Shown here piece after piece: positions 1 through 64,000 of a stretch of DNA of 64,000 nucleotides. The DNA comes from a virus. The notes below the pieces were generated by a model. That model ran no database searches. It was not told the origin of the DNA and was given only the letters and a program-made list of their open reading frames with translations. Each line of letters begins with the position of its first letter. Position 1 is the first letter of the stretch. Both the position numbers and the translations under genes were made by a program. The stretch covers positions 1 to 64,000 of IMG/VR virus record IMGVR_UViG_3300001450_005500, one strand, 5' to 3'.

Positions 1-196
1 AAAAACACTTTCGAAATAACTACCTAAGCAGCTACTGCAAGTTCTACACTTTGTAGTGGTAGAGCACTAGCGATAAATCCATTCCCTCTAGGGAAGAACT
101 TAGCGACTTTAGAATAACTATTTTCGCCAGTTAAAAAGCATCGTTGCTTGCCATTTATACTTCCATCAGAATGTCAAAGCCATGTCACCCCCGTAT
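1..196. other. non-coding segment with short hairpins
   Basis: No credible ORF is seen. Three short perfect hairpins are visible: 44-56 (CTACA stem, 3-nt loop), 82-95 (TTCCC stem, TCTA loop) and 136-149 (AAGCA stem, TCGT loop). It lies beyond the terminator of the leftward genes, so it may belong to the next transcription unit to the left. The hairpin density resembles the other non-coding stretches of the left arm. No function is assigned. Confidence 0.5.
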
Positions 197-236
197 AAAA
201 AAAAGCTTATAACAAGGCCGAAGCCCCGTCATAAGC
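197..236 (-). terminator. intrinsic terminator of the leftward gene unit
   Basis: Read on the minus strand, a stem of GCTTAT/ATAAGC with an inner GGC/GCC pair and a TTCG-type loop (205-236) is followed directly by eight T residues (204-197). This is a classical Rho-independent terminator. It lies about 45 nt past the stop of the last leftward gene (283), so it closes the leftward unit. Confidence 0.9.
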
Positions 237-282
237 GAACAATCACACAAGTTATCGTTAGATAACCTATCCAAGGGAATTG

Positions 283-648
283 TTATCTGATTGTGATGTC
301 ATAATTTGTTGCTGCCCAAAAGTCTATTTCATCTATAGTTTTTTGTCCAACTCCTTTTACAGCCTCTAATTTACGTACTGTAACTGCTTCCAGATCGTGC
401 ACATAAACTATGTGTAGACCTTTAATACATTTCTCTGCCCTTGTGCTCAGAGTAGTAGGATTAACTTTATGTGCCGCTAATGTAGCTGCTAGTTCATCCG
501 CTTTTGATAATACTTCATCAAGTTTGTCATGATTTGCTGTATGCTTTTTCATGTTGTCTTGTAGCTCATTGTTCTCTTTTGAATATCCAATGTAAAACAT
601 TAGAAAAATAATAAGACATAAACTCCCAAGGATAATTAATAGTGTCAT
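283..648 (-). CDS. membrane-anchored RNA polymerase alpha-CTD-like (HhH) protein
   Basis: 121 aa. Residues 2-20 form one strongly hydrophobic N-terminal membrane segment, followed by a charged linker of about 45 residues. Residues 66-112 match the C-terminal domain of the bacterial RNA polymerase alpha subunit: a conserved start (LSTRAEKCIKG), a DLEAVT stretch and the helix-hairpin-helix KGVGQKTIDEI (98-108). The family uses this fold to bind UP-element DNA and to contact activators. Here it would be held at the membrane with the DNA-binding end in the cytoplasm; the topology is inferred. It overlaps the upstream gene by ATGA (645-648), which implies coupled translation, and is the last gene before the terminator. 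A generic HhH protein is the alternative. Confidence 0.7.
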   Translation of the reverse strand: MTLLIILGSLCLIIFLMFYIGYSKENNELQDNMKKHTANHDKLDEVLSKADELAATLAAHKVNPTTLSTRAEKCIKGLHIVYVHDLEAVTVRKLEAVKGVGQKTIDEIDFWAATNYDITIR

Positions 649-1097
649 AGTAAAGATTTTAATTTGGTTAATAAATTAGTACTGCGTGATTTGTAATGTT
701 GAAGTAGTTTATCAACAACACATAGAAAGGTAGAGTTATCTACATTGTCAAGGTTAGCTTCATAATATTTTGGATCACTATGACCATCTTTGTGGTCATG
801 TATAGATTCATCTATATTACTAAGTGCATCAACAAAGTCTTCAGGGTTTTTAGAGTTCTTTAAAGCTTTAAGTAAGTCTCCAGGCCCTGCTACATTGCTT
901 TCTTCTGTGTGTTTAGGTGTTACCTTAACATAAATTTGAACATCTATTTTAACGTCTTCCTGTTCAAGTGATAGACGTGCAAGACTGTCCAGTTGTTCGC
1001 TATACTTATCAGCAGTTTCTAATTCTTTTAGAACACTGTTACTGTTTTTGAGTATTTTGCTAATTCCCTGGGTCTTACTGATTGATTTGTTTGCCAT
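645..1097 (-). CDS. hypothetical acidic/helical protein
   Basis: 150 aa, family not recognised. The N-terminal 70 residues look helical and possibly coiled-coil (repeated Leu in KILKNSNSVLKELETADKY). A short beta-like stretch follows (VKIDVQIYVKV, about residues 49-59). The middle is acidic and rich in Asn, His and Asp, and the C-terminal helix is Leu/Lys rich. There is no signal peptide or membrane segment. Its stop codon TGA overlaps the ATG of the alpha-CTD-like gene, so the two are probably co-expressed and may work together. Confidence 0.75.
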   Translation of the reverse strand: MANKSISKTQGISKILKNSNSVLKELETADKYSEQLDSLARLSLEQEDVKIDVQIYVKVTPKHTEESNVAGPGDLLKALKNSKNPEDFVDALSNIDESIHDHKDGHSDPKYYEANLDNVDNSTFLCVVDKLLQHYKSRSTNLLTKLKSLL

Positions 1098-1157
1098 ATC
1101 TAATATTTAAAGTTATAAATATACAAATAATTGTATAACTATATAGTTAAAACTTAT

Positions 1158-1694
1158 TTAAAAGTCATTTGTATCTGATTCCATATGTGCTACTAGTTTC
1201 TTTTTGTTTATTATGTCACCAGTATCCATTGACATGAGTTTAGAAAGGTCATCAGGGTCCCGTAGATCTGCTGTGTTTCCACTATCAAAATCTTCCATGT
1301 CACCTTTAACTTCATTTATCATATCATCTAAAGGTAAATCATCTAACTCTATACCTCTCTTTCTCATCTGCTTAGCAAATTGACTTGCAATAGCTTTCAA
1401 AGTTTTCGCAACTCTAGGCCCTTCTTCATCATTATCACTTTCTACTAGTCTTCTTGTTATAAACTCAGACAAAAAGAATGCAGCAAAGAAAAAGTCTTCA
1501 TGATCTTTAAGTAACCCTCGTTGTATAGCTAAAGTAATAGTTCTTTCTAATATTGCTGATTTAGCAGCTTCATCTTCATCGAATTCATTTAACGAGTCAT
1601 TAAAACATTTAATGATCTCTTTTTGTTGGTCTCTATCGAATCCAACTGACTCTCCAAGAGAGTTTGCGTCATGGTTGTACCTGGTTTTCCCCAT
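1158..1694 (-). CDS. hypothetical acidic protein
   Basis: 178 aa, not recognised. It is highly acidic, with helical stretches at about 15-110 including an aromatic-rich patch (EDFFFAAFFLSEF, about 66-78). The C-terminal region is Asp-rich (DLRDPDDLSKL), loosely like the acidic motif of the two proteins encoded at 3306-3878 and 4654-5046. The start at 1694 is preceded on the minus strand by AATTAAACAA, a motif also found before two other leftward genes. No catalytic motif is seen. Confidence 0.75.
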   Translation of the reverse strand: MGKTRYNHDANSLGESVGFDRDQQKEIIKCFNDSLNEFDEDEAAKSAILERTITLAIQRGLLKDHEDFFFAAFFLSEFITRRLVESDNDEEGPRVAKTLKAIASQFAKQMRKRGIELDDLPLDDMINEVKGDMEDFDSGNTADLRDPDDLSKLMSMDTGDIINKKKLVAHMESDTNDF

Positions 1695-1731
1695 AGTAAT
1701 TGTTTAATTAAGTTAATAAATACTCTTAACC

Positions 1732-1851
1732 CTAGTAAATGAATACTAGGATTAAGATAAGAATACAGATGACTACTCTGTGTAATAGGATTGTACGCTT
1801 ACGTTGTGCAAGCTCCCATCTAAGTCTTCGAATAAGTTTAACTTTATTCAT
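1732..1851 (-). CDS. 39-aa putative single-pass membrane microprotein
   Basis: A short ORF in the gap between longer leftward genes. The N-terminal half is very basic (MNKVKLIRRLRWELAQRKR). The C-terminal half is a hydrophobic helix (VVICILILILVFIY), and the stop is TAG. This arrangement (positive inside, tail anchor) suits a small inner-membrane peptide. It is in the same orientation and spacing as its neighbours, and its start is preceded by an A/T-rich leader. Function is unknown. Without homologues it could be a chance ORF, but the basic-plus-hydrophobic layout is unlikely to be random. Confidence 0.5.
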   Translation of the reverse strand: MNKVKLIRRLRWELAQRKRTILLHRVVICILILILVFIY

Positions 1852-2628
1852 AGTTTAAAATATAATGGGCTGAGATTACACCATTATACACACATCTTTA
1901 GTTGTTTAGTTCCTCCTTAAGGTTAACAACATATCCACTATTGTCTCCAATAGTAATGTGCAGTGACGGTTAGTTAGACTAACCACTTCTAATGTTACTA
2001 CTTACTCACGAATTACTCGAACGTAATATAAAGCCGCTAAACTCTATATCAGTCTTTTACTCGCAAACAGAATCATCTTGAGGAATCATCCACTCTCTGT
2101 CAAGCAGAGATTTAGTCACCTTTCGGGAGTAACAGGCCAACACTTGTTCTTTTAGTTATTGTTATGCATTTACTTTCCAGGATGTGGTTGGTCCACAATT
2201 GCTTCGTCTTCTTTTGAAAGACAAAATACAATACATCCTAGGTACAACTTTTCATCGTTATAGTATTTCAGGTTATATCTTATTCCCTAAGATTGCCCAT
2301 CATACTGACTTATACTCTTTATTAACTTGACAGTTAACTCAGAACTAAATCTACAGTTATTTCCTATTGCTATCGCTAGCTCATCCCTCCAACTAAAAGA
2401 AGAGATACACATACCCTCAGACATTCGTCCATTGGTGCCGTGTAGTATCCTGCTTGCTTGGTTTGACCATTATAAATAATGGCAACAATTACTGTTCATG
2501 CGTGCAGTAATTGTCATTAGGTACATTGCTGTACTTATCGGGCCAAGCCCACTACCCAAGGTTGTAACACCTTGACGCTCATAGCCTAAAGTCTATTTAT
2601 ACTCGCTATGACGAGTTTATTGATTGTA
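1852..2628. other. 777-nt hairpin-rich non-coding region (candidate structured RNA)
   Basis: No ORF longer than a few dozen codons is seen on either strand. Many non-overlapping perfect hairpins occur: 1861-1888 (8-bp stem), 1901-1930, 1937-1954 (7 bp, TCTC loop), 1968-1984, 2012-2027, 2094-2110, 2183-2197, 2206-2222, 2277-2293, 2322-2337, 2369-2380, 2467-2482 (7 bp), 2485-2514 (10 bp), 2521-2534, 2540-2550, 2557-2574 and 2601-2616. It separates two leftward genes and would be part of their transcript. A structured RNA, a hairpin-type regulatory region or a replication origin are all possible. Some of the 5-bp hairpins will be chance. Confidence 0.5.
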
Positions 2629-2913
2629 TTATTTCTGCCAGGTTGCTTTGTTTCTGAGTCGTTTGTACGCCCCATAGTCAAATGATCGCTGTAATTTCTC
2701 GCTATATCTTACGAAAGATACAGATATAATAAATGATATTGCTACTCCCATACCCATGAGAGCTACTCTGCCCAATGTTTGGGCTTCATCATATACACCA
2801 GCTGTAACTAGTGCATATATTAGCATTACTAATAGTATGACAGTTGCAATTCCGAAGAATATAGACATTATCAGACTAATGATGCTTTTAATAAAGATCT
2901 TATTTCTTTTCAT
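2629..2913 (-). CDS. small membrane protein with two or three TM helices
   Basis: 94 aa. Hydrophobic segments at about 8-38 and 50-68 suggest two transmembrane helices; the first is long and could be a helical hairpin. A basic C-terminal tail follows (RYSEKLQRSFDYGAYKRLRNKATWQK). There is no signal cleavage site. The family is not recognised. It sits among other small leftward genes, several also membrane-associated (283-648, 1732-1851). Superinfection exclusion or remodelling of the host inner membrane are possible roles, but nothing in the sequence decides this. Confidence 0.7.
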   Translation of the reverse strand: MKRNKIFIKSIISLIMSIFFGIATVILLVMLIYALVTAGVYDEAQTLGRVALMGMGVAISFIISVSFVRYSEKLQRSFDYGAYKRLRNKATWQK

Positions 2914-2955
2914 ATAATAATGTATTCATATTTATTAGAAGAACAGCAATACCCA

Positions 2956-2982
2956 AGTAAACGGTAGTCAATACCATTTACT
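2956..2982. repeat. intergenic hairpin
   Basis: AGTAAA-c-GGTA, loop GTCAA, then TACC-a-TTTACT: ten pairs with one C/A mismatch in the middle of the stem. It lies between the leftward genes at 3014-3214 and 2629-2913, where it could affect mRNA processing or translation of the downstream gene. No T-run follows, so it is not a standard terminator. Confidence 0.55.
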
Positions 2983-3013
2983 GTGAGCGCTGGTCCACGA
3001 TACTCGCTATATT

Positions 3014-3214
3014 TTAACATGTTTTACAGTCTTCTAACCACTTAGCATGTACGCTAACTGCAAATTTAAGTATAATTACATGTATTGCAAAGTTCTTGAG
3101 TGTACCATCTAGTACTACTCCGAAGCCGAAAGCTCCTTTTGTCCATTCTAAATTAAGTGCTAGTCTTAGCCTTTTGAAGAATGTTAAATCGATTAATTCC
3201 TTGGTTTTAAACAT
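3014..3214 (-). CDS. hypothetical 66-aa protein
   Basis: A short protein with a basic, aromatic N-terminus (FFKRLRLALNLEW), a glycine patch (GAFGFGVVLDG) and an alternating hydrophobic stretch (FAIHVIILKFAVSVHAKW) that looks like beta strands rather than a membrane helix. Two Cys lie at the C-terminus. Not recognised. It is kept as real because the frame is uninterrupted by competing ORFs, fits its neighbours in strand and spacing, and has the AATTAAAACAA leader motif 9 nt before its ATG. Confidence 0.6.
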   Translation of the reverse strand: MFKTKELIDLTFFKRLRLALNLEWTKGAFGFGVVLDGTLKNFAIHVIILKFAVSVHAKWLEDCKTC

Positions 3215-3261
3215 AAATGTGATATTGTTTTAATTGTTAATATAAGTTGTTAAACAAAGTG

Positions 3262-3296
3262 GTGATGAGTGTACTTTTACATACACCCATCATCAC
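3262..3296 (-). terminator. hairpin after the 3306-3878 gene (possible terminator or processing site)
   Basis: GTGATGA+GTGTA (3262-3273) pairs with TACAC+TCATCAC (3282-3296), giving 12 pairs with a 3-nt bulge and an 8-nt loop. It starts about 10 nt past the stop of the leftward gene at 3306-3878. On the minus strand it is followed by CACTTTGTTTAAC, a weak T-rich tract. Partial termination or 3'-end protection is plausible. Confidence 0.5.
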
Positions 3297-3305
3297 ATTA
3301 AGTTA

Positions 3306-3878
3306 TTATCCTAATTCCTCAGGACTCTCTTCCACAGCAGTCTCTACATCGTTCATTTGTTCATTACGTGTAGTTCCACCTGTTACATCACCTTCATCAC
3401 CCATAATCTCACCTGTATCTAGGTCAAGATTACCTAAGTCTGATAAATCTTCTTGTCCATCTAGGTCGTGACCATTAGATTTGAATACAGAAGTTATAGA
3501 CTCATTCTTAAGTATAACTAAAGAACAAGAGTCAACAGTTCTATCACCTACCATATAAGATGGTACTTGTCTAGTAACTATGTCTCCAGGTATTTGTTTA
3601 CCTACGAAGTTCTTAATCATTGAAGGGTTACCACTTTTCCATACAGGATTATCTGATGAGTCAGTAGTTTGTGCAATCACTCTAGTTCTTTCTACTCCAA
3701 ATGGATTAGATGGATCTCTGAATGTTGCAATGTAGTAGTTTCGACCGTCTGAAGTCTGGTTTAGCTTACCATTGATACCGTCTTTGTCATCAACAAGAGT
3801 TGCATCTGGTTTAGATGATAATCTGATGTTAACTAATAATAATTTTGCGTCAGTCGCCACTGTTTGTAAATTTGCCAT
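3306..3878 (-). CDS. hypothetical protein with acidic C-terminal tail (possible ssDNA-binding protein)
   Basis: 190 aa. Residues 1-130 appear beta-rich (KLLLVNIRLSS, NYYIATFRDPSNPF, TRVIAQT, CSLVILKNESI). The last 60 residues form a long acidic tail with EDLSDLGNLDLDTGEIMGDE. A compact beta domain plus a disordered acidic tail is the layout of phage single-strand-binding proteins such as T7 gp2.5. No OB-fold motif was proven, so this is a suggestion. The EDLSDLxxL motif recurs in the protein encoded at 4654-5046. Codons look less A/T-biased than in the rightward genes, which may mark strong expression. Confidence 0.65.
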   Translation of the reverse strand: MANLQTVATDAKLLLVNIRLSSKPDATLVDDKDGINGKLNQTSDGRNYYIATFRDPSNPFGVERTRVIAQTTDSSDNPVWKSGNPSMIKNFVGKQIPGDIVTRQVPSYMVGDRTVDSCSLVILKNESITSVFKSNGHDLDGQEDLSDLGNLDLDTGEIMGDEGDVTGGTTRNEQMNDVETAVEESPEELG

Positions 3879-4653
3879 GATTGGTTTGTTTAATTGGTTT
3901 ATTTATAAATAAGGTTAATAGTACTCTAGATAAAAGAAAAGGACTTATACGCACCCACCTATTTGGATGGATTACGATGCCTAATCTATGTTACAGACTA
4001 GCATAGCGTGTTACACGTGCACACACTGTACTATCTGGAGCTTGTCTATATCCAGTGGACTGCTCAAAACACCACTGAGTTATTGTTATAAAACATATGA
4101 CATAACATAGCACCAATGATGGACAGTGACCTAAGTTTAGGTGTATCCGTCAGATTATTACTGTGTATTTCATGTCCAATCATCCATCAAAGTGGTGAGT
4201 AGGTAACAATCCGTAGACTCGAATCTGCAATCATTGTGCTATATTATATCAATCAGTGTCTCAGGGAAAGAGATACATAATGTCGTAAATAGGGTCTTTG
4301 AGACCAAGTGCACACAATCGAACTTAAATTTGATTTAATGTGCAATAACTAGTTAGAGTGATTGAATTTGGCTGGATAATGAACAACAAGTAAGATGGTA
4401 TGAGTGGTGTTGTGTCGTCTAGTGACTAGTTTCTCTTAAACAATTGCATATCCGTATGCAGATACGTCTAATCATGTCTTGATACTGACTACTATGGTCC
4501 GTTGGATGTGACATTCCCACTGATACATCATCTTACTGTGTGTCCAATTAATAGTAAGAGTGCTTGAATTTGGATGGTAAAAGAATTGTAATTGTTCATG
4601 ATGCAAATTGATTAGAAGCACACACTCAGATAGGTGAGTATGTACCTCTTTCC
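3879..4653. other. 775-nt hairpin-rich non-coding region with internal repeats
   Basis: No convincing ORF. Perfect hairpins include 3970-3986, 4007-4017, 4053-4077 (6 bp), 4084-4107 (6 bp), 4129-4142, 4213-4228, 4293-4305, 4309-4344 (6-bp outer stem around the 6-bp hairpin 4324-4338), 4445-4460 (6 bp, TCCG loop), 4531-4559 (7 bp) and 4624-4639. Two near-identical 21-nt segments lie at 4355-4375 and 4557-4577, and ATTTGGATGG recurs at 3961-3970. It is part of, or upstream of, the leftward transcript before the 3306-3878 gene. Size and texture match the 1852-2628 region. Confidence 0.5.
4355..4577. repeat. pair of 21-nt imperfect direct repeats
   Basis: AGAGTGATTGAATTTGGCTG at 4355-4374 and AGAGTGCTTGAATTTGGATG at 4557-4576 differ at two positions; the next base (G) also matches, and similar A/T-rich sequence precedes both. 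The shorter core ATTTGGATGG appears again at 3961-3970. They could be protein-binding iterons or related RNA elements. Confidence 0.55.
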
Positions 4654-5046
4654 CTAAGCTGTGATTTCTAAGCTATCTAAGTCAGATAAATCATCTTTCT
4701 TAGACTTCTTAGTATCCCAGTCTTTAGTATCGAGTACAACCTGTGAACCCTTCTTGTCAGCTAAGTAAGCCTCGAAGTCTTCAACATCGTCACGGAAGAT
4801 AGTGAAGTTCCTGTGTCTAAGGCGTCCAACAACATCAGGCATATGATGCCCTGCTACTGCTACCCCTTTAAGGAACTTGTTACCATTCTCCGCTGTATGC
4901 ACACATGTGTCTAGGTCTAACACCTGAGCTCTAGTTGATGGAGTCTTTACCTCTCCATTCTTGTCAAGCTTAGGTGCTGTCATCCAGCCCATGATTGTTA
5001 CAGGTTGTAACTCAGTTTGTCTTATTGTTGTATGTGTATTTCCCAT
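4654..5046 (-). CDS. hypothetical protein with acidic DLSDL tail
   Basis: 130 aa, not recognised. The N-terminal part is mixed beta (QPVTIMGWMTAPKL, RAQVLDLDTCVHTA, KGVAVAGHHM), with a helix at FRDDVEDFEAYLADKK. The tail reads KKDDLSDLDSLEITA, nearly the same motif as EDLSDLGNLDLD in the protein encoded at 3306-3878. This is the first gene of the leftward unit, next to the divergent control region, so it is probably expressed early and strongly. A DNA-binding or replication-accessory role is possible but unproven. The start is ATG at 5046, preceded by A/T-rich sequence and a 7-bp hairpin. Confidence 0.7.
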   Translation of the reverse strand: MGNTHTTIRQTELQPVTIMGWMTAPKLDKNGEVKTPSTRAQVLDLDTCVHTAENGNKFLKGVAVAGHHMPDVVGRLRHRNFTIFRDDVEDFEAYLADKKGSQVVLDTKDWDTKKSKKDDLSDLDSLEITA

Positions 5047-5270
5047 AGCTCAATAGTTTAAACTGGTAGCATCTCTCATGCTACATCATCCTCCTTGTAT
5101 TCTACTGTGTTGTATTGAATGACTTATTGTCAACCACAGCATACTGTTTAAATGCAGACTTGTATTCCTAACAATACAAGAGAGATTTAGGACGGGGGAT
5201 GTTTCCGTCCAAAATTTAGTGGGGGTGTTTGATTATTGGTGGGTTAAGATCTCGAAGACTCAAACAATTA
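5047..5270 (-). promoter_or_regulatory. hairpin-rich leader of the leftward unit
   Basis: Upstream of the first leftward gene lie perfect hairpins at 5066-5084 (GTAGCAT, 7 bp, CTCTC loop), 5159-5180 (CTTGTATT, 8 bp, 6-nt loop), 5190-5210 (GGACGG, 6 bp) and 5226-5266 (TGTTTGA, 7 bp, long loop). No TAnnTTTG box facing left was found, so the leftward promoter is either of a different class or read by a phage polymerase. The hairpins may be structured 5'UTR or promoter elements. Confidence 0.5.
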
Positions 5271-5301
5271 ATATAAATTTAACAATAAGATAACATACAT
5301 C

Positions 5302-5323
5302 TAATACTATAGTATTATATTTG
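5302..5323 (+). promoter_or_regulatory. 16-bp palindromic operator overlapping a TAnnTTTG box
   Basis: A perfect palindrome TAATACTATAGTATTA (5302-5317) abuts and overlaps the Bacteroidota-type -7 box TATATTTG (5316-5323). A repressor dimer bound here would block the promoter. No clear TTG -33 element lies at the usual distance, so an activator or repressor is likely to matter. It drives the micro-ORF at 5328. Confidence 0.65.
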
Positions 5324-5327
5324 TTAT

Positions 5328-5405
5328 ATGGAAAAAGAAAAGATAGATATATCTCCAATAATATATATTTTAGTTCTAGTAACAGTATACTGTATGGCTA
5401 TGTAA
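5328..5405 (+). CDS. 25-aa leaderless membrane microprotein
   Basis: The ORF reads MEKEKIDISPIIYILVLV then TVYCMAM, an acidic/basic start followed by one hydrophobic helix. The ATG lies 5 nt after the TAnnTTTG box, where transcription would begin, so the mRNA would be leaderless or nearly so. A terminator follows at 5423-5446. Promoter, operator, tiny ORF and terminator make a self-contained unit between the two gene arms. A small membrane peptide made at once after infection (exclusion, signalling) is conceivable. If the ORF is not translated, the unit would instead make a short RNA of about 115 nt. Confidence 0.5.
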   Translation: MEKEKIDISPIIYILVLVTVYCMAM

Positions 5406-5422
5406 TAGCTTTATGTAATCAA

Positions 5423-5446
5423 ATTCTTTATAGAATATTTTTTTTA
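5423..5446 (+). terminator. intrinsic terminator after the 5328 micro-ORF
   Basis: A 5-bp stem ATTCT/AGAAT with TTAT loop (5423-5436) is followed by A and eight T residues, with further T-rich sequence after. The stem is short and A/T-rich but the T-run is strong. It would end the small rightward transcript started near 5328. Confidence 0.65.
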
Positions 5447-5763
5447 TAATATTTTTTTACTTAGTTTTGCATCACTAAACATCACTGGTGAAAGTCCAGG
5501 ATACGGGATCAAGAAAATAAATGATATGACATCCCGCTACTACGTCTAATGGTATATACAATTCATACTATATACCACCACTGTAATTAAATTTACAGCT
5601 TAGCTTTCAAAAAGTCAGTGGACTTCTCATCAAATAGATGAGTTTCGGGAATACAAACACACTTGCGGGAGGGATATGTGTTTATTCACAAAGTTAAAGA
5701 ACTGAAATAATAAGCAGTTTACTAGAGTAACTCAATTAACAATGCGAAATACTTGATATATAC
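5447..5763. other. compact hairpin cluster upstream of the main rightward promoter
   Basis: No ORF. Between 5485 and 5683 seven hairpins follow one another: 5485-5499 (CTGG), 5504-5536 (CGGGAT), 5550-5577 (TGGTATATA, 9 bp), 5581-5598 (CTGTAA), 5612-5625 (AAGTC, 4-nt loop), 5626-5642 (CTCATC, AAATA loop) and 5655-5683 (AAACACA, 7 bp). It is bounded by a terminator on the left and a promoter on the right. A structured RNA or an origin is plausible. The strand is not known. Confidence 0.5.
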
Positions 5764-5794
5764 TTGGTTGGGGGGATTTTTTTGTCTATCTTTG
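5764..5794 (+). promoter_or_regulatory. main rightward promoter (Bacteroidota TTG / TAnnTTTG)
   Basis: TTG at 5764-5766, a 20-nt spacer and TATCTTTG at 5787-5794 match the Bacteroidota housekeeping sigma consensus. The start codon at 5814 lies about 15 nt past the expected transcription start. A G-run lies inside the spacer. This promoter would feed the tightly packed rightward genes. Confidence 0.75.
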
Positions 5795-5813
5795 CCAAAT
5801 ATAATAGCCAAAG

Positions 5814-6173
5814 ATGAAGCGAATAAAGAAAGAAGTTATAAAGAGAAAGGATTTTAACCCTAAGTACCTTAAACTTGTAAATGTAATTTTACCTAACCCA
5901 TTGACCACAAAAGAGATTGAAGTACTATCTTGTTTTATGGAACTGCAGGGGGATTTAGTAGAATTAGACAGGTTTGGAACTCAAGCTAGATCTTTAGTTA
6001 GAGAACGATTAGGATTTAAAACTAATTCTAATTTAGATAATTATATAAAGTATTTTAAACAGAAGGGAGTAATAATGAAGGATGAGAAGACAAACAGACT
6101 TGTACTAAGTCCTAAAATAGATGTAAAAAAGGAGAATGAGGTAGTACTTACATTCGCCTTTAAAATTAAGTAA
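5814..6173 (+). CDS. putative winged-helix DNA-binding protein
   Basis: 119 aa. The first 20 residues are very basic. A helix (LTTKEIEVLSCFMELQ, about 31-46) is followed by a helix-turn-helix-like stretch (TQARSLVRERLGFKTNSNLDN, about 57-77) and a KQKGVIMKDEKTNRLVLSP hairpin that fits the wing. The layout suggests a winged-helix regulator or packaging/replication accessory. It is the first gene of the rightward unit, directly after the promoter, and could control that unit or the palindromic operator. The function is inferred from fold only. Confidence 0.6.
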   Translation: MKRIKKEVIKRKDFNPKYLKLVNVILPNPLTTKEIEVLSCFMELQGDLVELDRFGTQARSLVRERLGFKTNSNLDNYIKYFKQKGVIMKDEKTNRLVLSPKIDVKKENEVVLTFAFKIK

Positions 6174-6174
6174 A

Positions 6175-6393
6175 ATGGAATCCACAATAGACATAGTAGG
6201 CAAAATAATTAGAGCAAAACAGGCTTATATAAAAGAAAAGAATGATAAACCATCTACATTAGTTGTAGATCCGTATACAGCTGCTGCTTTAAGAGATCAC
6301 TTAGGTATGTCTGATTTTGACGAGTTAAAGTCTTTTAAAAATATGAAGATAGCTGTATCCATACACAATGAAGGAGAATTCAAAGTATTATAA
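6175..6393 (+). CDS. hypothetical 72-aa protein
   Basis: A small mixed alpha/beta protein with an N-terminal helix (IVGKIIRAKQAYIKEKND), a strand (STLVVDPYTAAAL), a helix (FDELKSFKN) and a final strand (KIAVSIHNEGEFKVL). Not recognised. It starts 1 nt after the previous stop and overlaps the next gene by 26 nt, so it is part of a coupled operon. Confidence 0.75.
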   Translation: MESTIDIVGKIIRAKQAYIKEKNDKPSTLVVDPYTAAALRDHLGMSDFDELKSFKNMKIAVSIHNEGEFKVL

Positions 6394-6661
6394 AATAATA
6401 AGTGAGGAAACGGGTTTATCCGAGATAAAGATAGACATTATAGTTAGACATCAGTTTGCATTTCTAAAACGAAAGATGCAGGAAGATGGTTTGCAGGGTG
6501 TTTTATTGCATGGATTAGGCACATTTAGAGCAAGAAGAGGACGTATTGACTTCCTAATTAAGAAGTTAATATGGAGATTAAGGAAAAAAAGTGGAAATGA
6601 TTTGGAGTTAAAAGAAAAAATTCGTTATCTTTGGGCCGTAAGAAAAAACACTTATAAATAA
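6368..6661 (+). CDS. HU/IHF-like DNA-binding protein
   Basis: 97 aa. The first 60 residues follow the HU/IHF pattern: YKIISEETGLSEIKIDIIVRH (helices 1-2), then a helix, then VLLHGLGTFRARRGR, equivalent to the conserved GFGTF strand of HU (G49-L-G-T-F53). The usual DNA-embracing beta arm is shortened or replaced by a basic helical tail (LIKKLIWRLRKKSG). The family bends and compacts DNA as dimers; phage versions serve replication, packaging or transcription. The ATG lies inside the previous gene, consistent with translational coupling. A second possible IHF-like gene lies at 40388. Confidence 0.7.
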   Translation: MKENSKYYKIISEETGLSEIKIDIIVRHQFAFLKRKMQEDGLQGVLLHGLGTFRARRGRIDFLIKKLIWRLRKKSGNDLELKEKIRYLWAVRKNTYK

Positions 6662-6885
6662 TGACAAAAAAAGAAACAATGGAAGTAGCTAGACAATACT
6701 GGGAAAGTATTCTAGCAACCCGACAACTTGAATTAGTAGAACTAGTTCAGGATCAGGCTGAATCTTTAGAAGTAAAAGGACAGGCTGTTTTAGATTATAG
6801 TCCTCACATAATGAAGGCTAGTCAAAAAGTAGAAGAAGTAACAACAGTATTAACACAATTAAAAACATTAAAAAATGGCAACTAA
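6661..6885 (+). CDS. hypothetical helical protein
   Basis: 74 aa, almost entirely helical by composition (Glu, Gln, Val and Leu heptads through EVARQYWESILATRQLELVE and KVEEVTTVLTQLKTLK). It is likely a small coiled-coil protein. The start overlaps the stop of the HU-like gene (TAATG). Not recognised. It may interact with the next small protein. Confidence 0.75.
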   Translation: MTKKETMEVARQYWESILATRQLELVELVQDQAESLEVKGQAVLDYSPHIMKASQKVEEVTTVLTQLKTLKNGN

Positions 6886-7138
6886 AGAAATGGTAGACGC
6901 ACCACAAATGCCCCAAGGTATGGGACAACCGCAAATGGTTACTCCAGAGCAAATGATGGAGCAAAAAGAAGCACAAGAATTTCAAAAAATGGCTTCAAAG
7001 ACAGAATTAAGAATTAGACGAGCTAATATTATTATGAATGGTTTAGCAGTAGGAGGAGATGTAGTAAAACCTTTATTTGACGATGCAACTCGTGAAGTTT
7101 TAGCATCTAAATTAGCTGAGATCTTAAAAAGTATTTAA
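6875..7138 (+). CDS. hypothetical Met/Gln-rich protein
   Basis: 87 aa. The N-terminal 35 residues are low complexity (Met, Pro, Gln, Gly) and probably disordered. Residues 40-87 form a helical domain (TELRIRRANIIMNGLAVGGDV and REVLASKLAEILKSI). It overlaps the preceding gene by 11 nt. Composition and position resemble small virion- or packaging-associated proteins, but no family is recognised. Confidence 0.75.
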   Translation: MATKEMVDAPQMPQGMGQPQMVTPEQMMEQKEAQEFQKMASKTELRIRRANIIMNGLAVGGDVVKPLFDDATREVLASKLAEILKSI

Positions 7139-7139
7139 T

Positions 7140-7403
7140 ATGAAATATAAGGATCACGAATACAAGCAGGGTATCAAAGACTGTATCATTACTGATGATA
7201 GCGTCCAAATGACATTTTGTAAGACTTGTAAAACGTGTCCAGCCGTAAACATTACTAAAGATTCTGACATAGTTGTAGTAGGTGGTGACGATGAAGGTTA
7301 CACTAAATTTACTAAAGCACAGTTTGAATTATTTATAGAAGAATGTAAAGCAGGGACGTTTGATAAGTTTTATGACGAGTCTATACAAAAAACATTTTGT
7401 TAA
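7140..7403 (+). CDS. hypothetical protein with Cys cluster
   Basis: 87 aa. A Cys cluster, FCKTCKTCP (about 27-35), sits between beta strands, with a GGDDEGYTKFTKAQFELFIEE segment behind it. One further Cys is C-terminal. The cluster could bind zinc or form disulfides. It lies immediately before a second Cys-rich gene (7404). Family not recognised. Confidence 0.75.
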   Translation: MKYKDHEYKQGIKDCIITDDSVQMTFCKTCKTCPAVNITKDSDIVVVGGDDEGYTKFTKAQFELFIEECKAGTFDKFYDESIQKTFC

Positions 7404-7760
7404 ATGGGAACTTTTAATAATATAAAAGAAGGTTGGATTAACTTTATTAAAGCTAATGAGAACTATGACCTACTTCCCGACAATGTTAAAGAAATGTCAG
7501 AGAGACGCGCTGAGATTTGTAAAGTATGCCCAGAGTTAAAAGAATCTGGTATGCTTTTTCAAATTGTAGAACGTTTACTCCCTAATGGAGTTGGCAAACA
7601 GAAGATGAGAAAGACATTCGACCCAGAAAGCGGTGAGAAAGGAGATGTTTATACAGGATATAAATGTGGCGCGTGTGGATGTGCCTTTCCTGCAAACGTA
7701 ATGGCTCCTGGAAAAGCCTGTCCTAAAAATAAATGGCCAGCTGAAAATATACAATTATAA
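7404..7760 (+). CDS. double zinc-ribbon-like protein
   Basis: 118 aa. Two Cys pairs are visible: ICKVCP at about 32-37, and a stronger YKCGACGCAFPANVMAPGKA then CPKNKW near 88-113. The second resembles a rubredoxin or zinc-ribbon knuckle with four Cys. The middle is basic (GVGKQKMRKTF). It could be a nucleic-acid-binding or transcription accessory protein. It follows the previous gene with no gap, and the next gene, GroES-like, starts 10 nt later. Confidence 0.7.
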   Translation: MGTFNNIKEGWINFIKANENYDLLPDNVKEMSERRAEICKVCPELKESGMLFQIVERLLPNGVGKQKMRKTFDPESGEKGDVYTGYKCGACGCAFPANVMAPGKACPKNKWPAENIQL

Positions 7761-7770
7761 TAACAATACA

Positions 7771-8049
7771 ATGACAAAAGATATAAAAATGGTAGGTGAT
7801 AACATATTAGTATATGTTAAAATACCTTCAGAAGAAACAGAATCAGGAATAATAATAGGCGAAGAAACTGCAAGACAGGTACAAAAGAACCTTACAGGAA
7901 ACATTATAGCGATTGGCCCAGACGTGAAGAAATTTTCAGAGGGAGACGAGATATTATTACCTCCAGGAGGTAGTATTCCTATCTCATACGAGGATGATGT
8001 ATATCATGTATTTAAAGAATTTGCATTATTTGCGAAATTAGAAAAGTAA
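7771..8049 (+). CDS. GroES-like co-chaperonin (Cpn10 family)
   Basis: 92 aa, the usual size for Cpn10. The order of motifs matches GroES: GDNILVYVKIPSEETESGII (start of the barrel and root of the mobile loop), QVQKNLTGNIIAIGPDVKKF (the G-x-V-x-A-x-G segment), GDEILLPPGG (the GDxV strand), then YEDDVYHVFKEFALFAKLE, like the DE-x-L-x-I-x-x-x-D-I-L-A end. The mobile loop keeps SGIIIGEE, which suggests that it can dock GroEL. By analogy with T4 gp31, it probably replaces host GroES so that GroEL can fold the capsid protein (19405). No GroEL gene is in the window. Confidence 0.85.
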   Translation: MTKDIKMVGDNILVYVKIPSEETESGIIIGEETARQVQKNLTGNIIAIGPDVKKFSEGDEILLPPGGSIPISYEDDVYHVFKEFALFAKLEK

Positions 8050-8235
8050 ATGGCACAAAAATATCATTTTGTAGATGTTACACTTACAGGTAATAAAGCT
8101 GCGGTGATAGCACTAGTTTACATGTATTTTGGGCATGTCGAAAACGTAAAAGTTGTAGAGACAGGCAAAAATAAATGTAAAGTAACTATTGCTATACCAG
8201 TATCTGCAGATGAAATAGAAGCCGAACTAAAATGA
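8050..8235 (+). CDS. hypothetical 61-aa alpha/beta protein
   Basis: A compact beta-alpha-beta pattern: HFVDVTLTG, a small helix (KAAVIALVYMYFG), then VENVKVVETG and CKVTIAIPVS. Not recognised. It begins at the base after the GroES-like stop and overlaps the next gene by ATGA, one of only four TGA stops in the window. Confidence 0.75.
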   Translation: MAQKYHFVDVTLTGNKAAVIALVYMYFGHVENVKVVETGKNKCKVTIAIPVSADEIEAELK

Positions 8236-8783
8236 GACATTTATTTGATCTAAAAAATAGACAAGTAACTTTTTCACCTCAAGCTTTAATGATACCAGAG
8301 TTTGAAGCTCTGTGGAAGCGTGATAAATCTAAAGATAAAGAGAAAGGACTAAGAGAGCTTTCATATGTTTACTTCTTATCTGATTATAAATCCCCTTACG
8401 TAGCATCTTTATCTCCTGAAATTATAGCGAAAACTGTAGCGAAGGATTTCCTCAAAGACGAGAATTATGAGCCAGATGAAAAGGTATTAGCTGCTATTAA
8501 CAAATATAGAGAGCTACAAATTACACCATCTATGCTTTTATTAGAAGCGTCTCTTAAAACAGTCCATAATCTAACGGAGTACTTACAATATGTAGATCTG
8601 CAAGAGAGAGATAAAAACGATAAACCTATATATAAACCTAATGATATTACAAGTGCTTTATCTAAAATAGGAAGTATTGTAGAATCTTTACAGAAAGTTA
8701 GGGATAATGTAGAACGTGAGATTATGCATACAGCTCAATTGAGGGGTCAAAGAAAGAAAGGTAATAGGGAGGATCCACAATAA
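8232..8783 (+). CDS. hypothetical helical protein
   Basis: 183 aa, mostly helical. A conserved-looking N-terminus (RHLFDLKNRQVTFSPQALMIPEFEALWKRD; only partly motif-like) is followed by helices and a basic C-terminus (RGQRKKGNREDPQ). There is no catalytic motif. Position two kilobases before TerL and the helical character make a packaging or replication-accessory role possible, including a small-terminase analogue, but this is not supported by a motif. Confidence 0.7.
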   Translation: MRHLFDLKNRQVTFSPQALMIPEFEALWKRDKSKDKEKGLRELSYVYFLSDYKSPYVASLSPEIIAKTVAKDFLKDENYEPDEKVLAAINKYRELQITPSMLLLEASLKTVHNLTEYLQYVDLQERDKNDKPIYKPNDITSALSKIGSIVESLQKVRDNVEREIMHTAQLRGQRKKGNREDPQ

Positions 8784-8829
8784 TAAGAATAACGTATAGC
8801 TAATAGTTATATTATTAAATAAATTTTAT

Positions 8830-8860
8830 TATCTTTGTCAGATAATATTACATATATTTG
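8830..8860 (+). promoter_or_regulatory. twin TAnnTTTG boxes upstream of the lysin genes
   Basis: TATCTTTG at 8830-8837 and TATATTTG at 8853-8860 lie in the only sizeable gap (79 nt) of this operon. The first would start transcription about 20 nt before the ATG at 8863. The second ends only 2 nt before that ATG and would better serve the gene at 8976. No well-spaced TTG is evident. Confidence 0.55.
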
Positions 8861-8862
8861 CA

Positions 8863-8988
8863 ATGAGAAACATTTGGACAGAATACTTAACCATAAAAGG
8901 AGGGGACTTCCCTGCTTGGTGGGCTAGTCTTTCTGAAGAAGAAAGGGAAGAATTGATCAAAATAAAAGCAAAGAAATGCGAAAAATAA
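8863..8988 (+). CDS. 41-aa hypothetical protein
   Basis: The ORF encodes MRNIWTEYLTIKGGDFPAWW followed by a charged helix (SLSEEEREELIKIKAKKCEK). The ATG is placed directly after a promoter box, and the 3' end overlaps the endolysin start by 13 nt, which suggests translational coupling. The amphipathic charged helix and Trp pair do not identify a family. Confidence 0.6.
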   Translation: MRNIWTEYLTIKGGDFPAWWASLSEEEREELIKIKAKKCEK

Positions 8989-9452
8989 GCGAACATGTTA
9001 GCTATAAAGAAGGTGTACATAGTAACACGGCTGTAAGACGAGGACTAATAAATATCCCAAATGCCGATCAAGTAAGTTGTATGCAAGATATTGCGAGACT
9101 ATTCTTTGAGCCATTAAGAGAGTGGGTTAATGGTCCTATAAAAGTTAACAGTTTTTTTAGAGGAGAACCTGTTAACACAGCGATAGGCGGATCTAAAAAC
9201 TCTCAACATATGAAGGGTCAAGCTATGGATATAGATGATACTTTTGGGCATAAAACAAATGCTGAAATGTTCCATTATATTAAAGATAATTTAGACTTTG
9301 ATCAGTTAATATGGGAATTTGGTACTGAACATCCTAATGGAAATCCTAATTGGATTCATATTAGTTTTGTAACTCATAGAAAAAATAGAAAAAGAATAAC
9401 AATTGCGGAAACTATTGATGGTAAAACCAGATATAGACACATAAGTAAATAA
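8976..9452 (+). CDS. M15-type peptidoglycan peptidase (endolysin)
   Basis: 158 aa. It shows the zinc-peptidase M15 (D-Ala-D-Ala/endolysin) signature: SQHMKGQAMDID gives zinc ligands H78 and D85 (HxxGxAxD). IWEFG gives the likely catalytic E114, and NWIHISF gives the third ligand H128. Length and order match single-domain M15_3 lysins. There is no signal peptide, so it needs a holin to reach the wall; a 3TM-type holin lies at 33268. It probably cuts peptide cross-links of the peptidoglycan at lysis. Confidence 0.88.
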   Translation: MRKISEHVSYKEGVHSNTAVRRGLINIPNADQVSCMQDIARLFFEPLREWVNGPIKVNSFFRGEPVNTAIGGSKNSQHMKGQAMDIDDTFGHKTNAEMFHYIKDNLDFDQLIWEFGTEHPNGNPNWIHISFVTHRKNRKRITIAETIDGKTRYRHISK

Positions 9453-9466
9453 ATAAAATAAAAATT

Positions 9467-9952
9467 ATGGCTACTACGGCAAAAATAACATTAGCAAGTC
9501 CAGATTTAACTTCTGACAGTTTAAGCTTAACTTTAACTACTACTTTAAAGACAACAATTGGGGATAATACAACAATGACAAGTGGAACCCAAAGAGTATC
9601 TATAGCAGCAGGAGTTGTAGATAGCGAAAGTCTAGCTAATACTAGAAAATATGTAAAAAGATCAACTGCTTCAGCTACGTTAGGAACAAACTGGAATAAA
9701 AATTATCTATACGTAAAAAATGTAACTGGTACTACAGGACAAGGTACTGTAATGATACTTTCTGATGGGGGAGATGTTAATATGGGGAATGGTACCTCAG
9801 GTAGTTGTGAGGCTACTACTTGTGATCATGCTATTGCAACTTTAGTAAAAGATGATTGGATGTTTATACCTTGGCCAGCTTATGGGGGACTACACATACA
9901 AAATAAAGATGCATCAAATGCAGCTTTAATTGAATTTATGGTAATAAGCTAA
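9467..9952 (+). CDS. putative virion decoration or minor structural protein
   Basis: 161 aa, rich in Thr, Ser, Ala and Gly with alternating beta-strand patterns (ITLASPDLTSDSLSLTLTTT; NYLYVKNVTGTTGQGTVMIL). A Cys pair lies in SCEATTCDHA. The C-terminus (WMFIPWPAYGGLHIQNK ... LIEFMVIS) looks like a beta-sandwich closing strand. Composition and position before the packaging genes suggest a capsid decoration or tail-tip protein. No family is recognised with certainty. Confidence 0.6.
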   Translation: MATTAKITLASPDLTSDSLSLTLTTTLKTTIGDNTTMTSGTQRVSIAAGVVDSESLANTRKYVKRSTASATLGTNWNKNYLYVKNVTGTTGQGTVMILSDGGDVNMGNGTSGSCEATTCDHAIATLVKDDWMFIPWPAYGGLHIQNKDASNAALIEFMVIS

Positions 9953-10092
9953 TGTCAAAGAAATTTGGATTAGGGGCAACTTATGTCAGAACAAGACGTA
10001 AAAAAAGACCAGGAGTGCATTCCAAAACAAAGCACTCTACACATAAACATTCCGTTAACTATATAAAACCATACCGTGGGCAAGGAAAATAG
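9952..10092 (+). CDS. 46-aa very basic protein
   Basis: The sequence starts MSKKFGLGATYVRTRRKKRP and continues with His/Lys/Ser-rich residues to YIKPYRGQGK. It overlaps the previous stop (TAATG) and the next start. Its strongly positive charge suggests nucleic-acid binding or a capsid-internal peptide. Short proteins with this RRKKRPGVH...KPYRGQG pattern are, from memory, common in marine phages next to packaging genes; this was not checked. Confidence 0.7.
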   Translation: MSKKFGLGATYVRTRRKKRPGVHSKTKHSTHKHSVNYIKPYRGQGK

Positions 10093-10438
10093 AAAAGGAA
10101 AAAAAGAAAAGTCGTATAGTGAGAAACTTTTAGAAGACGAAAGGGTTCTTCATGAAGCTATGATAAATGGTTATATGCTTGTCGTAGGCAAATTAACGTA
10201 CGAAGAATTATTAGATGCAGATAGTGATGATGGAGGAGGTTTATGGCTTCCTACAGGTTTTGACGAAGCTGCTTCTGTTGACCAATTAATAGAATATTTT
10301 GCACAACCAGAAATAGAAGAGTACGAAAGATGTGCTGAGCTGGTAAAGATTAAGGAATATCTAGAAGAGACAGGTCAGAATGACGAACTGACAAAAATAT
10401 ACAACAACACAACATGGGTGAAAAAGAAAGAAAAATAG
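10076..10438 (+). CDS. putative small-terminase-position protein
   Basis: 120 aa with a GTG start at 10076. The first 15 residues are strongly basic, followed by an acidic helical protein (EKLLEDERVLHEAM; EEYERCAELVKIKEYLEETG). It lies directly before the large terminase and overlaps it by 25 nt, the usual place of a small terminase. No DNA-binding motif is obvious, so the role is inferred from position. An internal ATG near residue 29 is a less likely start because it would discard the basic segment. Confidence 0.55.
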   Translation: MGKENRKGKKEKSYSEKLLEDERVLHEAMINGYMLVVGKLTYEELLDADSDDGGGLWLPTGFDEAASVDQLIEYFAQPEIEEYERCAELVKIKEYLEETGQNDELTKIYNNTTWVKKKEK

Positions 10439-12462
10439 GATCTGAATGGAGTAAACTAGATCCTAATAAAGAAAACCCAGTAAGACATACAGGTCAGAAA
10501 TATCTCAAATTTGTAAATACAGCCGTATTTAGCGAGTCCGCAAGACATTATTTAAAACACAAAAGTTACACATTAGCCCCTATGGGGACTTCTGAGTATA
10601 TAGAGTTTTGGGACGAAGAAGAAGACAGATGTATAAATGGGTACACTGTAGGAGGTACTCGAATTACGGGCGAGCATTATGCCTACTTAAACTACGGAAG
10701 AATTTTAGCGACAGTTACACAAGGTAAACGACAAAGAAAGATAGATACCTTTCCTAAGTTTCTAGATATGGATTACTATTGGTATCATGAGCTAGAAGAA
10801 GCTGAGAGAAATGGTGAAGGTATGATCGTAGTAAAAGCTAGGCGTAAAGGATTCTCCTATAAAAACGCATTTGGTATGGCTTGGAAATATAATTGGTTTC
10901 CTAATTCTATATCTATATTAGCAGCGTATGAGAAAACATTCTGGGCCAACACTATGGAGATGGCAAAGAATATGATAAATTTTATCAATGAAAATACAGA
11001 TTGGGCAAAAGGATTCCTACACGATAGGCAGGATGCTATTAAATCTGGGTATGTAGAAAAAGATCCTATATCTGGTATAGCAATACAGAAAGGATTTAAA
11101 TCTGAAATACTAGCACTATCATTTAAAGATTCTCCTCAAAAATCTGTAGGTCGTACAGCTGAACGAATGTTATTTGAGGAAGCTGGAGATTGGCCAGGGT
11201 TAATGCAGGCGTATCAACGTTCGTATCCTCTATTTAAAGATGGTAATATTATGATTGGTATACCTATTATATATGGAACAGGGGGTAATAATAAAAACGG
11301 AACTAATGCAGATTTTGAAGCTATGTTTTATAATCCCTCAGCTTATGGGTTAAGGTCGTATGAAAATATATACGATGAGACGGCTGTTGGAGAAGCAGGT
11401 TGGTTTGTTGATGATGCATGGTACAGAGAGCCTTTTGTAGATACAGATGGAAACGCTTTACGAGAGAAGGCGATAGAAGATATTGATTTAGAAAGAGAAG
11501 AAAAGAAAAAAGCAGATCCAAAAGCATATAATATGATGGTAACACAGCACCCTCATACTCCTAAAGAAGCTTTCTTAAGAAATGAAGGAGCAGTTTTTCC
11601 TGCTATTGAGTTGTATAATGTGTTAGCCAAATTAAAACAAGACGAGAGATATAAAAAATTAGGAACTCCTGGGACTATGTTTGAAGAGGAGGGGACAACT
11701 AGATTTAGACCTGACCTCAACAAAAAGTTATTTCCTTTACATAAATTTCCTCACGGGCCTAACGACCCACAAGATGGGTGTATAGTTATATACCAACACC
11801 CTCCCGAAGACATGCCGTATGGTATGTATAAAATAGGACTTGACCCTGTAGCTTTTGATAAATCTGGGAGTAAGTCTTTGAATGCAGCTTATGTATATAA
11901 ATCACATCAAAAGTTTGACTTTGGGTATGATGAAATAGTTGCAGAGTACGTAGGAAGACCAGATAATATTGAAATATATAATAGAAATTTAGAATTATTA
12001 GCTGAATATTTTGGAGGAGCAGAAATTATGTTTGAAAATGATAGGGGAGAAGTCTTATCTTATTTTAAACGTAGAGGTAAAATGCACTTATTAGCTAATC
12101 AACCAGACAATGTAATCTCAAAAGTTATAAAAGATTCTACAGTAGCTAGAATAAAAGGGTGTCACATGAATGACAGAATGAAAGACGCAGGTGAAAAATT
12201 TATACTTAGGTGGTTATGGACAGAGAGGGGTAAAAAAGATGATGGTTCTATGATTTATAACATGGATCTAATTCCTTCACCAGGATTAATAGAAGAATTG
12301 ATTCAATATCATAGACAAGGAAATTTTGATAGAGTTATGGGGTTCATGCAAGTAATGTTCTGTGTAGAAGAAAATTACGAACAGAGTGTAGACAAAGAGC
12401 CATATGTTAATCCGAATATTAAATATTTAGTAGATAACATGGATAAAATGTTTAAAAGATAA
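10414..12462 (+). CDS. terL: terminase large subunit
   Basis: 682 aa, a normal to long TerL. An N-terminal adapter region (1-130) precedes an ATPase with a Walker-A-like VVKARRKGFSYKNA (about 138-151) and Walker B RMLFEEAGDW (about 252-261), in which the acidic pair supplies the catalytic carboxylate. The C-terminal RNase-H-like nuclease shows KIGLDPVAFDKSGS (about 471-484, first Asp), MFENDRGEV (about 537-545) and a later Asp in NFDRVMGFM (about 640). It pumps DNA into proheads through the portal encoded next and cuts the concatemer. The Walker A lacks the usual GKS and has an RRKGFS form, as seen in some other phage terminases. Confidence 0.92.
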   Translation: MGEKERKIGSEWSKLDPNKENPVRHTGQKYLKFVNTAVFSESARHYLKHKSYTLAPMGTSEYIEFWDEEEDRCINGYTVGGTRITGEHYAYLNYGRILATVTQGKRQRKIDTFPKFLDMDYYWYHELEEAERNGEGMIVVKARRKGFSYKNAFGMAWKYNWFPNSISILAAYEKTFWANTMEMAKNMINFINENTDWAKGFLHDRQDAIKSGYVEKDPISGIAIQKGFKSEILALSFKDSPQKSVGRTAERMLFEEAGDWPGLMQAYQRSYPLFKDGNIMIGIPIIYGTGGNNKNGTNADFEAMFYNPSAYGLRSYENIYDETAVGEAGWFVDDAWYREPFVDTDGNALREKAIEDIDLEREEKKKADPKAYNMMVTQHPHTPKEAFLRNEGAVFPAIELYNVLAKLKQDERYKKLGTPGTMFEEEGTTRFRPDLNKKLFPLHKFPHGPNDPQDGCIVIYQHPPEDMPYGMYKIGLDPVAFDKSGSKSLNAAYVYKSHQKFDFGYDEIVAEYVGRPDNIEIYNRNLELLAEYFGGAEIMFENDRGEVLSYFKRRGKMHLLANQPDNVISKVIKDSTVARIKGCHMNDRMKDAGEKFILRWLWTERGKKDDGSMIYNMDLIPSPGLIEELIQYHRQGNFDRVMGFMQVMFCVEENYEQSVDKEPYVNPNIKYLVDNMDKMFKR

Positions 12463-12465
12463 TAC

Positions 12466-12473
12466 TATATTTG
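12466..12473 (+). promoter_or_regulatory. TAnnTTTG box before the portal gene
   Basis: TATATTTG lies in the 48-nt gap between TerL and portal, about 38 nt before the portal start. An A-rich leader (AAGAAAAGAAAGAAAAG) follows, typical of Bacteroidota ribosome loading without Shine-Dalgarno. No clear TTG -33 element. Confidence 0.55.
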
Positions 12474-12510
12474 TAAGTTAAGAAAAGAAAGAAAAGAAAA
12501 TACATAAATT

Positions 12511-15021
12511 ATGGCATCATATGCATTTCCACAACAAAGACTTTCATATTCCAAAAAGAAGGCTAACGACTTCCAATGGGCCAAAGATGTTATAGATGAA
12601 ATAGATAAACATAGAAATATGACCACTGGTGGTCGTAATGATATCGAAAGAAAATCAATAAACTATGATTTATTTAATGGCGTCTTAGACATTAATGACT
12701 TTGAGTACGTTTGTAAACCTTATGGTATTGATGGTGTAGGTGAATTACCTGCTGAATTGAGACATTACGATATTATGTCTCCTAAACTCCGAGTATTATT
12801 TGGAGAAGAAATAAAAAGACCTTTTAATTTTAAAGTAGTCGCTACAAATCCTGAAGCTATTACTGAGAGAGAAAGGGAAAAATCAAAACTACTTCAGCAG
12901 TATATACAGCAAGAAGTTCAAATAAGAATTCAGAAAGCTATTATGGAATCTGGTTTATCTCCTGAGGGAGGCGTTCCAGAATCACAAGACCCTGAACAGG
13001 CTCAACAGATGCAACAACAAATTGCACAGATACAAAAACAAATGACTCCCCCAGAAATTGAAGAGTATATGAGGAGAGATTATCAAGGAACCATAGAAAT
13101 TATGGGGAATCAAATGTTAGGATATCTGAAGAAAAAGGAAGCTTTACGTTTAAAATTTAATAAAGGATGGAAACATGCGCTAATTGCAGGCCAAGAAATT
13201 TACTGGGTAGGTGTAGTTAATGGAGAGCCATGTGTCAGAGTAGTTAATCCTTTATATTTTGAATGTGATAAAGATCCTGATATAGATAATATACAAGATG
13301 CACAGTGGGCTAAATACACTATGCGAATGACTCCTGGATCTGTAGTAGACAGTTTTGGAGAGTATTTAACAGAAAAACAAATAAAAGATTTATTTGATGA
13401 TACCAGCACATCTGGTAATGCCCACCCATTGGGCTCCCCCGAATTCAATTACGATGACCAAGACGTATTTTCTTCTTCTTTTCCTTTCGAGTGGGATTCA
13501 AATAACACTGACAGTGAAAGCGGCTCTTATATAAGAGTCGTCCACTGTGAGTGGAAATCTTTAAAACGTATAGGATTCTTAACTTATATAGATCCTGAAA
13601 CAATGGAAGAAGCAGAAATGATTGTTGACGGTACTTATAAACTTAATAAAGATGCTGGAGACAGCGCTATTAAATGGGAATGGATTCCCGAAGTATGGGA
13701 AGGTACTAAGATAGGAGATGATATTTATATAAACATGAGGGCTAAACCTAATCAATTTAAAGATGTAGATAACTTATATACTTGTAAATTAGGATATGTT
13801 GGTATGGCTTATAATAATTTAAACTCTCAATCGATATCTATGATTGACAGAATGAAGCCTTACCAGTATTTATATAATATAATGATGTATAGATTGGAAC
13901 TAGACCTAGCGTCAGACAAAGGTAAAAAATTCTTAGCTGATATAACTCAAATACCATCCTCTATGGGAATGGATATGGAAAAATGGTTGTATTACTTTGA
14001 TGCATTAGGTATTGCGTTTGTAAATCCTGCAGAGGAGGGAGCGAGAAATAAACCTAGTAATTTTAATCAGTGGCAGTCTATTGATCTTACCATGTCACAA
14101 ACTATACAACAAAAAATATCATTATTGGAATATTTAGAAACTCAGTGTGGAGAAGTTTCTGGAGTTACTAAACAAAGAGAAGGACAAGTAGGCCCTAATG
14201 AACTTGTGGGTAATACTCAACAAGCAGTTGTACAGTCTTCTCATATTACAGAAGAATGGTTCTACCAACACAATTCTTTAAAAGGAAATGTTTTAGAAGC
14301 TTTAGTAGATACTGCAAAAGTTGCTTGGGGAGATGGAAAGAAACAAAAACTTCAGTACATATTAGATGATATGACTACTAAATTGATTACTATAGATCCT
14401 CCTGAACTGGCTAATTCTAGTTTTGGTGTGTTTGTCTCTGACTCTGCTAAAGACCAGGAGTTATTTATGACTATGAAACAACTTGCTCATGCAGCTCTTC
14501 AGAATCAACAAGCTGAGTTATCAGATGTTATTAAGATGTTATCTACAGATTCAAGTAGTGAAATTAAAGTTATATTGGAAAAAGCTGAAGAAGAAAGAAG
14601 AGGAAGAGAGCAAGAAATGCAGCAACAACAGCAACAAGCTCAGCAACAGCAAGCTCAAGCTCAGCAACAAGCTCAAATGCAGATAGCACAAGAAAAAGCA
14701 GCTATAGAAAAACAAAAACTTGAGTTAGATAAATATAAAGTTGATAGAGACAATGAAACTAAATTAAAAGTAGCTGAAATAAATTCATTTAAAAATCAAA
14801 TGGATCAAGACTCAAATGATAATGGAGTCCCAGATCAATTAGAAATTGAAAAATTAAAAGCGCAAGTTCAAAATGATGATAGAAAACTGGAGTTGGAAAA
14901 TCGTAAGCTCGATATCAAAGAAAAAGAAATGGTTTCAAAATCAAGTCAAGAGGATAAAAAGCGAGACCATGACTCGAGAGAAAAAGCAAAGGATAGAGCA
15001 AACAAGAAATCTAAAGACTAA
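12511..15021 (+). CDS. portal protein
   Basis: 836 aa. It follows TerL and has the long mixed alpha/beta body of large portals, for example IMSPKLRVLFGEEIKRPFNF near the start and MIDRMKPYQYLYNIMMYRLE (around 446-465) as the likely long stem or wing helix. From about residue 690 it continues as a Gln-rich coiled coil (QQQQAQ repeats), then an EF-hand-like loop DQDSNDNGVPDQLE (about 763-776) and a highly charged helical tail ending KDRANKKSKD. The dodecameric portal sits at one capsid vertex, docks TerL and then the neck. The coiled-coil tail is longer than in textbook portals and may project into the head or bind scaffold. Confidence 0.85.
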   Translation: MASYAFPQQRLSYSKKKANDFQWAKDVIDEIDKHRNMTTGGRNDIERKSINYDLFNGVLDINDFEYVCKPYGIDGVGELPAELRHYDIMSPKLRVLFGEEIKRPFNFKVVATNPEAITEREREKSKLLQQYIQQEVQIRIQKAIMESGLSPEGGVPESQDPEQAQQMQQQIAQIQKQMTPPEIEEYMRRDYQGTIEIMGNQMLGYLKKKEALRLKFNKGWKHALIAGQEIYWVGVVNGEPCVRVVNPLYFECDKDPDIDNIQDAQWAKYTMRMTPGSVVDSFGEYLTEKQIKDLFDDTSTSGNAHPLGSPEFNYDDQDVFSSSFPFEWDSNNTDSESGSYIRVVHCEWKSLKRIGFLTYIDPETMEEAEMIVDGTYKLNKDAGDSAIKWEWIPEVWEGTKIGDDIYINMRAKPNQFKDVDNLYTCKLGYVGMAYNNLNSQSISMIDRMKPYQYLYNIMMYRLELDLASDKGKKFLADITQIPSSMGMDMEKWLYYFDALGIAFVNPAEEGARNKPSNFNQWQSIDLTMSQTIQQKISLLEYLETQCGEVSGVTKQREGQVGPNELVGNTQQAVVQSSHITEEWFYQHNSLKGNVLEALVDTAKVAWGDGKKQKLQYILDDMTTKLITIDPPELANSSFGVFVSDSAKDQELFMTMKQLAHAALQNQQAELSDVIKMLSTDSSSEIKVILEKAEEERRGREQEMQQQQQQAQQQQAQAQQQAQMQIAQEKAAIEKQKLELDKYKVDRDNETKLKVAEINSFKNQMDQDSNDNGVPDQLEIEKLKAQVQNDDRKLELENRKLDIKEKEMVSKSSQEDKKRDHDSREKAKDRANKKSKD

Positions 15022-15023
15022 CA

Positions 15024-17996
15024 ATGCCAGATCCAATTGAAAACCCATATGTAGCTCAGCGAGACAATACTCGCGTACATGTGCCTAATCCAAATATAGA
15101 AGTGGATAAAGAACAACCATGGGTTGATCATTTTGGTAATCCAAATGGAACTATTTATGATCCTCTCGTAGGTAATAATCCTAATAACCAGTGGATAAGT
15201 GGAGCATCTAATCAAACAAACGCTAGCCCAGAACAGAAACAAAGTTCACAGGATTATGCTCAAAACTTTATAGGAGCTGTTACACCCATCCCTGCTTTAG
15301 AAGGAATTAAGCTAACAGCAAGAGGAGCAAGAATTCCAGGACTTATAGATGATGCTATATTAAAACCAATATTATCTGGAGCTAAATCAATTAAATCTTT
15401 TATTTCACCTAAGTTTGTATCTGACGTAGATTGGGCAAAATGGAATAAAGCTATTCCAGAAAATAAAGAATTATTAGACGAATATCATTTAATAGAGCAA
15501 ACTGCAAAGAAAAATAAAACTTGGATGAAAAATCCTGATGGTTCTGATTTTGTAGGATCTCCTGAACAATTTATACAAGTAAATAGTGGAAACTTTAAAA
15601 CAGCTTATCCTGAAGGTTATGAATCTGTATGGAGAGGTGTATCACATGCAGAAGAAGGAGTTTTAAGATCTAAAAGAGGCCCTTATGGAGAAGATGTTCA
15701 TATAAAAGATAGAAGAAAAGATATGACAGGGATGTTTACAGCTGACAAAAATGTAGCAAATACATATTCAGGAAGATATACAACTGAAGGAGTAGAAAGT
15801 GAACATCAGTTATATAATCTAGCAATGAAAAAGAGTTCTAATTCTTTAAAAATAGAAGGGTTAGGTAATACTTGGATGGATCTTAATACTATAGGTATTA
15901 GTAAAAAATTACTTAAGAGAAATATAGATCATTTAGAAACATCTGTAATAAAAGGTACAAAACCTCAATATCATGGAGGATATGATGCAGCAGCTGCATT
16001 AAAGAGTTATAAGAAATTTTATAAAAATTATGATGAGATAGTTAATAATTCAACGTATAAGAAGTTACTTAAACATAAAAAAGATTTAAAGAATATGGGT
16101 CATGATTTGTATACTTCAGATGATTTAGCAAGATTTGTAGAAATGCATAATCTAGATAATGTACAAATAAAATATCTTGACGATGCTATGTTCGGTGATA
16201 TTAATATTTCTAATCAAATTCCTGGAAACTATTTAAAATCTTTAGAAGGAAATGTAGGTACATTTGATTTAACTAATCCTAGTGTATATAAAAAACATGG
16301 GGGACCTGTTTCTGAATATACAGACGGAACTAATGTTAGTGCTCAGATACAACCTTTAACATCATTTCAATCTCAAGAAACTCCTTATCAAGATCTAAAT
16401 TGGTTACAAAAAGCCAATTATGGATTTAGTGAGGGTATGTACAATCAGCCCGTAATAGCGGGTAGTGCTCCAGGAGGAGGTATATTCGGTAAATTAGATA
16501 AAACATGGACTGGGATAAAGAAGGGGGTAGATCTTGCGGAAAGCTACGTACCTAAAACAGTAAGTTCTGATGCAGCATTTAATGCATCAAATAATCAAAT
16601 AAATTTAAACGCAGAACGAACAGGAACTGCTACTACACACGGAAGTCAGGGTGTAGGAAATGGAATGTACATGGAAGCTCCTACATTTCAAGATGGAGCT
16701 AAAGTTGAAAATACAGAGATTGATTGGGATAAATTATATGAAAGTATTACACGAAGAGAGCACAGGGGTTACTACGGAAAGGAAGGATATAGTCCTTTTA
16801 TAAGAACTAAAGGAACTAAAGGCCAGAGAGGTGGGACATCGAAAGGGTCTACTGCTTATGGTCCTATACAAATAACAGGAGATAGATTAAAAGATTTAAA
16901 TACCCCAGGAAGAAGACAGAATTACTGGGATGACCCTACACAGGATTACCCTGAACAAGGAGGAGTGTCTTGGGACCAAGAATATGTAGACGAACTTTTG
17001 GAACAGTCTAGATTATTTAATAAATATGGAGGATCTGATATGCCTGAGAAAGGAGTAGACACTACTACAAACGAAGATGTAAGTCGTTATGGATATGGTA
17101 GAGAAGGGGATTTAAACTCTGAAGAAAATCAGAAAAAATATAAAGACTTAGGTATAGTATTACTTAAGGGAACACGTAACCTATTAAAAAGTGAATTAGA
17201 TAGAGAGCCTACAACTGAAGAGTTGATTAAACATTGGAGGGGCGGAGATGTAGACGAAGAACCTGACTATGTTACTGATGTATTAACGTATTATAATACT
17301 AAAGAAGAACCTGTAGGAGAAATAAAGCAAAGTGAATATGGTCCAACTCCTAGTGGTGAATTAGAAAAAATAGATTTATCTGAAGAAGGTAATTATAAAC
17401 AAGGAGGAACTGTCTACGCAAAAGATAACAAAGAAACTAGTAGATATTTAAAATCCTATAAAAAGTTTAACGATGGGGGAAAAGTTGGGAAAACTAGAGA
17501 AGATAAATTTACAGGATGGGTTAAAAATAGAAAAGTACATTTACCTGAGGGGATAAGCCCACATGTAGATCCTGAAATGTTATATAAAGATCAATATAAT
17601 ACTGAACTTGTAGATGAAGAGTATAGAGATTTTTTATTATGGGCTACAAATTGGACAAACCCTAATTCAGGAAAGAAAGTAAATATGATGGATGAAGGAG
17701 CTTATGATGTAAGAGGGTTCTGGAAATCTGGAGATTGGAAAAAAACAGATGGTAGAGGACACGGTAGTGATATGTGGAAAAAACCAAATCACCCTACGTT
17801 CTCTGACGAATCTGTATATAGCAAACAAAAAGGAGGTAGTGAGTTTGATGGAGGTACGTGGATGGATAACGGAGCATTTGTACCAGGATTCCATAACATG
17901 CATACTAACGACAGATTATTACATGACTTTAATGATGAAGGACCTGAGCATTTAATAGGTAGTTACGTATTACCAGAAGTTGAAGTAACGCCTTAA
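15024..17996 (+). CDS. ADP-ribosyltransferase-like (ART-PolyVal) plus lysozyme-like virion protein
   Basis: 990 aa. Residues about 200-425 resemble the ART domain of phage polyvalent proteins: VWRGVS, then MFTADKNVANTYSG (237-250), LYNLAMKKSSNSLKIEGLG, and the closing GTFDLTNPSVY (412 on). Residues about 565-700 look like a lytic transglycosylase: ITRREHRGY with a candidate Glu near 576 and STAYGPIQIT (about 609-618). Four basic/aromatic-GG motifs follow each domain (KKHGGPV, YKQGGTV, FNDGGKV, KGGSEFDGGTW). Position between portal and scaffold suggests a head-internal protein ejected with DNA, where ART could modify host proteins and the muramidase opens the wall. Catalytic residues need confirmation. 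Confidence 0.65.
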   Translation: MPDPIENPYVAQRDNTRVHVPNPNIEVDKEQPWVDHFGNPNGTIYDPLVGNNPNNQWISGASNQTNASPEQKQSSQDYAQNFIGAVTPIPALEGIKLTARGARIPGLIDDAILKPILSGAKSIKSFISPKFVSDVDWAKWNKAIPENKELLDEYHLIEQTAKKNKTWMKNPDGSDFVGSPEQFIQVNSGNFKTAYPEGYESVWRGVSHAEEGVLRSKRGPYGEDVHIKDRRKDMTGMFTADKNVANTYSGRYTTEGVESEHQLYNLAMKKSSNSLKIEGLGNTWMDLNTIGISKKLLKRNIDHLETSVIKGTKPQYHGGYDAAAALKSYKKFYKNYDEIVNNSTYKKLLKHKKDLKNMGHDLYTSDDLARFVEMHNLDNVQIKYLDDAMFGDINISNQIPGNYLKSLEGNVGTFDLTNPSVYKKHGGPVSEYTDGTNVSAQIQPLTSFQSQETPYQDLNWLQKANYGFSEGMYNQPVIAGSAPGGGIFGKLDKTWTGIKKGVDLAESYVPKTVSSDAAFNASNNQINLNAERTGTATTHGSQGVGNGMYMEAPTFQDGAKVENTEIDWDKLYESITRREHRGYYGKEGYSPFIRTKGTKGQRGGTSKGSTAYGPIQITGDRLKDLNTPGRRQNYWDDPTQDYPEQGGVSWDQEYVDELLEQSRLFNKYGGSDMPEKGVDTTTNEDVSRYGYGREGDLNSEENQKKYKDLGIVLLKGTRNLLKSELDREPTTEELIKHWRGGDVDEEPDYVTDVLTYYNTKEEPVGEIKQSEYGPTPSGELEKIDLSEEGNYKQGGTVYAKDNKETSRYLKSYKKFNDGGKVGKTREDKFTGWVKNRKVHLPEGISPHVDPEMLYKDQYNTELVDEEYRDFLLWATNWTNPNSGKKVNMMDEGAYDVRGFWKSGDWKKTDGRGHGSDMWKKPNHPTFSDESVYSKQKGGSEFDGGTWMDNGAFVPGFHNMHTNDRLLHDFNDEGPEHLIGSYVLPEVEVTP

Positions 17997-18059
17997 AGAT
18001 ATATGGAAATAAACGTTTCGCTATATAGCAAAAGAAAAAGTAAAAATATATAACAAAAA

Positions 18060-18094
18060 TTGTTATGAACTTAATATAAACTTAATTATATTTG
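18060..18094 (+). promoter_or_regulatory. promoter before scaffold and capsid genes
   Basis: TTG (18060-18062) and TATATTTG (18087-18094), separated by 24 nt, lie in the 113-nt gap before the scaffold gene. The spacer is slightly long for the Bacteroidota consensus. It would place a strong start just before scaffold and major capsid, where high expression is needed. Confidence 0.6.
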
Positions 18095-18109
18095 TAAACT
18101 GAAAACAAC

Positions 18110-19357
18110 ATGGATAAAATGAACAAAACCTTAAGCGAAGAAAAACCAATCACGCAAAAGGAAACAGGAGGACTAGAACAGATCTGGGATATTGATGAAC
18201 CAAGTTTCGATGAAGCATTGGGAACTAATACAGATCCAGACCCAGTTTTAGGAGGATTAGATTTAGAATCAGATTCTAAAGAAGAGCCAACTGAAATTGT
18301 GGAAGAAGAACTTCCAGATTCTATAGGAGCTGACTTTGATGAAGAAAAAATTGAAGCTGAGCCTGAAGAAAAAGAAACCACAGAAGAAGACTCAGAAGTA
18401 CCTGAGTTTGATCCTGGAGTTTCTTCTAAAGATGAGAAAGAGACAGAAGCTGATTCTGAAGAAGGTAGTGTAGAAGAAAATGAAATCACTACTTTTGCTA
18501 AGATGCTAGCTGAAAATGAACTCTTAGATTTAGGAGAAGGAGAGAGCGCCAACGATGTAGAAGCATTACTTGAAGCATTTGGCAAGACTCTTGAGGGTAG
18601 GGTATCCGAAGAAGTAGAGTTATTTCAAAAAGGATTACCACTCGAAGGTAGAGAACTCTTGAAACACATGATGGATGGAGGTAGCGTTAAAGATTTTAAA
18701 GAAGTATATAGCGCACCTGATTTCAACAGAGTTAATATTTCAGGAGAAAATGTAAATAACCAGAAGTATGTTATTGCAGAATTCTTAAAACTACGAGGAG
18801 ACACCCAAGAGGAGATTGTTGAAACTCTAAGTGATTATGAAGATCTTGGTAAGTTAGAGAGACAAGCACAGAAGGCTCAACAACGATTAGTTCAATATGA
18901 TAAACATAAGAAAGAAGAACTATCTGTTAAAAGAGCTGAGGAAGTTAAAAAGAAGGAGACACAAAGAGAAGAGGTACTAACTAATATATCATCTTTAGTT
19001 AATGATTCTGCTGATCTAAAAGGTTTTCCTTTAACTCGTAAAGCTAAGAAAGAACTTCTTTCCTATATGACTGACACTAGTGTTAAAATAGAAGGGACTG
19101 AAGGTCCACAATATGTAACACAGTTTCAAGCAGATGAAATGAAAGCAGCTCAAAATTTAGAAGACTTTGTTCTAAAAGCATATTTGAGAATGACGGATTT
19201 TAATCTAGACGGTGTTAAGAAAAGATCTAAATCAGATCTAACTTCGAAACTTCGTACACAACTTCAAAATAAGAAGAGTATGACAGGTACTCAATCTACA
19301 TTTGGAGGTAACAAAAAACCAGGGCAGGTTGCAAAAGACAGCTCTATGGACTGGTAA
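18110..19357 (+). CDS. capsid scaffolding protein (putative)
   Basis: 415 aa. The first 130 residues are extremely acidic and disordered-looking (runs of Glu and Asp), followed by a helical region with a coiled coil (KLERQAQKAQQRLVQYDKHK, about 245-264) and a basic, Gln/Ser-rich C-terminus (LRTQLQNKKSMTGTQSTFGG). An acidic, helical protein with a basic C-terminal capsid-binding tail directly before the major capsid gene is the standard scaffold layout. It would shape the prohead and then leave. There is no protease motif, so it is probably not self-cleaving. The ATG four codons downstream is an alternative start. Confidence 0.75.
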   Translation: MDKMNKTLSEEKPITQKETGGLEQIWDIDEPSFDEALGTNTDPDPVLGGLDLESDSKEEPTEIVEEELPDSIGADFDEEKIEAEPEEKETTEEDSEVPEFDPGVSSKDEKETEADSEEGSVEENEITTFAKMLAENELLDLGEGESANDVEALLEAFGKTLEGRVSEEVELFQKGLPLEGRELLKHMMDGGSVKDFKEVYSAPDFNRVNISGENVNNQKYVIAEFLKLRGDTQEEIVETLSDYEDLGKLERQAQKAQQRLVQYDKHKKEELSVKRAEEVKKKETQREEVLTNISSLVNDSADLKGFPLTRKAKKELLSYMTDTSVKIEGTEGPQYVTQFQADEMKAAQNLEDFVLKAYLRMTDFNLDGVKKRSKSDLTSKLRTQLQNKKSMTGTQSTFGGNKKPGQVAKDSSMDW

Positions 19358-19404
19358 ATTTAGTAAAAGTAAAATGTATAATTAATTAAAAAAAGAAGAA
19401 AGTT

Positions 19405-20838
19405 ATGAAAGCAAATTCAAAATTGACTGTTCTAACTCGTCCTTGGCATGCAAACTTTACTGAAACAAACCATTTAGGATCTGCATTTTTGTCGGAGCCT
19501 CACAAGTTTGATAAAGTATTGACAAGAGTATTTACCGCTTCACGTTTAGCGGACAATCCTCTTACAGCAATGACAAAAGGTATGGGTAGAACTTCAGAAA
19601 TCGAATCATTCGATTGGGAGTGGGAATTGATGGGAGCATCATCAAGACCTTTAACAGCAGTAGCTGCAGCTCAAGGAGCAGCAGCAGGTGTTGCATTAGG
19701 TGTTAATAACAGTGTATTCAACATTGTTGTTGATGAAGACTGGTTTAAGCCTGGTGATGTAATTAGTCCAAATGCAGGTACAGAAAGATCTCTAGTGAGA
19801 ATTCAGACTGGTCCTATTGCAAGTGGAGCTGGTTACAAGTATACAGTAAAACTTGTTACAGACGATGCAACAGCTAGTTTACATGCTGCGGCAGGTTTAG
19901 CAGGTGTACAATGGAGCAAAATGTTCTCTGTATATGAAGAAGGTGGAGACCAAAGTGGTTCTACTACTTACGCGATGCCAATGAAACTAAGATCTCAATT
20001 ATCTACAATGAGAAAAGAGTATTCTATTACTGGTGATGCCGCTAACCAAGCGTTAGTTGTTGCGTTAATGGATGCAGAAGGCAAAACATATAAAGACTAC
20101 AAATGGTTGAAATATGCTGAAGCTGAATACTGGATCCAATGGCATAAAGAGAAAGAAAGAATTTTATGGTATGGACAAATGTCTAATTCTGTTGCAGGAG
20201 CTAATGGTAGAGCTGCAAGAACGGGACCTGGAGTTCAAGAATTACTTAAAGATTCGCATGTACACGTGTATAACACGCTTACTGAGAAGTTAATCCGTGA
20301 GTATTTACTAGACATCTTCTTTGGAAGAGTTGATATGAACAATAGAAATATTGTAGCATATACTGGTGAATATGGAATGTTAGCATTCCACCAAGCTATG
20401 TCTAACGCTTCTGCTCCATTCCTAACTGTAGATTCTAAATTCATTTCGGGTGAAGGATCTAATTTAGCGTTTGGTGGTCAGTTTGTTAAATATATTGGCC
20501 CTAATGGAATTACTTTAACGTTACGTCACAACCCAATGTATGACGATAGAGAAATCAATCATATCATGCACCCAGATAAGCAAGTACCAGTTGAGTCTAT
20601 GAGATTCACGTTCCTTGACTTTGGAGGTAAAGGTGGTGAGAGTAACATCAAGTATGTAAATAAGAAAGGTGGTTATAAATTAGGATATGTTTCTGGTTTA
20701 CAAACTCCTTACGGTGCAAACAAAGGTGGTTTAATGAGTAATGCAAAAGACGCTTATACGATGATTGTACATGATCAATGTGGTATTCAGATTGATGATG
20801 TTACAAGATGTGGTGAGTTAATTTTAGGATTACAGTAA
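19405..20838 (+). CDS. major capsid protein (HK97-fold, putative)
   Basis: 477 aa, similar in length to crAss-like major capsid proteins. It is preceded by scaffold and an A-rich leader, and its codons look optimised, as expected for the most abundant virion protein. Features include an N-terminal arm (residues 1-60, ATG at 19405), beta-rich body segments (VFNIVVDEDWFKPGDVI; YTVKLVTDDATAS), a long spine-like helical stretch (KWLKYAEAEYWIQWHKEKER, about 233-252) and a C-terminal beta domain (MRFTFLDFGGKG). These fit an HK97-type fold, but no residue-level family signature is decisive. It probably depends on the GroES-like protein for folding. Confidence 0.8.
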   Translation: MKANSKLTVLTRPWHANFTETNHLGSAFLSEPHKFDKVLTRVFTASRLADNPLTAMTKGMGRTSEIESFDWEWELMGASSRPLTAVAAAQGAAAGVALGVNNSVFNIVVDEDWFKPGDVISPNAGTERSLVRIQTGPIASGAGYKYTVKLVTDDATASLHAAAGLAGVQWSKMFSVYEEGGDQSGSTTYAMPMKLRSQLSTMRKEYSITGDAANQALVVALMDAEGKTYKDYKWLKYAEAEYWIQWHKEKERILWYGQMSNSVAGANGRAARTGPGVQELLKDSHVHVYNTLTEKLIREYLLDIFFGRVDMNNRNIVAYTGEYGMLAFHQAMSNASAPFLTVDSKFISGEGSNLAFGGQFVKYIGPNGITLTLRHNPMYDDREINHIMHPDKQVPVESMRFTFLDFGGKGGESNIKYVNKKGGYKLGYVSGLQTPYGANKGGLMSNAKDAYTMIVHDQCGIQIDDVTRCGELILGLQ

Positions 20839-20866
20839 TAATAATTATGATACATAAATAGGAACT

Positions 20867-21664
20867 ATGAATAAAGGAAATCTTGTATATGTAAAACCAA
20901 TCATAAAAGAAAGATGGCATGGCCTGCACAAGCAAGGCCGTGCCAAATTTCAAGGTACTGCGGATGTGATACAAGCTGTGTATGATACGATTACAGGCAC
21001 GTTAGCAACTGGATTATCAAATAAAGACGAAGAAAGATTAGCTAAAACATTAGGTATCGATCTTAGTCCAGTAAGTTCTAATGAATATTGGAACAATTTT
21101 AAGATAAAACTTGAAGATAAAACGCAAATTTATGATGAGCGTATACCTCTTCAAGAGTTACAAATTAGTGTACTAAAAGCTAGTAAGTTTATCGCTAATT
21201 CTCAAAAAGAATTAGACGAAGGACGTTGGCCAAGTGCTAAGTATGTGATCTACGATGAAAAAGGAGAAATTGAAAAAGAAGCAGTTGCAGCTGAGGTTAA
21301 AGCTAAAGCTAATAAATTGTTTTCTGATTTAAGCCCTGCGAAACGTTTATCATTACTTAAAATATTTGGTAAGGCTTCAGACAATGTATCTGATGACTTT
21401 TCATATGCTAAACTTTATGAGTTAGTAGAAGAAGAGCCAAAAAGATTTATTGAAGTAGCTAGTATGAAACCTGCAGAGATTAATACTAAAGCTCTTATTT
21501 TCGATTTAGAAAATAAAGGCATATTAAGAACTAAAGGTGCGGCATACTTATACAACGATCAACAAATTGGTTTTGATTATGATAATACTGTAGAGTATTT
21601 ATTAAATCCTAAAAACCAAGAACTTTTAGTTAAACTAACTGACGATTTAAAAGCTAGAAAATAA
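20867..21664 (+). CDS. conserved virion protein downstream of capsid
   Basis: 265 aa, alpha-helical and soluble, with no signal or membrane segment. It contains DIIQ-type helices, a charged domain (EEEPKRFIEVASMKPAEINT) and ends ... LTDDLKARK. It lies between capsid and a neck-type protein and overlaps the latter by one base (TAATG). In crAss-like genomes a similarly sized conserved protein of unknown function follows the capsid gene, which supports a structural or head-completion role. The exact function is unknown. Confidence 0.6.
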   Translation: MNKGNLVYVKPIIKERWHGLHKQGRAKFQGTADVIQAVYDTITGTLATGLSNKDEERLAKTLGIDLSPVSSNEYWNNFKIKLEDKTQIYDERIPLQELQISVLKASKFIANSQKELDEGRWPSAKYVIYDEKGEIEKEAVAAEVKAKANKLFSDLSPAKRLSLLKIFGKASDNVSDDFSYAKLYELVEEEPKRFIEVASMKPAEINTKALIFDLENKGILRTKGAAYLYNDQQIGFDYDNTVEYLLNPKNQELLVKLTDDLKARK

Positions 21665-22410
21665 TGACTGTAGAAGAAATGCATTATGACTTTAAACTCA
21701 AGTTTAATAAACTTGACAGTAGCGACTATCGAAATTTTCAAATTCCTGAAATCGATTGGATGCTAAATGAAGGTATGTGGTTATTTCTTAAACAACGTTA
21801 TGGCATTAATAATGCTAAAAACACTGGCTTTGAAGGTAGTCAAAAAAGAATAGATGATTTACGGAACTTGGTAATAAAGAATGTTTTATTACCAAGTGCC
21901 GCATCTACTGAGGCGAATTCTGTAAGTGCTTCTTTACCATCCGATTATGTATTTGCTGTTAGGATTAAAGCTAATGCAGCAAAAACAACATGCACGGACT
22001 CGAAGATGATTACTTGTAGACCAACCCAACATGATGATTTAGATAGTATATTAAATGATCCTAACTATAGTCCTTCCTTTGAATGGGGCGAGATGCCTAT
22101 TGTTTACGGAACTCTTAGCAATGCACCAGCAGATGCTAACACTTTGTTCGGTTATACAGATGGAAGTTTTACAGTTAGTGGTTTTCAAATAGATTATTTA
22201 CGTCAACCTGCAAGGATAGCCTTTCCTTCAGGTGTACCTGGTGGTAGTTATGTATATCCAGATGGCACGGTAGTTGCTGCAAATCAAGATTGTGAGTTGC
22301 CAGAACACGCTCACAAAGAGGTAGTTGACACAGCTGTACTTATAGCTTCTGGAGATATTAATCATCCTGGGTTCCAAATTAAAATGGCAAAATCAGGAAT
22401 AAATGAATAA
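21664..22410 (+). CDS. putative head-tail connector (neck) protein
   Basis: 248 aa. The N-terminus MTVEEMHYDFKLKFNKLDSS and the PEIDWMLNEGMWLFLKQRYG helix resemble conserved neck-type proteins of crAss-like and related Bacteroidota phages, as recalled by eye. The middle is beta-rich (SLPSDYVFAVRIKANA; GFQIDYLRQPARIAF). A late segment ELPEHAHKEVVDTAVLIASGD looks like the C-terminal helix of connector proteins. Position after capsid supports a portal-proximal ring. A generic structural protein is the alternative. Confidence 0.6.
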   Translation: MTVEEMHYDFKLKFNKLDSSDYRNFQIPEIDWMLNEGMWLFLKQRYGINNAKNTGFEGSQKRIDDLRNLVIKNVLLPSAASTEANSVSASLPSDYVFAVRIKANAAKTTCTDSKMITCRPTQHDDLDSILNDPNYSPSFEWGEMPIVYGTLSNAPADANTLFGYTDGSFTVSGFQIDYLRQPARIAFPSGVPGGSYVYPDGTVVAANQDCELPEHAHKEVVDTAVLIASGDINHPGFQIKMAKSGINE

Positions 22411-22436
22411 GTATTAATTAATAAAATTTAGAAATT

Positions 22437-23474
22437 ATGAAAAATGTAAGTGAAGTTTTTTTACAAAAAGCCGAGGGTATAACAGGTACTGGTAATGCTA
22501 GTGCACTGCCTATCGGAGATTTAGCTATCATTGGCTCAGAGACGGGCACAATGTATGCAAATGTAACAGCAGCATTAGCTGCTAATGATGGATGGTATTT
22601 AGCTTTAGGAACGGGAACAGCGGCAAGTCCATTTGTTAAAGTATCTAATGCGTTTAGCGCAGTTCCATCTAGAGTAACTAGTGCAGCATACGCAACAGCA
22701 GTAAATAAAGTACAAAGAATTGTAGTAGGTGACACATCTTGTGAAACTGAATATTTAGTAAAAGCTACTTTTGATTCAGAAGCTATTGCTAAATCTTTTG
22801 GTTACAACGATATGGTAGAAACTTTTAGTTATACTACTAAATGTTGTGATGATTGTTCAACTGACTGTCCTTCAGGAAGTTGTGCAGAATTAGGAGCATT
22901 TATGGCACAGCAAATTAGTACACACCCGTACTTAACAGCTACTGCATATGATATAACAGGTACTCCAGCTGCTATTACTACATTAAACTATGCTGCTAGT
23001 ACTGCAGCATGTGATAAAGTTGTAATTGACATTACAGGAACTTTCCCATTAGAGCAAGCTGTTCCATGTGCACAAGATGCTATGGAATTAGACCAAACTA
23101 TGGGAACATTTAACCTTAGTTTATTAGGAGGATTTGAGTGTCAAAAAAATGCTGCAGTAACTACAACTACAGCAGTAACTTATGGTGTTGGATTACCATA
23201 CCAAATAGGTAACATGGTAAGATGGTCTGATGGTTACAAAAGAAAGTTTGGAATGTACAGAACTCCATTCCCTTTCGGAGGTGTTAACTGGCCAAATGCG
23301 GCTGGTAGTATTGATACTACTATTGCTGGTTATGATTACGTAGTAGTTGAAGTTCCAGCAACATATACAGGAGCAGCTACTCTTAATCCAGTAGTTCAAC
23401 CACAAACTCTTGTTTGCGGAATGGATCAAGCTACAGGAGGTACTTTAGCAGCAGTAGCAGCTATATTTGCTTAA
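22437..23474 (+). CDS. virion structural protein with Cys cluster
   Basis: 345 aa, Ala/Thr/Gly-rich, beta-strand dominated, with no membrane segment. A dense Cys cluster lies at about 135-149 (KCCDDCSTDCPSGSC). Another strand-rich part holds IDITGTFPLEQAVPCAQDAM. The C-terminus repeats Ala/Thr strands. It is the last gene before the hairpin cluster at 23482-23607 and is probably abundant. A tail-tube, fibre or capsid-decoration role is possible; no family is recognised. Confidence 0.6.
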   Translation: MKNVSEVFLQKAEGITGTGNASALPIGDLAIIGSETGTMYANVTAALAANDGWYLALGTGTAASPFVKVSNAFSAVPSRVTSAAYATAVNKVQRIVVGDTSCETEYLVKATFDSEAIAKSFGYNDMVETFSYTTKCCDDCSTDCPSGSCAELGAFMAQQISTHPYLTATAYDITGTPAAITTLNYAASTAACDKVVIDITGTFPLEQAVPCAQDAMELDQTMGTFNLSLLGGFECQKNAAVTTTTAVTYGVGLPYQIGNMVRWSDGYKRKFGMYRTPFPFGGVNWPNAAGSIDTTIAGYDYVVVEVPATYTGAATLNPVVQPQTLVCGMDQATGGTLAAVAAIFA

Positions 23475-23481
23475 GATATAT

Positions 23482-23607
23482 ATGCTGAAAAGCATGTAAA
23501 AAACAATGGGTTGTTTGTCCATTTGTTTTGTTGTTTAATTGGTTGATTGACGTAGAGGCTCCTTCGGGAGTTCTCTACATCAATTACATCTATATAGGCC
23601 CATATAG
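23482..23607 (+). terminator. cluster of four hairpins closing the head module
   Basis: In the 163-nt gap: 23482-23495 (ATGCT, GAAA loop, AGCAT); 23498-23529 (A-rich AAAACA..ATGG pairing with CCAT..TGTTTT, then T-rich sequence, the best terminator candidate); 23546-23584 (GTAGAG and GCTCC stem with TTCG tetraloop); and 23590-23607 (CTATAT/ATATAG). Together they suggest termination or 3'-end stabilisation of the abundant capsid-module mRNA. Confidence 0.7.
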
Positions 23608-23637
23608 AGGTCTGAATTAATATCTTAAACTATATCA

Positions 23638-26600
23638 ATGGCGTCTCTAACAAATTTTAATGTAGCTAAATGTCAAGTGCAAATAGAAGAATTTTGCAAA
23701 CCAAATGGGGACTTACAAATCTCAATGACTTGGGGTGCAAGTTTAACTGAAATAGACATTACTGGTACTGATCCCAATGACCCGTTTCCTATAGCTGCGA
23801 TGGGAATGCCTAATTGTTGTACAACCCCTGGTTATGGATGTAATATTCCTGTTGGGTTTACTATGTATTTTGATCCTACACAGCCAAATGGATGGCATGA
23901 TTTTACAATTTCAGCATATTGTGATTTAGATACATCTATAACAGATGCGGTACAATGGGATGGATCAGGAACTGCACCTTCTTGGGCAGATCCTAATGGA
24001 TGTGGTACTGGAGTTTTACAATCTGACACAGCAATATATTTCTTTTACGATACTACATCATTATCAGATGCGGAACAATCTGCTATCTATATAGCAGCAA
24101 ATGATTGGGTTATTGCTTTAAGAGCTGGAGGGACATATACAGGTAAAGTTTATCACTGTGAAGCATTTGGAGAGCGCTGGGTTTTATGGCCAGCATGGAT
24201 TGTAGATCATACTCTTAATGCAGGTGGTACAGATAATCATAATAATGCATGTAATGGTGGTACTAGTTGTCACGATCAGTCTGCAACTCCTTGGATATTT
24301 CCTCAAGGAACTAATACTATATCAGGTACTCATTGGAGTAATGATCCTAATGCTTCTCTAGGGGCTGGACAGTTTGGACCTACTTTACCAGTTTCTGCAG
24401 AAGGGCCTACTGCAAATATACTGTCTGTATTATTTCATGATGAGTCAGCTTCTGTTCCTATGTCAGGCTTTAGATCTGACCCAGCTAATACAGCAGCTAA
24501 TACAGGAAATTACGGACCATCGGGAGCTACTACAGGTAGTTATCCTGAATTTGGAAATTCACAAAATGATAATTTAAGAGAAGGATACCATTGGAGATTT
24601 AGTGGTGGAGGATTTCAAGTAATTCCTTGGGAAGAAGCTACAGGAAATAACGCGCCAACTCCTAATTCACTTGCGTTAACAGATCTATGGAAATATGATG
24701 TTCTAAGAGCAAAAACAATAATAGCAAATCATCAATCGTCTGGAACTCTTAAAACTTTTGTATACCCAGCAGACAACACTCCAAATGGAGCACAAGTTGT
24801 TTTCCCTTTACATTTATTAGGTGCTATTGTAACAGGTACGCTGGCAACAGCTCCTACTTGTGCTATTGCAGATCTTACAAATATAACTGTATCTAATCCT
24901 TACAGTACTGATGAAGGAGGGAGGTTTGGACAATTAGATCAATTAGATTTTGGATATAATGTAGCTTGCCTTGCTTTTAATGCTGCTACTTTTGCAACAG
25001 ATCTAGATTCGTTTATCTCAGGAGGAACTGGAGTAACATGTGACCAAACAGATTGTGTAAAAGTTCAAGTTATAGACTCTGCTACTTCAGCTGCAGTTTC
25101 TGGGCATACTCTTGATATAGGAGGAACGAGTTATACAACTGACAGTTCAGGATATACTCCATTAATAACAGGTCTTAGTAATAATACTTTAAGTATAGGA
25201 CTATGTGCAAGTTTACCTTTACTTAATGATTGTAGACAATGGTTAGTTGTTTTAAAATTATTTACTTTAAATCATACTCCTACAACTATATGTAGTTATG
25301 GATGTACTGATAATACAACGGTAAATGGTGCAGGAATAGGAATTAACGGTGCACTTAATTATGACCCAACTGCAACTTTAGATGATGGTTCTTGTATTTA
25401 CTGTATATATGGGTGTACGAATCCTTTGTCTTTAAACTATAACCCATTAGCTACATGTGATGATGGCTCTTGCCAGATCATGCCTGATACAGCAGAATGT
25501 TTATTAACCGACATATCAAAACAGTTATTAGAAGACTGTACAGATCCTTGTGAAGATAATCCAAAAACAAATAAGCTTAGATCTGATTTACAATACGCAG
25601 AATCTTTATTAGCGCAGTTTTATCAAATGTATAAATGTGATACAGCGTTAGTAGGAGGCCAAGCAAGTACTATAACAGATGGTGCATATGATAAAATATT
25701 TGCAGCATTTAGAAAGTTATTTCAAGAATATCAATGTGATAATTGCGGAGAGTATCATCCTGGTCAAACAGGTATAACAACAGGAACATCAACAGGTACT
25801 AGTCCTGCAGATTGTGAGGTAGATTTTGGAGGTAGTTGTGCTTCTTTAATAGCTGATCCTGGTAATGATGTAGTCTCTGCAGTTACATCTTTAAACGGAG
25901 GAACTTCTTGGCAAAGTATGGGGAATCCGCCTAATATAGTAAATTTAGGAAATGTTGCAGGAAAAACTCCTGTAGAAAAACATATATGTTATGACGATCT
26001 TGTAACACAGTTGGAAGCTTGTGGAATGGCTAGTATTAATATAAATACTAAAGTATATGTGTACTATGATGGTACTTCTTTAGGACAAGCTGCAGTACAA
26101 TCTGCTTACACAGCAGTAATGGATTGGTTAACAAATCACCCAGACTTTACACCTGTATTAAGGGATCCTTCTAAACAACGAAACTATAATAATTTAAACG
26201 CTGCTGGAGCTTATACTCCTTTTACATATGGAACTACTGTTGGTGAAAATGTATTCCACACAACAGTTCCTGGAGAAAGATATCTAGATTGGTCCATAGC
26301 ACCTATAACAGGAAGGTTTTCAAATTCAGTTTGCCCTTCTGCTAATGCTAGTTATGAAAGTAACACAGGAGGATCAGTAGGAGATCGTTACGGAGGAACT
26401 ACAGGAGGAACTGCTCATGCAAAAGGTTTAGGACATAAAGCAGCAGATGTTGCTGGATACTCGTATACTGGTGCTACAGGAACTATAAGTGGTAAACTTA
26501 ATCACTGGGTAGGATACGGTAATAATTTTGCAGGAACTAGTACAGGTAACCCTAGTGATTCTAACAGTAGTGGTGTAGTATGGACAGACTGGCCAAAAAA

Positions 26601-28530
26601 CTTTGCGTCAATGCCTAGCGGATCGGCTACTAGATCCGTATCTTTATCTAAACCTGATGGAGCAAATCTTAATAATACTGCAGGCGAACTTAGAACTCAT
26701 GCTTTATTCCCAATGTTTGGAGCTGTTCATAATAGATCTAACCAAGCTTTACAATGGTCTTATAATAAATGGTCAACTGGAGGAACGATATCTCTACCTG
26801 TTTCAGGTGGAACTGTAGCTCCTGTACAAATGTACGACACAGCAGAATATGATACTGCGACTGGTTCAGGACCAAAGGGACATTCTATTATTAAATATGT
26901 TAGCACTGCTTGGACAGCCCCTACTTCATGGGTTAAATTAGCAGAAGAAGCTGATGCTGCAACACAAAATAATCTTTCTGATCCACTAGCAAGATCTAAA
27001 TCTAATGCCGTACATTTAGGGCCTCCACCTGCTGCAAATGCTAACACTGATGATGTGTTAGTTATTATGTTTGCTGACGAGACAAATGCCGCATACCATG
27101 GAAGAGGTAGTACTGAAACTTTTACAGATACTTTTTATTCTCAACATGGTAAGTTTATGAAAACTGAAAATCCATATCAAAATGTAGGAGCTGTAGCAAC
27201 AGAACCTTTTCCAAATCTATCTACACACGGACTAAATGATGCAAGAATAACACAGCCTACAGTCCATTGGAAATTAGATTATATGGAATTTGCTGCTAGA
27301 AGAGCTGCTTATGTAGCTGTAAATTCTCAATCATATAAATGTTTTTTATACCCATCAGAACCAACTAATGGAGCAAGTAGCCCTCATACACAATTAGTTT
27401 TACAAGCTGTAGCTGGTATTTCAGTAGGGACTAGTAATCCTACTAATGGTATATGGGCAGCAGGTACAACTCCAATGCAATCAGGTACTTATAATAATAA
27501 TTCTCCATATCCAGATAGTAGCACAGGAGTTAGAGACAAAAGTAGTTACGCAGATTTAGATGCTTTAGAGACTGCTAATCCTTATTGGAATACTACAGAC
27601 CATCCTGTCCCTGCGGGTAATCCTAATGTTACAAAGTGGGGAGGATTAGAGACTATGGATTTTGGTATTAATAGTCAATGTAGACCTTTTACAGCACAAA
27701 GATTTGAAGATGATTTAGAAGTATTTTTAGGACAGGGAGGGACAACATGTGATCAAACAGACTGTGTCAATTTTATAGTAAATGAAAATGGTTCTGCTAA
27801 AGTTGGGGAGGTATTTTTTATAAATGGAGTAAGTTATACTACAGCTGCTGGAGGTGAAATAGCTCACGCACTTTATCCAGCATTAGTAGGCCTAACAGGT
27901 ACAATAACATTTGGATTTGAAGGAGCTGAAACATGGTCTTATACATTACCAGGAGTATGTACAGAGTTTACATTTATATTTGACTATGGGACTTCTGATT
28001 ATGATGTATGTATTACATATCCTGAAATCTCTTGTGCATGTGAAGGATCTGTAGGTTATATAAAAATAAATACAGGAAGCCATGTAGCTAGTGATGCTAA
28101 TATTCCAGCTGATGGTATAAATGGAACTATAATAAATGAAACTACAGGCACAGTAATTAGTTTAACTGATGCTATGAATGGAGGAGCGTCTCCTAACTAT
28201 TATACAACTGCTACTTTTGCAGGAGAAATTCCTGATGGAAGGTACACTTTGTATATAGAAGACTTAAACGGAGCGGAGTGGAAAGAATGTAGATTAATAT
28301 TATGTGCGTCAACTACTAGATTACAAGCGTTATTTAAAAATAATATATCTAGTATTAAATGTGATAAATGTGGAAAAATAAATAAAGATTTCGTAGTAGC
28401 GTATACTTTATGGAGAGCCTTAAAAATTACAGGATGGGATCCAGAGTATGCTGCTTATATAGATACTAATATAACCGAGTTACAGGCCGCGCTTACAGCT
28501 GCGGAGTCTGGTAACTGTAAATGTTGTTAA
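23638..28530 (+). CDS. giant adhesin/tail protein with two vWA-like domains
   Basis: 1630 aa. Copy A of a repeated vWA-like domain spans about 130-461 (FFYDTTS, YHCEAFGERWVLWPAW, VLFHDES) and copy B about 800-1364 (VYYDGTS, FADETNAAYHG). Each is followed by a CDQTDC-led Ig-like segment. Between them lie two Cys-framed modules of the GCTxxxxxNYxPxAxxDDGSC type (about 553-615), common in Bacteroidota surface proteins, and a Cys-rich helical part. The C-terminus has further beta domains (YPEISCACEGSVGYIKINTG) and a CDKCGKIN knuckle. There is no signal peptide, so it is virion-borne. It is likely a receptor-binding or tail-appendage protein, with metal-dependent adhesion by the vWA-like folds inferred. 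Confidence 0.6.
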   Translation: MASLTNFNVAKCQVQIEEFCKPNGDLQISMTWGASLTEIDITGTDPNDPFPIAAMGMPNCCTTPGYGCNIPVGFTMYFDPTQPNGWHDFTISAYCDLDTSITDAVQWDGSGTAPSWADPNGCGTGVLQSDTAIYFFYDTTSLSDAEQSAIYIAANDWVIALRAGGTYTGKVYHCEAFGERWVLWPAWIVDHTLNAGGTDNHNNACNGGTSCHDQSATPWIFPQGTNTISGTHWSNDPNASLGAGQFGPTLPVSAEGPTANILSVLFHDESASVPMSGFRSDPANTAANTGNYGPSGATTGSYPEFGNSQNDNLREGYHWRFSGGGFQVIPWEEATGNNAPTPNSLALTDLWKYDVLRAKTIIANHQSSGTLKTFVYPADNTPNGAQVVFPLHLLGAIVTGTLATAPTCAIADLTNITVSNPYSTDEGGRFGQLDQLDFGYNVACLAFNAATFATDLDSFISGGTGVTCDQTDCVKVQVIDSATSAAVSGHTLDIGGTSYTTDSSGYTPLITGLSNNTLSIGLCASLPLLNDCRQWLVVLKLFTLNHTPTTICSYGCTDNTTVNGAGIGINGALNYDPTATLDDGSCIYCIYGCTNPLSLNYNPLATCDDGSCQIMPDTAECLLTDISKQLLEDCTDPCEDNPKTNKLRSDLQYAESLLAQFYQMYKCDTALVGGQASTITDGAYDKIFAAFRKLFQEYQCDNCGEYHPGQTGITTGTSTGTSPADCEVDFGGSCASLIADPGNDVVSAVTSLNGGTSWQSMGNPPNIVNLGNVAGKTPVEKHICYDDLVTQLEACGMASININTKVYVYYDGTSLGQAAVQSAYTAVMDWLTNHPDFTPVLRDPSKQRNYNNLNAAGAYTPFTYGTTVGENVFHTTVPGERYLDWSIAPITGRFSNSVCPSANASYESNTGGSVGDRYGGTTGGTAHAKGLGHKAADVAGYSYTGATGTISGKLNHWVGYGNNFAGTSTGNPSDSNSSGVVWTDWPKNFASMPSGSATRSVSLSKPDGANLNNTAGELRTHALFPMFGAVHNRSNQALQWSYNKWSTGGTISLPVSGGTVAPVQMYDTAEYDTATGSGPKGHSIIKYVSTAWTAPTSWVKLAEEADAATQNNLSDPLARSKSNAVHLGPPPAANANTDDVLVIMFADETNAAYHGRGSTETFTDTFYSQHGKFMKTENPYQNVGAVATEPFPNLSTHGLNDARITQPTVHWKLDYMEFAARRAAYVAVNSQSYKCFLYPSEPTNGASSPHTQLVLQAVAGISVGTSNPTNGIWAAGTTPMQSGTYNNNSPYPDSSTGVRDKSSYADLDALETANPYWNTTDHPVPAGNPNVTKWGGLETMDFGINSQCRPFTAQRFEDDLEVFLGQGGTTCDQTDCVNFIVNENGSAKVGEVFFINGVSYTTAAGGEIAHALYPALVGLTGTITFGFEGAETWSYTLPGVCTEFTFIFDYGTSDYDVCITYPEISCACEGSVGYIKINTGSHVASDANIPADGINGTIINETTGTVISLTDAMNGGASPNYYTTATFAGEIPDGRYTLYIEDLNGAEWKECRLILCASTTRLQALFKNNISSIKCDKCGKINKDFVVAYTLWRALKITGWDPEYAAYIDTNITELQAALTAAESGNCKCC

Positions 28531-28532
28531 TT

Positions 28533-28853
28533 ATGGCAAACCAAAACTTATACGCGTGTAGTGGGGCATGTACCCCAGATGAAATATTTAATTGTAACTT
28601 ATATCTAGGTATCGCAGACGCGTATGTAGAATATGGACAAATGGGAAATACAAACTGTATGGACCAAACTTTAGAAAAACTTAAAGTTTATGGTATGGCT
28701 TTTTGGTTAATGCATACACAAAGCACGGTAGATTTTATGACTGCTATGCAAGAATCTTTACCTGAGACTTGTTGTATATGCAACGACTGTGATACAATTA
28801 AAGGAATATTAAGAGTTTTAGGAGAAAACTGTCACCCAACAACAACAACTTAA
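28533..28853 (+). CDS. small Cys-rich helical protein
   Basis: 106 aa from the ATG at 28533, which follows the previous stop by 2 nt. An upstream in-frame ATG at 28521 would overlap the giant gene and add only MLLI. Cys are frequent: ACSGACTPDEIFNC at the start and ETCCICNDCDT near residue 85. A central amphipathic helix (LEKLKVYGMAFWLMHTQST) and a Thr run end it. It may be a small virion or chaperone protein serving the preceding adhesin. Confidence 0.65.
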   Translation: MANQNLYACSGACTPDEIFNCNLYLGIADAYVEYGQMGNTNCMDQTLEKLKVYGMAFWLMHTQSTVDFMTAMQESLPETCCICNDCDTIKGILRVLGENCHPTTTT

Positions 28854-28854
28854 A

Positions 28855-29889
28855 ATGAAAATTATACTAGCCATATTATTTATATTTAGTTCTTTCACTA
28901 CCCAAGCACAAGAATTAAAAAAGTATCTAAAGTTTTCAACGTTTTATGCTGCTGTAAATGGAGGTAATTCTGTTTCAGATGTAAATGTTTACAGTGTTAC
29001 AAATGGATTACAAACCTCAACAGTTATTACTCCTTTTGATTATAATATATCAGTAGGTGTTAGAAAAATTGCAAGATTTGGATATGAGAGTAGAACTACT
29101 TTTTATGATGGAACTGAAGACTCGTGGTCTGACGGGGCTAACATAGGTAAGGTCTCTGGCTTAGAATTTTTATTTGAAGGGGATTACAAAAGACAGTTAG
29201 GAGAAAACTACTTAGACCAGAATCATTTTATTAGATATGTAGCTGATAGATATATACTTAAAGGAGAGTATTTAGAAGACGGGTTTGCTGATATAAAATA
29301 CTTTGAAACTTCACAAAGAGTTAGAAATAAAATAACTAATAAATTTTCTATAAATCTAGGGGCAGTACAAAGATTATCAGCTCCTTACGGATATGATCCG
29401 TTAGAAGACTGGGTTTTAGAAACAGGAGATATACATTACACTAATCTTGCTATAGATGAAGGATATGAAATAGATGTGTACAATAGCGAATATAAAGATC
29501 CTAATGGGAATATAGTTGCTACAAATACAACAATATGGCAAGAGGTAGTTATACCAAAAGTATTATCTGATTACTCAGACAAAAAAAGAAACGAGCTAGA
29601 GAACAAAATACAACACTCTATAGTAGTAGGTTTTGACTATTATCACTATACAAAAACATTTTGGTTACATTCGTGGGGAAATATTATGCCTTACCATTAT
29701 AATGATGGTGGAGAATTTTCTTACCACAAGTATAACAATAATAAACAATGGCATGACTACTCAGGAGGTATTATATTTGGATATAAATTAAATAAAAGTT
29801 TAGGAACTTTTATAGAAGGCAAGTATAATAAGTATTGGAATAGAGAGTGGTATGATTTTAAATTTGGTATTAACTATATAATTTTATAA
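28855..29889 (+). CDS. outer-membrane beta-barrel-like protein with signal peptide
   Basis: 344 aa. Residues 1-18 are a clear signal peptide (MKIILAILFIFSSFTTQAQ, cleavage after AQA or so). The mature part has many alternating aromatic/polar strands (FGYESRTTFYDG, HSIVVGFDYYHYTKTFWLHSW, YSGGIIFGYKLNKSLGTF, FIEGKYNKYWNREWYDFKFG) typical of outer-membrane barrels, ending FKFGINYIIL. It would be exported to the host outer membrane during infection rather than packed in virions. Superinfection exclusion by receptor masking, or help in envelope disruption, are plausible. Similar proteins occur, from memory, in other marine phages. Confidence 0.75.
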   Translation: MKIILAILFIFSSFTTQAQELKKYLKFSTFYAAVNGGNSVSDVNVYSVTNGLQTSTVITPFDYNISVGVRKIARFGYESRTTFYDGTEDSWSDGANIGKVSGLEFLFEGDYKRQLGENYLDQNHFIRYVADRYILKGEYLEDGFADIKYFETSQRVRNKITNKFSINLGAVQRLSAPYGYDPLEDWVLETGDIHYTNLAIDEGYEIDVYNSEYKDPNGNIVATNTTIWQEVVIPKVLSDYSDKKRNELENKIQHSIVVGFDYYHYTKTFWLHSWGNIMPYHYNDGGEFSYHKYNNNKQWHDYSGGIIFGYKLNKSLGTFIEGKYNKYWNREWYDFKFGINYIIL

Positions 29890-29891
29890 CT

Positions 29892-30065
29892 ATGAATTGG
29901 ATTAACAGTTGGAAAGCAGGAAACAAAAAAGAAAAATATGAGATTGCCATTAGATTGGGCAAATTAACAATACTTGAAATAAAAACATGTTTTTTTTGTA
30001 ACATGGAAGATTGTTGCTCAAAAAGACTTAGGTGTATAGTATTTAACTTTGGATTTGAACTATAG
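29892..30065 (+). CDS. 57-aa Cys-rich protein
   Basis: The ORF fills the gap between the barrel protein and the next membrane protein. A basic start (MNWINSWKAGNKKEKYE) is followed by CFFCNMEDCCSKRLRCIVF, with five Cys in 16 residues arranged CxxC...CC...C. This could be a small metal-binding or disulfide-bonded protein. The start is 3 nt after the previous stop. Not recognised. Confidence 0.55.
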   Translation: MNWINSWKAGNKKEKYEIAIRLGKLTILEIKTCFFCNMEDCCSKRLRCIVFNFGFEL

Positions 30066-30070
30066 AAATC

Positions 30071-30280
30071 ATGTCAATAACTAACAAACAAATACACGAT
30101 GAATTAAAAGATCTTAAAGAAGATGTACGATTTATCAAAAAGAAATTACTTGATCCAGATGATGGAACTATTGCTAGAGTAAATAGAAACACTGGATTTA
30201 GAAAACAGACAGGTAAAGTTATATGGTCTATTTGGATAGCTTTAATAGGTATAATGGGTAAGCTAATGTTTTGGAATTAA
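30071..30280 (+). CDS. small coiled-coil membrane protein
   Basis: 69 aa. The N-terminal 28 residues form a charged coiled coil (IHDELKDLKEDVRFIKKKLL), with a C-terminal hydrophobic segment (VIWSIWIALIGIMGKLMFW). It is probably tail-anchored in the inner membrane with the coiled coil in the cytoplasm. It is adjacent to another membrane/coiled-coil protein of mirrored layout (30281), and the pair could form a holin- or spanin-like complex. Not assigned to a family. Confidence 0.65.
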   Translation: MSITNKQIHDELKDLKEDVRFIKKKLLDPDDGTIARVNRNTGFRKQTGKVIWSIWIALIGIMGKLMFWN

Positions 30281-30562
30281 ATGAAAGAGTTAAATGAAGA
30301 TACAGGGTTTAATATAAGTATTAAAACTTTGATAGGAATAGGAGCTGCGATGGCCACTATAATCAGTATGTGGTTTATGCTTCAAGCAGATATAGCTGAC
30401 GCTAAAGAATTACCAGTGCCGCCTCCACAAGATGTTACTAGAATGGAGTTTGACATGAAAGATAAAAACATTAGATTATCTATTGAGAATACAGAAAAAT
30501 CTGTAGATGAAATCAAAGAGGATCTAAGAAGAATGGAGGATAAAATAGATAAATTAAGATGA
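30281..30562 (+). CDS. membrane-anchored coiled-coil protein (possible lysis protein)
   Basis: 93 aa. One transmembrane helix at about 12-36 (IKTLIGIGAAMATIISMWFM), a Pro-rich linker (LPVPPPQD), then a long charged coiled coil (IENTEKSVDEIKEDLRRMED). An N-terminal anchor with a periplasmic coiled coil is the layout of an inner-membrane spanin; a small accessory holin is the alternative. It starts directly after the previous stop and overlaps the next gene by ATGA. Confidence 0.65.
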   Translation: MKELNEDTGFNISIKTLIGIGAAMATIISMWFMLQADIADAKELPVPPPQDVTRMEFDMKDKNIRLSIENTEKSVDEIKEDLRRMEDKIDKLR

Positions 30563-30912
30563 AACCAATTTGGAAAGTATTTACAGGATATTTATTAATT
30601 ATATTATTATTAATATTATCTAGTGGTGAGGTGTTTTCACAAGTAGTAGTAACACATTTTAATGCTGCTTGGAATGATCCTAATAAAGTTAGTTATATTG
30701 GTAAGCTTACAGACTGTGATATTGTATACGTTGATATAGCTGTGTCACCTAAGTTACAAGCTAAACACGAGATAGTCGTTGTACCAACTGTTGTTATATT
30801 TAAAGATGGTGAAGAAATGAAAAGATTTCAAGCTGATATATCTTTTAGTATGAAAGCAACTAGAAAAGATATGCAAGGAATAATTGATGAACTAATAATG
30901 AGCGACTTTTAA
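30559..30912 (+). CDS. exported thioredoxin-fold protein lacking the catalytic cysteines
   Basis: 117 aa. Residues 1-28 are a signal peptide or anchor ending GEVFSQ. The rest follows thioredoxin: VVVTHFNAAWNDPNKV (active-site strand and helix), DIVYVDIAVSP, KHEIVVVPTVVIFKDGEEM (cis-Pro motif, P76). Where thioredoxin has WCGPC, this protein has W38-N-D-P-N42, so both catalytic Cys are replaced by Asn. A single Cys (C53) remains. It cannot be a normal disulfide oxidoreductase and may bind or hold periplasmic proteins, possibly those of the neighbouring envelope cassette. Confidence 0.7.
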   Translation: MKPIWKVFTGYLLIILLLILSSGEVFSQVVVTHFNAAWNDPNKVSYIGKLTDCDIVYVDIAVSPKLQAKHEIVVVPTVVIFKDGEEMKRFQADISFSMKATRKDMQGIIDELIMSDF

Positions 30913-30940
30913 TATGAACAACTGTCAAAAAATAAATAGA

Positions 30941-33271
30941 ATGAAAAACATAACTTTATTAATATGGATGTTAATATTACTACTATTGCCTACATTAAGT
31001 TTTGCGCAAAAGGAAGCTATTATTCATATAACTACTGATTCATATCCTTCTGAGACTAGATGGGAATTGAGGGCTGATAGTTCTTTAGGTGCAATGCTTG
31101 GTGATGTTAATTATGGCCATTACACTGTAAATGATTCTTCTTATACAGATACTATATATATACCAGATACTATAACTAATGTATCTTTTATTATTTATGA
31201 TAGTTATGGTGATGGTATGGATGGTAGTTATTATCTATCTATATGCAATGACACTATAGTTAGTTACCCAGTACCTTCTTTTACTAATGGGTTAGTATCA
31301 AATAGAGTTGTACCACAATGTATGCCTAACCCGCCTCCACCTGTTGGACCTTGTATACCAGCAGTTCTTAATATAAACTTAGATCAATTTACACCAGAGA
31401 CTACTTGGGAGATACATGATTCTACAGGTGCTTTGTTATATGCAGGAGGGCCTTACGCACAAGCGCCTGATTATGAGCCACAATTTGAATTTGTATGTTT
31501 ACCTCTAGGAGAGGTAAGTCTAACTATGTATGATTCATATGGTGATGGGTTACAAGGATCTTTATGGCAAGGTAATGATGGTTCTTATTATCTTATGCAA
31601 TGTGGAGATACATTAGTATATGGTACGAATCCAGCTTTTGGTAACGATACTACGCATGTGTTTGTTTCAGATACATGTGTCCCACCTCCTCCAATACCAG
31701 GTTGTATAGACCCTAATTATGTAGAATATAACCCATTAGCGACACAAAATGATTCATCATGTAGCATTTTAAAGATATATGGGTGCATAGATTCAACAAT
31801 GTTTAATTATGATTCTACAGCTAACACTATGAATTATATTGATAGTTGCGATTACACTCTTATATTACACGATCTTGTAGGCAATGGCTGGGTTGGAAGT
31901 AAGCTAGAAATATACCAAGAAGACAAAGATACAATGGAGTTTTATATGACTCAGACTGGATTAAATGAATATTTTTCTATAAATTTAAATGCTCCTGATG
32001 AAGTACAAGCTAAGTTTTTTGTAAATGCACAGGCAAGTAACACAACGTTAGAATGTGGATTTACTTTGATAAATCCAATGGGAGATACTGTGATAAGTGT
32101 AGTTCCACCATTTATGCAAGCATTTAATATTTACTCTGGAATAACTTACTGTGGTAATGATTGTGTAGAAATTGTAGAAGGTTGTATGAGCCAATTAGCT
32201 TTTAATTACGACTCACTAGCAAATACCCCTCTTACTTGCTATTATAATCCAGGATGTATTAGTCCTGCATATTTAGAATATCACCAAGATACTACAGCTG
32301 GATATATAACAGACTTTAATATACAAGATAGTTGTCAAATTTTAACTACCTTTGGATGCTTAGATAGTACTATGTTTAACTACGATATTGCAGCAAACGT
32401 AGATAATGGTGGATGTATACCTGTAATCTATGGTTGTATGCAGCCTTTAGCTTTTAATTATAATGTTTTAGCTAACACTTCTGACACATGTATACCATTT
32501 ACATACGGATGTACAGATGCTACAATGTTTAATTATAACGCCAGTGCTAACTGTGATGATGGAAGTTGCATACCATTTATTTATGGATGTACTGACTCAA
32601 CAATGTTTAACTTTAATCCTTTAGCTAATGCCGATAATAATACTTGCAATCCTTTTGTTTACGGTTGCACTGACCCAAGTGCCCTTAACTTTAATATCTC
32701 TGCAAATACAGAAGATTTTAGTTGTATTCCTTACATGTACGGTTGTACTGATAGTACTGCTCTTAACTTTGACCCAGTGGCTAATACTGACAATGGTTCG
32801 TGTATTGATGCTGTTCAAGGTTGTATGGACCAAACGGCTTATAATTATAATAGCTTTGCTAATGTTAGTGACAGTCTTTCTTGTCTTTTCGATGCTGGCT
32901 GTATTACTGGCCCAGGTAATCCCTATTGGTTAAATGATGGTTGTTACGCTTGGGTAATTGATGTAGATAATTATTGTTGTAATACTACTTGGGACAATAG
33001 TTGCCAAACTTTATATAATTATTGTGAATCAGGATGGCCTACCGCGATAGAAGATATCAATAAATATTTAACTATATACCCAAACCCTACTGAAGGTAGT
33101 GTTAATTTTAGTATATTTGTAGATATAGAGCTATATAGCATACTAGGTGATAAACTATTTTCTAAAGAAAATGTTAGTAGGATAGATCTAACTCCTTATA
33201 ATAATGGTATGTATAATGCAGTTATAAAAATAAGAGGTAAAAGTTTTAACTATAGAATAATTAAACAATGA
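30941..33271 (+). CDS. T9SS-type secreted repeat protein
   Basis: 777 aa from the preferred ATG at 30941, which gives a standard signal peptide (MKNITLLIWMLILLLLPTLS then FAQ). An in-frame ATG at 30914 would add nine residues. Two segments with YDSYGDG motifs come first, then about eleven Cys-framed modules of the YGCTDxTxFNYNPxANxDxGSC type (31699-32910). The last 68 residues match the type A T9SS sorting domain: IYPNPTEGSVNFSIF, ELYSILGDKLFS, NNGMYNAVIKIRGKSFNYRI. It should pass the Sec system and then be exported to the host cell surface by type IX secretion. This implies a Bacteroidota host and a role at the cell surface, perhaps blocking receptors or aggregating cells. Confidence 0.8.
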   Translation: MKNITLLIWMLILLLLPTLSFAQKEAIIHITTDSYPSETRWELRADSSLGAMLGDVNYGHYTVNDSSYTDTIYIPDTITNVSFIIYDSYGDGMDGSYYLSICNDTIVSYPVPSFTNGLVSNRVVPQCMPNPPPPVGPCIPAVLNINLDQFTPETTWEIHDSTGALLYAGGPYAQAPDYEPQFEFVCLPLGEVSLTMYDSYGDGLQGSLWQGNDGSYYLMQCGDTLVYGTNPAFGNDTTHVFVSDTCVPPPPIPGCIDPNYVEYNPLATQNDSSCSILKIYGCIDSTMFNYDSTANTMNYIDSCDYTLILHDLVGNGWVGSKLEIYQEDKDTMEFYMTQTGLNEYFSINLNAPDEVQAKFFVNAQASNTTLECGFTLINPMGDTVISVVPPFMQAFNIYSGITYCGNDCVEIVEGCMSQLAFNYDSLANTPLTCYYNPGCISPAYLEYHQDTTAGYITDFNIQDSCQILTTFGCLDSTMFNYDIAANVDNGGCIPVIYGCMQPLAFNYNVLANTSDTCIPFTYGCTDATMFNYNASANCDDGSCIPFIYGCTDSTMFNFNPLANADNNTCNPFVYGCTDPSALNFNISANTEDFSCIPYMYGCTDSTALNFDPVANTDNGSCIDAVQGCMDQTAYNYNSFANVSDSLSCLFDAGCITGPGNPYWLNDGCYAWVIDVDNYCCNTTWDNSCQTLYNYCESGWPTAIEDINKYLTIYPNPTEGSVNFSIFVDIELYSILGDKLFSKENVSRIDLTPYNNGMYNAVIKIRGKSFNYRIIKQ

Positions 33272-33660
33272 GTATATTAGGTAAAATATTTTCAGCAGGG
33301 GCTGGAGAACTTGTTAAGAGTGTGGGAGGTGTAATAGATAACCTACATACTTCTAAAGAAGAGAAACTAGAGGCTGAATTAAAAATCAAAGAACTTATAG
33401 CCAGTTATGAAACTAAAATGGAGAAAGAAATTTCTTCTAGGTGGGCAGCTGACATGGCAAGCGATTCTTGGTTAAGTAAAAATGTTAGACCATTAGTACT
33501 AGTATTCTTAGTAATATCTACTGTATTGATGATATTTATAGATGCAGGTACAATTAATTTTGTAGTAGAGCCTAAATGGACTGACTTATTACAACTAGTA
33601 TTAATAACTGTGATCGGTGCCTATTTTGGCGGTAGATCACTAGAAAAAACAAAAAAATAA
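33268..33660 (+). CDS. holin of the 3TM (GTA-type) family
   Basis: 130 aa. An N-terminal amphipathic and charged region with KEEKLEAELKIKELIASYET precedes the conserved-looking WLSKNVRPLVLVFLVISTVL (TM, about 68-87), then a second TM LLQLVLITVIGAYFGGRSLE (about 106-125). This pattern (W-x-x-x-x-RP start, G-x-Y-F-G-x-R end) is that of the 3TM holins. It would form inner-membrane holes to release the M15 endolysin (8976). It overlaps the T9SS protein gene by ATGA, tying lysis to the envelope cassette. Confidence 0.8.
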   Translation: MSILGKIFSAGAGELVKSVGGVIDNLHTSKEEKLEAELKIKELIASYETKMEKEISSRWAADMASDSWLSKNVRPLVLVFLVISTVLMIFIDAGTINFVVEPKWTDLLQLVLITVIGAYFGGRSLEKTKK

Positions 33661-33679
33661 TAATTTAAAATTAATAGCC

Positions 33680-34405
33680 ATGGCCTTTTATAATTCAGGT
33701 ATAAAACGAATGTTTAAAGATTCTAGAGCATCTAGAACTAAAAACAAAATAAATTTACAAACACAAATAAATACATTAAAATCTAATGAAACTTCAGATG
33801 ATTCTAGAGCTGGTTCTATGGCTGATACAGTAGCAACTGCTAGTAATAAAATTACAGCGTTAGAGAATGATAAAATATATAGTCAAACGTTTACAGACAC
33901 ATTTCATCGGTTCTTTTATTCCGCAGCACTGTCTACATTCCAATTTCCAATAGAAATACCACAAAGTCAAATGGTAAAAGTTGTAGATTTTCAAATAATA
34001 ATATACAATCCTGAGGTTGCAGGAATGAGTCCTAGCTATAACGTTGCTAATAATACGCATTTAATTCAGCTTACTAGAAATTCTGCAGAGATAACTGCAA
34101 GTGGGGCAGTTTTTGTTAATAGTCAATATGGTGGTCCTGTTGCTAGAGTCTGTAACAAAAATGTAGGCCCTAGTGCTGGACCTATATATCAGGGAGGAAG
34201 TAATGGAGAACATGAAGATCATCGAAGAACTTCAGATCATCTTAATCATAGAAAACTAAATAGTGGCGAAAATTTAGATACTCATATGAAAATATGTGTA
34301 TCAAAAGATGCTACTTCTACAATACTTGAAAATGCACTTGGAGGCCAAACAAAAATAAAGATACTAGTAAGATATAGGTTAATGAATTATCCTGAACTTA
34401 CTTAA
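33680..34405 (+). CDS. putative tail-appendage protein
   Basis: 241 aa. The N-terminal 80 residues are polar and helical (a possible trimeric coiled coil: KNKINLQTQINTLKSNE ... ASNKITALENDK). From about 90 it is beta-rich (STFQFPIEIPQSQMVKVVDF; FQIIIYNPEV), with a Gly/His/Asn-rich loop and a closing KIKILVRYRLMNYPELT. Coiled coil followed by a beta head is common for small fibres. No family is recognised. Confidence 0.55.
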   Translation: MAFYNSGIKRMFKDSRASRTKNKINLQTQINTLKSNETSDDSRAGSMADTVATASNKITALENDKIYSQTFTDTFHRFFYSAALSTFQFPIEIPQSQMVKVVDFQIIIYNPEVAGMSPSYNVANNTHLIQLTRNSAEITASGAVFVNSQYGGPVARVCNKNVGPSAGPIYQGGSNGEHEDHRRTSDHLNHRKLNSGENLDTHMKICVSKDATSTILENALGGQTKIKILVRYRLMNYPELT

Positions 34406-34423
34406 ATTATAAAATATAAAACT

Positions 34424-35026
34424 ATGGATTTAAAAACATCGCACGCAAGGACACCGTCCCAGATTGCGCTAGAAAAAGCCACACAAAGTGTGCAGTATAA
34501 AATAAATACTGTAGAGTGGACTGCGTCTATGGGAGAGGTAACTCAAAATGCGTGGTACTATAAGCAACAAGATGAAGCTAATTCTAACCTTCAGACTACT
34601 GGGCTAACAACCGCAGAACCTTTACTACTTGATTTTACAAGTTCAGGAGCTAAGAGTTTTACTACAATTGGAGATACACTTGTACCAGAAGCTTGTACAA
34701 TTAAAAACGCCCAGATTATAGGAACTCAACAAGGAGGGGGACCTGGGGATAGAACTTGTGAGTTATTTATAGGATATATTCCATATACACCTGGAACACC
34801 TGTAACAGCTGCTAATAATTTAATGGTAAGTTTAGGAACACAAACTGTAGTATTTGAAGATAATTGGAAATTAAGCTCTGAAAATTTGACAACGTTTAAT
34901 GATAAAGCTATTCCTAAAAATAGTCTATTATACATATTTATTAGAATGACCTCTGCAGGTCCTACTAATACTATTAGTATTAAAGCTAGACTTGATTTAG
35001 AAAGAAAGTTATGCAGTTGTGCATAA
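34424..35026 (+). CDS. putative tail-appendage protein
   Basis: 200 aa. It has a polar N-terminus (SHARTPSQIALEKATQSVQY), then a beta-sandwich-like body (PLLLDFTSSGAKSFTTIGDT; CELFIGYIPYTPG; NLMVSLGTQTVVFED; LLYIFIRMTSAGPTNTISI) and a C-terminal CSC pair (RKLCSCA). It stands next to 33680 with similar size and layout, so the two may be partner fibre-head proteins. Function is inferred only from composition and position. Confidence 0.55.
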   Translation: MDLKTSHARTPSQIALEKATQSVQYKINTVEWTASMGEVTQNAWYYKQQDEANSNLQTTGLTTAEPLLLDFTSSGAKSFTTIGDTLVPEACTIKNAQIIGTQQGGGPGDRTCELFIGYIPYTPGTPVTAANNLMVSLGTQTVVFEDNWKLSSENLTTFNDKAIPKNSLLYIFIRMTSAGPTNTISIKARLDLERKLCSCA

Positions 35027-35056
35027 AATAAATAATAATATATAAAAAATAGAAAA

Positions 35057-36994
35057 ATGGGACTTAAAAATTTTATGAGGAATTGTGGTGCTAGACTACA
35101 AAAGCCTGGAGGGCAAAGGAAACGAGGAAGCGTTAAACATATACTTGAAGCTTTGTCTTGTTTAAATAGTGGTACTAGTAGATCAAGTGCAAGAGGTATG
35201 CGATCTATGGCAAAATCTATACAGACTGGACAGACTAGTCTGCACGAATGCTGTCCAACAGGATTAGCATCTCATACAAAAGTAGTTTTATTTTATGATC
35301 TAACTTCTATGGGCGCAGGTGAATTAGGAGATGCTTTTATATCTTCTAATAAATTCTTTAACGAAATGAAAGCGCAGTTCGGTTTCTTTGGAGATGTGTA
35401 TCATGTAGGGGCGTATGGAGAAAGATGGGTATCTTGGCCAGCGTGGGTTTTAGATAGAAATGTACATACTAGGGGTATTGAAGACCACGTAAATAGTACA
35501 GGAACTACTGGACAAGCTATAGATGCTTTAGATGAGTTACTTAATTGGATTAGTGCAGATGGAGGAGGAACTATAACTGGTACACAAAATGGTGGAGTAA
35601 CCTTTGATGGATCTGGAGACGCTAATGAAACAACAGTATATTATGGGGATAATCAAACTAGTCCTACGATGCCTCCTGTATTTAGTAATACTGAAGAATT
35701 GTTAGTTATTGGATTTGAAGATGAGGCACATGCTACGCCTAATAAATGGGCAGAAATTGCAAATTATGCAGCAGAAGAGTATGGACCAAATGGAAATTGG
35801 AATCTAGGAGGATACTATGATAGTTTGGCACCAATACAAACAGTAGCTACTGATGGAAGTTATCTAACTACTTGGCAAGATGTTGCTGCTAGCCATACTG
35901 TGCAAGTGGCAACAATGGCACAATTAGGAGGGGCAATGTCATTAGTACATAACCCTCAAAATGTAGCTTTATATACAGATCATTCTGGAGATACAGCTAA
36001 TCATACATATGATGTAAGTTTCTGGGGTAACTATGGAATAGGGGGTGTAGTTCAAACAAACACTTGTTCTACTCAAACAGATACTGGAAATACACATGAT
36101 CCTCAAAGTCATTGGAGCTGGATGTCAGCAAATAATCCAAATGTTACTATTGGTAATTTTATGTTTGTAAACAATAATGGAACGCAAGAATGTATCAACC
36201 ACCCTACTTGCTGTTGTGATAATGGAAATTGTTATAATAAGATCACAGCTTGGCAAATAAATGCAAATGGAGGAGCAGCCCTTAGTCCTTCTTTTACTAC
36301 AGTAAGTCAAGGTATAACTTGGCTAAATGCTAATACCGCAGGTAATAATTTTTCTGCAGGTATGACTCTATCAGCTATGATGGTAGCAGTAAACAACTCA
36401 TCACTTTGCAACGGACTTGCAAATGCAGGGCAACAAGGAGGGTCATGCGCGTCTGTAGCATTGTCAATGATAATGTGCGAGTGTACATCAACTCAAGCAA
36501 ATACAGATGGTTGTGTGCCTAATAAAGCAACTAATGCAAATGAATACAAATATACATTTAAGTCTACTGCAACTTCTACAACAGGTACTATGCTGAAATA
36601 CAGACAAACTCAACAAGGAGTTCCTGCTACTAATGATGGTACTCCTACTGTTTTATTTCAACATGATTACTGTGTAGCTAAAAAAGTAATTAATTCTCAT
36701 TTAGGTAATATTAGATATTTCTTATATGCTGTTCCACCAGTAGCTAATTCTAGAGTAACTACTCAAGTTATATTTCCTTTACATGTGATAGGAGCTATGG
36801 AAAATGGACCTTTAGGAGCTGCTCCATTAGGAGCTAGTTGTAATCTTGCAGCAGCGACAACAAGTGGTCCTTACGATGTATCAGGTTTTAATAACATGAA
36901 AGCGTGGGGAGCAGGTTTTGGTTATAATATTGTTGACTTACCTTGTACATCTACTCAGTTTAGTGTGGACATACAAGCGTATTTAAACTTATAA
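35057..36994 (+). CDS. vWA-like domain virion protein (copy C)
   Basis: 645 aa. A basic N-terminus (about 1-60, MGLKNFMRNCGARLQKPGGQ) precedes a single full copy of the repeated vWA-like domain (72-645): LFYDLTSMGAGE, then YHVGAYGERWVSWPAWVLDR, LLVIGFEDEA, and the C-terminal RYFLYAVPPVA ... FGYNIVDLPCTSTQFSVDIQ, parallel to both copies in the giant protein encoded at 23638. An inserted region has a CCCDNGNC cluster. There is no signal peptide. It is probably another receptor-binding or appendage component that assembles with the related proteins. Confidence 0.6.
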   Translation: MGLKNFMRNCGARLQKPGGQRKRGSVKHILEALSCLNSGTSRSSARGMRSMAKSIQTGQTSLHECCPTGLASHTKVVLFYDLTSMGAGELGDAFISSNKFFNEMKAQFGFFGDVYHVGAYGERWVSWPAWVLDRNVHTRGIEDHVNSTGTTGQAIDALDELLNWISADGGGTITGTQNGGVTFDGSGDANETTVYYGDNQTSPTMPPVFSNTEELLVIGFEDEAHATPNKWAEIANYAAEEYGPNGNWNLGGYYDSLAPIQTVATDGSYLTTWQDVAASHTVQVATMAQLGGAMSLVHNPQNVALYTDHSGDTANHTYDVSFWGNYGIGGVVQTNTCSTQTDTGNTHDPQSHWSWMSANNPNVTIGNFMFVNNNGTQECINHPTCCCDNGNCYNKITAWQINANGGAALSPSFTTVSQGITWLNANTAGNNFSAGMTLSAMMVAVNNSSLCNGLANAGQQGGSCASVALSMIMCECTSTQANTDGCVPNKATNANEYKYTFKSTATSTTGTMLKYRQTQQGVPATNDGTPTVLFQHDYCVAKKVINSHLGNIRYFLYAVPPVANSRVTTQVIFPLHVIGAMENGPLGAAPLGASCNLAAATTSGPYDVSGFNNMKAWGAGFGYNIVDLPCTSTQFSVDIQAYLNL

Positions 36995-36995
36995 T

Positions 36996-37385
36996 ATGAA
37001 GATAAACTTAAGTACAGCAAAAAAGTATACTAGAAATGGAAGTAATACTAATATTAATAAAGGGGATCTTGTAGTACAAAAGAACCTTAGAGCGGGAATG
37101 CGGGGTAGAAAACAATTAAAAAAGTTAGGACATATAAGTTTATTATCTTTAGCTCAAAAGCGTAATGTTCCTGCTAGAGATATTAAAAAGTTAAAAAAGG
37201 CATTACTTAATGGTGTGATACATGTAGCAGGAAGTGTATCACATGATACTAGATATTTATATGAGGAAGGAGGAAATATATTGAATCATACAAATTTTGG
37301 TAATAAAAAAACTCTTACAAAGGGACAAGAAAGAGATAAATATTATCAGACTGCAATATCGGAGGATGCATTTGGCACTGATTAA
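36996..37385 (+). CDS. hypothetical basic protein with a GG motif
   Basis: 129 aa, strongly basic (KKYTRNGSNTN; LRAGMRGRKQLKKLGH; KRNVPARDIKKLKKALLNG), with a helix-turn-helix-like LLSLAQKRNVPARDIKKL. It contains YLYEEGGNILN near residue 87, the same basic/aromatic-GG type as in the large virion proteins. It starts 1 nt after the previous stop. It could be a DNA-binding virion component, but no family is recognised. Confidence 0.6.
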   Translation: MKINLSTAKKYTRNGSNTNINKGDLVVQKNLRAGMRGRKQLKKLGHISLLSLAQKRNVPARDIKKLKKALLNGVIHVAGSVSHDTRYLYEEGGNILNHTNFGNKKTLTKGQERDKYYQTAISEDAFGTD

Positions 37386-37404
37386 GAAAAAAGCTGTACC
37401 TTTG
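37372..37404 (+). promoter_or_regulatory. promoter before the metallophosphoesterase
   Basis: TTG at 37372-37374, a 22-nt spacer and TACCTTTG at 37397-37404 fit the Bacteroidota consensus. The box lies after the stop of the preceding gene and 27 nt before the next ATG. Confidence 0.6.
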
Positions 37405-37428
37405 TTGTTTAACCAATAAAACAACAAA
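37401..37428 (+). promoter_or_regulatory. 10-bp leader hairpin before the phosphoesterase start
   Basis: TTTGTTGTTT (37401-37410) pairs perfectly with AAACAACAAA (37419-37428) around an 8-nt loop. It ends 3 nt before the ATG at 37432. In RNA it would cover the ribosome loading region; it may also act as a weak terminator for read-through from upstream. The stem overlaps the TTTG of the promoter box. Confidence 0.6.
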
Positions 37429-37431
37429 CGA

Positions 37432-38709
37432 ATGAAACAGAACGCAGTCGAAAGACTTAAAAAACATCTACTAGTAAATGGTAGAAACAAGAGCTACAAT
37501 GAGTTAGCTCAAGAGTTTGGAGTAACAGACAAAGGTGGTGTTATTTCAGGAGAAAGAGTAAGAGGAATTTGGAGGAGACTTAAAGTAAGTCGAGAGCCAG
37601 GTTCTGAAAAGGAGTTACCTAAGGTAGTCAATGAAAACGGTAAACAATTTATTGACTATTCTAGTACAGAGATAACTACTTTGGAAGACTTAGTTAACGC
37701 AGTAGGTGTTAACTTAGACTTCTGGGATGTTAAAGGTTTTAGGGCATCAACCTGGCAAGACTTTAACGGAGATACAAAGTATGCTGTAAGAGCTACTTTT
37801 GATCAAAGTAAGGGAGCCAGAGATCAAGTACGAGAAGAGTTTATAGAAGCGTCTAAGATACACGCTCCTAAATACAAAGCCGTCAAATACCCTAAAGCTG
37901 GAAACAAAACAAGAGTTGCGTACGAAGTTAATTTACCTGACTTACACTTAGGTAAATTAGGATGGGGAAAAGAAGTTGGACATAGTTATGATGTAAACAT
38001 AGCAAAAGACATCTTCGCAGAAGCAGTAGATAAGTTGTTAGAGTATTCTAACAATTTTCATGTAGATAAGATTATTTTTCCAATAGGTAATGATCTTCTT
38101 AATTCTGACGGATTAAACATGACTACTACTAAAGGTACTCCTCAGCATGACGATGTACGTTGGCAACGTTCTTTTACATTGTGTAGAGAAATGCTAGTTC
38201 AAGTGATTGATAGGCTAAGACAAGTAGCTCCTGTAGAAGTTATAGTCGTACCTGGAAATCATGATTATGAGAGAATGTTTTATATAGGTGATGCTATATA
38301 TTCATGGTATCATAACTGTAAAGAAGTGGATGTAAATAATGATCCTTCTCCAAGAAAGTATGTAACTTATGGAGTTAACTTAATAGGACTTACACACGGA
38401 TCTGCAGAAAAACAAGCTGATCTACCGTTGATCATGGCATCAGAAAGACCTGAGCTATGGGCTAAAGCTAAACACACTGAATGGCATATAGGTCATTTAC
38501 ATAAGCAGAAGTCTATGAACTGGGTTGATATTGATGAAAGATTTGGAACTGTAGTAAGGATATTACCTTCACTATCAGGGACAGATGCTTGGCACCATGA
38601 AAAAGGATATGTAGGAAATACACGAGCTGCTCAGGCTTATGTATGGAGTAAAGAGAATGGCTATAAGGGTCATTTTCAAGTTAACGTAAATGAATTAAAC
38701 AATGGCTAA
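37432..38709 (+). CDS. calcineurin-like metallophosphoesterase with N-terminal HTH
   Basis: 425 aa. Residues about 1-50 look like a helix-turn-helix (NELAQEFGVTDKGG, GERVRGIWRRL). The phosphoesterase core shows all metal-binding motifs: LPDLHLG (D170, H172), GNDLLNSD (N220, D221), PGNHDYER (N276, H277) and GHLHKQ (H355, H357). Such enzymes cut phosphodiesters or phosphomonoesters with two metals; phage members are often near DNA repair or virion genes. An HTH fused to the enzyme suggests a DNA or RNA substrate. It has its own promoter and overlaps the next gene by 8 nt. Confidence 0.85.
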   Translation: MKQNAVERLKKHLLVNGRNKSYNELAQEFGVTDKGGVISGERVRGIWRRLKVSREPGSEKELPKVVNENGKQFIDYSSTEITTLEDLVNAVGVNLDFWDVKGFRASTWQDFNGDTKYAVRATFDQSKGARDQVREEFIEASKIHAPKYKAVKYPKAGNKTRVAYEVNLPDLHLGKLGWGKEVGHSYDVNIAKDIFAEAVDKLLEYSNNFHVDKIIFPIGNDLLNSDGLNMTTTKGTPQHDDVRWQRSFTLCREMLVQVIDRLRQVAPVEVIVVPGNHDYERMFYIGDAIYSWYHNCKEVDVNNDPSPRKYVTYGVNLIGLTHGSAEKQADLPLIMASERPELWAKAKHTEWHIGHLHKQKSMNWVDIDERFGTVVRILPSLSGTDAWHHEKGYVGNTRAAQAYVWSKENGYKGHFQVNVNELNNG

Positions 38710-38962
38710 GTGTATACATAAATATGAACCCTCTGATCAATGTCCTAGATGTCGAAAAGAAATGCATGATTCACAATTTGGTGGTATTCATGCAGGTGAA
38801 GTAGGTCTATCTTATCAAGGAAAACCAACAACTAAATTAGGAGCATTAGAAGCTAGAGAAGAAAGAGCTGAAGATTATAACCCAGAAGTTCAAAAAGAGG
38901 TTATGGCTGAATTTGTGAAAAAGAGTTTCACAACTGAATTAAACCAAGAAGACGATGGCTAA
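38702..38962 (+). CDS. small protein with N-terminal zinc finger-like motif
   Basis: 86 aa. CIHKYEPSDQCPRCRKE (C4, H6, C14, C17) is a plausible zinc site near the N-terminus, followed by a Gly patch and a charged helix (LEAREERAEDYNPEVQKEVM). It overlaps both neighbours, so it is translated with the phosphoesterase. It may help that enzyme or the following virion proteins. Not recognised. Confidence 0.65.
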   Translation: MAKCIHKYEPSDQCPRCRKEMHDSQFGGIHAGEVGLSYQGKPTTKLGALEAREERAEDYNPEVQKEVMAEFVKKSFTTELNQEDDG

Positions 38963-39686
38963 CGGGGAGGAATATGGTGTTGGGAAAAGAGCATTAACAG
39001 GTGTTGACACTGCTCCAGGTGGATTACTCTATTTAAAACTAGAGCCTATTAAAGTAGAACTTACTTTTACAGGCGGTTTAACAATAGATGATTATGACGT
39101 ATTGTCTGCATCAAACACTGAAGCAGGAAGTGACTATAGGTGGGTATTTGGTAGTGCAGTTCTAACTGGTTTAATTGGGGCAAACGTGATTCTTCAATTT
39201 GTTGAATATGATCCTGTTACAGAGTGTGAAACTAATTTATGGCATGGAAAGCCTATTATAACTTCGACTACTGAAATGCATATTACATACTTGGGAGAAG
39301 AAGAAAGAAAGTATGATGAGAGTCTAATGAAGACAAGAACACTATCTAGAAATTTAAAAGATTTTCAATCTAATCCTCAAAAACGCCATAATAAGCCTAG
39401 GTTAAAGATGTACATGCTTCCTCCTAACTATGTGACTAAACAAATTAATGTGTCTAGTATTCAGAGTTATTGGCAAGATCCTGAGTTTACTACTGTAATG
39501 TGGGTTCAGCATACATCTTGTTGTTCTTTTACTACAGGGCCTTTTTCTCCTAGATTACGAGCAGGTGAGGGAGAGAATCCTGCAGAGTTAACTCAACCAG
39601 AATTAAGAAGTAAAGCAGCTACAGGAGTTGAAGTTTTTCATAATATAATACCCCTATTAGATAAAATAATGACCTATGCAAATTAA
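38955..39686 (+). CDS. putative virion structural protein
   Basis: 243 aa. The N-terminal 90 residues are beta-rich (LLYLKLEPIKVELTFTGGLT; NVILQFVEYDP). A basic middle (MKTRTLSRNLKDFQSNPQKR) is followed by a strand region with TSCCSFTTG and a helical C-terminus. It lies in a run of neck-type genes (39676-41754) and overlaps the next by 11 nt, so a head-tail junction or baseplate role is likely from context. No family is recognised. Confidence 0.55.
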   Translation: MANGEEYGVGKRALTGVDTAPGGLLYLKLEPIKVELTFTGGLTIDDYDVLSASNTEAGSDYRWVFGSAVLTGLIGANVILQFVEYDPVTECETNLWHGKPIITSTTEMHITYLGEEERKYDESLMKTRTLSRNLKDFQSNPQKRHNKPRLKMYMLPPNYVTKQINVSSIQSYWQDPEFTTVMWVQHTSCCSFTTGPFSPRLRAGEGENPAELTQPELRSKAATGVEVFHNIIPLLDKIMTYAN

Positions 39687-40383
39687 ACACATAATATCAA
39701 GGATTAAAGCTCTTTATAATAAAGGAGGTGCTACGGATGATAGTAGATTATCAAATAGATTGATATATGCTAAATTAAAGTCGAGTAGATCTTTAATGGT
39801 AAAAAGAGAAGTAGATAAAAAAAGACAAGTTTCTGATTGGATAGTACAAACTATTAAGTGCATGGAGTTAGTAGAAACACATCCAAACGAATGCCCATGT
39901 TTACCCGCTCCTGGGTGTGACATATTACGGTCTAAGCATAAGATACCAAAACCGATTCAATCTATGTTTGGTCCTGAGCTTGAAGCTGTTACTAATATGG
40001 ATGGTACCGTTATGTTTTCTAAAACAAACTGGGTTAAAAAGAAGTACAAGTCAGGTAACAAGTTCACTTCAGGTGAGCCCGATTATTTTATAAAAGATGA
40101 TTATTTATTTTTAACAGTAAACAGTTTGCTTAAATATGTAAGTGTATCGGGAGTATTTGAAGATCCTTTATCTATTGTTTATTTAGACTCTTGCGCAGAA
40201 ACTTGTATAGATCCTATGGAACAAGAGTTTCCTTTAGATGAACATCTAACTGATGCTATAGTTGGTGCTGTAGCTCAAGAGCTTATCAGTATGTTTAAAT
40301 CTATGCCAGAAGATGCAGCTAATAATGCTATAGAAGACTCTGCCGCAGGTCCTTCCTTAGCTCCATCACAACCACAACAATAA
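39676..40383 (+). CDS. putative neck/connector protein
   Basis: 235 aa. The N-terminus (RIKALYNKGGATDDSRLSNR) and the following LIYAKLKSSRSLMVKREVDK resemble a conserved structural protein of crAss-like and related phages. ECPCLPAPGCDILRSK (about 75-90) is a Cys-rich loop, and the C-terminus is disordered (SLAPSQPQQ). The position before the IHF-like and tubular-type genes supports a connector or tail-assembly role. The assignment is from memory of the family and not proven. Confidence 0.6.
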   Translation: MQIKHIISRIKALYNKGGATDDSRLSNRLIYAKLKSSRSLMVKREVDKKRQVSDWIVQTIKCMELVETHPNECPCLPAPGCDILRSKHKIPKPIQSMFGPELEAVTNMDGTVMFSKTNWVKKKYKSGNKFTSGEPDYFIKDDYLFLTVNSLLKYVSVSGVFEDPLSIVYLDSCAETCIDPMEQEFPLDEHLTDAIVGAVAQELISMFKSMPEDAANNAIEDSAAGPSLAPSQPQQ

Positions 40384-40387
40384 AACA

Positions 40388-40825
40388 ATGAGACGAAAAA
40401 AAAGAAATAAAACATTAGTAGACGCATACGAAGACTTCAAAGAAGAATTCAAAGATGAGAAAGTAATGGAAGATATTGATAAATCTACTTATAGAGAAGT
40501 TTGTATAAAATTTAATGAGATGTTATCAGAAGCTATTATTACTGATGCAATGGAATTTAAAATTCCTTCAGGATTAGGGGCTATAAGAATAAAAAAGATT
40601 ATAAGTAACCAAAAGAGAAGAGTAGATTGGAAAGCTACAAGAGAGCACGATACTAAAATATACCATTTAAATTTCCACACAGATGGTTACTATTATAAAT
40701 GGTTCTGGCATAAAAAGAAAGCTGTCTTTACTAATAAGTCAGCATATTCGTTTTCCCCTACTAGAAAAAATAAAAGAACGTTAGCGTCTTTATTAAAAAG
40801 TAACAGTGTAGAATTTTTTGAATAA
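40388..40825 (+). CDS. putative IHF-like / DNA-binding virion protein
   Basis: 145 aa, basic. A helical N-terminal part (TYREVCIKFNEMLSEAIITD) is followed by MEFKIPSGLGAIRIKKI, similar to the strand entering the HU/IHF arm, a basic segment, YHLNFHTDGYYYKWFWHKKK and SAYSFSPTRKNKRTLASLLK. Crassvirales encode an IHF-like subunit at this place beside the tubular tail protein, which supports the call. The C-terminal aromatic part is unlike standard HU. It could bind the DNA end held in the neck. Confidence 0.5.
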   Translation: MRRKKRNKTLVDAYEDFKEEFKDEKVMEDIDKSTYREVCIKFNEMLSEAIITDAMEFKIPSGLGAIRIKKIISNQKRRVDWKATREHDTKIYHLNFHTDGYYYKWFWHKKKAVFTNKSAYSFSPTRKNKRTLASLLKSNSVEFFE

Positions 40826-40833
40826 ATAATATT

Positions 40834-41754
40834 ATGAGCCAGATACAATTAGTAAGTATAGAAAGAGTCTTAGCGGGACTGTATAGAGATCTTAAGCCAA
40901 TCATAGAATTGAATGAGAATGATATGATAGAATGGGCAGGAGAGGCTTTAGAATTTATAGGAGCGTATACACAGTTAGTAGAAAAAGTTACTAACCTTAC
41001 AATAGGAGACTATAGGGTATTAGTACCATCAGGATTAAAAAGTGTTGTACAAATAGCATATAAACATACGCAAGGAAGTCCTACAACAACAACTGCTATG
41101 CTCACTACTGCAGATAAATGTATTACATGTGATGACCCGTGTTCACCAGCAGCTTGTTCTAGTTGTGCGAGCGTGTGTGCAACCAGTGCACAACTAGTTG
41201 CTAATGCAGAATTGTTTTTACAGTATTACAAACCAAATTCTTTTAGGGCTACTAATTCTTACTATGACCACTATAGACCTTTAGCTAAATCTACAGGCCC
41301 TTTTTCAAAAGCATCTACTGCAGATTGTACTACTTGTACAGATATTTCTCCAGGGTGTATACCTGAATATTCATTAGATTGGCCTTATATTAGAACTAGT
41401 TTTAAAACTGGATTTATATGTATAGCATATTTAAGTCAGCCTTTAGATGATAGAGGATGGCCTTTAATACCTGATGAAGTTTCTTACATAGAAGCTATTA
41501 AAAGATACATAACATATAAAGTAAAATATGCAGAGTTTTTACAAGGGCATCTTCCTGCTAATATATTTACTAAACTAGAAGATGACTGGCACTGGTATTG
41601 CCAACAAGCCCGTAACAAAGCAAACATGCCTAAAGATATAGACACATTAGAAAACTTAAAGAACCAGCATATTAGGCTGCTTCCTAAAACTAAAAGATAT
41701 GATGGGTTTTTTGGTAATTTAAGTTCAAGAGAACGGTTAGATTTAAAGAATTAA
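40834..41754 (+). CDS. putative tail tubular/neck protein
   Basis: 306 aa. ERVLAGLYRDLKPIIELNEN then DMIEWAGEALEFIGAY at the start is the pattern of the tubular/neck protein of crAss-like podoviruses as I recall it. A beta part (DYRVLVPSGLKSVVQIAYKH) is followed by two Cys-rich loops (CITCDDPCSPAAC; DCTTCTDISPGC). The late IAYLSQPLDDRGWPLIPDE ... YIEAIKRYITYKVKYAEFL is a long helix as in connector rings. It probably forms the ring between portal and the giant hub protein encoded next. Confidence 0.65.
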   Translation: MSQIQLVSIERVLAGLYRDLKPIIELNENDMIEWAGEALEFIGAYTQLVEKVTNLTIGDYRVLVPSGLKSVVQIAYKHTQGSPTTTTAMLTTADKCITCDDPCSPAACSSCASVCATSAQLVANAELFLQYYKPNSFRATNSYYDHYRPLAKSTGPFSKASTADCTTCTDISPGCIPEYSLDWPYIRTSFKTGFICIAYLSQPLDDRGWPLIPDEVSYIEAIKRYITYKVKYAEFLQGHLPANIFTKLEDDWHWYCQQARNKANMPKDIDTLENLKNQHIRLLPKTKRYDGFFGNLSSRERLDLKN

Positions 41755-41758
41755 TTAA

Positions 41759-44700
41759 ATGGCAGATCAAGGACAAAGTACAGGTGGAAGTAATAAGTTT
41801 GTTAATTCCCTTGCTAAAGGGTTAAACAACGACACTTCTCCTCAAACGCAACCAGAAGGAACGTACAGATGGGCTCTAAACGCTATGAATGAAAGTGTTG
41901 ATGGAGATTTAGGGTTCCTTACAAACGAGTTTGGTAATTATGAATGTGGTGAAATTGGTAATGATTGGGCTATAATTGGACACGTATACGTAGAAGATGA
42001 TGAGGCTATTGCTTTTTTAGCGCCTAAGGATTCTTCTTTTGCAAGTCCTTATTATAATTGGGGTCGTATTGTACGTATTAAAAAAGACTGTACTGTACAA
42101 GTTTTAATAACGGCAAACTGTTTAAATTTTAAAATACATCATCAAATACAGGCTATAATAAGAGTTAGAAATGGTTGTGAACTAAATATATATTTTACAG
42201 ACAACTTTAATGATATACGACATTTGAATCTAGACTCTTTAGAGGACTATGTTATTTATGGTAAAGCTCAATATTTATCTGACCATCCTGAAGGAGACCC
42301 TAACGATTACAGACTAAGTCCGTACGATCACCATGATGGATCATCTTTGTGGGATTGTGAAAACATGAAGCTATTCCCAGATTTTGATTACCCTTGTATA
42401 GAGCTAGTAGAAATTAATGATAGTGGAGGATTGGCGGCAGGTACTTATCAATTTGCAGTTCAATATCTAGATCAAGATTTTAATCCTACAAACTGGACAG
42501 ATTTAACACAGCCTGTTCCTGTATATGCTGATCCTATAACTGCAGGTGATTTAGGGATCAAAGGAACTACGTCTGGAACTGTACAGGCAGACGGGGGTAC
42601 AGCAAGTGGTTTTAGTGTAGACGGAAATAAAACAAGTAAAGCTATTGTATTAAAATTTACAAATCTTGATACATCTTTCCAATTTTTAAGAGTTGCAGCA
42701 TGGCCTTCTACAGGAGGTTTAGGTCAAAATGTTGAGGGAGGTAGGCTTGTAGCTGAAATTCCTATTACTGACACTGTAGAAACATTTGCTTTTGGAGAGT
42801 ATAATCCTACCTCAACTATATACTTAAGTAGAGATGAGCTTACAGTAGATAGGAAAGTATTTAATAAAGCTAAAACTATAGCACAACATTCTAATAGACT
42901 TATATTAGGAGGGACAGAAGAATTAACTATAGATCATATAGCACTTCAAAGAGCCGCACAAAACATAGAGATAACATATACTACACAAACTTTAAATGCA
43001 GAGGATTCTGAAGATGTATCTAGTGTATCAGGAAAGTATTATTTTGATTATAGACCTTATATGAGAGATGAAGTATATGCTTTTGGTATTGTATTTTATT
43101 ATAAAGATGGTACTAATAGTCCTACATATCATATACCAGGAAGAGAAATGAATAGGTCTGCAGCCAATAGTCAAAAGTGGTCTTACTCTTCGGCTACTGA
43201 TGATTGGACTTATGGAGGAGCAGGATCAGGACTTATAACAGACGGAGATTATAATGTTCCAGGAGCTTTAAATTATACTATGGGGCAGCACAATAGACCC
43301 CCAGTAGGAAGTGGAGGATGGGATAGTGATGTTATAGTTACAGAGGCAAACTGGGCTACTACTAATAATATGAATGCTATGCATTATGATCCTCAAGATA
43401 ATGATGTAAATCCTGGATTAATTACTCCTTATAATAGAGGTACCGCACATGTACACAGGTGGGAAATATATAATACTGCTGTTAGAGAGGTAGAGCAATA
43501 TCAAGATGCAGAGTATATTACTAAAGGTCAGATGTCATATTACGAAGCCCGTAATTATATATATCCAGATACGAGAGATTGTAAAGGAATTCCTATTTAT
43601 CCACATGAAGATCTAGGAAATGGAGAATATGCAATGCATTTTGTTAGACATCACCAAATGCCTGACACAACATTAGAACCTCATTTTTATGGGGCAAGAA
43701 CTGTTCAAAATTCTAATATTGGAGATAGAGGAGATAATCCTTTTGGAAATAGTATGGATATCCCAAGAACTGTAACTCTAGGTATAGAAGCTAAAAATGT
43801 AAAAATACCTGCGGATATGGCGAAGCATATTCAAGGATGGAAAATTGTTAGAGCGAGAACAGAAGAAACAGATAGAAGTGTGTTAGATAAAGGAGTTATG
43901 TTTTTTACTTTTTCTGCAGCGGTATCTTGGATGGGAAGGCAGACAGAACCAACTCCACCACCAAGTTCATGTGGTTTTCAATTTCAAGCAGGTAATTTTA
44001 ATAAACATATATATAGTTTTGCTTGTGTTCACATGTCTGCGGGTGGGACTAGTAATTTAAATAGTGGAGATTATGCAACAGCGTTTGCAACCTTTTTAGG
44101 ATTTGGAGATGATGGTACGACTACTGTTGTAGCTGATAATTATTACCTGTTAAATTTTGATGAAACAGGAAATCACTTTAATGGATTTGTTCCTTATGGA
44201 GCAAGAAGTACAGATTGTATACAATGTCCTGATAATGAAGATGAAGATAAGTATTATCATATGATGCCTTTAGCAATGATACACGGTGAGTTTGATTACT
44301 ATGACGGAGCTGACGGGGATGATAATGTAAGTGATGCTATTAATAGAGGTAACGGATATCCTTTAGGATTTTGGGGATGGCAAACACCAGATGAATCAGA
44401 TTTTAGCACAAGCGCTGGAGTTAACCAAGGATACTGGACAAAGCAAATAGTTTATCCATGTGCTACACAAGCTTATCATGGACCTTTAGCTAAGTTTGGA
44501 ACTGTGTCTGGTGCACAGTACATAAAAGTAGAAAGAGTTCTGCTAGGATATAATTATTTAATATTATGTAATAATGCCTGTTGTGTAAATGATATAGCTA
44601 CTGATCAAAGTACTCATACTACATGGACACATAGTTCATGGTCTGGTAATTCTTTATCAGGTATAGGTATGTCTTCTGATGGTAGAGATGACGGTAATGG

Positions 44701-47700
44701 TGGTAACGGTGGTACTACTTATATATATCAAAGAATGTCTTATCAACAATCAGTAGTGCCTTACTCTAGAGTTGATACAGGAATGAATAGTCAATATAGT
44801 TCTAGTCCTAAGTGCCATTCTACAGGTGATAGTGGTACATGTGAATGGATTTGGGATAGAGATGCTTTATATAATTTTGGGTTAACTAACGTTAGATTAG
44901 AAGATTACGTACAAATAGAACATAATTCTGGAAATCATTTTATACCTACTATGGGGTGGGCTCCTTTTAGTAATGATAATGAGCAACAAGAATGTATGCT
45001 AATGATAGGCTATACAAAAGGATCTCCTGGAACTAGGTATCCTTATGCGTTTCCTTGGCTTGGTAATAACCCTGAGGCAACAAATTGCCCACAAGATCAG
45101 GCGTGGTCTAGAAGAATGTGTAAATATTTAGAGGGAGGTAATGGAAGTAATGAAGGAGTAGGTACTGCATATTATGTGTCCCTTAAGAAAAAAGCTTATG
45201 ATGCATATGGAGCTATAGGATCTTTACTTTATCATCCTACACATAATTGTTTAGTTTATACAGATCCAGTTATGCCAAGTATGGTTATGGATTCAGGTCC
45301 TTTATTTGGTGGAGATAGTTTTGTATCTAGGTTCGCATTTAAACAAGGAAATGAAAACAAGAGATGTGCTAATGCAGTTAAAGGAGCTAGAACCGATGAT
45401 TGTGTAGCAGAGTTCGCATCAGGTGCAGAGGGTACTCAAACTCCTGCCTATGCGGGAGGATGGAATGTAAGGGAAAGAGAGTCTGGAAACAATGAATCTA
45501 GACATGCAGTATATAATAATATTGTATGGTACTGGACAGAGTCTTATATGAATACAGAATTAAGAAATGGTAATGACGTAACAGGCGAACGAATTTACCC
45601 TTATCATTTTGAAGGTGTAGGAGGAGGAGGTTCTTATGGAGCTATAAGTTTTGTAGATGATGCTAGAGTACATGATAGAGCTAAAGCATTCTCAACTCAA
45701 GATGGTGGAGATCACCAGACTGCAAATTATTATGACTATAATCAAGACTATAGTAAAATTAACGAAGAGAATATATATTCTCCGTTACCTTTACAATTTG
45801 ATTTCTGTGCAGACTGCCAAGAAAGGCATCCATTTAGAATAACATATTCTGAACAAACTTTCCAAGAAGAACAAAGAGATAGATATAAATCTTTCTTAGC
45901 AAATAATTACAAAGATATACCAGCACATAGAGGTGAAATATGGAATATGTTTACTTTAAATAATTCTGTATATATACATACAGCTGAATCTATGTGGAGG
46001 ATAGATCCTTCAAGAAATGTAGTTTCTCCTGCAGCTGGAGAGCGTAGTGTTTACATAGGAACTGGTGATTTCTTTAGCAATGATATACAAGAAATATTAC
46101 AATCTGATCAAGGATATCTAGGATGTCAATCTCAGTGGGCTACTATGCAAACTGAAACTGGAACATTCTGGCCAGATGAAAGGCAAGGGCATATGTTCCT
46201 ACAGCAAGAGAATCCTAAGGATCTTACTAATGTAGGGATGAAGGCCTGGTTTGAAAATAATATGAATATTGAGATATATGATCAATACGAGCTTATATAT
46301 AAAAAGAAGTTTCCTTTTATAGATAATCCTGCTAACCCTGCGGGGGCGGGATACAACGCTGTGTATGATGTTAGACATAATAGATTTATAGTAACAAAAA
46401 GAGATTATGAGTTAAGAGCTCCTTGGGATACTACTGACCCTGCATCTCCTTATTATCACGTTATAGAAGCAGACGAGTACTCAGGCAACTGGGTAATAAG
46501 TGGAGGAGCAGCTGCCACTTGTGATTGTCAAAATAATCCTTTATGGGAAGACTTTGATAACTACGTAGTTACTGAAATAACTAATGCTTTAACTGGTGAA
46601 CAAGAATGTGAACATACTTGGACACAAACAGTAACTAATACTTATACACAATCGTTACCATCGGATACTCATATATGGGCATTTTATGATACAACTTCTA
46701 TGGGAGCTGGCGCACAAGCTGCTGCTAAAGCTTCTATAAATAATTGGATATCCAATGAAAATGTGCCAGGAGGACTGTTAGCAAACTGGTCTGGTCAAGT
46801 ACATCACGTAACAAAAGGTCAACCTGAAGAATGGGTAGTATGGCCGATAGATGCTATGGCAACTGGAGAAAATGTCTTTTGTATTTGTTTACTAGATGAG
46901 TCTATGAACAGGTATCATGGTTTTGGTGATATTGCTAACTACGGAGCACAACGTACAAATGCTTGGGATACTGATTATACTAGTTATAGAAATGCATGGA
47001 ATGCCCATACAGGCGGTGGTAAAGAGGCTAGTTCTCTTATATATTCTGTAGCTAATGATGCCTGGAAAGCTGCTTTTGTTTTACACGCGTTTTCTGCTAT
47101 GCATGGTAATAATATAGACAATTTACCATCATGTGCTACTAATGCTAATCCTGATGACGGTGTAGGAAAGTCTTGTCAAGTAGGAGTTTCTGGTACTGGG
47201 GCAGGATTTGTAAATTTATCTATGGCTTACACAGGAACAGGTGCTAATAATCCTTATAGAAATCAACCTCCTATGACTGATTATGGATGGGGAGGTAGAT
47301 GGGATAGAAGAGATGATAGTGACTTTGGTGCTAATCTAGGTCTTGATATAAGTGAGTTTGTAAGTGCACAAACTGTAACTACTACAGTTAGTGTAACTAA
47401 TGACTTTATGCAAGTAACTCCGTGTAACTGGGAAAATTTAATGGATACTGGAAGTGATATTTGTTCTACATGTGGTGCAAATGAAACTGCTGGTAATATA
47501 AATATAACTTTAAACGATAATACAGTTGCTATAATAAACAGCTTAGATGATATATTTGAATGTAAATCTTGGACCTCTAGTTTTAATGTAGGTCTAAACC
47601 AATGGGTATCTTTCCATAGTTATATGCCTCATTATTATGTAGGAATGAGAAATCATTTTTACAGTGGGTTAAATGTAGGTTCTTGGAATGTACAGAAAGG

Positions 47701-48322
47701 TGTAGAAATATATAGACATGGATTAGTTCCTCTTACTAAAAATAATTATCAAACTTATTATGGATGTGTGCAACCATTTGTTGTAGATATAATAAATAAC
47801 GACAGTCCATTAAATGTTAATACTTATGATAATTTTCATTTTGTTACAGATGCATCATATTATAATAGTACAACAGACTCATATGTAGATGACAGATATA
47901 TAACATTTGATTCTGTACTTCTGTATAATGATTATCAACTAACAGGTAATCTAAATTTTGCTATTAAAGACACTAGTGTAAACACAATGATGAGCACTTC
48001 TGTAAATGAAGTAGCTAATCAATTACTACTCGAAAGGAAAGAAAGAACTTGGGGCTTTAATGGGTTTAGAGATATGGCTATAGCTAGGGGAACGGGGACT
48101 CCTTTGTTTACCTCAGCTTGGTCATCTGTTACAACTACACATTGGTTAGATAAAGTTGTTAATCCTTTAGCGGTTTCCAACACTAAAGCATGGTATGAGC
48201 GCCAGTATTTGAGTGATAAATACTTGGGTATTCGCTTATTTTTTAGTAATTTAGCGGGTCAAGGAAAACATAAGCTAGTTATGAATTATTTGTACGGATC
48301 CGCACAACAAAATATAAGATAA
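41759..48322 (+). CDS. giant tail hub/stabilisation-type protein with a vWA-like insert
   Basis: 2187 aa. The first ~400 residues (NKFVNSLAKGLNNDTSP, PEGTYRWALNAMNES, WAIIGHVYVEDDEAIAFL) resemble the tail-stabilisation proteins of crAss-like phages, with repeated strands that may form propeller blades. The middle has many Asn/Tyr-rich inserts and CxxC loops (DCIQCPDN, CADCQERHPF). Copy D of the repeated domain occupies about 1636-1871 (AFYDTTSMGAGA, EEWVVWPIDA, LLDESMNRYHGFG). A beta-rich C-terminal part ends KLVMNYLYGSAQQNIR. It likely forms the short-tail hub to which the other vWA-like appendages attach. Confidence 0.65.
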   Translation: MADQGQSTGGSNKFVNSLAKGLNNDTSPQTQPEGTYRWALNAMNESVDGDLGFLTNEFGNYECGEIGNDWAIIGHVYVEDDEAIAFLAPKDSSFASPYYNWGRIVRIKKDCTVQVLITANCLNFKIHHQIQAIIRVRNGCELNIYFTDNFNDIRHLNLDSLEDYVIYGKAQYLSDHPEGDPNDYRLSPYDHHDGSSLWDCENMKLFPDFDYPCIELVEINDSGGLAAGTYQFAVQYLDQDFNPTNWTDLTQPVPVYADPITAGDLGIKGTTSGTVQADGGTASGFSVDGNKTSKAIVLKFTNLDTSFQFLRVAAWPSTGGLGQNVEGGRLVAEIPITDTVETFAFGEYNPTSTIYLSRDELTVDRKVFNKAKTIAQHSNRLILGGTEELTIDHIALQRAAQNIEITYTTQTLNAEDSEDVSSVSGKYYFDYRPYMRDEVYAFGIVFYYKDGTNSPTYHIPGREMNRSAANSQKWSYSSATDDWTYGGAGSGLITDGDYNVPGALNYTMGQHNRPPVGSGGWDSDVIVTEANWATTNNMNAMHYDPQDNDVNPGLITPYNRGTAHVHRWEIYNTAVREVEQYQDAEYITKGQMSYYEARNYIYPDTRDCKGIPIYPHEDLGNGEYAMHFVRHHQMPDTTLEPHFYGARTVQNSNIGDRGDNPFGNSMDIPRTVTLGIEAKNVKIPADMAKHIQGWKIVRARTEETDRSVLDKGVMFFTFSAAVSWMGRQTEPTPPPSSCGFQFQAGNFNKHIYSFACVHMSAGGTSNLNSGDYATAFATFLGFGDDGTTTVVADNYYLLNFDETGNHFNGFVPYGARSTDCIQCPDNEDEDKYYHMMPLAMIHGEFDYYDGADGDDNVSDAINRGNGYPLGFWGWQTPDESDFSTSAGVNQGYWTKQIVYPCATQAYHGPLAKFGTVSGAQYIKVERVLLGYNYLILCNNACCVNDIATDQSTHTTWTHSSWSGNSLSGIGMSSDGRDDGNGGNGGTTYIYQRMSYQQSVVPYSRVDTGMNSQYSSSPKCHSTGDSGTCEWIWDRDALYNFGLTNVRLEDYVQIEHNSGNHFIPTMGWAPFSNDNEQQECMLMIGYTKGSPGTRYPYAFPWLGNNPEATNCPQDQAWSRRMCKYLEGGNGSNEGVGTAYYVSLKKKAYDAYGAIGSLLYHPTHNCLVYTDPVMPSMVMDSGPLFGGDSFVSRFAFKQGNENKRCANAVKGARTDDCVAEFASGAEGTQTPAYAGGWNVRERESGNNESRHAVYNNIVWYWTESYMNTELRNGNDVTGERIYPYHFEGVGGGGSYGAISFVDDARVHDRAKAFSTQDGGDHQTANYYDYNQDYSKINEENIYSPLPLQFDFCADCQERHPFRITYSEQTFQEEQRDRYKSFLANNYKDIPAHRGEIWNMFTLNNSVYIHTAESMWRIDPSRNVVSPAAGERSVYIGTGDFFSNDIQEILQSDQGYLGCQSQWATMQTETGTFWPDERQGHMFLQQENPKDLTNVGMKAWFENNMNIEIYDQYELIYKKKFPFIDNPANPAGAGYNAVYDVRHNRFIVTKRDYELRAPWDTTDPASPYYHVIEADEYSGNWVISGGAAATCDCQNNPLWEDFDNYVVTEITNALTGEQECEHTWTQTVTNTYTQSLPSDTHIWAFYDTTSMGAGAQAAAKASINNWISNENVPGGLLANWSGQVHHVTKGQPEEWVVWPIDAMATGENVFCICLLDESMNRYHGFGDIANYGAQRTNAWDTDYTSYRNAWNAHTGGGKEASSLIYSVANDAWKAAFVLHAFSAMHGNNIDNLPSCATNANPDDGVGKSCQVGVSGTGAGFVNLSMAYTGTGANNPYRNQPPMTDYGWGGRWDRRDDSDFGANLGLDISEFVSAQTVTTTVSVTNDFMQVTPCNWENLMDTGSDICSTCGANETAGNINITLNDNTVAIINSLDDIFECKSWTSSFNVGLNQWVSFHSYMPHYYVGMRNHFYSGLNVGSWNVQKGVEIYRHGLVPLTKNNYQTYYGCVQPFVVDIINNDSPLNVNTYDNFHFVTDASYYNSTTDSYVDDRYITFDSVLLYNDYQLTGNLNFAIKDTSVNTMMSTSVNEVANQLLLERKERTWGFNGFRDMAIARGTGTPLFTSAWSSVTTTHWLDKVVNPLAVSNTKAWYERQYLSDKYLGIRLFFSNLAGQGKHKLVMNYLYGSAQQNIR

Positions 48323-48323
48323 T

Positions 48324-51300
48324 ATGAAGACATCTAACTATAATAATAGACTTAGCAGACCTTACCCAATATTTGCAGAAGGAGGGGGTGCTGGTGGAGG
48401 CGCAGGTATGATGAATACCCGTGGTATGATGGACCAACAAAAGGTCGAAAAGAAAGTTAATCATACTACTGGTACATTCTTAATGGATGCTGGTAAGTGG
48501 GCATTAAATACAGCTGTAACTCCTTTAGAAACTATTGCAGGTAGAGAAATCTATGAACCTGAATTTAATTATTCGGGATGGGACAAAGCTGACGCAGTGA
48601 CTTCAGGTATTTCATCTGCTGCAACTGACATAGTGGGTACTTATTTTGGAGGCCCTTTCTATACTATGGGAAAGAAAGCTGTATCTAGTTCACTGAATAA
48701 AGTAGATCCTAACAATAAACTATCTTACAGACCAGGGGAAGGACAAGTTACTAAACATGGAGGTGATGTAAGTTATAAAATAGGTAATAGAGAATATAAA
48801 ACTAGAGGTAGTATAGGGGGTAGACTTGCAGGTAATTCTAGAAGGTTTAATGACGGGGGAACGCCTGGAGGAGGATTTGATATGAGTAAACTAGCTGGCC
48901 TTTTAGGAGGTAATACAGGTAATGCAGGTACTGATGGTTTTATGAGTATGTTAACTGGAGGTAACTCTACAGATGCAGCAGTGAATGGAAACAGTACTGG
49001 AGAGCTTATGTCTAATTTAACAGGGTCACTAGGAGGTGGAGACAAGTTACAAGGTATTATGGGAACTTATGGTAAAGCTTCTGGTAAAGTAAATCCTAAT
49101 AGAATAGACGGAGATACTATGAGTAAAGGCCTAGATAGAAATTGGTCTGGAATGGATGGTGGTTTAATTAGTACTTGGACAGATAAAACTCCTAATCAAG
49201 TAAATGCTTTAGCAGCTTTCGATAAAGAAAAAGATGTTGCAAATAATTTTGCTAATTCAGAAGGTGAGTCTGGCATGAGAATGTACTCTAATGATCCTGG
49301 ATCAGGAAATTCTAATGTTGTAAGTTATGGTAACGATGCTAATAATGCTTATACTGATTGGGCTAATTCTAGAACTGCAGTAGGTAACGACAATTGGAAT
49401 AGAGCAGGAAATACAATAGCTAAACTTGGTAGCCTTGCTTCTAATTATGTTGGAGGAGGAGGCGCTCCAGGAGGAGACGGCAGTGCTATGTTTTCTGGAG
49501 GAGGAGGTAGTAATTCTTTCTTTTCTGGAATGGGAGGATCAAGTGCTGGAGGTTTCGACCCATCTTCTTTAATGGGAAATGGAGGAGGTTTTGATATTAG
49601 TAGTCTTACTGGAGGTGGAGGTGCAGGAGGAATGGACTTTTCTTCTATGCTAGGAGGAGGCGGTGGTGGATTTGATATGAAGAATTTAGGGAAATATTTT
49701 GGAATGAATGCTCCTGGATCTGTAGAGCATGGAGGACATATAAAAAATAAAGATATGAAAACAAAGTTATATTATGATGGTGCCAATGTTAGAAAGTATG
49801 GGTACGGAGCAGATGTTGAAACCAGTGGTTCTCATAAAATGCCAGATGGTTCAATGATGAAGAATTCAGAAATGGATTATGAAACAGAATCCACATTACC
49901 TTCAGGAGTAAGTTGGGACGGGAATCAGTATAACGTAGCTCCTGATGCTAATACAACTTTTGAAATTACAGAGGGTAATACACATGAGAACGGTGGTACA
50001 TTTATGGATGTACCTGCGGAAGGCGAAGGTAATACTGTTATAGAAGCTGAAAAAGGAGAAGTAGCGGATGTAGAAAATAATGAAACTTACATCTGGAGTA
50101 AGAATAAAGTTCCTGGGACTAATCTTACATTTGCTAAAAGAAAAATGAATAGAGATAAGAAAGCATCTACTATTGAAACTGAGTTAGAGACTCTAAGTAG
50201 TAGTACTACTACAGATGAGTATAGAAAGAATACTTTAATGAGACAGTTAATGTTATTAGAAGTAGAAGAAAATGCTGATAAAGATCTTCAAGGTAATATT
50301 AAAAGAAAGAAAGAATTAAAAGAAAGAATAGATCTTGATAATCTTTTAATAGGTAATACAGCTATAGCTAAAAATGGTAGCTATGTTAAGAAAGGTAAAC
50401 GTAAAAAGTTAACAGCATTCCAAGAAAGTATTTATAATAATTCTATTATGAGAATGGGAACTGAAGTTAAATACGAAGAAGGTACTGAGGTTAAAAAACC
50501 TAAGAAACCTGTTAGGCCATTTGGGAATCCAACTGATATGAGTTTTCAGAAAAAAATGCGTGACTATAAAAAAGCAATGAAAACATATGAAACAGATATG
50601 AGTTCATACGAAGCTTCTCAAAATAAAAAAACTAATACAAATACTGATAACTCAGGTAACAATGCTGAAACTTCTGATTTATACACTCCCGCTGCAGCTA
50701 CAAATAATAGTATAGAAACAGGTTTAGAAAAATCTACAGAGAGTCAATTTAATGTAGAAGAAAAAGATGGAAAGTATGAGTACACAGTAAATGGTAGAAA
50801 AGTTTCAGCTAGCGAATATGATAAAGCAATTTCAGATTTTGAAGCAGATCCTGAAAACTTTGCAACTGTTCCTTATCAGAGTGGAAATATAAATCTTACA
50901 AAAACTCAAGTAGAAAATAATATACCTCCTTCTTCAGAGTCAGATAATATTGAAAATTCTGAATTACCACCCCAAGAAGATTTAGTTCCTCAGTATAATG
51001 CTGAAGGAATACTTACAGGATTTAAAAAGCCTGATGCTACTCCTGCAGCGGTAGAACCAGAAACACCTGTAAGTATACCTCCTAAGTCTGTTGAAAGTAT
51101 ACCAGTAGATGAGGAGGCTGTAGATATTCAAGGGTCTAAAATACCTGAAGATTTACAAGTTAGTATGGATAACAGAGCTGCGCAAATAGCTGATAATAAG
51201 AAAGCTGCGGCACAGCGGTATGACGTTCCTGAAGACTCTTTAATATATAACGATGCAGGAGACTTAGTGCCTGAAAAAGGAACTAAAAGTAAAAGTAATG

Positions 51301-53990
51301 GAGATACTTGGAATGGTGATGGATGGAATGATGATGCACCTGAAGTAGCAGAGATTGATGCTGAGACAAGAAATAATGAAATAATAAATAATAGAAACAA
51401 TGCTTTAACTGCTCCTGTAGACGCAGGAGGAGATCCTTTAAACTCAGATCAGCCTATAGAATCAGCAGATGTTACAGATGTTAGTGCTAAAGATATAAAT
51501 AATGTAGTACCTTCTAATGCTACAGATCTATTTAATAAAGGTGACGGTTTTAAATATAATAAAAATAAAAACAATGCTCCTTCCAAAAATGATAATACAG
51601 AAACTTCTAATAGTAAAGGTGATGATGTAGAAGTTACTGATGAGATGATTACGAATGCTACTGTAACAGGTGATGATGAGACTGTTACAGTAGTAGATGA
51701 AAACAAAGACAAAGTTGTAAACAATGTTAATAATCAAGTAGTTGATGGAGAGATACCTGGAGGTAGTCAGGGATGGAATCATCAAAGTGTAACAAGTCCT
51801 GGTTTTCAATCTTTTTACGCGCAAGGATTTGGAAAAAGTCCTTATGACTGGTTAGGAGATGCTGGATTAATTTATGGAGCCCAAGCAGGTATAGGAAATA
51901 CTAAGAAATTTTGGGACGAGTATCAAAGTCTTCCAAATGAAAATTTCTCAGAAGGAGTTGGAAAAAGACGTGAAGATAGATTAAATAATAACTTGGACAT
52001 TATAGATGCATCTAAAAAGAATACTAAACGTGATTTACGTCAGGATTTAAATACACAATTAAGAGGTAATAGAAATACTGCTTCTTCTTTTGGTAATTTA
52101 AATGCGAGAGATCAAAATGCATTTAATACATATGCAGAGAACTCTATAGATTCTGATATTAAATACGGTATGATGAATCTTGATAAGCAGGGTGATTTAG
52201 CCGATGCTGAATTTGAAAGCGATAAATTAGAAGCTAAAGGAGATTGGACAGTTAGAGGCAATGACCAAAATGATTTAAGTGGGTACTACACTCAGCTAGG
52301 AGCCGATAAACAAAACATTGCTAAGAATATGATGGAGCTTGCTAAAAACAAAAACAAAGGCTTTGCAAGTTTGCTACAAGGTAACGCTCTTAATAGTTCA
52401 GGAGGATTCCAATTTGGACCTAATGGACAATTAGTTCCTAATAACAATTCAACTACTAATAATGTTACTAATAATTATCATCAAACCCCAACAGGAGAGT
52501 GGGAACTATGTCCTGGAGGAAAGTGTGGTGATGGATCAAAAGGAGTCCCTGAAGGAGAAATCCCTGAAGGAGAAATAATAGACAATACAGTTCCTGCTGA
52601 TAATACAGAGGTTCCTACTGATAATACAGAAGTAATTACTAATACAGATGGAGATCCTGGGGAAAATAAAAGTGATGTAGTAACTAATACTGAATACCAA
52701 CCTTCAGGATACTTTAAAACAGAAAACAAAGTAGGAGGGTTAAAAGAATTTAGTGGAGATTATTCTCCTATTAATGACGATGGAAGTTTAAATACTGGTT
52801 ACTATCAAGAGTGGTTAAACATACATAAAGATCCAACTGGTAAAAAATTAAGTAGATTGACGCAAGGAGGGAAACAAGGTAACACAAATACTTACTCTGA
52901 TGACATAGGTGTAAATGCAAGACCAGAAGATGCTGGAGCTGATTGGCAAATGCAGTTTCCTGGTAGGGATAATGCTGTAGGTAAGAACGTTAAGACTACT
53001 GCAGATTGGTATGGAGAAGATTATTTAAGACATTTAATATCTACTGGACAATATAATCCGTCAGCCGCAGATGGTGAAGACGGATATACTAGTGGATTAT
53101 TAACAGGAAAAGGATCTGGTACTTATCAAATACCTTTAAATCCTGACTCTAAAACAATGGAAAGTACTACTACTTTTCAAGGAGGTGAAGACTTAGATCC
53201 TTCAACATGGAATAAAACTCAAAAAGATGCATGGTTAGCTGCTAATGAAGGAATGACAATAGAAGATGCTATATCTATGTATAACCCAGAAGTACAAAAG
53301 TATGGGGGACCTATTGCTAAGATGATGTATGGAACTAAAGTTAAAAAGAATCCATATAGATATGGAACTAAAGTTAAGAGATATGATGAGGGAGATCATG
53401 TTCATCCACATCAAGAACCTATTTCAGATAACGTAAGACAAGATTATCACGATATGTATGGTAAAAATGGGGCAGGTATGAAAAAAAGGCAGATAAATAA
53501 TATGCTAAATACACTAAATCCTAGTGTTAGCGATACTATATTTATGCAGCCTAATTTTGAAATGGCACCAGAAAACACTGAATCATCGGAGGCATTTATA
53601 CCTAACTCTAGTAAAAAAACTAATATGATGAAGGACTTTATGATGGATAATTATACAGAAAATCAAGGAAACGGAGAAGAGTATTCAATGAGTTTTATGG
53701 AACCTTTTACAACTTTATTTAATTCTGCAGGTTCTAAAACTACGCATAACAATAAAGGTGGACAAGGAGCTATGTTTAATAAAGTTCCTTTAGCATCTAA
53801 CTATGATGAGGCTAGTAAAACTGGAAATGTAGAGAAAGCCATTGAGTACGCAACGCCTACGCCAGTAGAAAAACATGGAGGATTAGTTAACTATTTTATG
53901 AGCGAAAAGGACAGAAATAGAAAGAATAATCGTAATTTAGCGGATCAAAGAATTTCTGAGTTCCAAACTTTTATGAAAAATAGAAAATAG
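48324..53990 (+). CDS. giant low-complexity virion protein with repeated GG motifs
   Basis: 1888 aa. Gly-rich stretch at about 370-465 (GGGGAGGMDF, GGGGGGFDMKN). An ordered segment at about 535-700 includes THENGGTFMDVPAEGEGN and EKGEVADVENN. A disordered acidic middle holds tandem repeats (EGEIPEGEI, DNTEVPTDNTEV). Motifs of the KHGGxV/FNDGG/KYGGPI type are scattered from the N-terminus (AEGGGAGG) to the C-terminus (EKHGGLVNYF), with a doubled RYGTKVKRYDEG-like unit near the end. No enzyme motif was found. It is probably a head-internal or ejected protein, or an assembly tether. Confidence 0.6.
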   Translation: MKTSNYNNRLSRPYPIFAEGGGAGGGAGMMNTRGMMDQQKVEKKVNHTTGTFLMDAGKWALNTAVTPLETIAGREIYEPEFNYSGWDKADAVTSGISSAATDIVGTYFGGPFYTMGKKAVSSSLNKVDPNNKLSYRPGEGQVTKHGGDVSYKIGNREYKTRGSIGGRLAGNSRRFNDGGTPGGGFDMSKLAGLLGGNTGNAGTDGFMSMLTGGNSTDAAVNGNSTGELMSNLTGSLGGGDKLQGIMGTYGKASGKVNPNRIDGDTMSKGLDRNWSGMDGGLISTWTDKTPNQVNALAAFDKEKDVANNFANSEGESGMRMYSNDPGSGNSNVVSYGNDANNAYTDWANSRTAVGNDNWNRAGNTIAKLGSLASNYVGGGGAPGGDGSAMFSGGGGSNSFFSGMGGSSAGGFDPSSLMGNGGGFDISSLTGGGGAGGMDFSSMLGGGGGGFDMKNLGKYFGMNAPGSVEHGGHIKNKDMKTKLYYDGANVRKYGYGADVETSGSHKMPDGSMMKNSEMDYETESTLPSGVSWDGNQYNVAPDANTTFEITEGNTHENGGTFMDVPAEGEGNTVIEAEKGEVADVENNETYIWSKNKVPGTNLTFAKRKMNRDKKASTIETELETLSSSTTTDEYRKNTLMRQLMLLEVEENADKDLQGNIKRKKELKERIDLDNLLIGNTAIAKNGSYVKKGKRKKLTAFQESIYNNSIMRMGTEVKYEEGTEVKKPKKPVRPFGNPTDMSFQKKMRDYKKAMKTYETDMSSYEASQNKKTNTNTDNSGNNAETSDLYTPAAATNNSIETGLEKSTESQFNVEEKDGKYEYTVNGRKVSASEYDKAISDFEADPENFATVPYQSGNINLTKTQVENNIPPSSESDNIENSELPPQEDLVPQYNAEGILTGFKKPDATPAAVEPETPVSIPPKSVESIPVDEEAVDIQGSKIPEDLQVSMDNRAAQIADNKKAAAQRYDVPEDSLIYNDAGDLVPEKGTKSKSNGDTWNGDGWNDDAPEVAEIDAETRNNEIINNRNNALTAPVDAGGDPLNSDQPIESADVTDVSAKDINNVVPSNATDLFNKGDGFKYNKNKNNAPSKNDNTETSNSKGDDVEVTDEMITNATVTGDDETVTVVDENKDKVVNNVNNQVVDGEIPGGSQGWNHQSVTSPGFQSFYAQGFGKSPYDWLGDAGLIYGAQAGIGNTKKFWDEYQSLPNENFSEGVGKRREDRLNNNLDIIDASKKNTKRDLRQDLNTQLRGNRNTASSFGNLNARDQNAFNTYAENSIDSDIKYGMMNLDKQGDLADAEFESDKLEAKGDWTVRGNDQNDLSGYYTQLGADKQNIAKNMMELAKNKNKGFASLLQGNALNSSGGFQFGPNGQLVPNNNSTTNNVTNNYHQTPTGEWELCPGGKCGDGSKGVPEGEIPEGEIIDNTVPADNTEVPTDNTEVITNTDGDPGENKSDVVTNTEYQPSGYFKTENKVGGLKEFSGDYSPINDDGSLNTGYYQEWLNIHKDPTGKKLSRLTQGGKQGNTNTYSDDIGVNARPEDAGADWQMQFPGRDNAVGKNVKTTADWYGEDYLRHLISTGQYNPSAADGEDGYTSGLLTGKGSGTYQIPLNPDSKTMESTTTFQGGEDLDPSTWNKTQKDAWLAANEGMTIEDAISMYNPEVQKYGGPIAKMMYGTKVKKNPYRYGTKVKRYDEGDHVHPHQEPISDNVRQDYHDMYGKNGAGMKKRQINNMLNTLNPSVSDTIFMQPNFEMAPENTESSEAFIPNSSKKTNMMKDFMMDNYTENQGNGEEYSMSFMEPFTTLFNSAGSKTTHNNKGGQGAMFNKVPLASNYDEASKTGNVEKAIEYATPTPVEKHGGLVNYFMSEKDRNRKNNRNLADQRISEFQTFMKNRK

Positions 53991-53992
53991 AT

Positions 53993-56900
53993 ATGTCAAG
54001 ATATTATAAAACAACAGCAACTCCTACAGTAGATTACGGCTTTGAATTACCATTTGATGAGTTATTCAGAGCTAAAGAGTATAAAGATAAGCGACATGAT
54101 AAATCATTAGAAACTTTACAAACTTCTTACGATGAAATGATGCAGATGAATTATAAGCCTGACGATGAAGGAACTGTAAATGGTTGGAAAAGTAATATAC
54201 AAGATATTTATACTAAATATTCTCAAATGCCTGATTTAAGTAACGCTGAAGGCCTTATAAAAAGAGATATACAAGGTGCTATACCTTCTAAAGACATTCA
54301 AGATGTACAATTCAATTATGATAGATGGGTAGCTGAGCAACAAAATATAATGGAGCTCAAGAAAAATAACCAGTATAATCCTGCAAATGATCCTAATATA
54401 GGTAATGTGGGTCCTACTCTTGATCAATTCGATGCAGACGGAAATCTTACAGTTCAAGGAACTAATAGAGAGTTTGACTATGCTGAAGGAGGGGACAGAA
54501 GTAAAGCTAAAGCTTTCGAAGAATCTTTCTTTAACAATATGCCTGATCATCAAAGAACACAACAAGGAATTGCAAATAAAGCAGCGTTTGGTTCTGAATC
54601 TTGGCAAGAGCAATATTCTAGTTTAATTTATCATTATGGTGAAAAGAATATTAAAGATGATTTTATAAAAGCAGCTAATGGAGATCCAGCCGCTATGAAG
54701 AGGATGCAAGAGAAATCTTATGATATGTTGTATAACACAGGTATGGAAAGATTTGGTGTAGAGTTTAATAATGGAAAGAATAATGGAAAGAATAACAACG
54801 GCAATAATACAGATGTAACTACACCAAGTAGTTATTATAACAAAGTTATTAATAGGGCTAGTACTCCTGATGGAACTGATTTAAGTTCATCAGAATTAAT
54901 AACCTTAACAGGTAATGAAGGTACACTTGTACCTAATTCAACAGCTGTTAATGGTACGGGAGTAGCTCCTGATGATAATAGATTATATGTTTCTCCTAGC
55001 TTCCAAGGAAATCTTCCTTATTTTGTTTCTCCAGACGCTTCTATGTGGACATCTGATAATAAAGGAGAATGGGTAAATACTGATGAGGAAGGTTCTGCAA
55101 TAGACAGACAGATTCAATCACATCAATATCAACTTCTTAAAGAGTTTTACGAAGGTGCAAATGTAAGTTTTGATAATATGGGTGAAGAAATACAAAGTAT
55201 ATCTGATCTTACAAGTGTAAAAAACAGAGTTGTAGCTATACAGCCAGGAGAATATATAGAGCCTGCCTTATACCTTGATCAAAACTTAATGGAACTTTTA
55301 CCTGCAGAAGAGTTGGCTAAATTGAAAAACAGTAAAGGAGGATTAGATAAGTCTGCTGTGCAAAATGCTAAACCTATACTATTAACTGAAGATTTAAAAC
55401 AAAAAATGTTAAGTAAGTTGAATCAGAATATCTCATCAAGTACTGAACTTATGGGACCTTATTTGACAGGAGAAGGGCTAAGTGCTCAACAAAGTAAGCA
55501 ATTAATACAATTACAAAATAGTGGTATATATGATCCATTTGGTACTGAAGCTCGTAATATCTATAAAGCAAATGAAAAATATTTAAACGACTTAAGTGAT
55601 GAGGACAGAATAGCATACGAAAACTTTACAAAAGTTCTTGAAGCCCCTGGATTTAAAGGAGCAGATTATGAGTTTGTCCCATTAAGTGGTAATAATACTT
55701 TCTTAGAATATGTCCCAGGTCTTAATGGAGAAGAAGGAACAAACCAAATGCTCACATATGGAACTGCTTATTTTACAGAACAAGAGTTAGATAATATTAT
55801 AAATACTATACCTGAAGAAGATAGAACTTTTGAAACTATAGAAGAGGATGATAGATTCTGGGATTTTGACGGAAGTAATCTTTGGATCGAACAATTGACA
55901 GAAAAGAATATAATTCAAAAAACAACTCACAGTGTTAAATCTACAGATCCTAATGGTAAAGCAACTCAGGTACCTGTATATGGTATATCTATGGTTTTAC
56001 GTAACCCAGTAGGAGGACAAGCTCGTGCGAGATATGATGATGGTATTATGAAAATGGGAACAGATAAATCGGCTCAATATGGTGATCAATGGGATCAAAA
56101 TTTAAATAAGAGTTTAAATATAATATCCTCAACTAATGAGCTTGAAAGAGGAAGGAAGGGTAGAAATACTTCTAATAGATATATGATAGAAGGATATGTA
56201 GGAAACAATATACCTGGAGCAGAAGTAAGCGGTGCTTTCAATACTCCTGATATGGTAAACAGTCGACAGTTATTGTTTGACAATGTTATTGCCAATGAGA
56301 ATACAGGTATTGTGTCTCAGTTAGATAGGCTTAAAGATATTGATCCTGCTTTACATGGAGAATTATCAAATTATATTTCTGATGAGATAGAATGGTTAAC
56401 AAGATTAAACGAGACAAATGGTAATGCAGGTGCTCTTACGGCCTTTATGAATAAAGAGTATGGCGGTAAAGATTTAATTAAATTAAGAGCTGATCTTAAT
56501 CAAAAAGCTGGGAGAGTTATAAGAATGAATTCATTGATTAATCCACAAATGCATAATGCTTTAGTTAAGGATTATACAGACTCTGAATTAAGAGAATCTT
56601 CTAGAGTTATAGTAAGTGATTTTACTAGGTTAGATAATAGTTTAGATGCTTCAAATAGTAATAATAATATAGGTATTGAAAATGGTCGGGTAACAGATTT
56701 TGATTTATTAAGAACTGCTACTGATAGACAAGCAACTATTGAGGGCTACACTCCTATTAATGATACAGAGTATTCAAATATAACGTTAAAAGACGGTAAT
56801 AATGGAGTAAATGGTGCATACCTTAACCCAGGGGCACAAGGATCTTTAAATTCTTTAAATACTTTTGCTTCTGCAAACAACATGAATATAACAGTGACTA

Positions 56901-57124
56901 GTATGTTTAGACTACCCGCTTATAATAAAATAGTAAAAGGGCATCAGGATAGTCCTCATCTAGACGGTAATGCGCTTGATCTTGATTTAAGCTCAGGTAG
57001 ACAAATTAAACAAGCATTTGATAGTCAAGATCCTACAGTTAGAGGAGCGATAAGATCTATACAACTACACGGGGATCATTATCATGTTATTTTAAAAAAT
57101 AGTACACAATCTAAAGGCGAATAA
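53993..57124 (+). CDS. virion protein with C-terminal M15 peptidase (ejected lysin)
   Basis: 1043 aa. The N-terminus (MSRYYKTTATPTVDYGFELP ... FDELFRAKEYKDKR) resembles structural proteins preceding ejection proteins in crAss-like phages. A long helical middle carries an Asn/Gly/Lys tandem repeat near 262-273 (NGKNNGKNNNGNN). The last ~110 residues are an M15-type zinc peptidase: SMFRLPAYN, then SPHLDGNALDLD (H989, D996) and LHGDHYHVIL (H1031 as third ligand). It probably cuts peptidoglycan peptides during DNA entry, a task distinct from the lytic enzyme at 8976. Confidence 0.8.
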   Translation: MSRYYKTTATPTVDYGFELPFDELFRAKEYKDKRHDKSLETLQTSYDEMMQMNYKPDDEGTVNGWKSNIQDIYTKYSQMPDLSNAEGLIKRDIQGAIPSKDIQDVQFNYDRWVAEQQNIMELKKNNQYNPANDPNIGNVGPTLDQFDADGNLTVQGTNREFDYAEGGDRSKAKAFEESFFNNMPDHQRTQQGIANKAAFGSESWQEQYSSLIYHYGEKNIKDDFIKAANGDPAAMKRMQEKSYDMLYNTGMERFGVEFNNGKNNGKNNNGNNTDVTTPSSYYNKVINRASTPDGTDLSSSELITLTGNEGTLVPNSTAVNGTGVAPDDNRLYVSPSFQGNLPYFVSPDASMWTSDNKGEWVNTDEEGSAIDRQIQSHQYQLLKEFYEGANVSFDNMGEEIQSISDLTSVKNRVVAIQPGEYIEPALYLDQNLMELLPAEELAKLKNSKGGLDKSAVQNAKPILLTEDLKQKMLSKLNQNISSSTELMGPYLTGEGLSAQQSKQLIQLQNSGIYDPFGTEARNIYKANEKYLNDLSDEDRIAYENFTKVLEAPGFKGADYEFVPLSGNNTFLEYVPGLNGEEGTNQMLTYGTAYFTEQELDNIINTIPEEDRTFETIEEDDRFWDFDGSNLWIEQLTEKNIIQKTTHSVKSTDPNGKATQVPVYGISMVLRNPVGGQARARYDDGIMKMGTDKSAQYGDQWDQNLNKSLNIISSTNELERGRKGRNTSNRYMIEGYVGNNIPGAEVSGAFNTPDMVNSRQLLFDNVIANENTGIVSQLDRLKDIDPALHGELSNYISDEIEWLTRLNETNGNAGALTAFMNKEYGGKDLIKLRADLNQKAGRVIRMNSLINPQMHNALVKDYTDSELRESSRVIVSDFTRLDNSLDASNSNNNIGIENGRVTDFDLLRTATDRQATIEGYTPINDTEYSNITLKDGNNGVNGAYLNPGAQGSLNSLNTFASANNMNITVTSMFRLPAYNKIVKGHQDSPHLDGNALDLDLSSGRQIKQAFDSQDPTVRGAIRSIQLHGDHYHVILKNSTQSKGE

Positions 57125-57126
57125 AT

Positions 57127-60100
57127 ATGTCTAAAAAACAGTACAGACCTATCGATAAATACGATGAGGCTATGGAAAACATGGAAGTTAACCAGAGCGA
57201 AACTAATCGTGAATTTTTACAAGATAATCCTATAATTCAAAATGATTATGATGATAGAATGGATAATCTTTATAAAATAGATAATAAAGGTCTTAAAGAT
57301 ATAAAAAATATTTACGACACTGCTGACGATGAGACTATAAAAATATTACGAAATAGGCAAAACGATGAAAATCTTGATGCCATATTAACGTCTCCTTATA
57401 TAGCAGATAACACTCCTACATACATAGCCCCTAAGGGAACTCCAGGATATGCAAATCTTTTTGAACAGCAATCTGACCCAAGAAATACTTGGAATCAAAT
57501 ATGGAATTCTGCAGATAGGATTCATGGTGATGCTATAAAATATAATATTCTTACTGACGAACTAGAGTTAAAGGATATATTAAAAGAAAAAAGTGAATTA
57601 CAGAAGCAGGAGAATTTAATAAAGGGCTTTGAAAAAGATCAGCAAGATGCTAAAAGATTATCTGAAATAGAGAAACAAGCTGCTGAGTTACAAAGTGAAA
57701 TTAAAAAGAATAAACTTGAACTTCAAGAAACTGAAAAAGGTATAGCAGAAAGACCTGTAGACGCAATGTTTTCTGCTGAGGGTAGAAGATTAATGGACGA
57801 GGAAAGTTCTGATTTCACTGACTATTGGATGTCAGGAGAAATGGGAGAAGATATAGGAGGAGCTATGTCTGATTTTAAAATGTTAAGTATGGCACTTGCT
57901 ACAGGTTATGGTAGTAATAAACTGGCTAAGTATGCAAAAAGACTTCCTGGCGCCTGGGGTAAAGTAATTCCACCTGTAGTAACTTTAGGAGGTATGCTAG
58001 CGGGTGGAGGATTTGCTTATAAAATGAGACAGCATGAATCGGATGCTGAAGCTTACGGTGCTTATGAGCAACGTGTAAAAGATCTTGAAGCTAGGCATTT
58101 ACTTACTACAGGCCAACCACCTACTGCTAAACAAAAAGAATCTATACAAGGAGAAGCTATAAAAGGTATGAAATCTATGCATCAACAGAATATGAATCTG
58201 TTAGCAGGTGATTTCGCACAAGTATCTATGATGTTTGTTCCGTGGGGAAAAGTTATGAGTCCTTTTGTAGCGGCAGGATCTAAAATACCAGGAGTGGCGG
58301 CAGCAGGATCTAAACTATCTACAGGTATGAATAAGCTGCCTAAATGGGCTTGGAATCCTAGAAATGCTAATAGACTTAGAACAATGGGAAGAGCTGTTCC
58401 TATTATGGGGGCTAATGGATTTTGGGAGGGATTTGAGGAAGGTTATCAATACACACTTGCAGATGATTATAAACAAGGAAAGTATGACGAATACGATCCA
58501 GGATTTTTTGAAAATCTTCCACCATCTTTTGATGCAACAGTAGGATCTGTACCAGGAGTATATAACACATTAGTAGGCAATCCTGTAAGAGGATTATTTG
58601 GGTTTACAGAGCATAGAGATAACAATAGAACTGACTCTAAAGAATTTAGAAATGCTGTTAGAGCAGGAGGGCTTTTAGGATTATTTATGGGAGGTGGTAT
58701 AAGTCTTGCACAAAATGCTTTAGACTTTGCAGAGAATAAAACAGTAAAAGCTAAATACCAAGAAGAGTATAATTTAATAAATGATAATTTAGATAAATAT
58801 TATGATAGTCAGCAGAGGTCAGATAGAGCAGACATATTATATAATGTGTTTGAAAAGGACGGTGGTAAAAGACTAACACGAGCTTTAAGATCTCACGAAG
58901 AATATACACAACAGGAAGGACTTACTGACAAATCAGACATGGTTGAATACGGTAAGGTAAATAAAGAAGTAGCAGATTTAAAGTCTTACTATGATCTTTT
59001 ACAAGGGGATAAATATAAAAATCTTACTAAAGAAGATAAAGTAGATGCATTAAAGGCGTTTTCTCATATGAGACATGTATCTGAAACTAATATATCAGAA
59101 GCAGCAATAGCCGAGAAAGAAGCTAGTAGAATAGCAAAAAAAGCTAGAAAATCTTTTCCGAGTGATGAGCAATTTAATTTATGGCAATTAGCTATGAATG
59201 TAATGTCATTAAAAGCTATTGGAGCGTCTCATAAAAAAGTTAAACCAGGTAAAGAAAAATATGGTTCCGCAGCATACACTAAATTTGTAAACTCTTCTTT
59301 TATAAAAGCTAATAATAAACTATTAAAAGAAGCTGAGGCAGAATTAAAAGCTAAAATGAAAGAGTTAGGTGTTAAAACTATTCCTGAAATATCAGAAAAT
59401 AAAACTTATACTGATGCTCTAGTTCGTAAAAATGGGGGACTTATGGGAGCTGCTATTATTGCACCACAATTGATGGATATGCAAGATGCTAATAAAGCAT
59501 TTAAGATTAAGAAGAATCCTTTTTACATGGATATGAAGGCGTGGAAAAAAGCTACTGATGCATATAATAAAAGAAAAACTAAAGAAATTAATGATTACTT
59601 AAATAGTACTAAGGCTAAAGATCAAAATATAAATGAAGGAGATATAGTATGGGCTAGATCAGGAAATTTAAAAGGTAAATATGTTAGAAAATTTGGAATT
59701 AATGGGATTGAAAATAAAGATGGGTTTCACCCTTTAGATGCAGAGGACTTTGCAAGCATGGAGCGAAGAATTCTAGATAAAGATAAAGTTAAAGATATTG
59801 TTTCTAATTCTAATAAACAAAGAACTTCTACTAAAGTTGAAAAAAATAAAGACAGTCAAGACACACAACCTGTTGTAGATGCTTCAAATACACAAGATGA
59901 TACTAAAAAACAACTTAAAGAAGATAAATTAGTTTTAAAACAGAGAAGTGATCAAGATCTTTCTACTCCTGTTTCATTTTCTGCGCAGAATGAAGATTTT
60001 TCATATAAGCATCATCCAAATATTCAAGCGGGTAAAGAAGATGACGCTGTAAATAAATTTGTAAACAGTAGGAGTAGAGAAGACTTGAAAAATCTTATTG

Positions 60101-63100
60101 TACAAATTATTGATATAAATACTGAGGGCGCCCCTTCAAATATAAATGAATTAATATCCAGAAAAGAACCTATAGATGAGAATGTAGATTTAAGAACAGC
60201 TAATGCTAAAAGTCAATTTGGTAGAAATGTTAAAGTCAAAATTAAACTTATAGACCCTAAAACGAATCAATCTGTTGAGACATATCTTTATAACATAGTG
60301 TCTACCAGTGAGATAGAAGAGTCTGATAATATTGTTACTACTTTTAAAAATATATTAAATGCTAGAATTTTAAATAACGGACCTTTATATGGATCTGTAT
60401 CATATGTAGATTTTGGAAAATTTAATAATATACCAGGACAACAAGGTAAAATATCAAAGTTATTTGGTAATAACAAGCCCCACCTAGCAATCAATGATGG
60501 TAAAGGTATAACTGATGGTATAAATCCATATTTTACTGTAACTGAAGATGGTGTAGGTAGAGGTAGATTATATGCTATATTTACAGATCCTGTAGATAAT
60601 ACTACTATTCCTGTTAAGTTAAATAATAGAAACTTAACGAAAGAAGAAACAAATGAGCTATTTGAAATTGTAGAGAAATTTTTAAACTCTACAACACAGG
60701 ACCCTTTTACATTTACATCTTTATATAAAGATACAGGACTAACTGTGTCTCAATATATGAATTTATTAACGTTTGTAAATGATAATACAGATTTAGCAGA
60801 TGACCAATTTGATTTAAATGCAGCTTCCGCAACTACTTTTGGATTTAATCCTTCTACGTCAACGAGATCTGCTCATTTCCAATTTGGTAATCTTACTATA
60901 AATAAAAATATGCTAGATCAAGAAAGATCTAAAGCACGGACAGCTTTTATGAATCATGTAAGTAAATTCAAAAAGAGACATGCACATGCTGCAGGTATCA
61001 ATAGTAGTATATTTGATATTCCTTTTATAGCATCAACAGGAGTTACTGAATTCACTTTCTTAGGAAAAGTATATAAGAAAGGTGTTAATGATAATTATAA
61101 CTCAGATTTTGTAGAAGCTGACAGAGTTTTAACTACTGATTTAGAAGTATTATCTAATGGTAGAATACAAAAAGATAGAAGATTAGTTATAGACATTTAC
61201 GAGTTTACAGGTAAACCTTCAGTTCTTAAAAATGAAGATAAAATAAACGAATTACCTGAAGACCTTAAAGGCGTAGATACTACTCCTGTTAATGATGAGG
61301 AATTTAATCCTGATATGTTTGATCAACCTATGGAGATAATTTTAGAGCCTTCTCCAACTGAGCTTTTAAATCCAAAAGAAGCAAGAGCATATTTAGATAA
61401 AGTACTGGGGACCGCAGTTCCTGTTAGAGTTAAAGACAAATTAGTAAAACTTGGAAGCAATGGCATGGAAGTGTATGCTGCATTTACTAAAGGTGTTATA
61501 GAGTTATCTAAAATGGCACCGAAAGGAGCTGAATATCATGAAGCTTATCATGCTGTAGAAACTTCTTACTTAACTAGTAGTGAAATTGCAGCATTAAATG
61601 CTGAGACTAGATTAAAGCATGGAAAACCTACAGATGCTACTATATCAGAAATACAAAAGAAATATCCTACTTGGGAGTTAACTAAAAACACTGCTGAAAG
61701 CATAGCTCTTAGTGAAATACGTGCAGAAGAATACAGAATGTATGAAACCGCTATTCAAGATGATAGGATTACATTTAAAAATTTAGGAGCTAAATTAAAA
61801 AGATGGTTTAATGAACTTATTGATTATTTAGTACCTATGTTTTCTACTACTACAGCCGCTAAAATATATAGTAGGATTTCAAGAGGACATTATAGAAAAA
61901 ACTCTAATAAAATACTTTCATTATCTATAAACAATCTTTCACAGTCAATAGAAGAGACTGCTTTAGAAGAGGCAGGTTTTTCTATAAGTGATAGAAATGC
62001 AATTGCTACATCTTTAATATACGCTTTAGTAACTAACAAGGGCCTTAAAAATATTAAGAATTTAACAGATATTAAAATAACTGATAATATACTTAAAGGT
62101 TATTTAAATTATATACAAAAGATAAGAAAAGAAGCAGGTAATCAGAGTGTTGCAAATAACTTAGAAATAATAAAAGATAATATAAAGTATTTCTTTGATG
62201 CTGAAACTAATAAAGGATTAGTTCCTGATATACTTTCTCAATATAAAATCAAGTTAGAGACTGACGAAGATACTAAAGGAAATAAAGATGTGTCACAGGC
62301 TATGTCCTCACATTTTGAATACAGTGGTAAAGACAATGCTAGTACAAATACTAAAATATTGCTGTCGTTTTTAGCCAAACGTAACAAGAGGGGGGAGGAA
62401 ATAGTTGATGCTCGTACAGGTTTGACAGAGATAGAAAGGTTTTCAACAGTATGGAATACAATAGAAAAATCTTTAGCAGATATTACTAGCTATGCAGAGT
62501 ATAATTCACAAAATGAGCTAGTGGTATACAACGCTTATGATTTAATGATGAAATCCTTAGAAAGATTATCTGAATTAGTCCCTACTTTTACGGGGCTATC
62601 TTCTAAAATAAAAAACTTAGAGGAGAATGATCAAATTAGATTTTTCAATGCGTTTTCTAAAGCTTCTATGAATTTTGTAACAGGAATCACAGATAAGTGG
62701 TCTTATCAATTACAGGAAGAAGGCGGAGAGTTAATGAATATAGAACAATCAAATACTAGATTTATTGATCCTGCAGTTCAGGGTAGAAAATTTGCTATTA
62801 GAAAAGAGTGGTTAGAAGGATTAAAAAATAAGAAGTTCTTTATATTAAAAGAAGAGGAAGAAAATTTAGATGTTAATACGCCCGTATTAGAAACTATATT
62901 GAAATCTTGGGATATCATGAAGAAGGGATATATGTCTGAACTTAAACGTATGAATAGAGATATGGATTTGAAAGTATCAGAAGAATATAAATCTGAACTA
63001 ATCTCTAATTTAAAAGTTTCTGGTATTTCATTATCTACAATGGGACTAGATGTATTATTAAAAGCAGAAGCTACTGAAGCAGAGTCATTAAAGACTTTAT

Positions 63101-64000
63101 TTTTAGGTAAAGAACGTAATTTCGGATTACAAGATGTTTACGTGCGTACAACTAAAAGTAAAAAAACAGGTAGAAATCCTTATGACTTTAGCAGTATAAA
63201 AGTGAGATCTGAAAATGTAAATGCTCCTATGGATTTAAACTTCAGTGAAAACAATCCATTCTCTTGGGCCAACTCTGCTATTAATATGTTAGCTGAAGCT
63301 GAGGCTTTAGTTAATAACAGTATGGGGCAAAGTAACATATTAGGGCCTAAAGGTAAATCTTACTGGTTGTATTCTTTAAATAACTATTTATCTAAGTTTT
63401 CTAATAAACTTAATGCTTCTACATATGAAGGAGAACAGTTATTAAATGATAGATGGTCTAAAAGTTCCTCATGGTTAAAATCTATATTAGCAGGTAACGC
63501 CATTAAAGTAAGAACTTTTAATAACTTAAAATTATCTAACTCTAAAGATGAGGGTACTTCAAATACTGAATTAACTCCATCACAAGAGCATGCATTTAGA
63601 ATAAATTCTACACTAGATGGTATAGCTAGGCAAAAAGGTCTTTTATCGCCTCCTACTATGGCTGATAAATCTATTTGGAATCTTATAGAAGGAATGTCTG
63701 TATATGACGTATTTGAAAATTCTGATACAGGATTTGAATTAAAACCAGACGGCACTATAAGATTAGGTGACAATATATCTAGAAAAATAGCATTATACGC
63801 AGCGTCTGAGATTTCTAGAGTACAAGCAGTTACCGAAGAATTATTTGGTAAAAATAAATTAAATGACACGGAGCTTACAAATTATTATCACTATAATGGT
63901 AATAATGAAGATAATACACGTAATAGAGACTCTGCAAATGGACTTAAATTTATATTATTCCCATCTTTAACTAGTAAATTTCTTAAAGAAGCAGGGATAA
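57127..64000 (+). CDS. giant virion/ejection protein with zincin motif (3' end outside window)
   Basis: At least 2291 codons without a stop, starting at ATG 57127, 2 nt after the previous stop. A charged coiled coil (about 150-210) is followed by glycine-rich hydrophobic segments (PPVVTLGGMLAGGGFAYKM near 280 and GGLLGLFMGGGISLAQNAL near 515), suited to membrane insertion. A zincin-like metallopeptidase carries AEYHEAYHAVE (HExxH at 1471-1475) with a downstream EIRAEEYRMY (1530-1538) as possible third ligand, like the peptidases of phage polyvalent proteins. Crass-like genomes place giant virion RNA polymerase and ejection proteins here, but no polymerase motif is visible in this part. A GG motif (RKNGGLMGA) lies near 769. 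Confidence 0.75.
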   Translation, partial: MSKKQYRPIDKYDEAMENMEVNQSETNREFLQDNPIIQNDYDDRMDNLYKIDNKGLKDIKNIYDTADDETIKILRNRQNDENLDAILTSPYIADNTPTYIAPKGTPGYANLFEQQSDPRNTWNQIWNSADRIHGDAIKYNILTDELELKDILKEKSELQKQENLIKGFEKDQQDAKRLSEIEKQAAELQSEIKKNKLELQETEKGIAERPVDAMFSAEGRRLMDEESSDFTDYWMSGEMGEDIGGAMSDFKMLSMALATGYGSNKLAKYAKRLPGAWGKVIPPVVTLGGMLAGGGFAYKMRQHESDAEAYGAYEQRVKDLEARHLLTTGQPPTAKQKESIQGEAIKGMKSMHQQNMNLLAGDFAQVSMMFVPWGKVMSPFVAAGSKIPGVAAAGSKLSTGMNKLPKWAWNPRNANRLRTMGRAVPIMGANGFWEGFEEGYQYTLADDYKQGKYDEYDPGFFENLPPSFDATVGSVPGVYNTLVGNPVRGLFGFTEHRDNNRTDSKEFRNAVRAGGLLGLFMGGGISLAQNALDFAENKTVKAKYQEEYNLINDNLDKYYDSQQRSDRADILYNVFEKDGGKRLTRALRSHEEYTQQEGLTDKSDMVEYGKVNKEVADLKSYYDLLQGDKYKNLTKEDKVDALKAFSHMRHVSETNISEAAIAEKEASRIAKKARKSFPSDEQFNLWQLAMNVMSLKAIGASHKKVKPGKEKYGSAAYTKFVNSSFIKANNKLLKEAEAELKAKMKELGVKTIPEISENKTYTDALVRKNGGLMGAAIIAPQLMDMQDANKAFKIKKNPFYMDMKAWKKATDAYNKRKTKEINDYLNSTKAKDQNINEGDIVWARSGNLKGKYVRKFGINGIENKDGFHPLDAEDFASMERRILDKDKVKDIVSNSNKQRTSTKVEKNKDSQDTQPVVDASNTQDDTKKQLKEDKLVLKQRSDQDLSTPVSFSAQNEDFSYKHHPNIQAGKEDDAVNKFVNSRSREDLKNLIVQIIDINTEGAPSNINELISRKEPIDENVDLRTANAKSQFGRNVKVKIKLIDPKTNQSVETYLYNIVSTSEIEESDNIVTTFKNILNARILNNGPLYGSVSYVDFGKFNNIPGQQGKISKLFGNNKPHLAINDGKGITDGINPYFTVTEDGVGRGRLYAIFTDPVDNTTIPVKLNNRNLTKEETNELFEIVEKFLNSTTQDPFTFTSLYKDTGLTVSQYMNLLTFVNDNTDLADDQFDLNAASATTFGFNPSTSTRSAHFQFGNLTINKNMLDQERSKARTAFMNHVSKFKKRHAHAAGINSSIFDIPFIASTGVTEFTFLGKVYKKGVNDNYNSDFVEADRVLTTDLEVLSNGRIQKDRRLVIDIYEFTGKPSVLKNEDKINELPEDLKGVDTTPVNDEEFNPDMFDQPMEIILEPSPTELLNPKEARAYLDKVLGTAVPVRVKDKLVKLGSNGMEVYAAFTKGVIELSKMAPKGAEYHEAYHAVETSYLTSSEIAALNAETRLKHGKPTDATISEIQKKYPTWELTKNTAESIALSEIRAEEYRMYETAIQDDRITFKNLGAKLKRWFNELIDYLVPMFSTTTAAKIYSRISRGHYRKNSNKILSLSINNLSQSIEETALEEAGFSISDRNAIATSLIYALVTNKGLKNIKNLTDIKITDNILKGYLNYIQKIRKEAGNQSVANNLEIIKDNIKYFFDAETNKGLVPDILSQYKIKLETDEDTKGNKDVSQAMSSHFEYSGKDNASTNTKILLSFLAKRNKRGEEIVDARTGLTEIERFSTVWNTIEKSLADITSYAEYNSQNELVVYNAYDLMMKSLERLSELVPTFTGLSSKIKNLEENDQIRFFNAFSKASMNFVTGITDKWSYQLQEEGGELMNIEQSNTRFIDPAVQGRKFAIRKEWLEGLKNKKFFILKEEEENLDVNTPVLETILKSWDIMKKGYMSELKRMNRDMDLKVSEEYKSELISNLKVSGISLSTMGLDVLLKAEATEAESLKTLFLGKERNFGLQDVYVRTTKSKKTGRNPYDFSSIKVRSENVNAPMDLNFSENNPFSWANSAINMLAEAEALVNNSMGQSNILGPKGKSYWLYSLNNYLSKFSNKLNASTYEGEQLLNDRWSKSSSWLKSILAGNAIKVRTFNNLKLSNSKDEGTSNTELTPSQEHAFRINSTLDGIARQKGLLSPPTMADKSIWNLIEGMSVYDVFENSDTGFELKPDGTIRLGDNISRKIALYAASEISRVQAVTEELFGKNKLNDTELTNYYHYNGNNEDNTRNRDSANGLKFILFPSLTSKFLKEAGI

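Follow-up and report, generated by a model that had tools for sequence, protein, structure and literature searches.

What do the hairpin-rich gaps in the first 5.8 kb of this phage DNA encode? The window, i.e. the whole stretch of 64,000 nt that was analysed, belongs to an IMG/VR record of 92,459 bases, and a sequence-only reading had proposed for seven gaps in its left arm large ornate RNAs, hairpin promoters as in phage N4 or an origin. In our view, the leftward operon of what is probably a marine crAss-like phage has its head in this arm, which likely holds an island of structured RNA genes, comprising a GOLLD RNA that would be cut by a Pistol ribozyme, and its neighbours. Terminase and portal families were confirmed in the phage; the label crAss-like is our assumption, made from gene order and from the known affinities of these two families.

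Both strands of the seven gaps were read, folded against dinucleotide shuffles, scanned for perfect hairpins, searched with all Rfam families (whole library, positions 1-5900, E <= 10) and compared with related contigs. The relatives (L numbers) comprise 57 loci collected via the large terminase, and further contigs collected via the GOLLD signature. GOLLD and Pistol reached the gathering score in the window, which no other Rfam family did. Both are encoded on the minus strand and are followed by a small ORF:

2550 to 2616, minus strand: Pistol ribozyme, predicted cut 2555|2554 (67.6 bits; kept in the sister species)
1867 to 2550, minus strand: full-length GOLLD RNA, about 684 nt (211.7 bits; 11-sequence alignment)
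1732 to 1851, minus strand: ORF of 39 aa that starts 16 nt past GOLLD and has a hydrophobic stretch (conserved in L019, L023, L054 and L159)

The Rfam model of the GOLLD core matched the minus strand from 2241 to 1867 (model positions 1-416, E 1e-59) with a score above the curated cut-off of 150 bits. The 11 GOLLD RNAs of the group align over about 680 nt, and 64 of the 164 pairs in this alignment exhibit compensatory changes. Pistol was detected from 2616 to 2550 (gathering score 34.5 bits; model positions 1-68; E 1e-11), and its counterpart in the sister species scored 69.4 bits. The P1-loop pseudoknot reads UCAUAG/CUAUGA in the window; the sister species has UCUGAG/CUUAGA, with both sides of one pair changed, and the two-base junction is GU in the former and AU in the latter. 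This junction, GU in most cases, lies between P3 and P2 and is where Pistol ribozymes cleave (PMC4604425), which places the predicted cut at 2555|2554 and yields a product that would start with UAGU-GGGCUU. Just UAGU would thus remain ahead of the first GOLLD helix, whose pairs start about 4 bases past the predicted cut. In GOLLD-bearing relatives lacking Pistol, DNA similarity spans the whole RNA and ends at 2550, which is the last base of Pistol.

From its sequence and position, Pistol is predicted to free the front end of GOLLD with a defined 5'-OH. Transcription of the leftward operon from about 5.2 kb would produce an RNA containing Pistol and then GOLLD. Self-cleavage of Pistol between G2555 and U2554 would fix the mature 5' end of GOLLD, a 5'-OH four nt before the first conserved helix, and the freed RNA of about 684 nt would fold, probably into a multimeric RNA cage by analogy with another GOLLD, env-38, which forms multimeric RNA-only cages (PMC12286853). 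The sister species (contigs behind L003, L159 and L174) has likewise retained Pistol together with GOLLD, with 45 extra nt between the two elements. Apart from the sister species, none of about 120 GOLLD records checked has Pistol beside GOLLD. Since most GOLLDs checked lack Pistol, the ribozyme cannot be required for GOLLD generally; as a general companion it was rejected, the pairing being confined to one lineage (window and sister species). No link between GOLLD and a ribozyme was found in the literature covered, mostly papers open without subscription, and this is weak evidence of novelty. A ribozyme exactly at the 5' boundary, its activity being predicted, would give a direct answer for this phage to how GOLLD ends are made, and its placement hints at the importance of a defined 5' end.

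Alternatively, GOLLD might mainly serve as structured 5' leader of an mRNA for the small membrane-like protein encoded at 1732-1851, with Pistol altering stability or translation of this mRNA. Proximity of the ORF and its conservation together with GOLLD in the four relatives named above would fit such a role. However, numerous phages of different kinds possess GOLLD too, frequently with internal tRNAs, it makes RNA-only cages (PMC12286853), and a tblastn search of the records behind L079, L098, L101, L117 and L149 detected no copy of the ORF. We consider a leader function unlikely and retain the GOLLD RNA matured by Pistol as the preferred reading.

A second gap, 3879-4653, harbors a further large RNA, designated RNA-B, and a motif that is repeated within it:

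3940 to 4658, minus strand: RNA-B, second large structured RNA (conserved in the sister species; folding z -4.1)
4541 to 4585, minus strand: repeated motif, copy 1
4339 to 4383, minus strand: repeated motif, copy 2

RNA-B is 72-75% identical to the sister species (72% to L003). The consensus structure comprises 116 pairs, of which 16 are compensatory and zero are broken, and its energy is -91.5 compared with -44 (s.d. 6) for column shuffles. As these shuffles preserve column conservation and not dinucleotides, and as a two-sequence structure favours intact pairs, the compensatory count is a fairer figure than energy or unbroken pairs: the observed 16 exceed both the mean (6.9) and the maximum (11) of the shuffles. 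A helix of 19 bp was found by reading; one of its strands lies where RNA-B begins, at the upstream gene's stop codon, and the other about 400 nt further on. In the sister species, a 93-aa ORF is located within a loop of RNA-B. No Rfam family matched RNA-B (scan of 1-5900), and an exact-pattern search with its most conserved block retrieved sister-species contigs only. Known from two species, RNA-B is a promising candidate for a giant RNA not described before. The repeated motif, which may represent an RNA module or a leftward promoter, occurs at two sites only in the genome, plus a variant at 5223, and in three copies in the sister species. It also matched one other contig, L183.

The gap 5447-5763 contains a conserved RNA on the opposite strand, designated RNA-R:

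5462 to 5469, plus strand: TAnnTTTG-type promoter box of RNA-R, TAGTTTTG (at the same place in most aligned relatives)
5471 to 5698, plus strand: RNA-R, conserved structured RNA (15-sequence alignment, P2 covariation, energies, model hits)

RNA-R has a length of about 230 nt and begins right behind its host-type box. Across 15 aligned relatives, five of the six P2 pairs have changed on both sides in a compensatory manner, and none of the pairs is broken. On average, the remaining hairpins are more stable than their shuffles, except for P6 taken alone; as MAFFT aligned the 3' half poorly, P3-P7 are supported by energies and by eye and not by formal covariation. Outside the training set, the covariance model built from the 78-nt core detected 11 further loci with E 1e-11 to 1e-17 (L004, L005, L008, L009, L014, L015, L026, L027, L045, L050 and L054), several of which are near-copies of one another or of alignment members. 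Each relative holding the region has a single match to the core, always upstream of the same rightward gene. RNA-R has no match in Rfam, and its copy in L036 had no blastn match in cultured phages. A coding function was rejected, the ATGAAG frame stopping early in L044, L048 and L028 (by eye). Two pairing ideas were discarded as well: the G-rich loop paired with the cognate C-rich leftward leader no better than with non-cognate ones (permutation p 0.78), and the GGAGG required for anti-Shine-Dalgarno pairing is not kept in L039, L044 and L048. RNA-R may influence transcription or translation in the host, or play a part in replication. Being present in every relative with the locus, preceded by a host-type box and lacking an Rfam match, it is a promising candidate for a phage RNA gene not described before. 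A possible 25-aa ORF with a hydrophobic stretch, 5328-5405 on the plus strand, is located directly behind a TATATTTG box within 5271-5446.

The gap at the left end carries part of a further RNA gene:

1 to 192, minus strand: 5' half of a phage tmRNA (80% identity to the complete tmRNAs in L054 and L019)

This gene is divided between the record ends, with the acceptor strand and the T arm at the far end of the record, and the split tmRNA was missed by Rfam and ARAGORN. Reading from the two record ends revealed tRNA-like ends, a T arm and a tag reading frame that ends with ASALPLQSVELAVAA and a stop codon. In relatives the homologous position is occupied by complete tmRNAs, and that of the sister species scored 75.2 bits, which is above the Rfam cut-off. 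The tag ending is unlike those known from Bacteroidota hosts. Tag-less RNAs that resemble tmRNA, 83-114 nt long and with tRNA-like ends, were observed on the minus strand in L034 (2203-2285, just upstream of GOLLD), L048 (about 275-357) and L159 (6216-6329).

Taken together, the expectation that large ornate RNAs at the scale of GOLLD or ROOL would be found was borne out by two gaps, one being GOLLD and the second the large conserved RNA-B, and covariation in related phages was indeed detected as compensatory changes in GOLLD, RNA-B and P2 of RNA-R. Two further gaps are RNA genes (tmRNA and RNA-R), but a small protein is encoded in one gap and another contains mainly a terminator-like hairpin, so that the RNA reading holds in part. 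These features and the leader of the leftward operon, which occupies 5047-5270, are:

2910 to 3020, minus strand: ORF of 36 aa, rendering the gap 2914-3013 coding (protein conserved in L003 and L159)
3257 to 3298, minus strand: terminator-like long hairpin, then T-rich sequence, after gene 3306-3878 (found by reading; folding z of the gap -3.6)
5192 to 5255, minus strand: leader or promoter element of the leftward operon (conserved in L019, L021, L022, L023, L026, L039, L054 and others)

The list of non-coding gaps has to be revised accordingly: 2914-3013 is nearly all ORF, 1732-1851 is a conserved ORF as well, and 5271-5446 holds a possible one.

The hairpins could instead be DNA elements, either N4-type promoters used by a virion RNA polymerase or an origin of replication. 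The leftward genes had been said to lack TAnnTTTG boxes, and none was present within 70-75 nt of 22 leftward starts examined, with one exception about 40 nt before the start at 3020 of the 36-aa ORF, within the upstream gene. GC skew switches at about 5 kb, as does gene direction, and the conserved leader element 5192-5255 and the repeated motif are candidates for leftward promoters, all of which would be compatible with DNA elements. However, the common small hairpin that N4-type promoters call for is missing upstream of the leftward genes (by eye, none is shared before nine left-arm leftward starts), the repeated motif is restricted to its two genome sites and the variant at 5223, two gaps are known RNA families, and the compensatory changes fit RNA. 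N4-type hairpin promoters are not supported, and for an origin the switch at about 5 kb speaks neither way; a DNA-level role of the hairpins is on the whole very unlikely, and we keep to the island of structured RNA genes.

The hairpins had been described as present in every gap, an observation that stands in its main point and is confirmed in part. Perfect hairpins (stem of at least 5 bp, loop 3-8; control 300 dinucleotide shuffles) are in clear excess in 1852-2628 (13 of at least 5 bp vs 4.7 expected; 7 of at least 6 bp vs 1.2), in 1-196 (4 of at least 5 bp vs 1.05) and in 5047-5270 (2 of at least 7 bp vs 0.08, one having 8 bp), but not significantly so in 3879-4653, 5447-5763, 2914-3013 and 3215-3305. 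Stems of 8-10 bp were overstated, as this definition yields one 8-bp and zero 9-10-bp perfect stems. Minus-strand folding is more stable than that of shuffles in six gaps, with z of -5.0 (1852-2628), -4.1 (3879-4653), -3.6 (3215-3305), -3.1 (5447-5763), -3.0 (2914-3013) and -2.8 (5047-5270), but z is only -0.7 in 1-196. Some coding controls are equally low (4654-5046 minus, z -5.4; 20867-21664 plus, z -6.4); therefore energy alone is not decisive, and homology and covariation decide. Chance hairpins in A/T-rich sequence, for which the counts within shuffles in several gaps and the equally stable coding controls might speak, are extremely improbable in view of the Rfam E-values of 1e-59 and 1e-11 and the compensatory changes, and are already refuted for 1-196, 1852-2628, 3879-4653 and 5447-5763.

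Relatives carry other elements directly 5' of GOLLD. A conserved structured element without Rfam match is found there in L098, L101 (2540-2678, plus strand), L117, L149 and L067. Its stem keeps pairing through changes, a pseudoknot AAUACAA/UUGUAUU may form, and the core recurs in L185, apparently without GOLLD after it; this element is possibly a new self-cleaving motif. L023 (1195-1245, minus strand) and L054 (2901-2951, minus strand) carry in this position a small stem-closed motif, TGCGAACTCTAC..GTAGATTCTATTTAT, which likewise has no Rfam match and may be ribozyme-like or promoter-like. It recurs in the record of the window at about 83,430-83,510 (minus strand), upstream of a 332-aa leftward gene, where the copy near 83.4 kb has a longer closing stem (15 bp) and a different P2 loop. 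A scan for further copies of the TGCGAACT motif showed both stems in the already known contigs only. A distant phage (L045, L182, L184) contains a Hatchet candidate (L182, 478-735, plus strand; 48.5 bits, slightly below the cut-off of 51), Pistol, and GOLLD about 3 kb past Pistol if the record is circular. A Hatchet ribozyme with 56.1 bits is located in L032 (352-564, minus strand), in the same left arm of the relatives. In L045 (1-1283, minus strand) and L184 (1-685), long ORFs are absent from the 1.2 kb or more that come after Pistol, a stretch that would perhaps reach 1.9 kb in a circular record and is possibly another giant RNA. Rather unlikely, and offered tentatively, is the wider proposal that GOLLD 5' ends in this group generally derive from exchangeable self-cleaving cassettes, i.e. 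Pistol and the two unclassified motifs as new ribozyme classes, with RNA-R as a new group-universal class and RNA-B as a further class of giant RNA.

Compared with known systems, the tmRNA shares with its family (RF00023) the pairing of tRNA-like ends, the T arm and a tag frame ending in LAVAA, and differs in being phage-borne. RNA-B resembles ROOL in size and ornateness but had no ROOL match in the Rfam library scan of 1-5900 (E <= 10); we take the ROOL model to be part of the Rfam 15 library. GOLLD of the window has the conserved 3' core over threshold, the ornate 5' domain and the phage location in common with its family (RF02032), but Pistol is directly in front of it, its linker contains no tRNA, and it adjoins a phage tmRNA and other RNA genes. 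The window's Pistol shows all stems, the P1-loop pseudoknot, the GU junction and the phage setting of its class (RF02679; PMC4604425), and differs in that its position coincides exactly with the 5' boundary of a giant RNA, which would be the 3' product of its cleavage.
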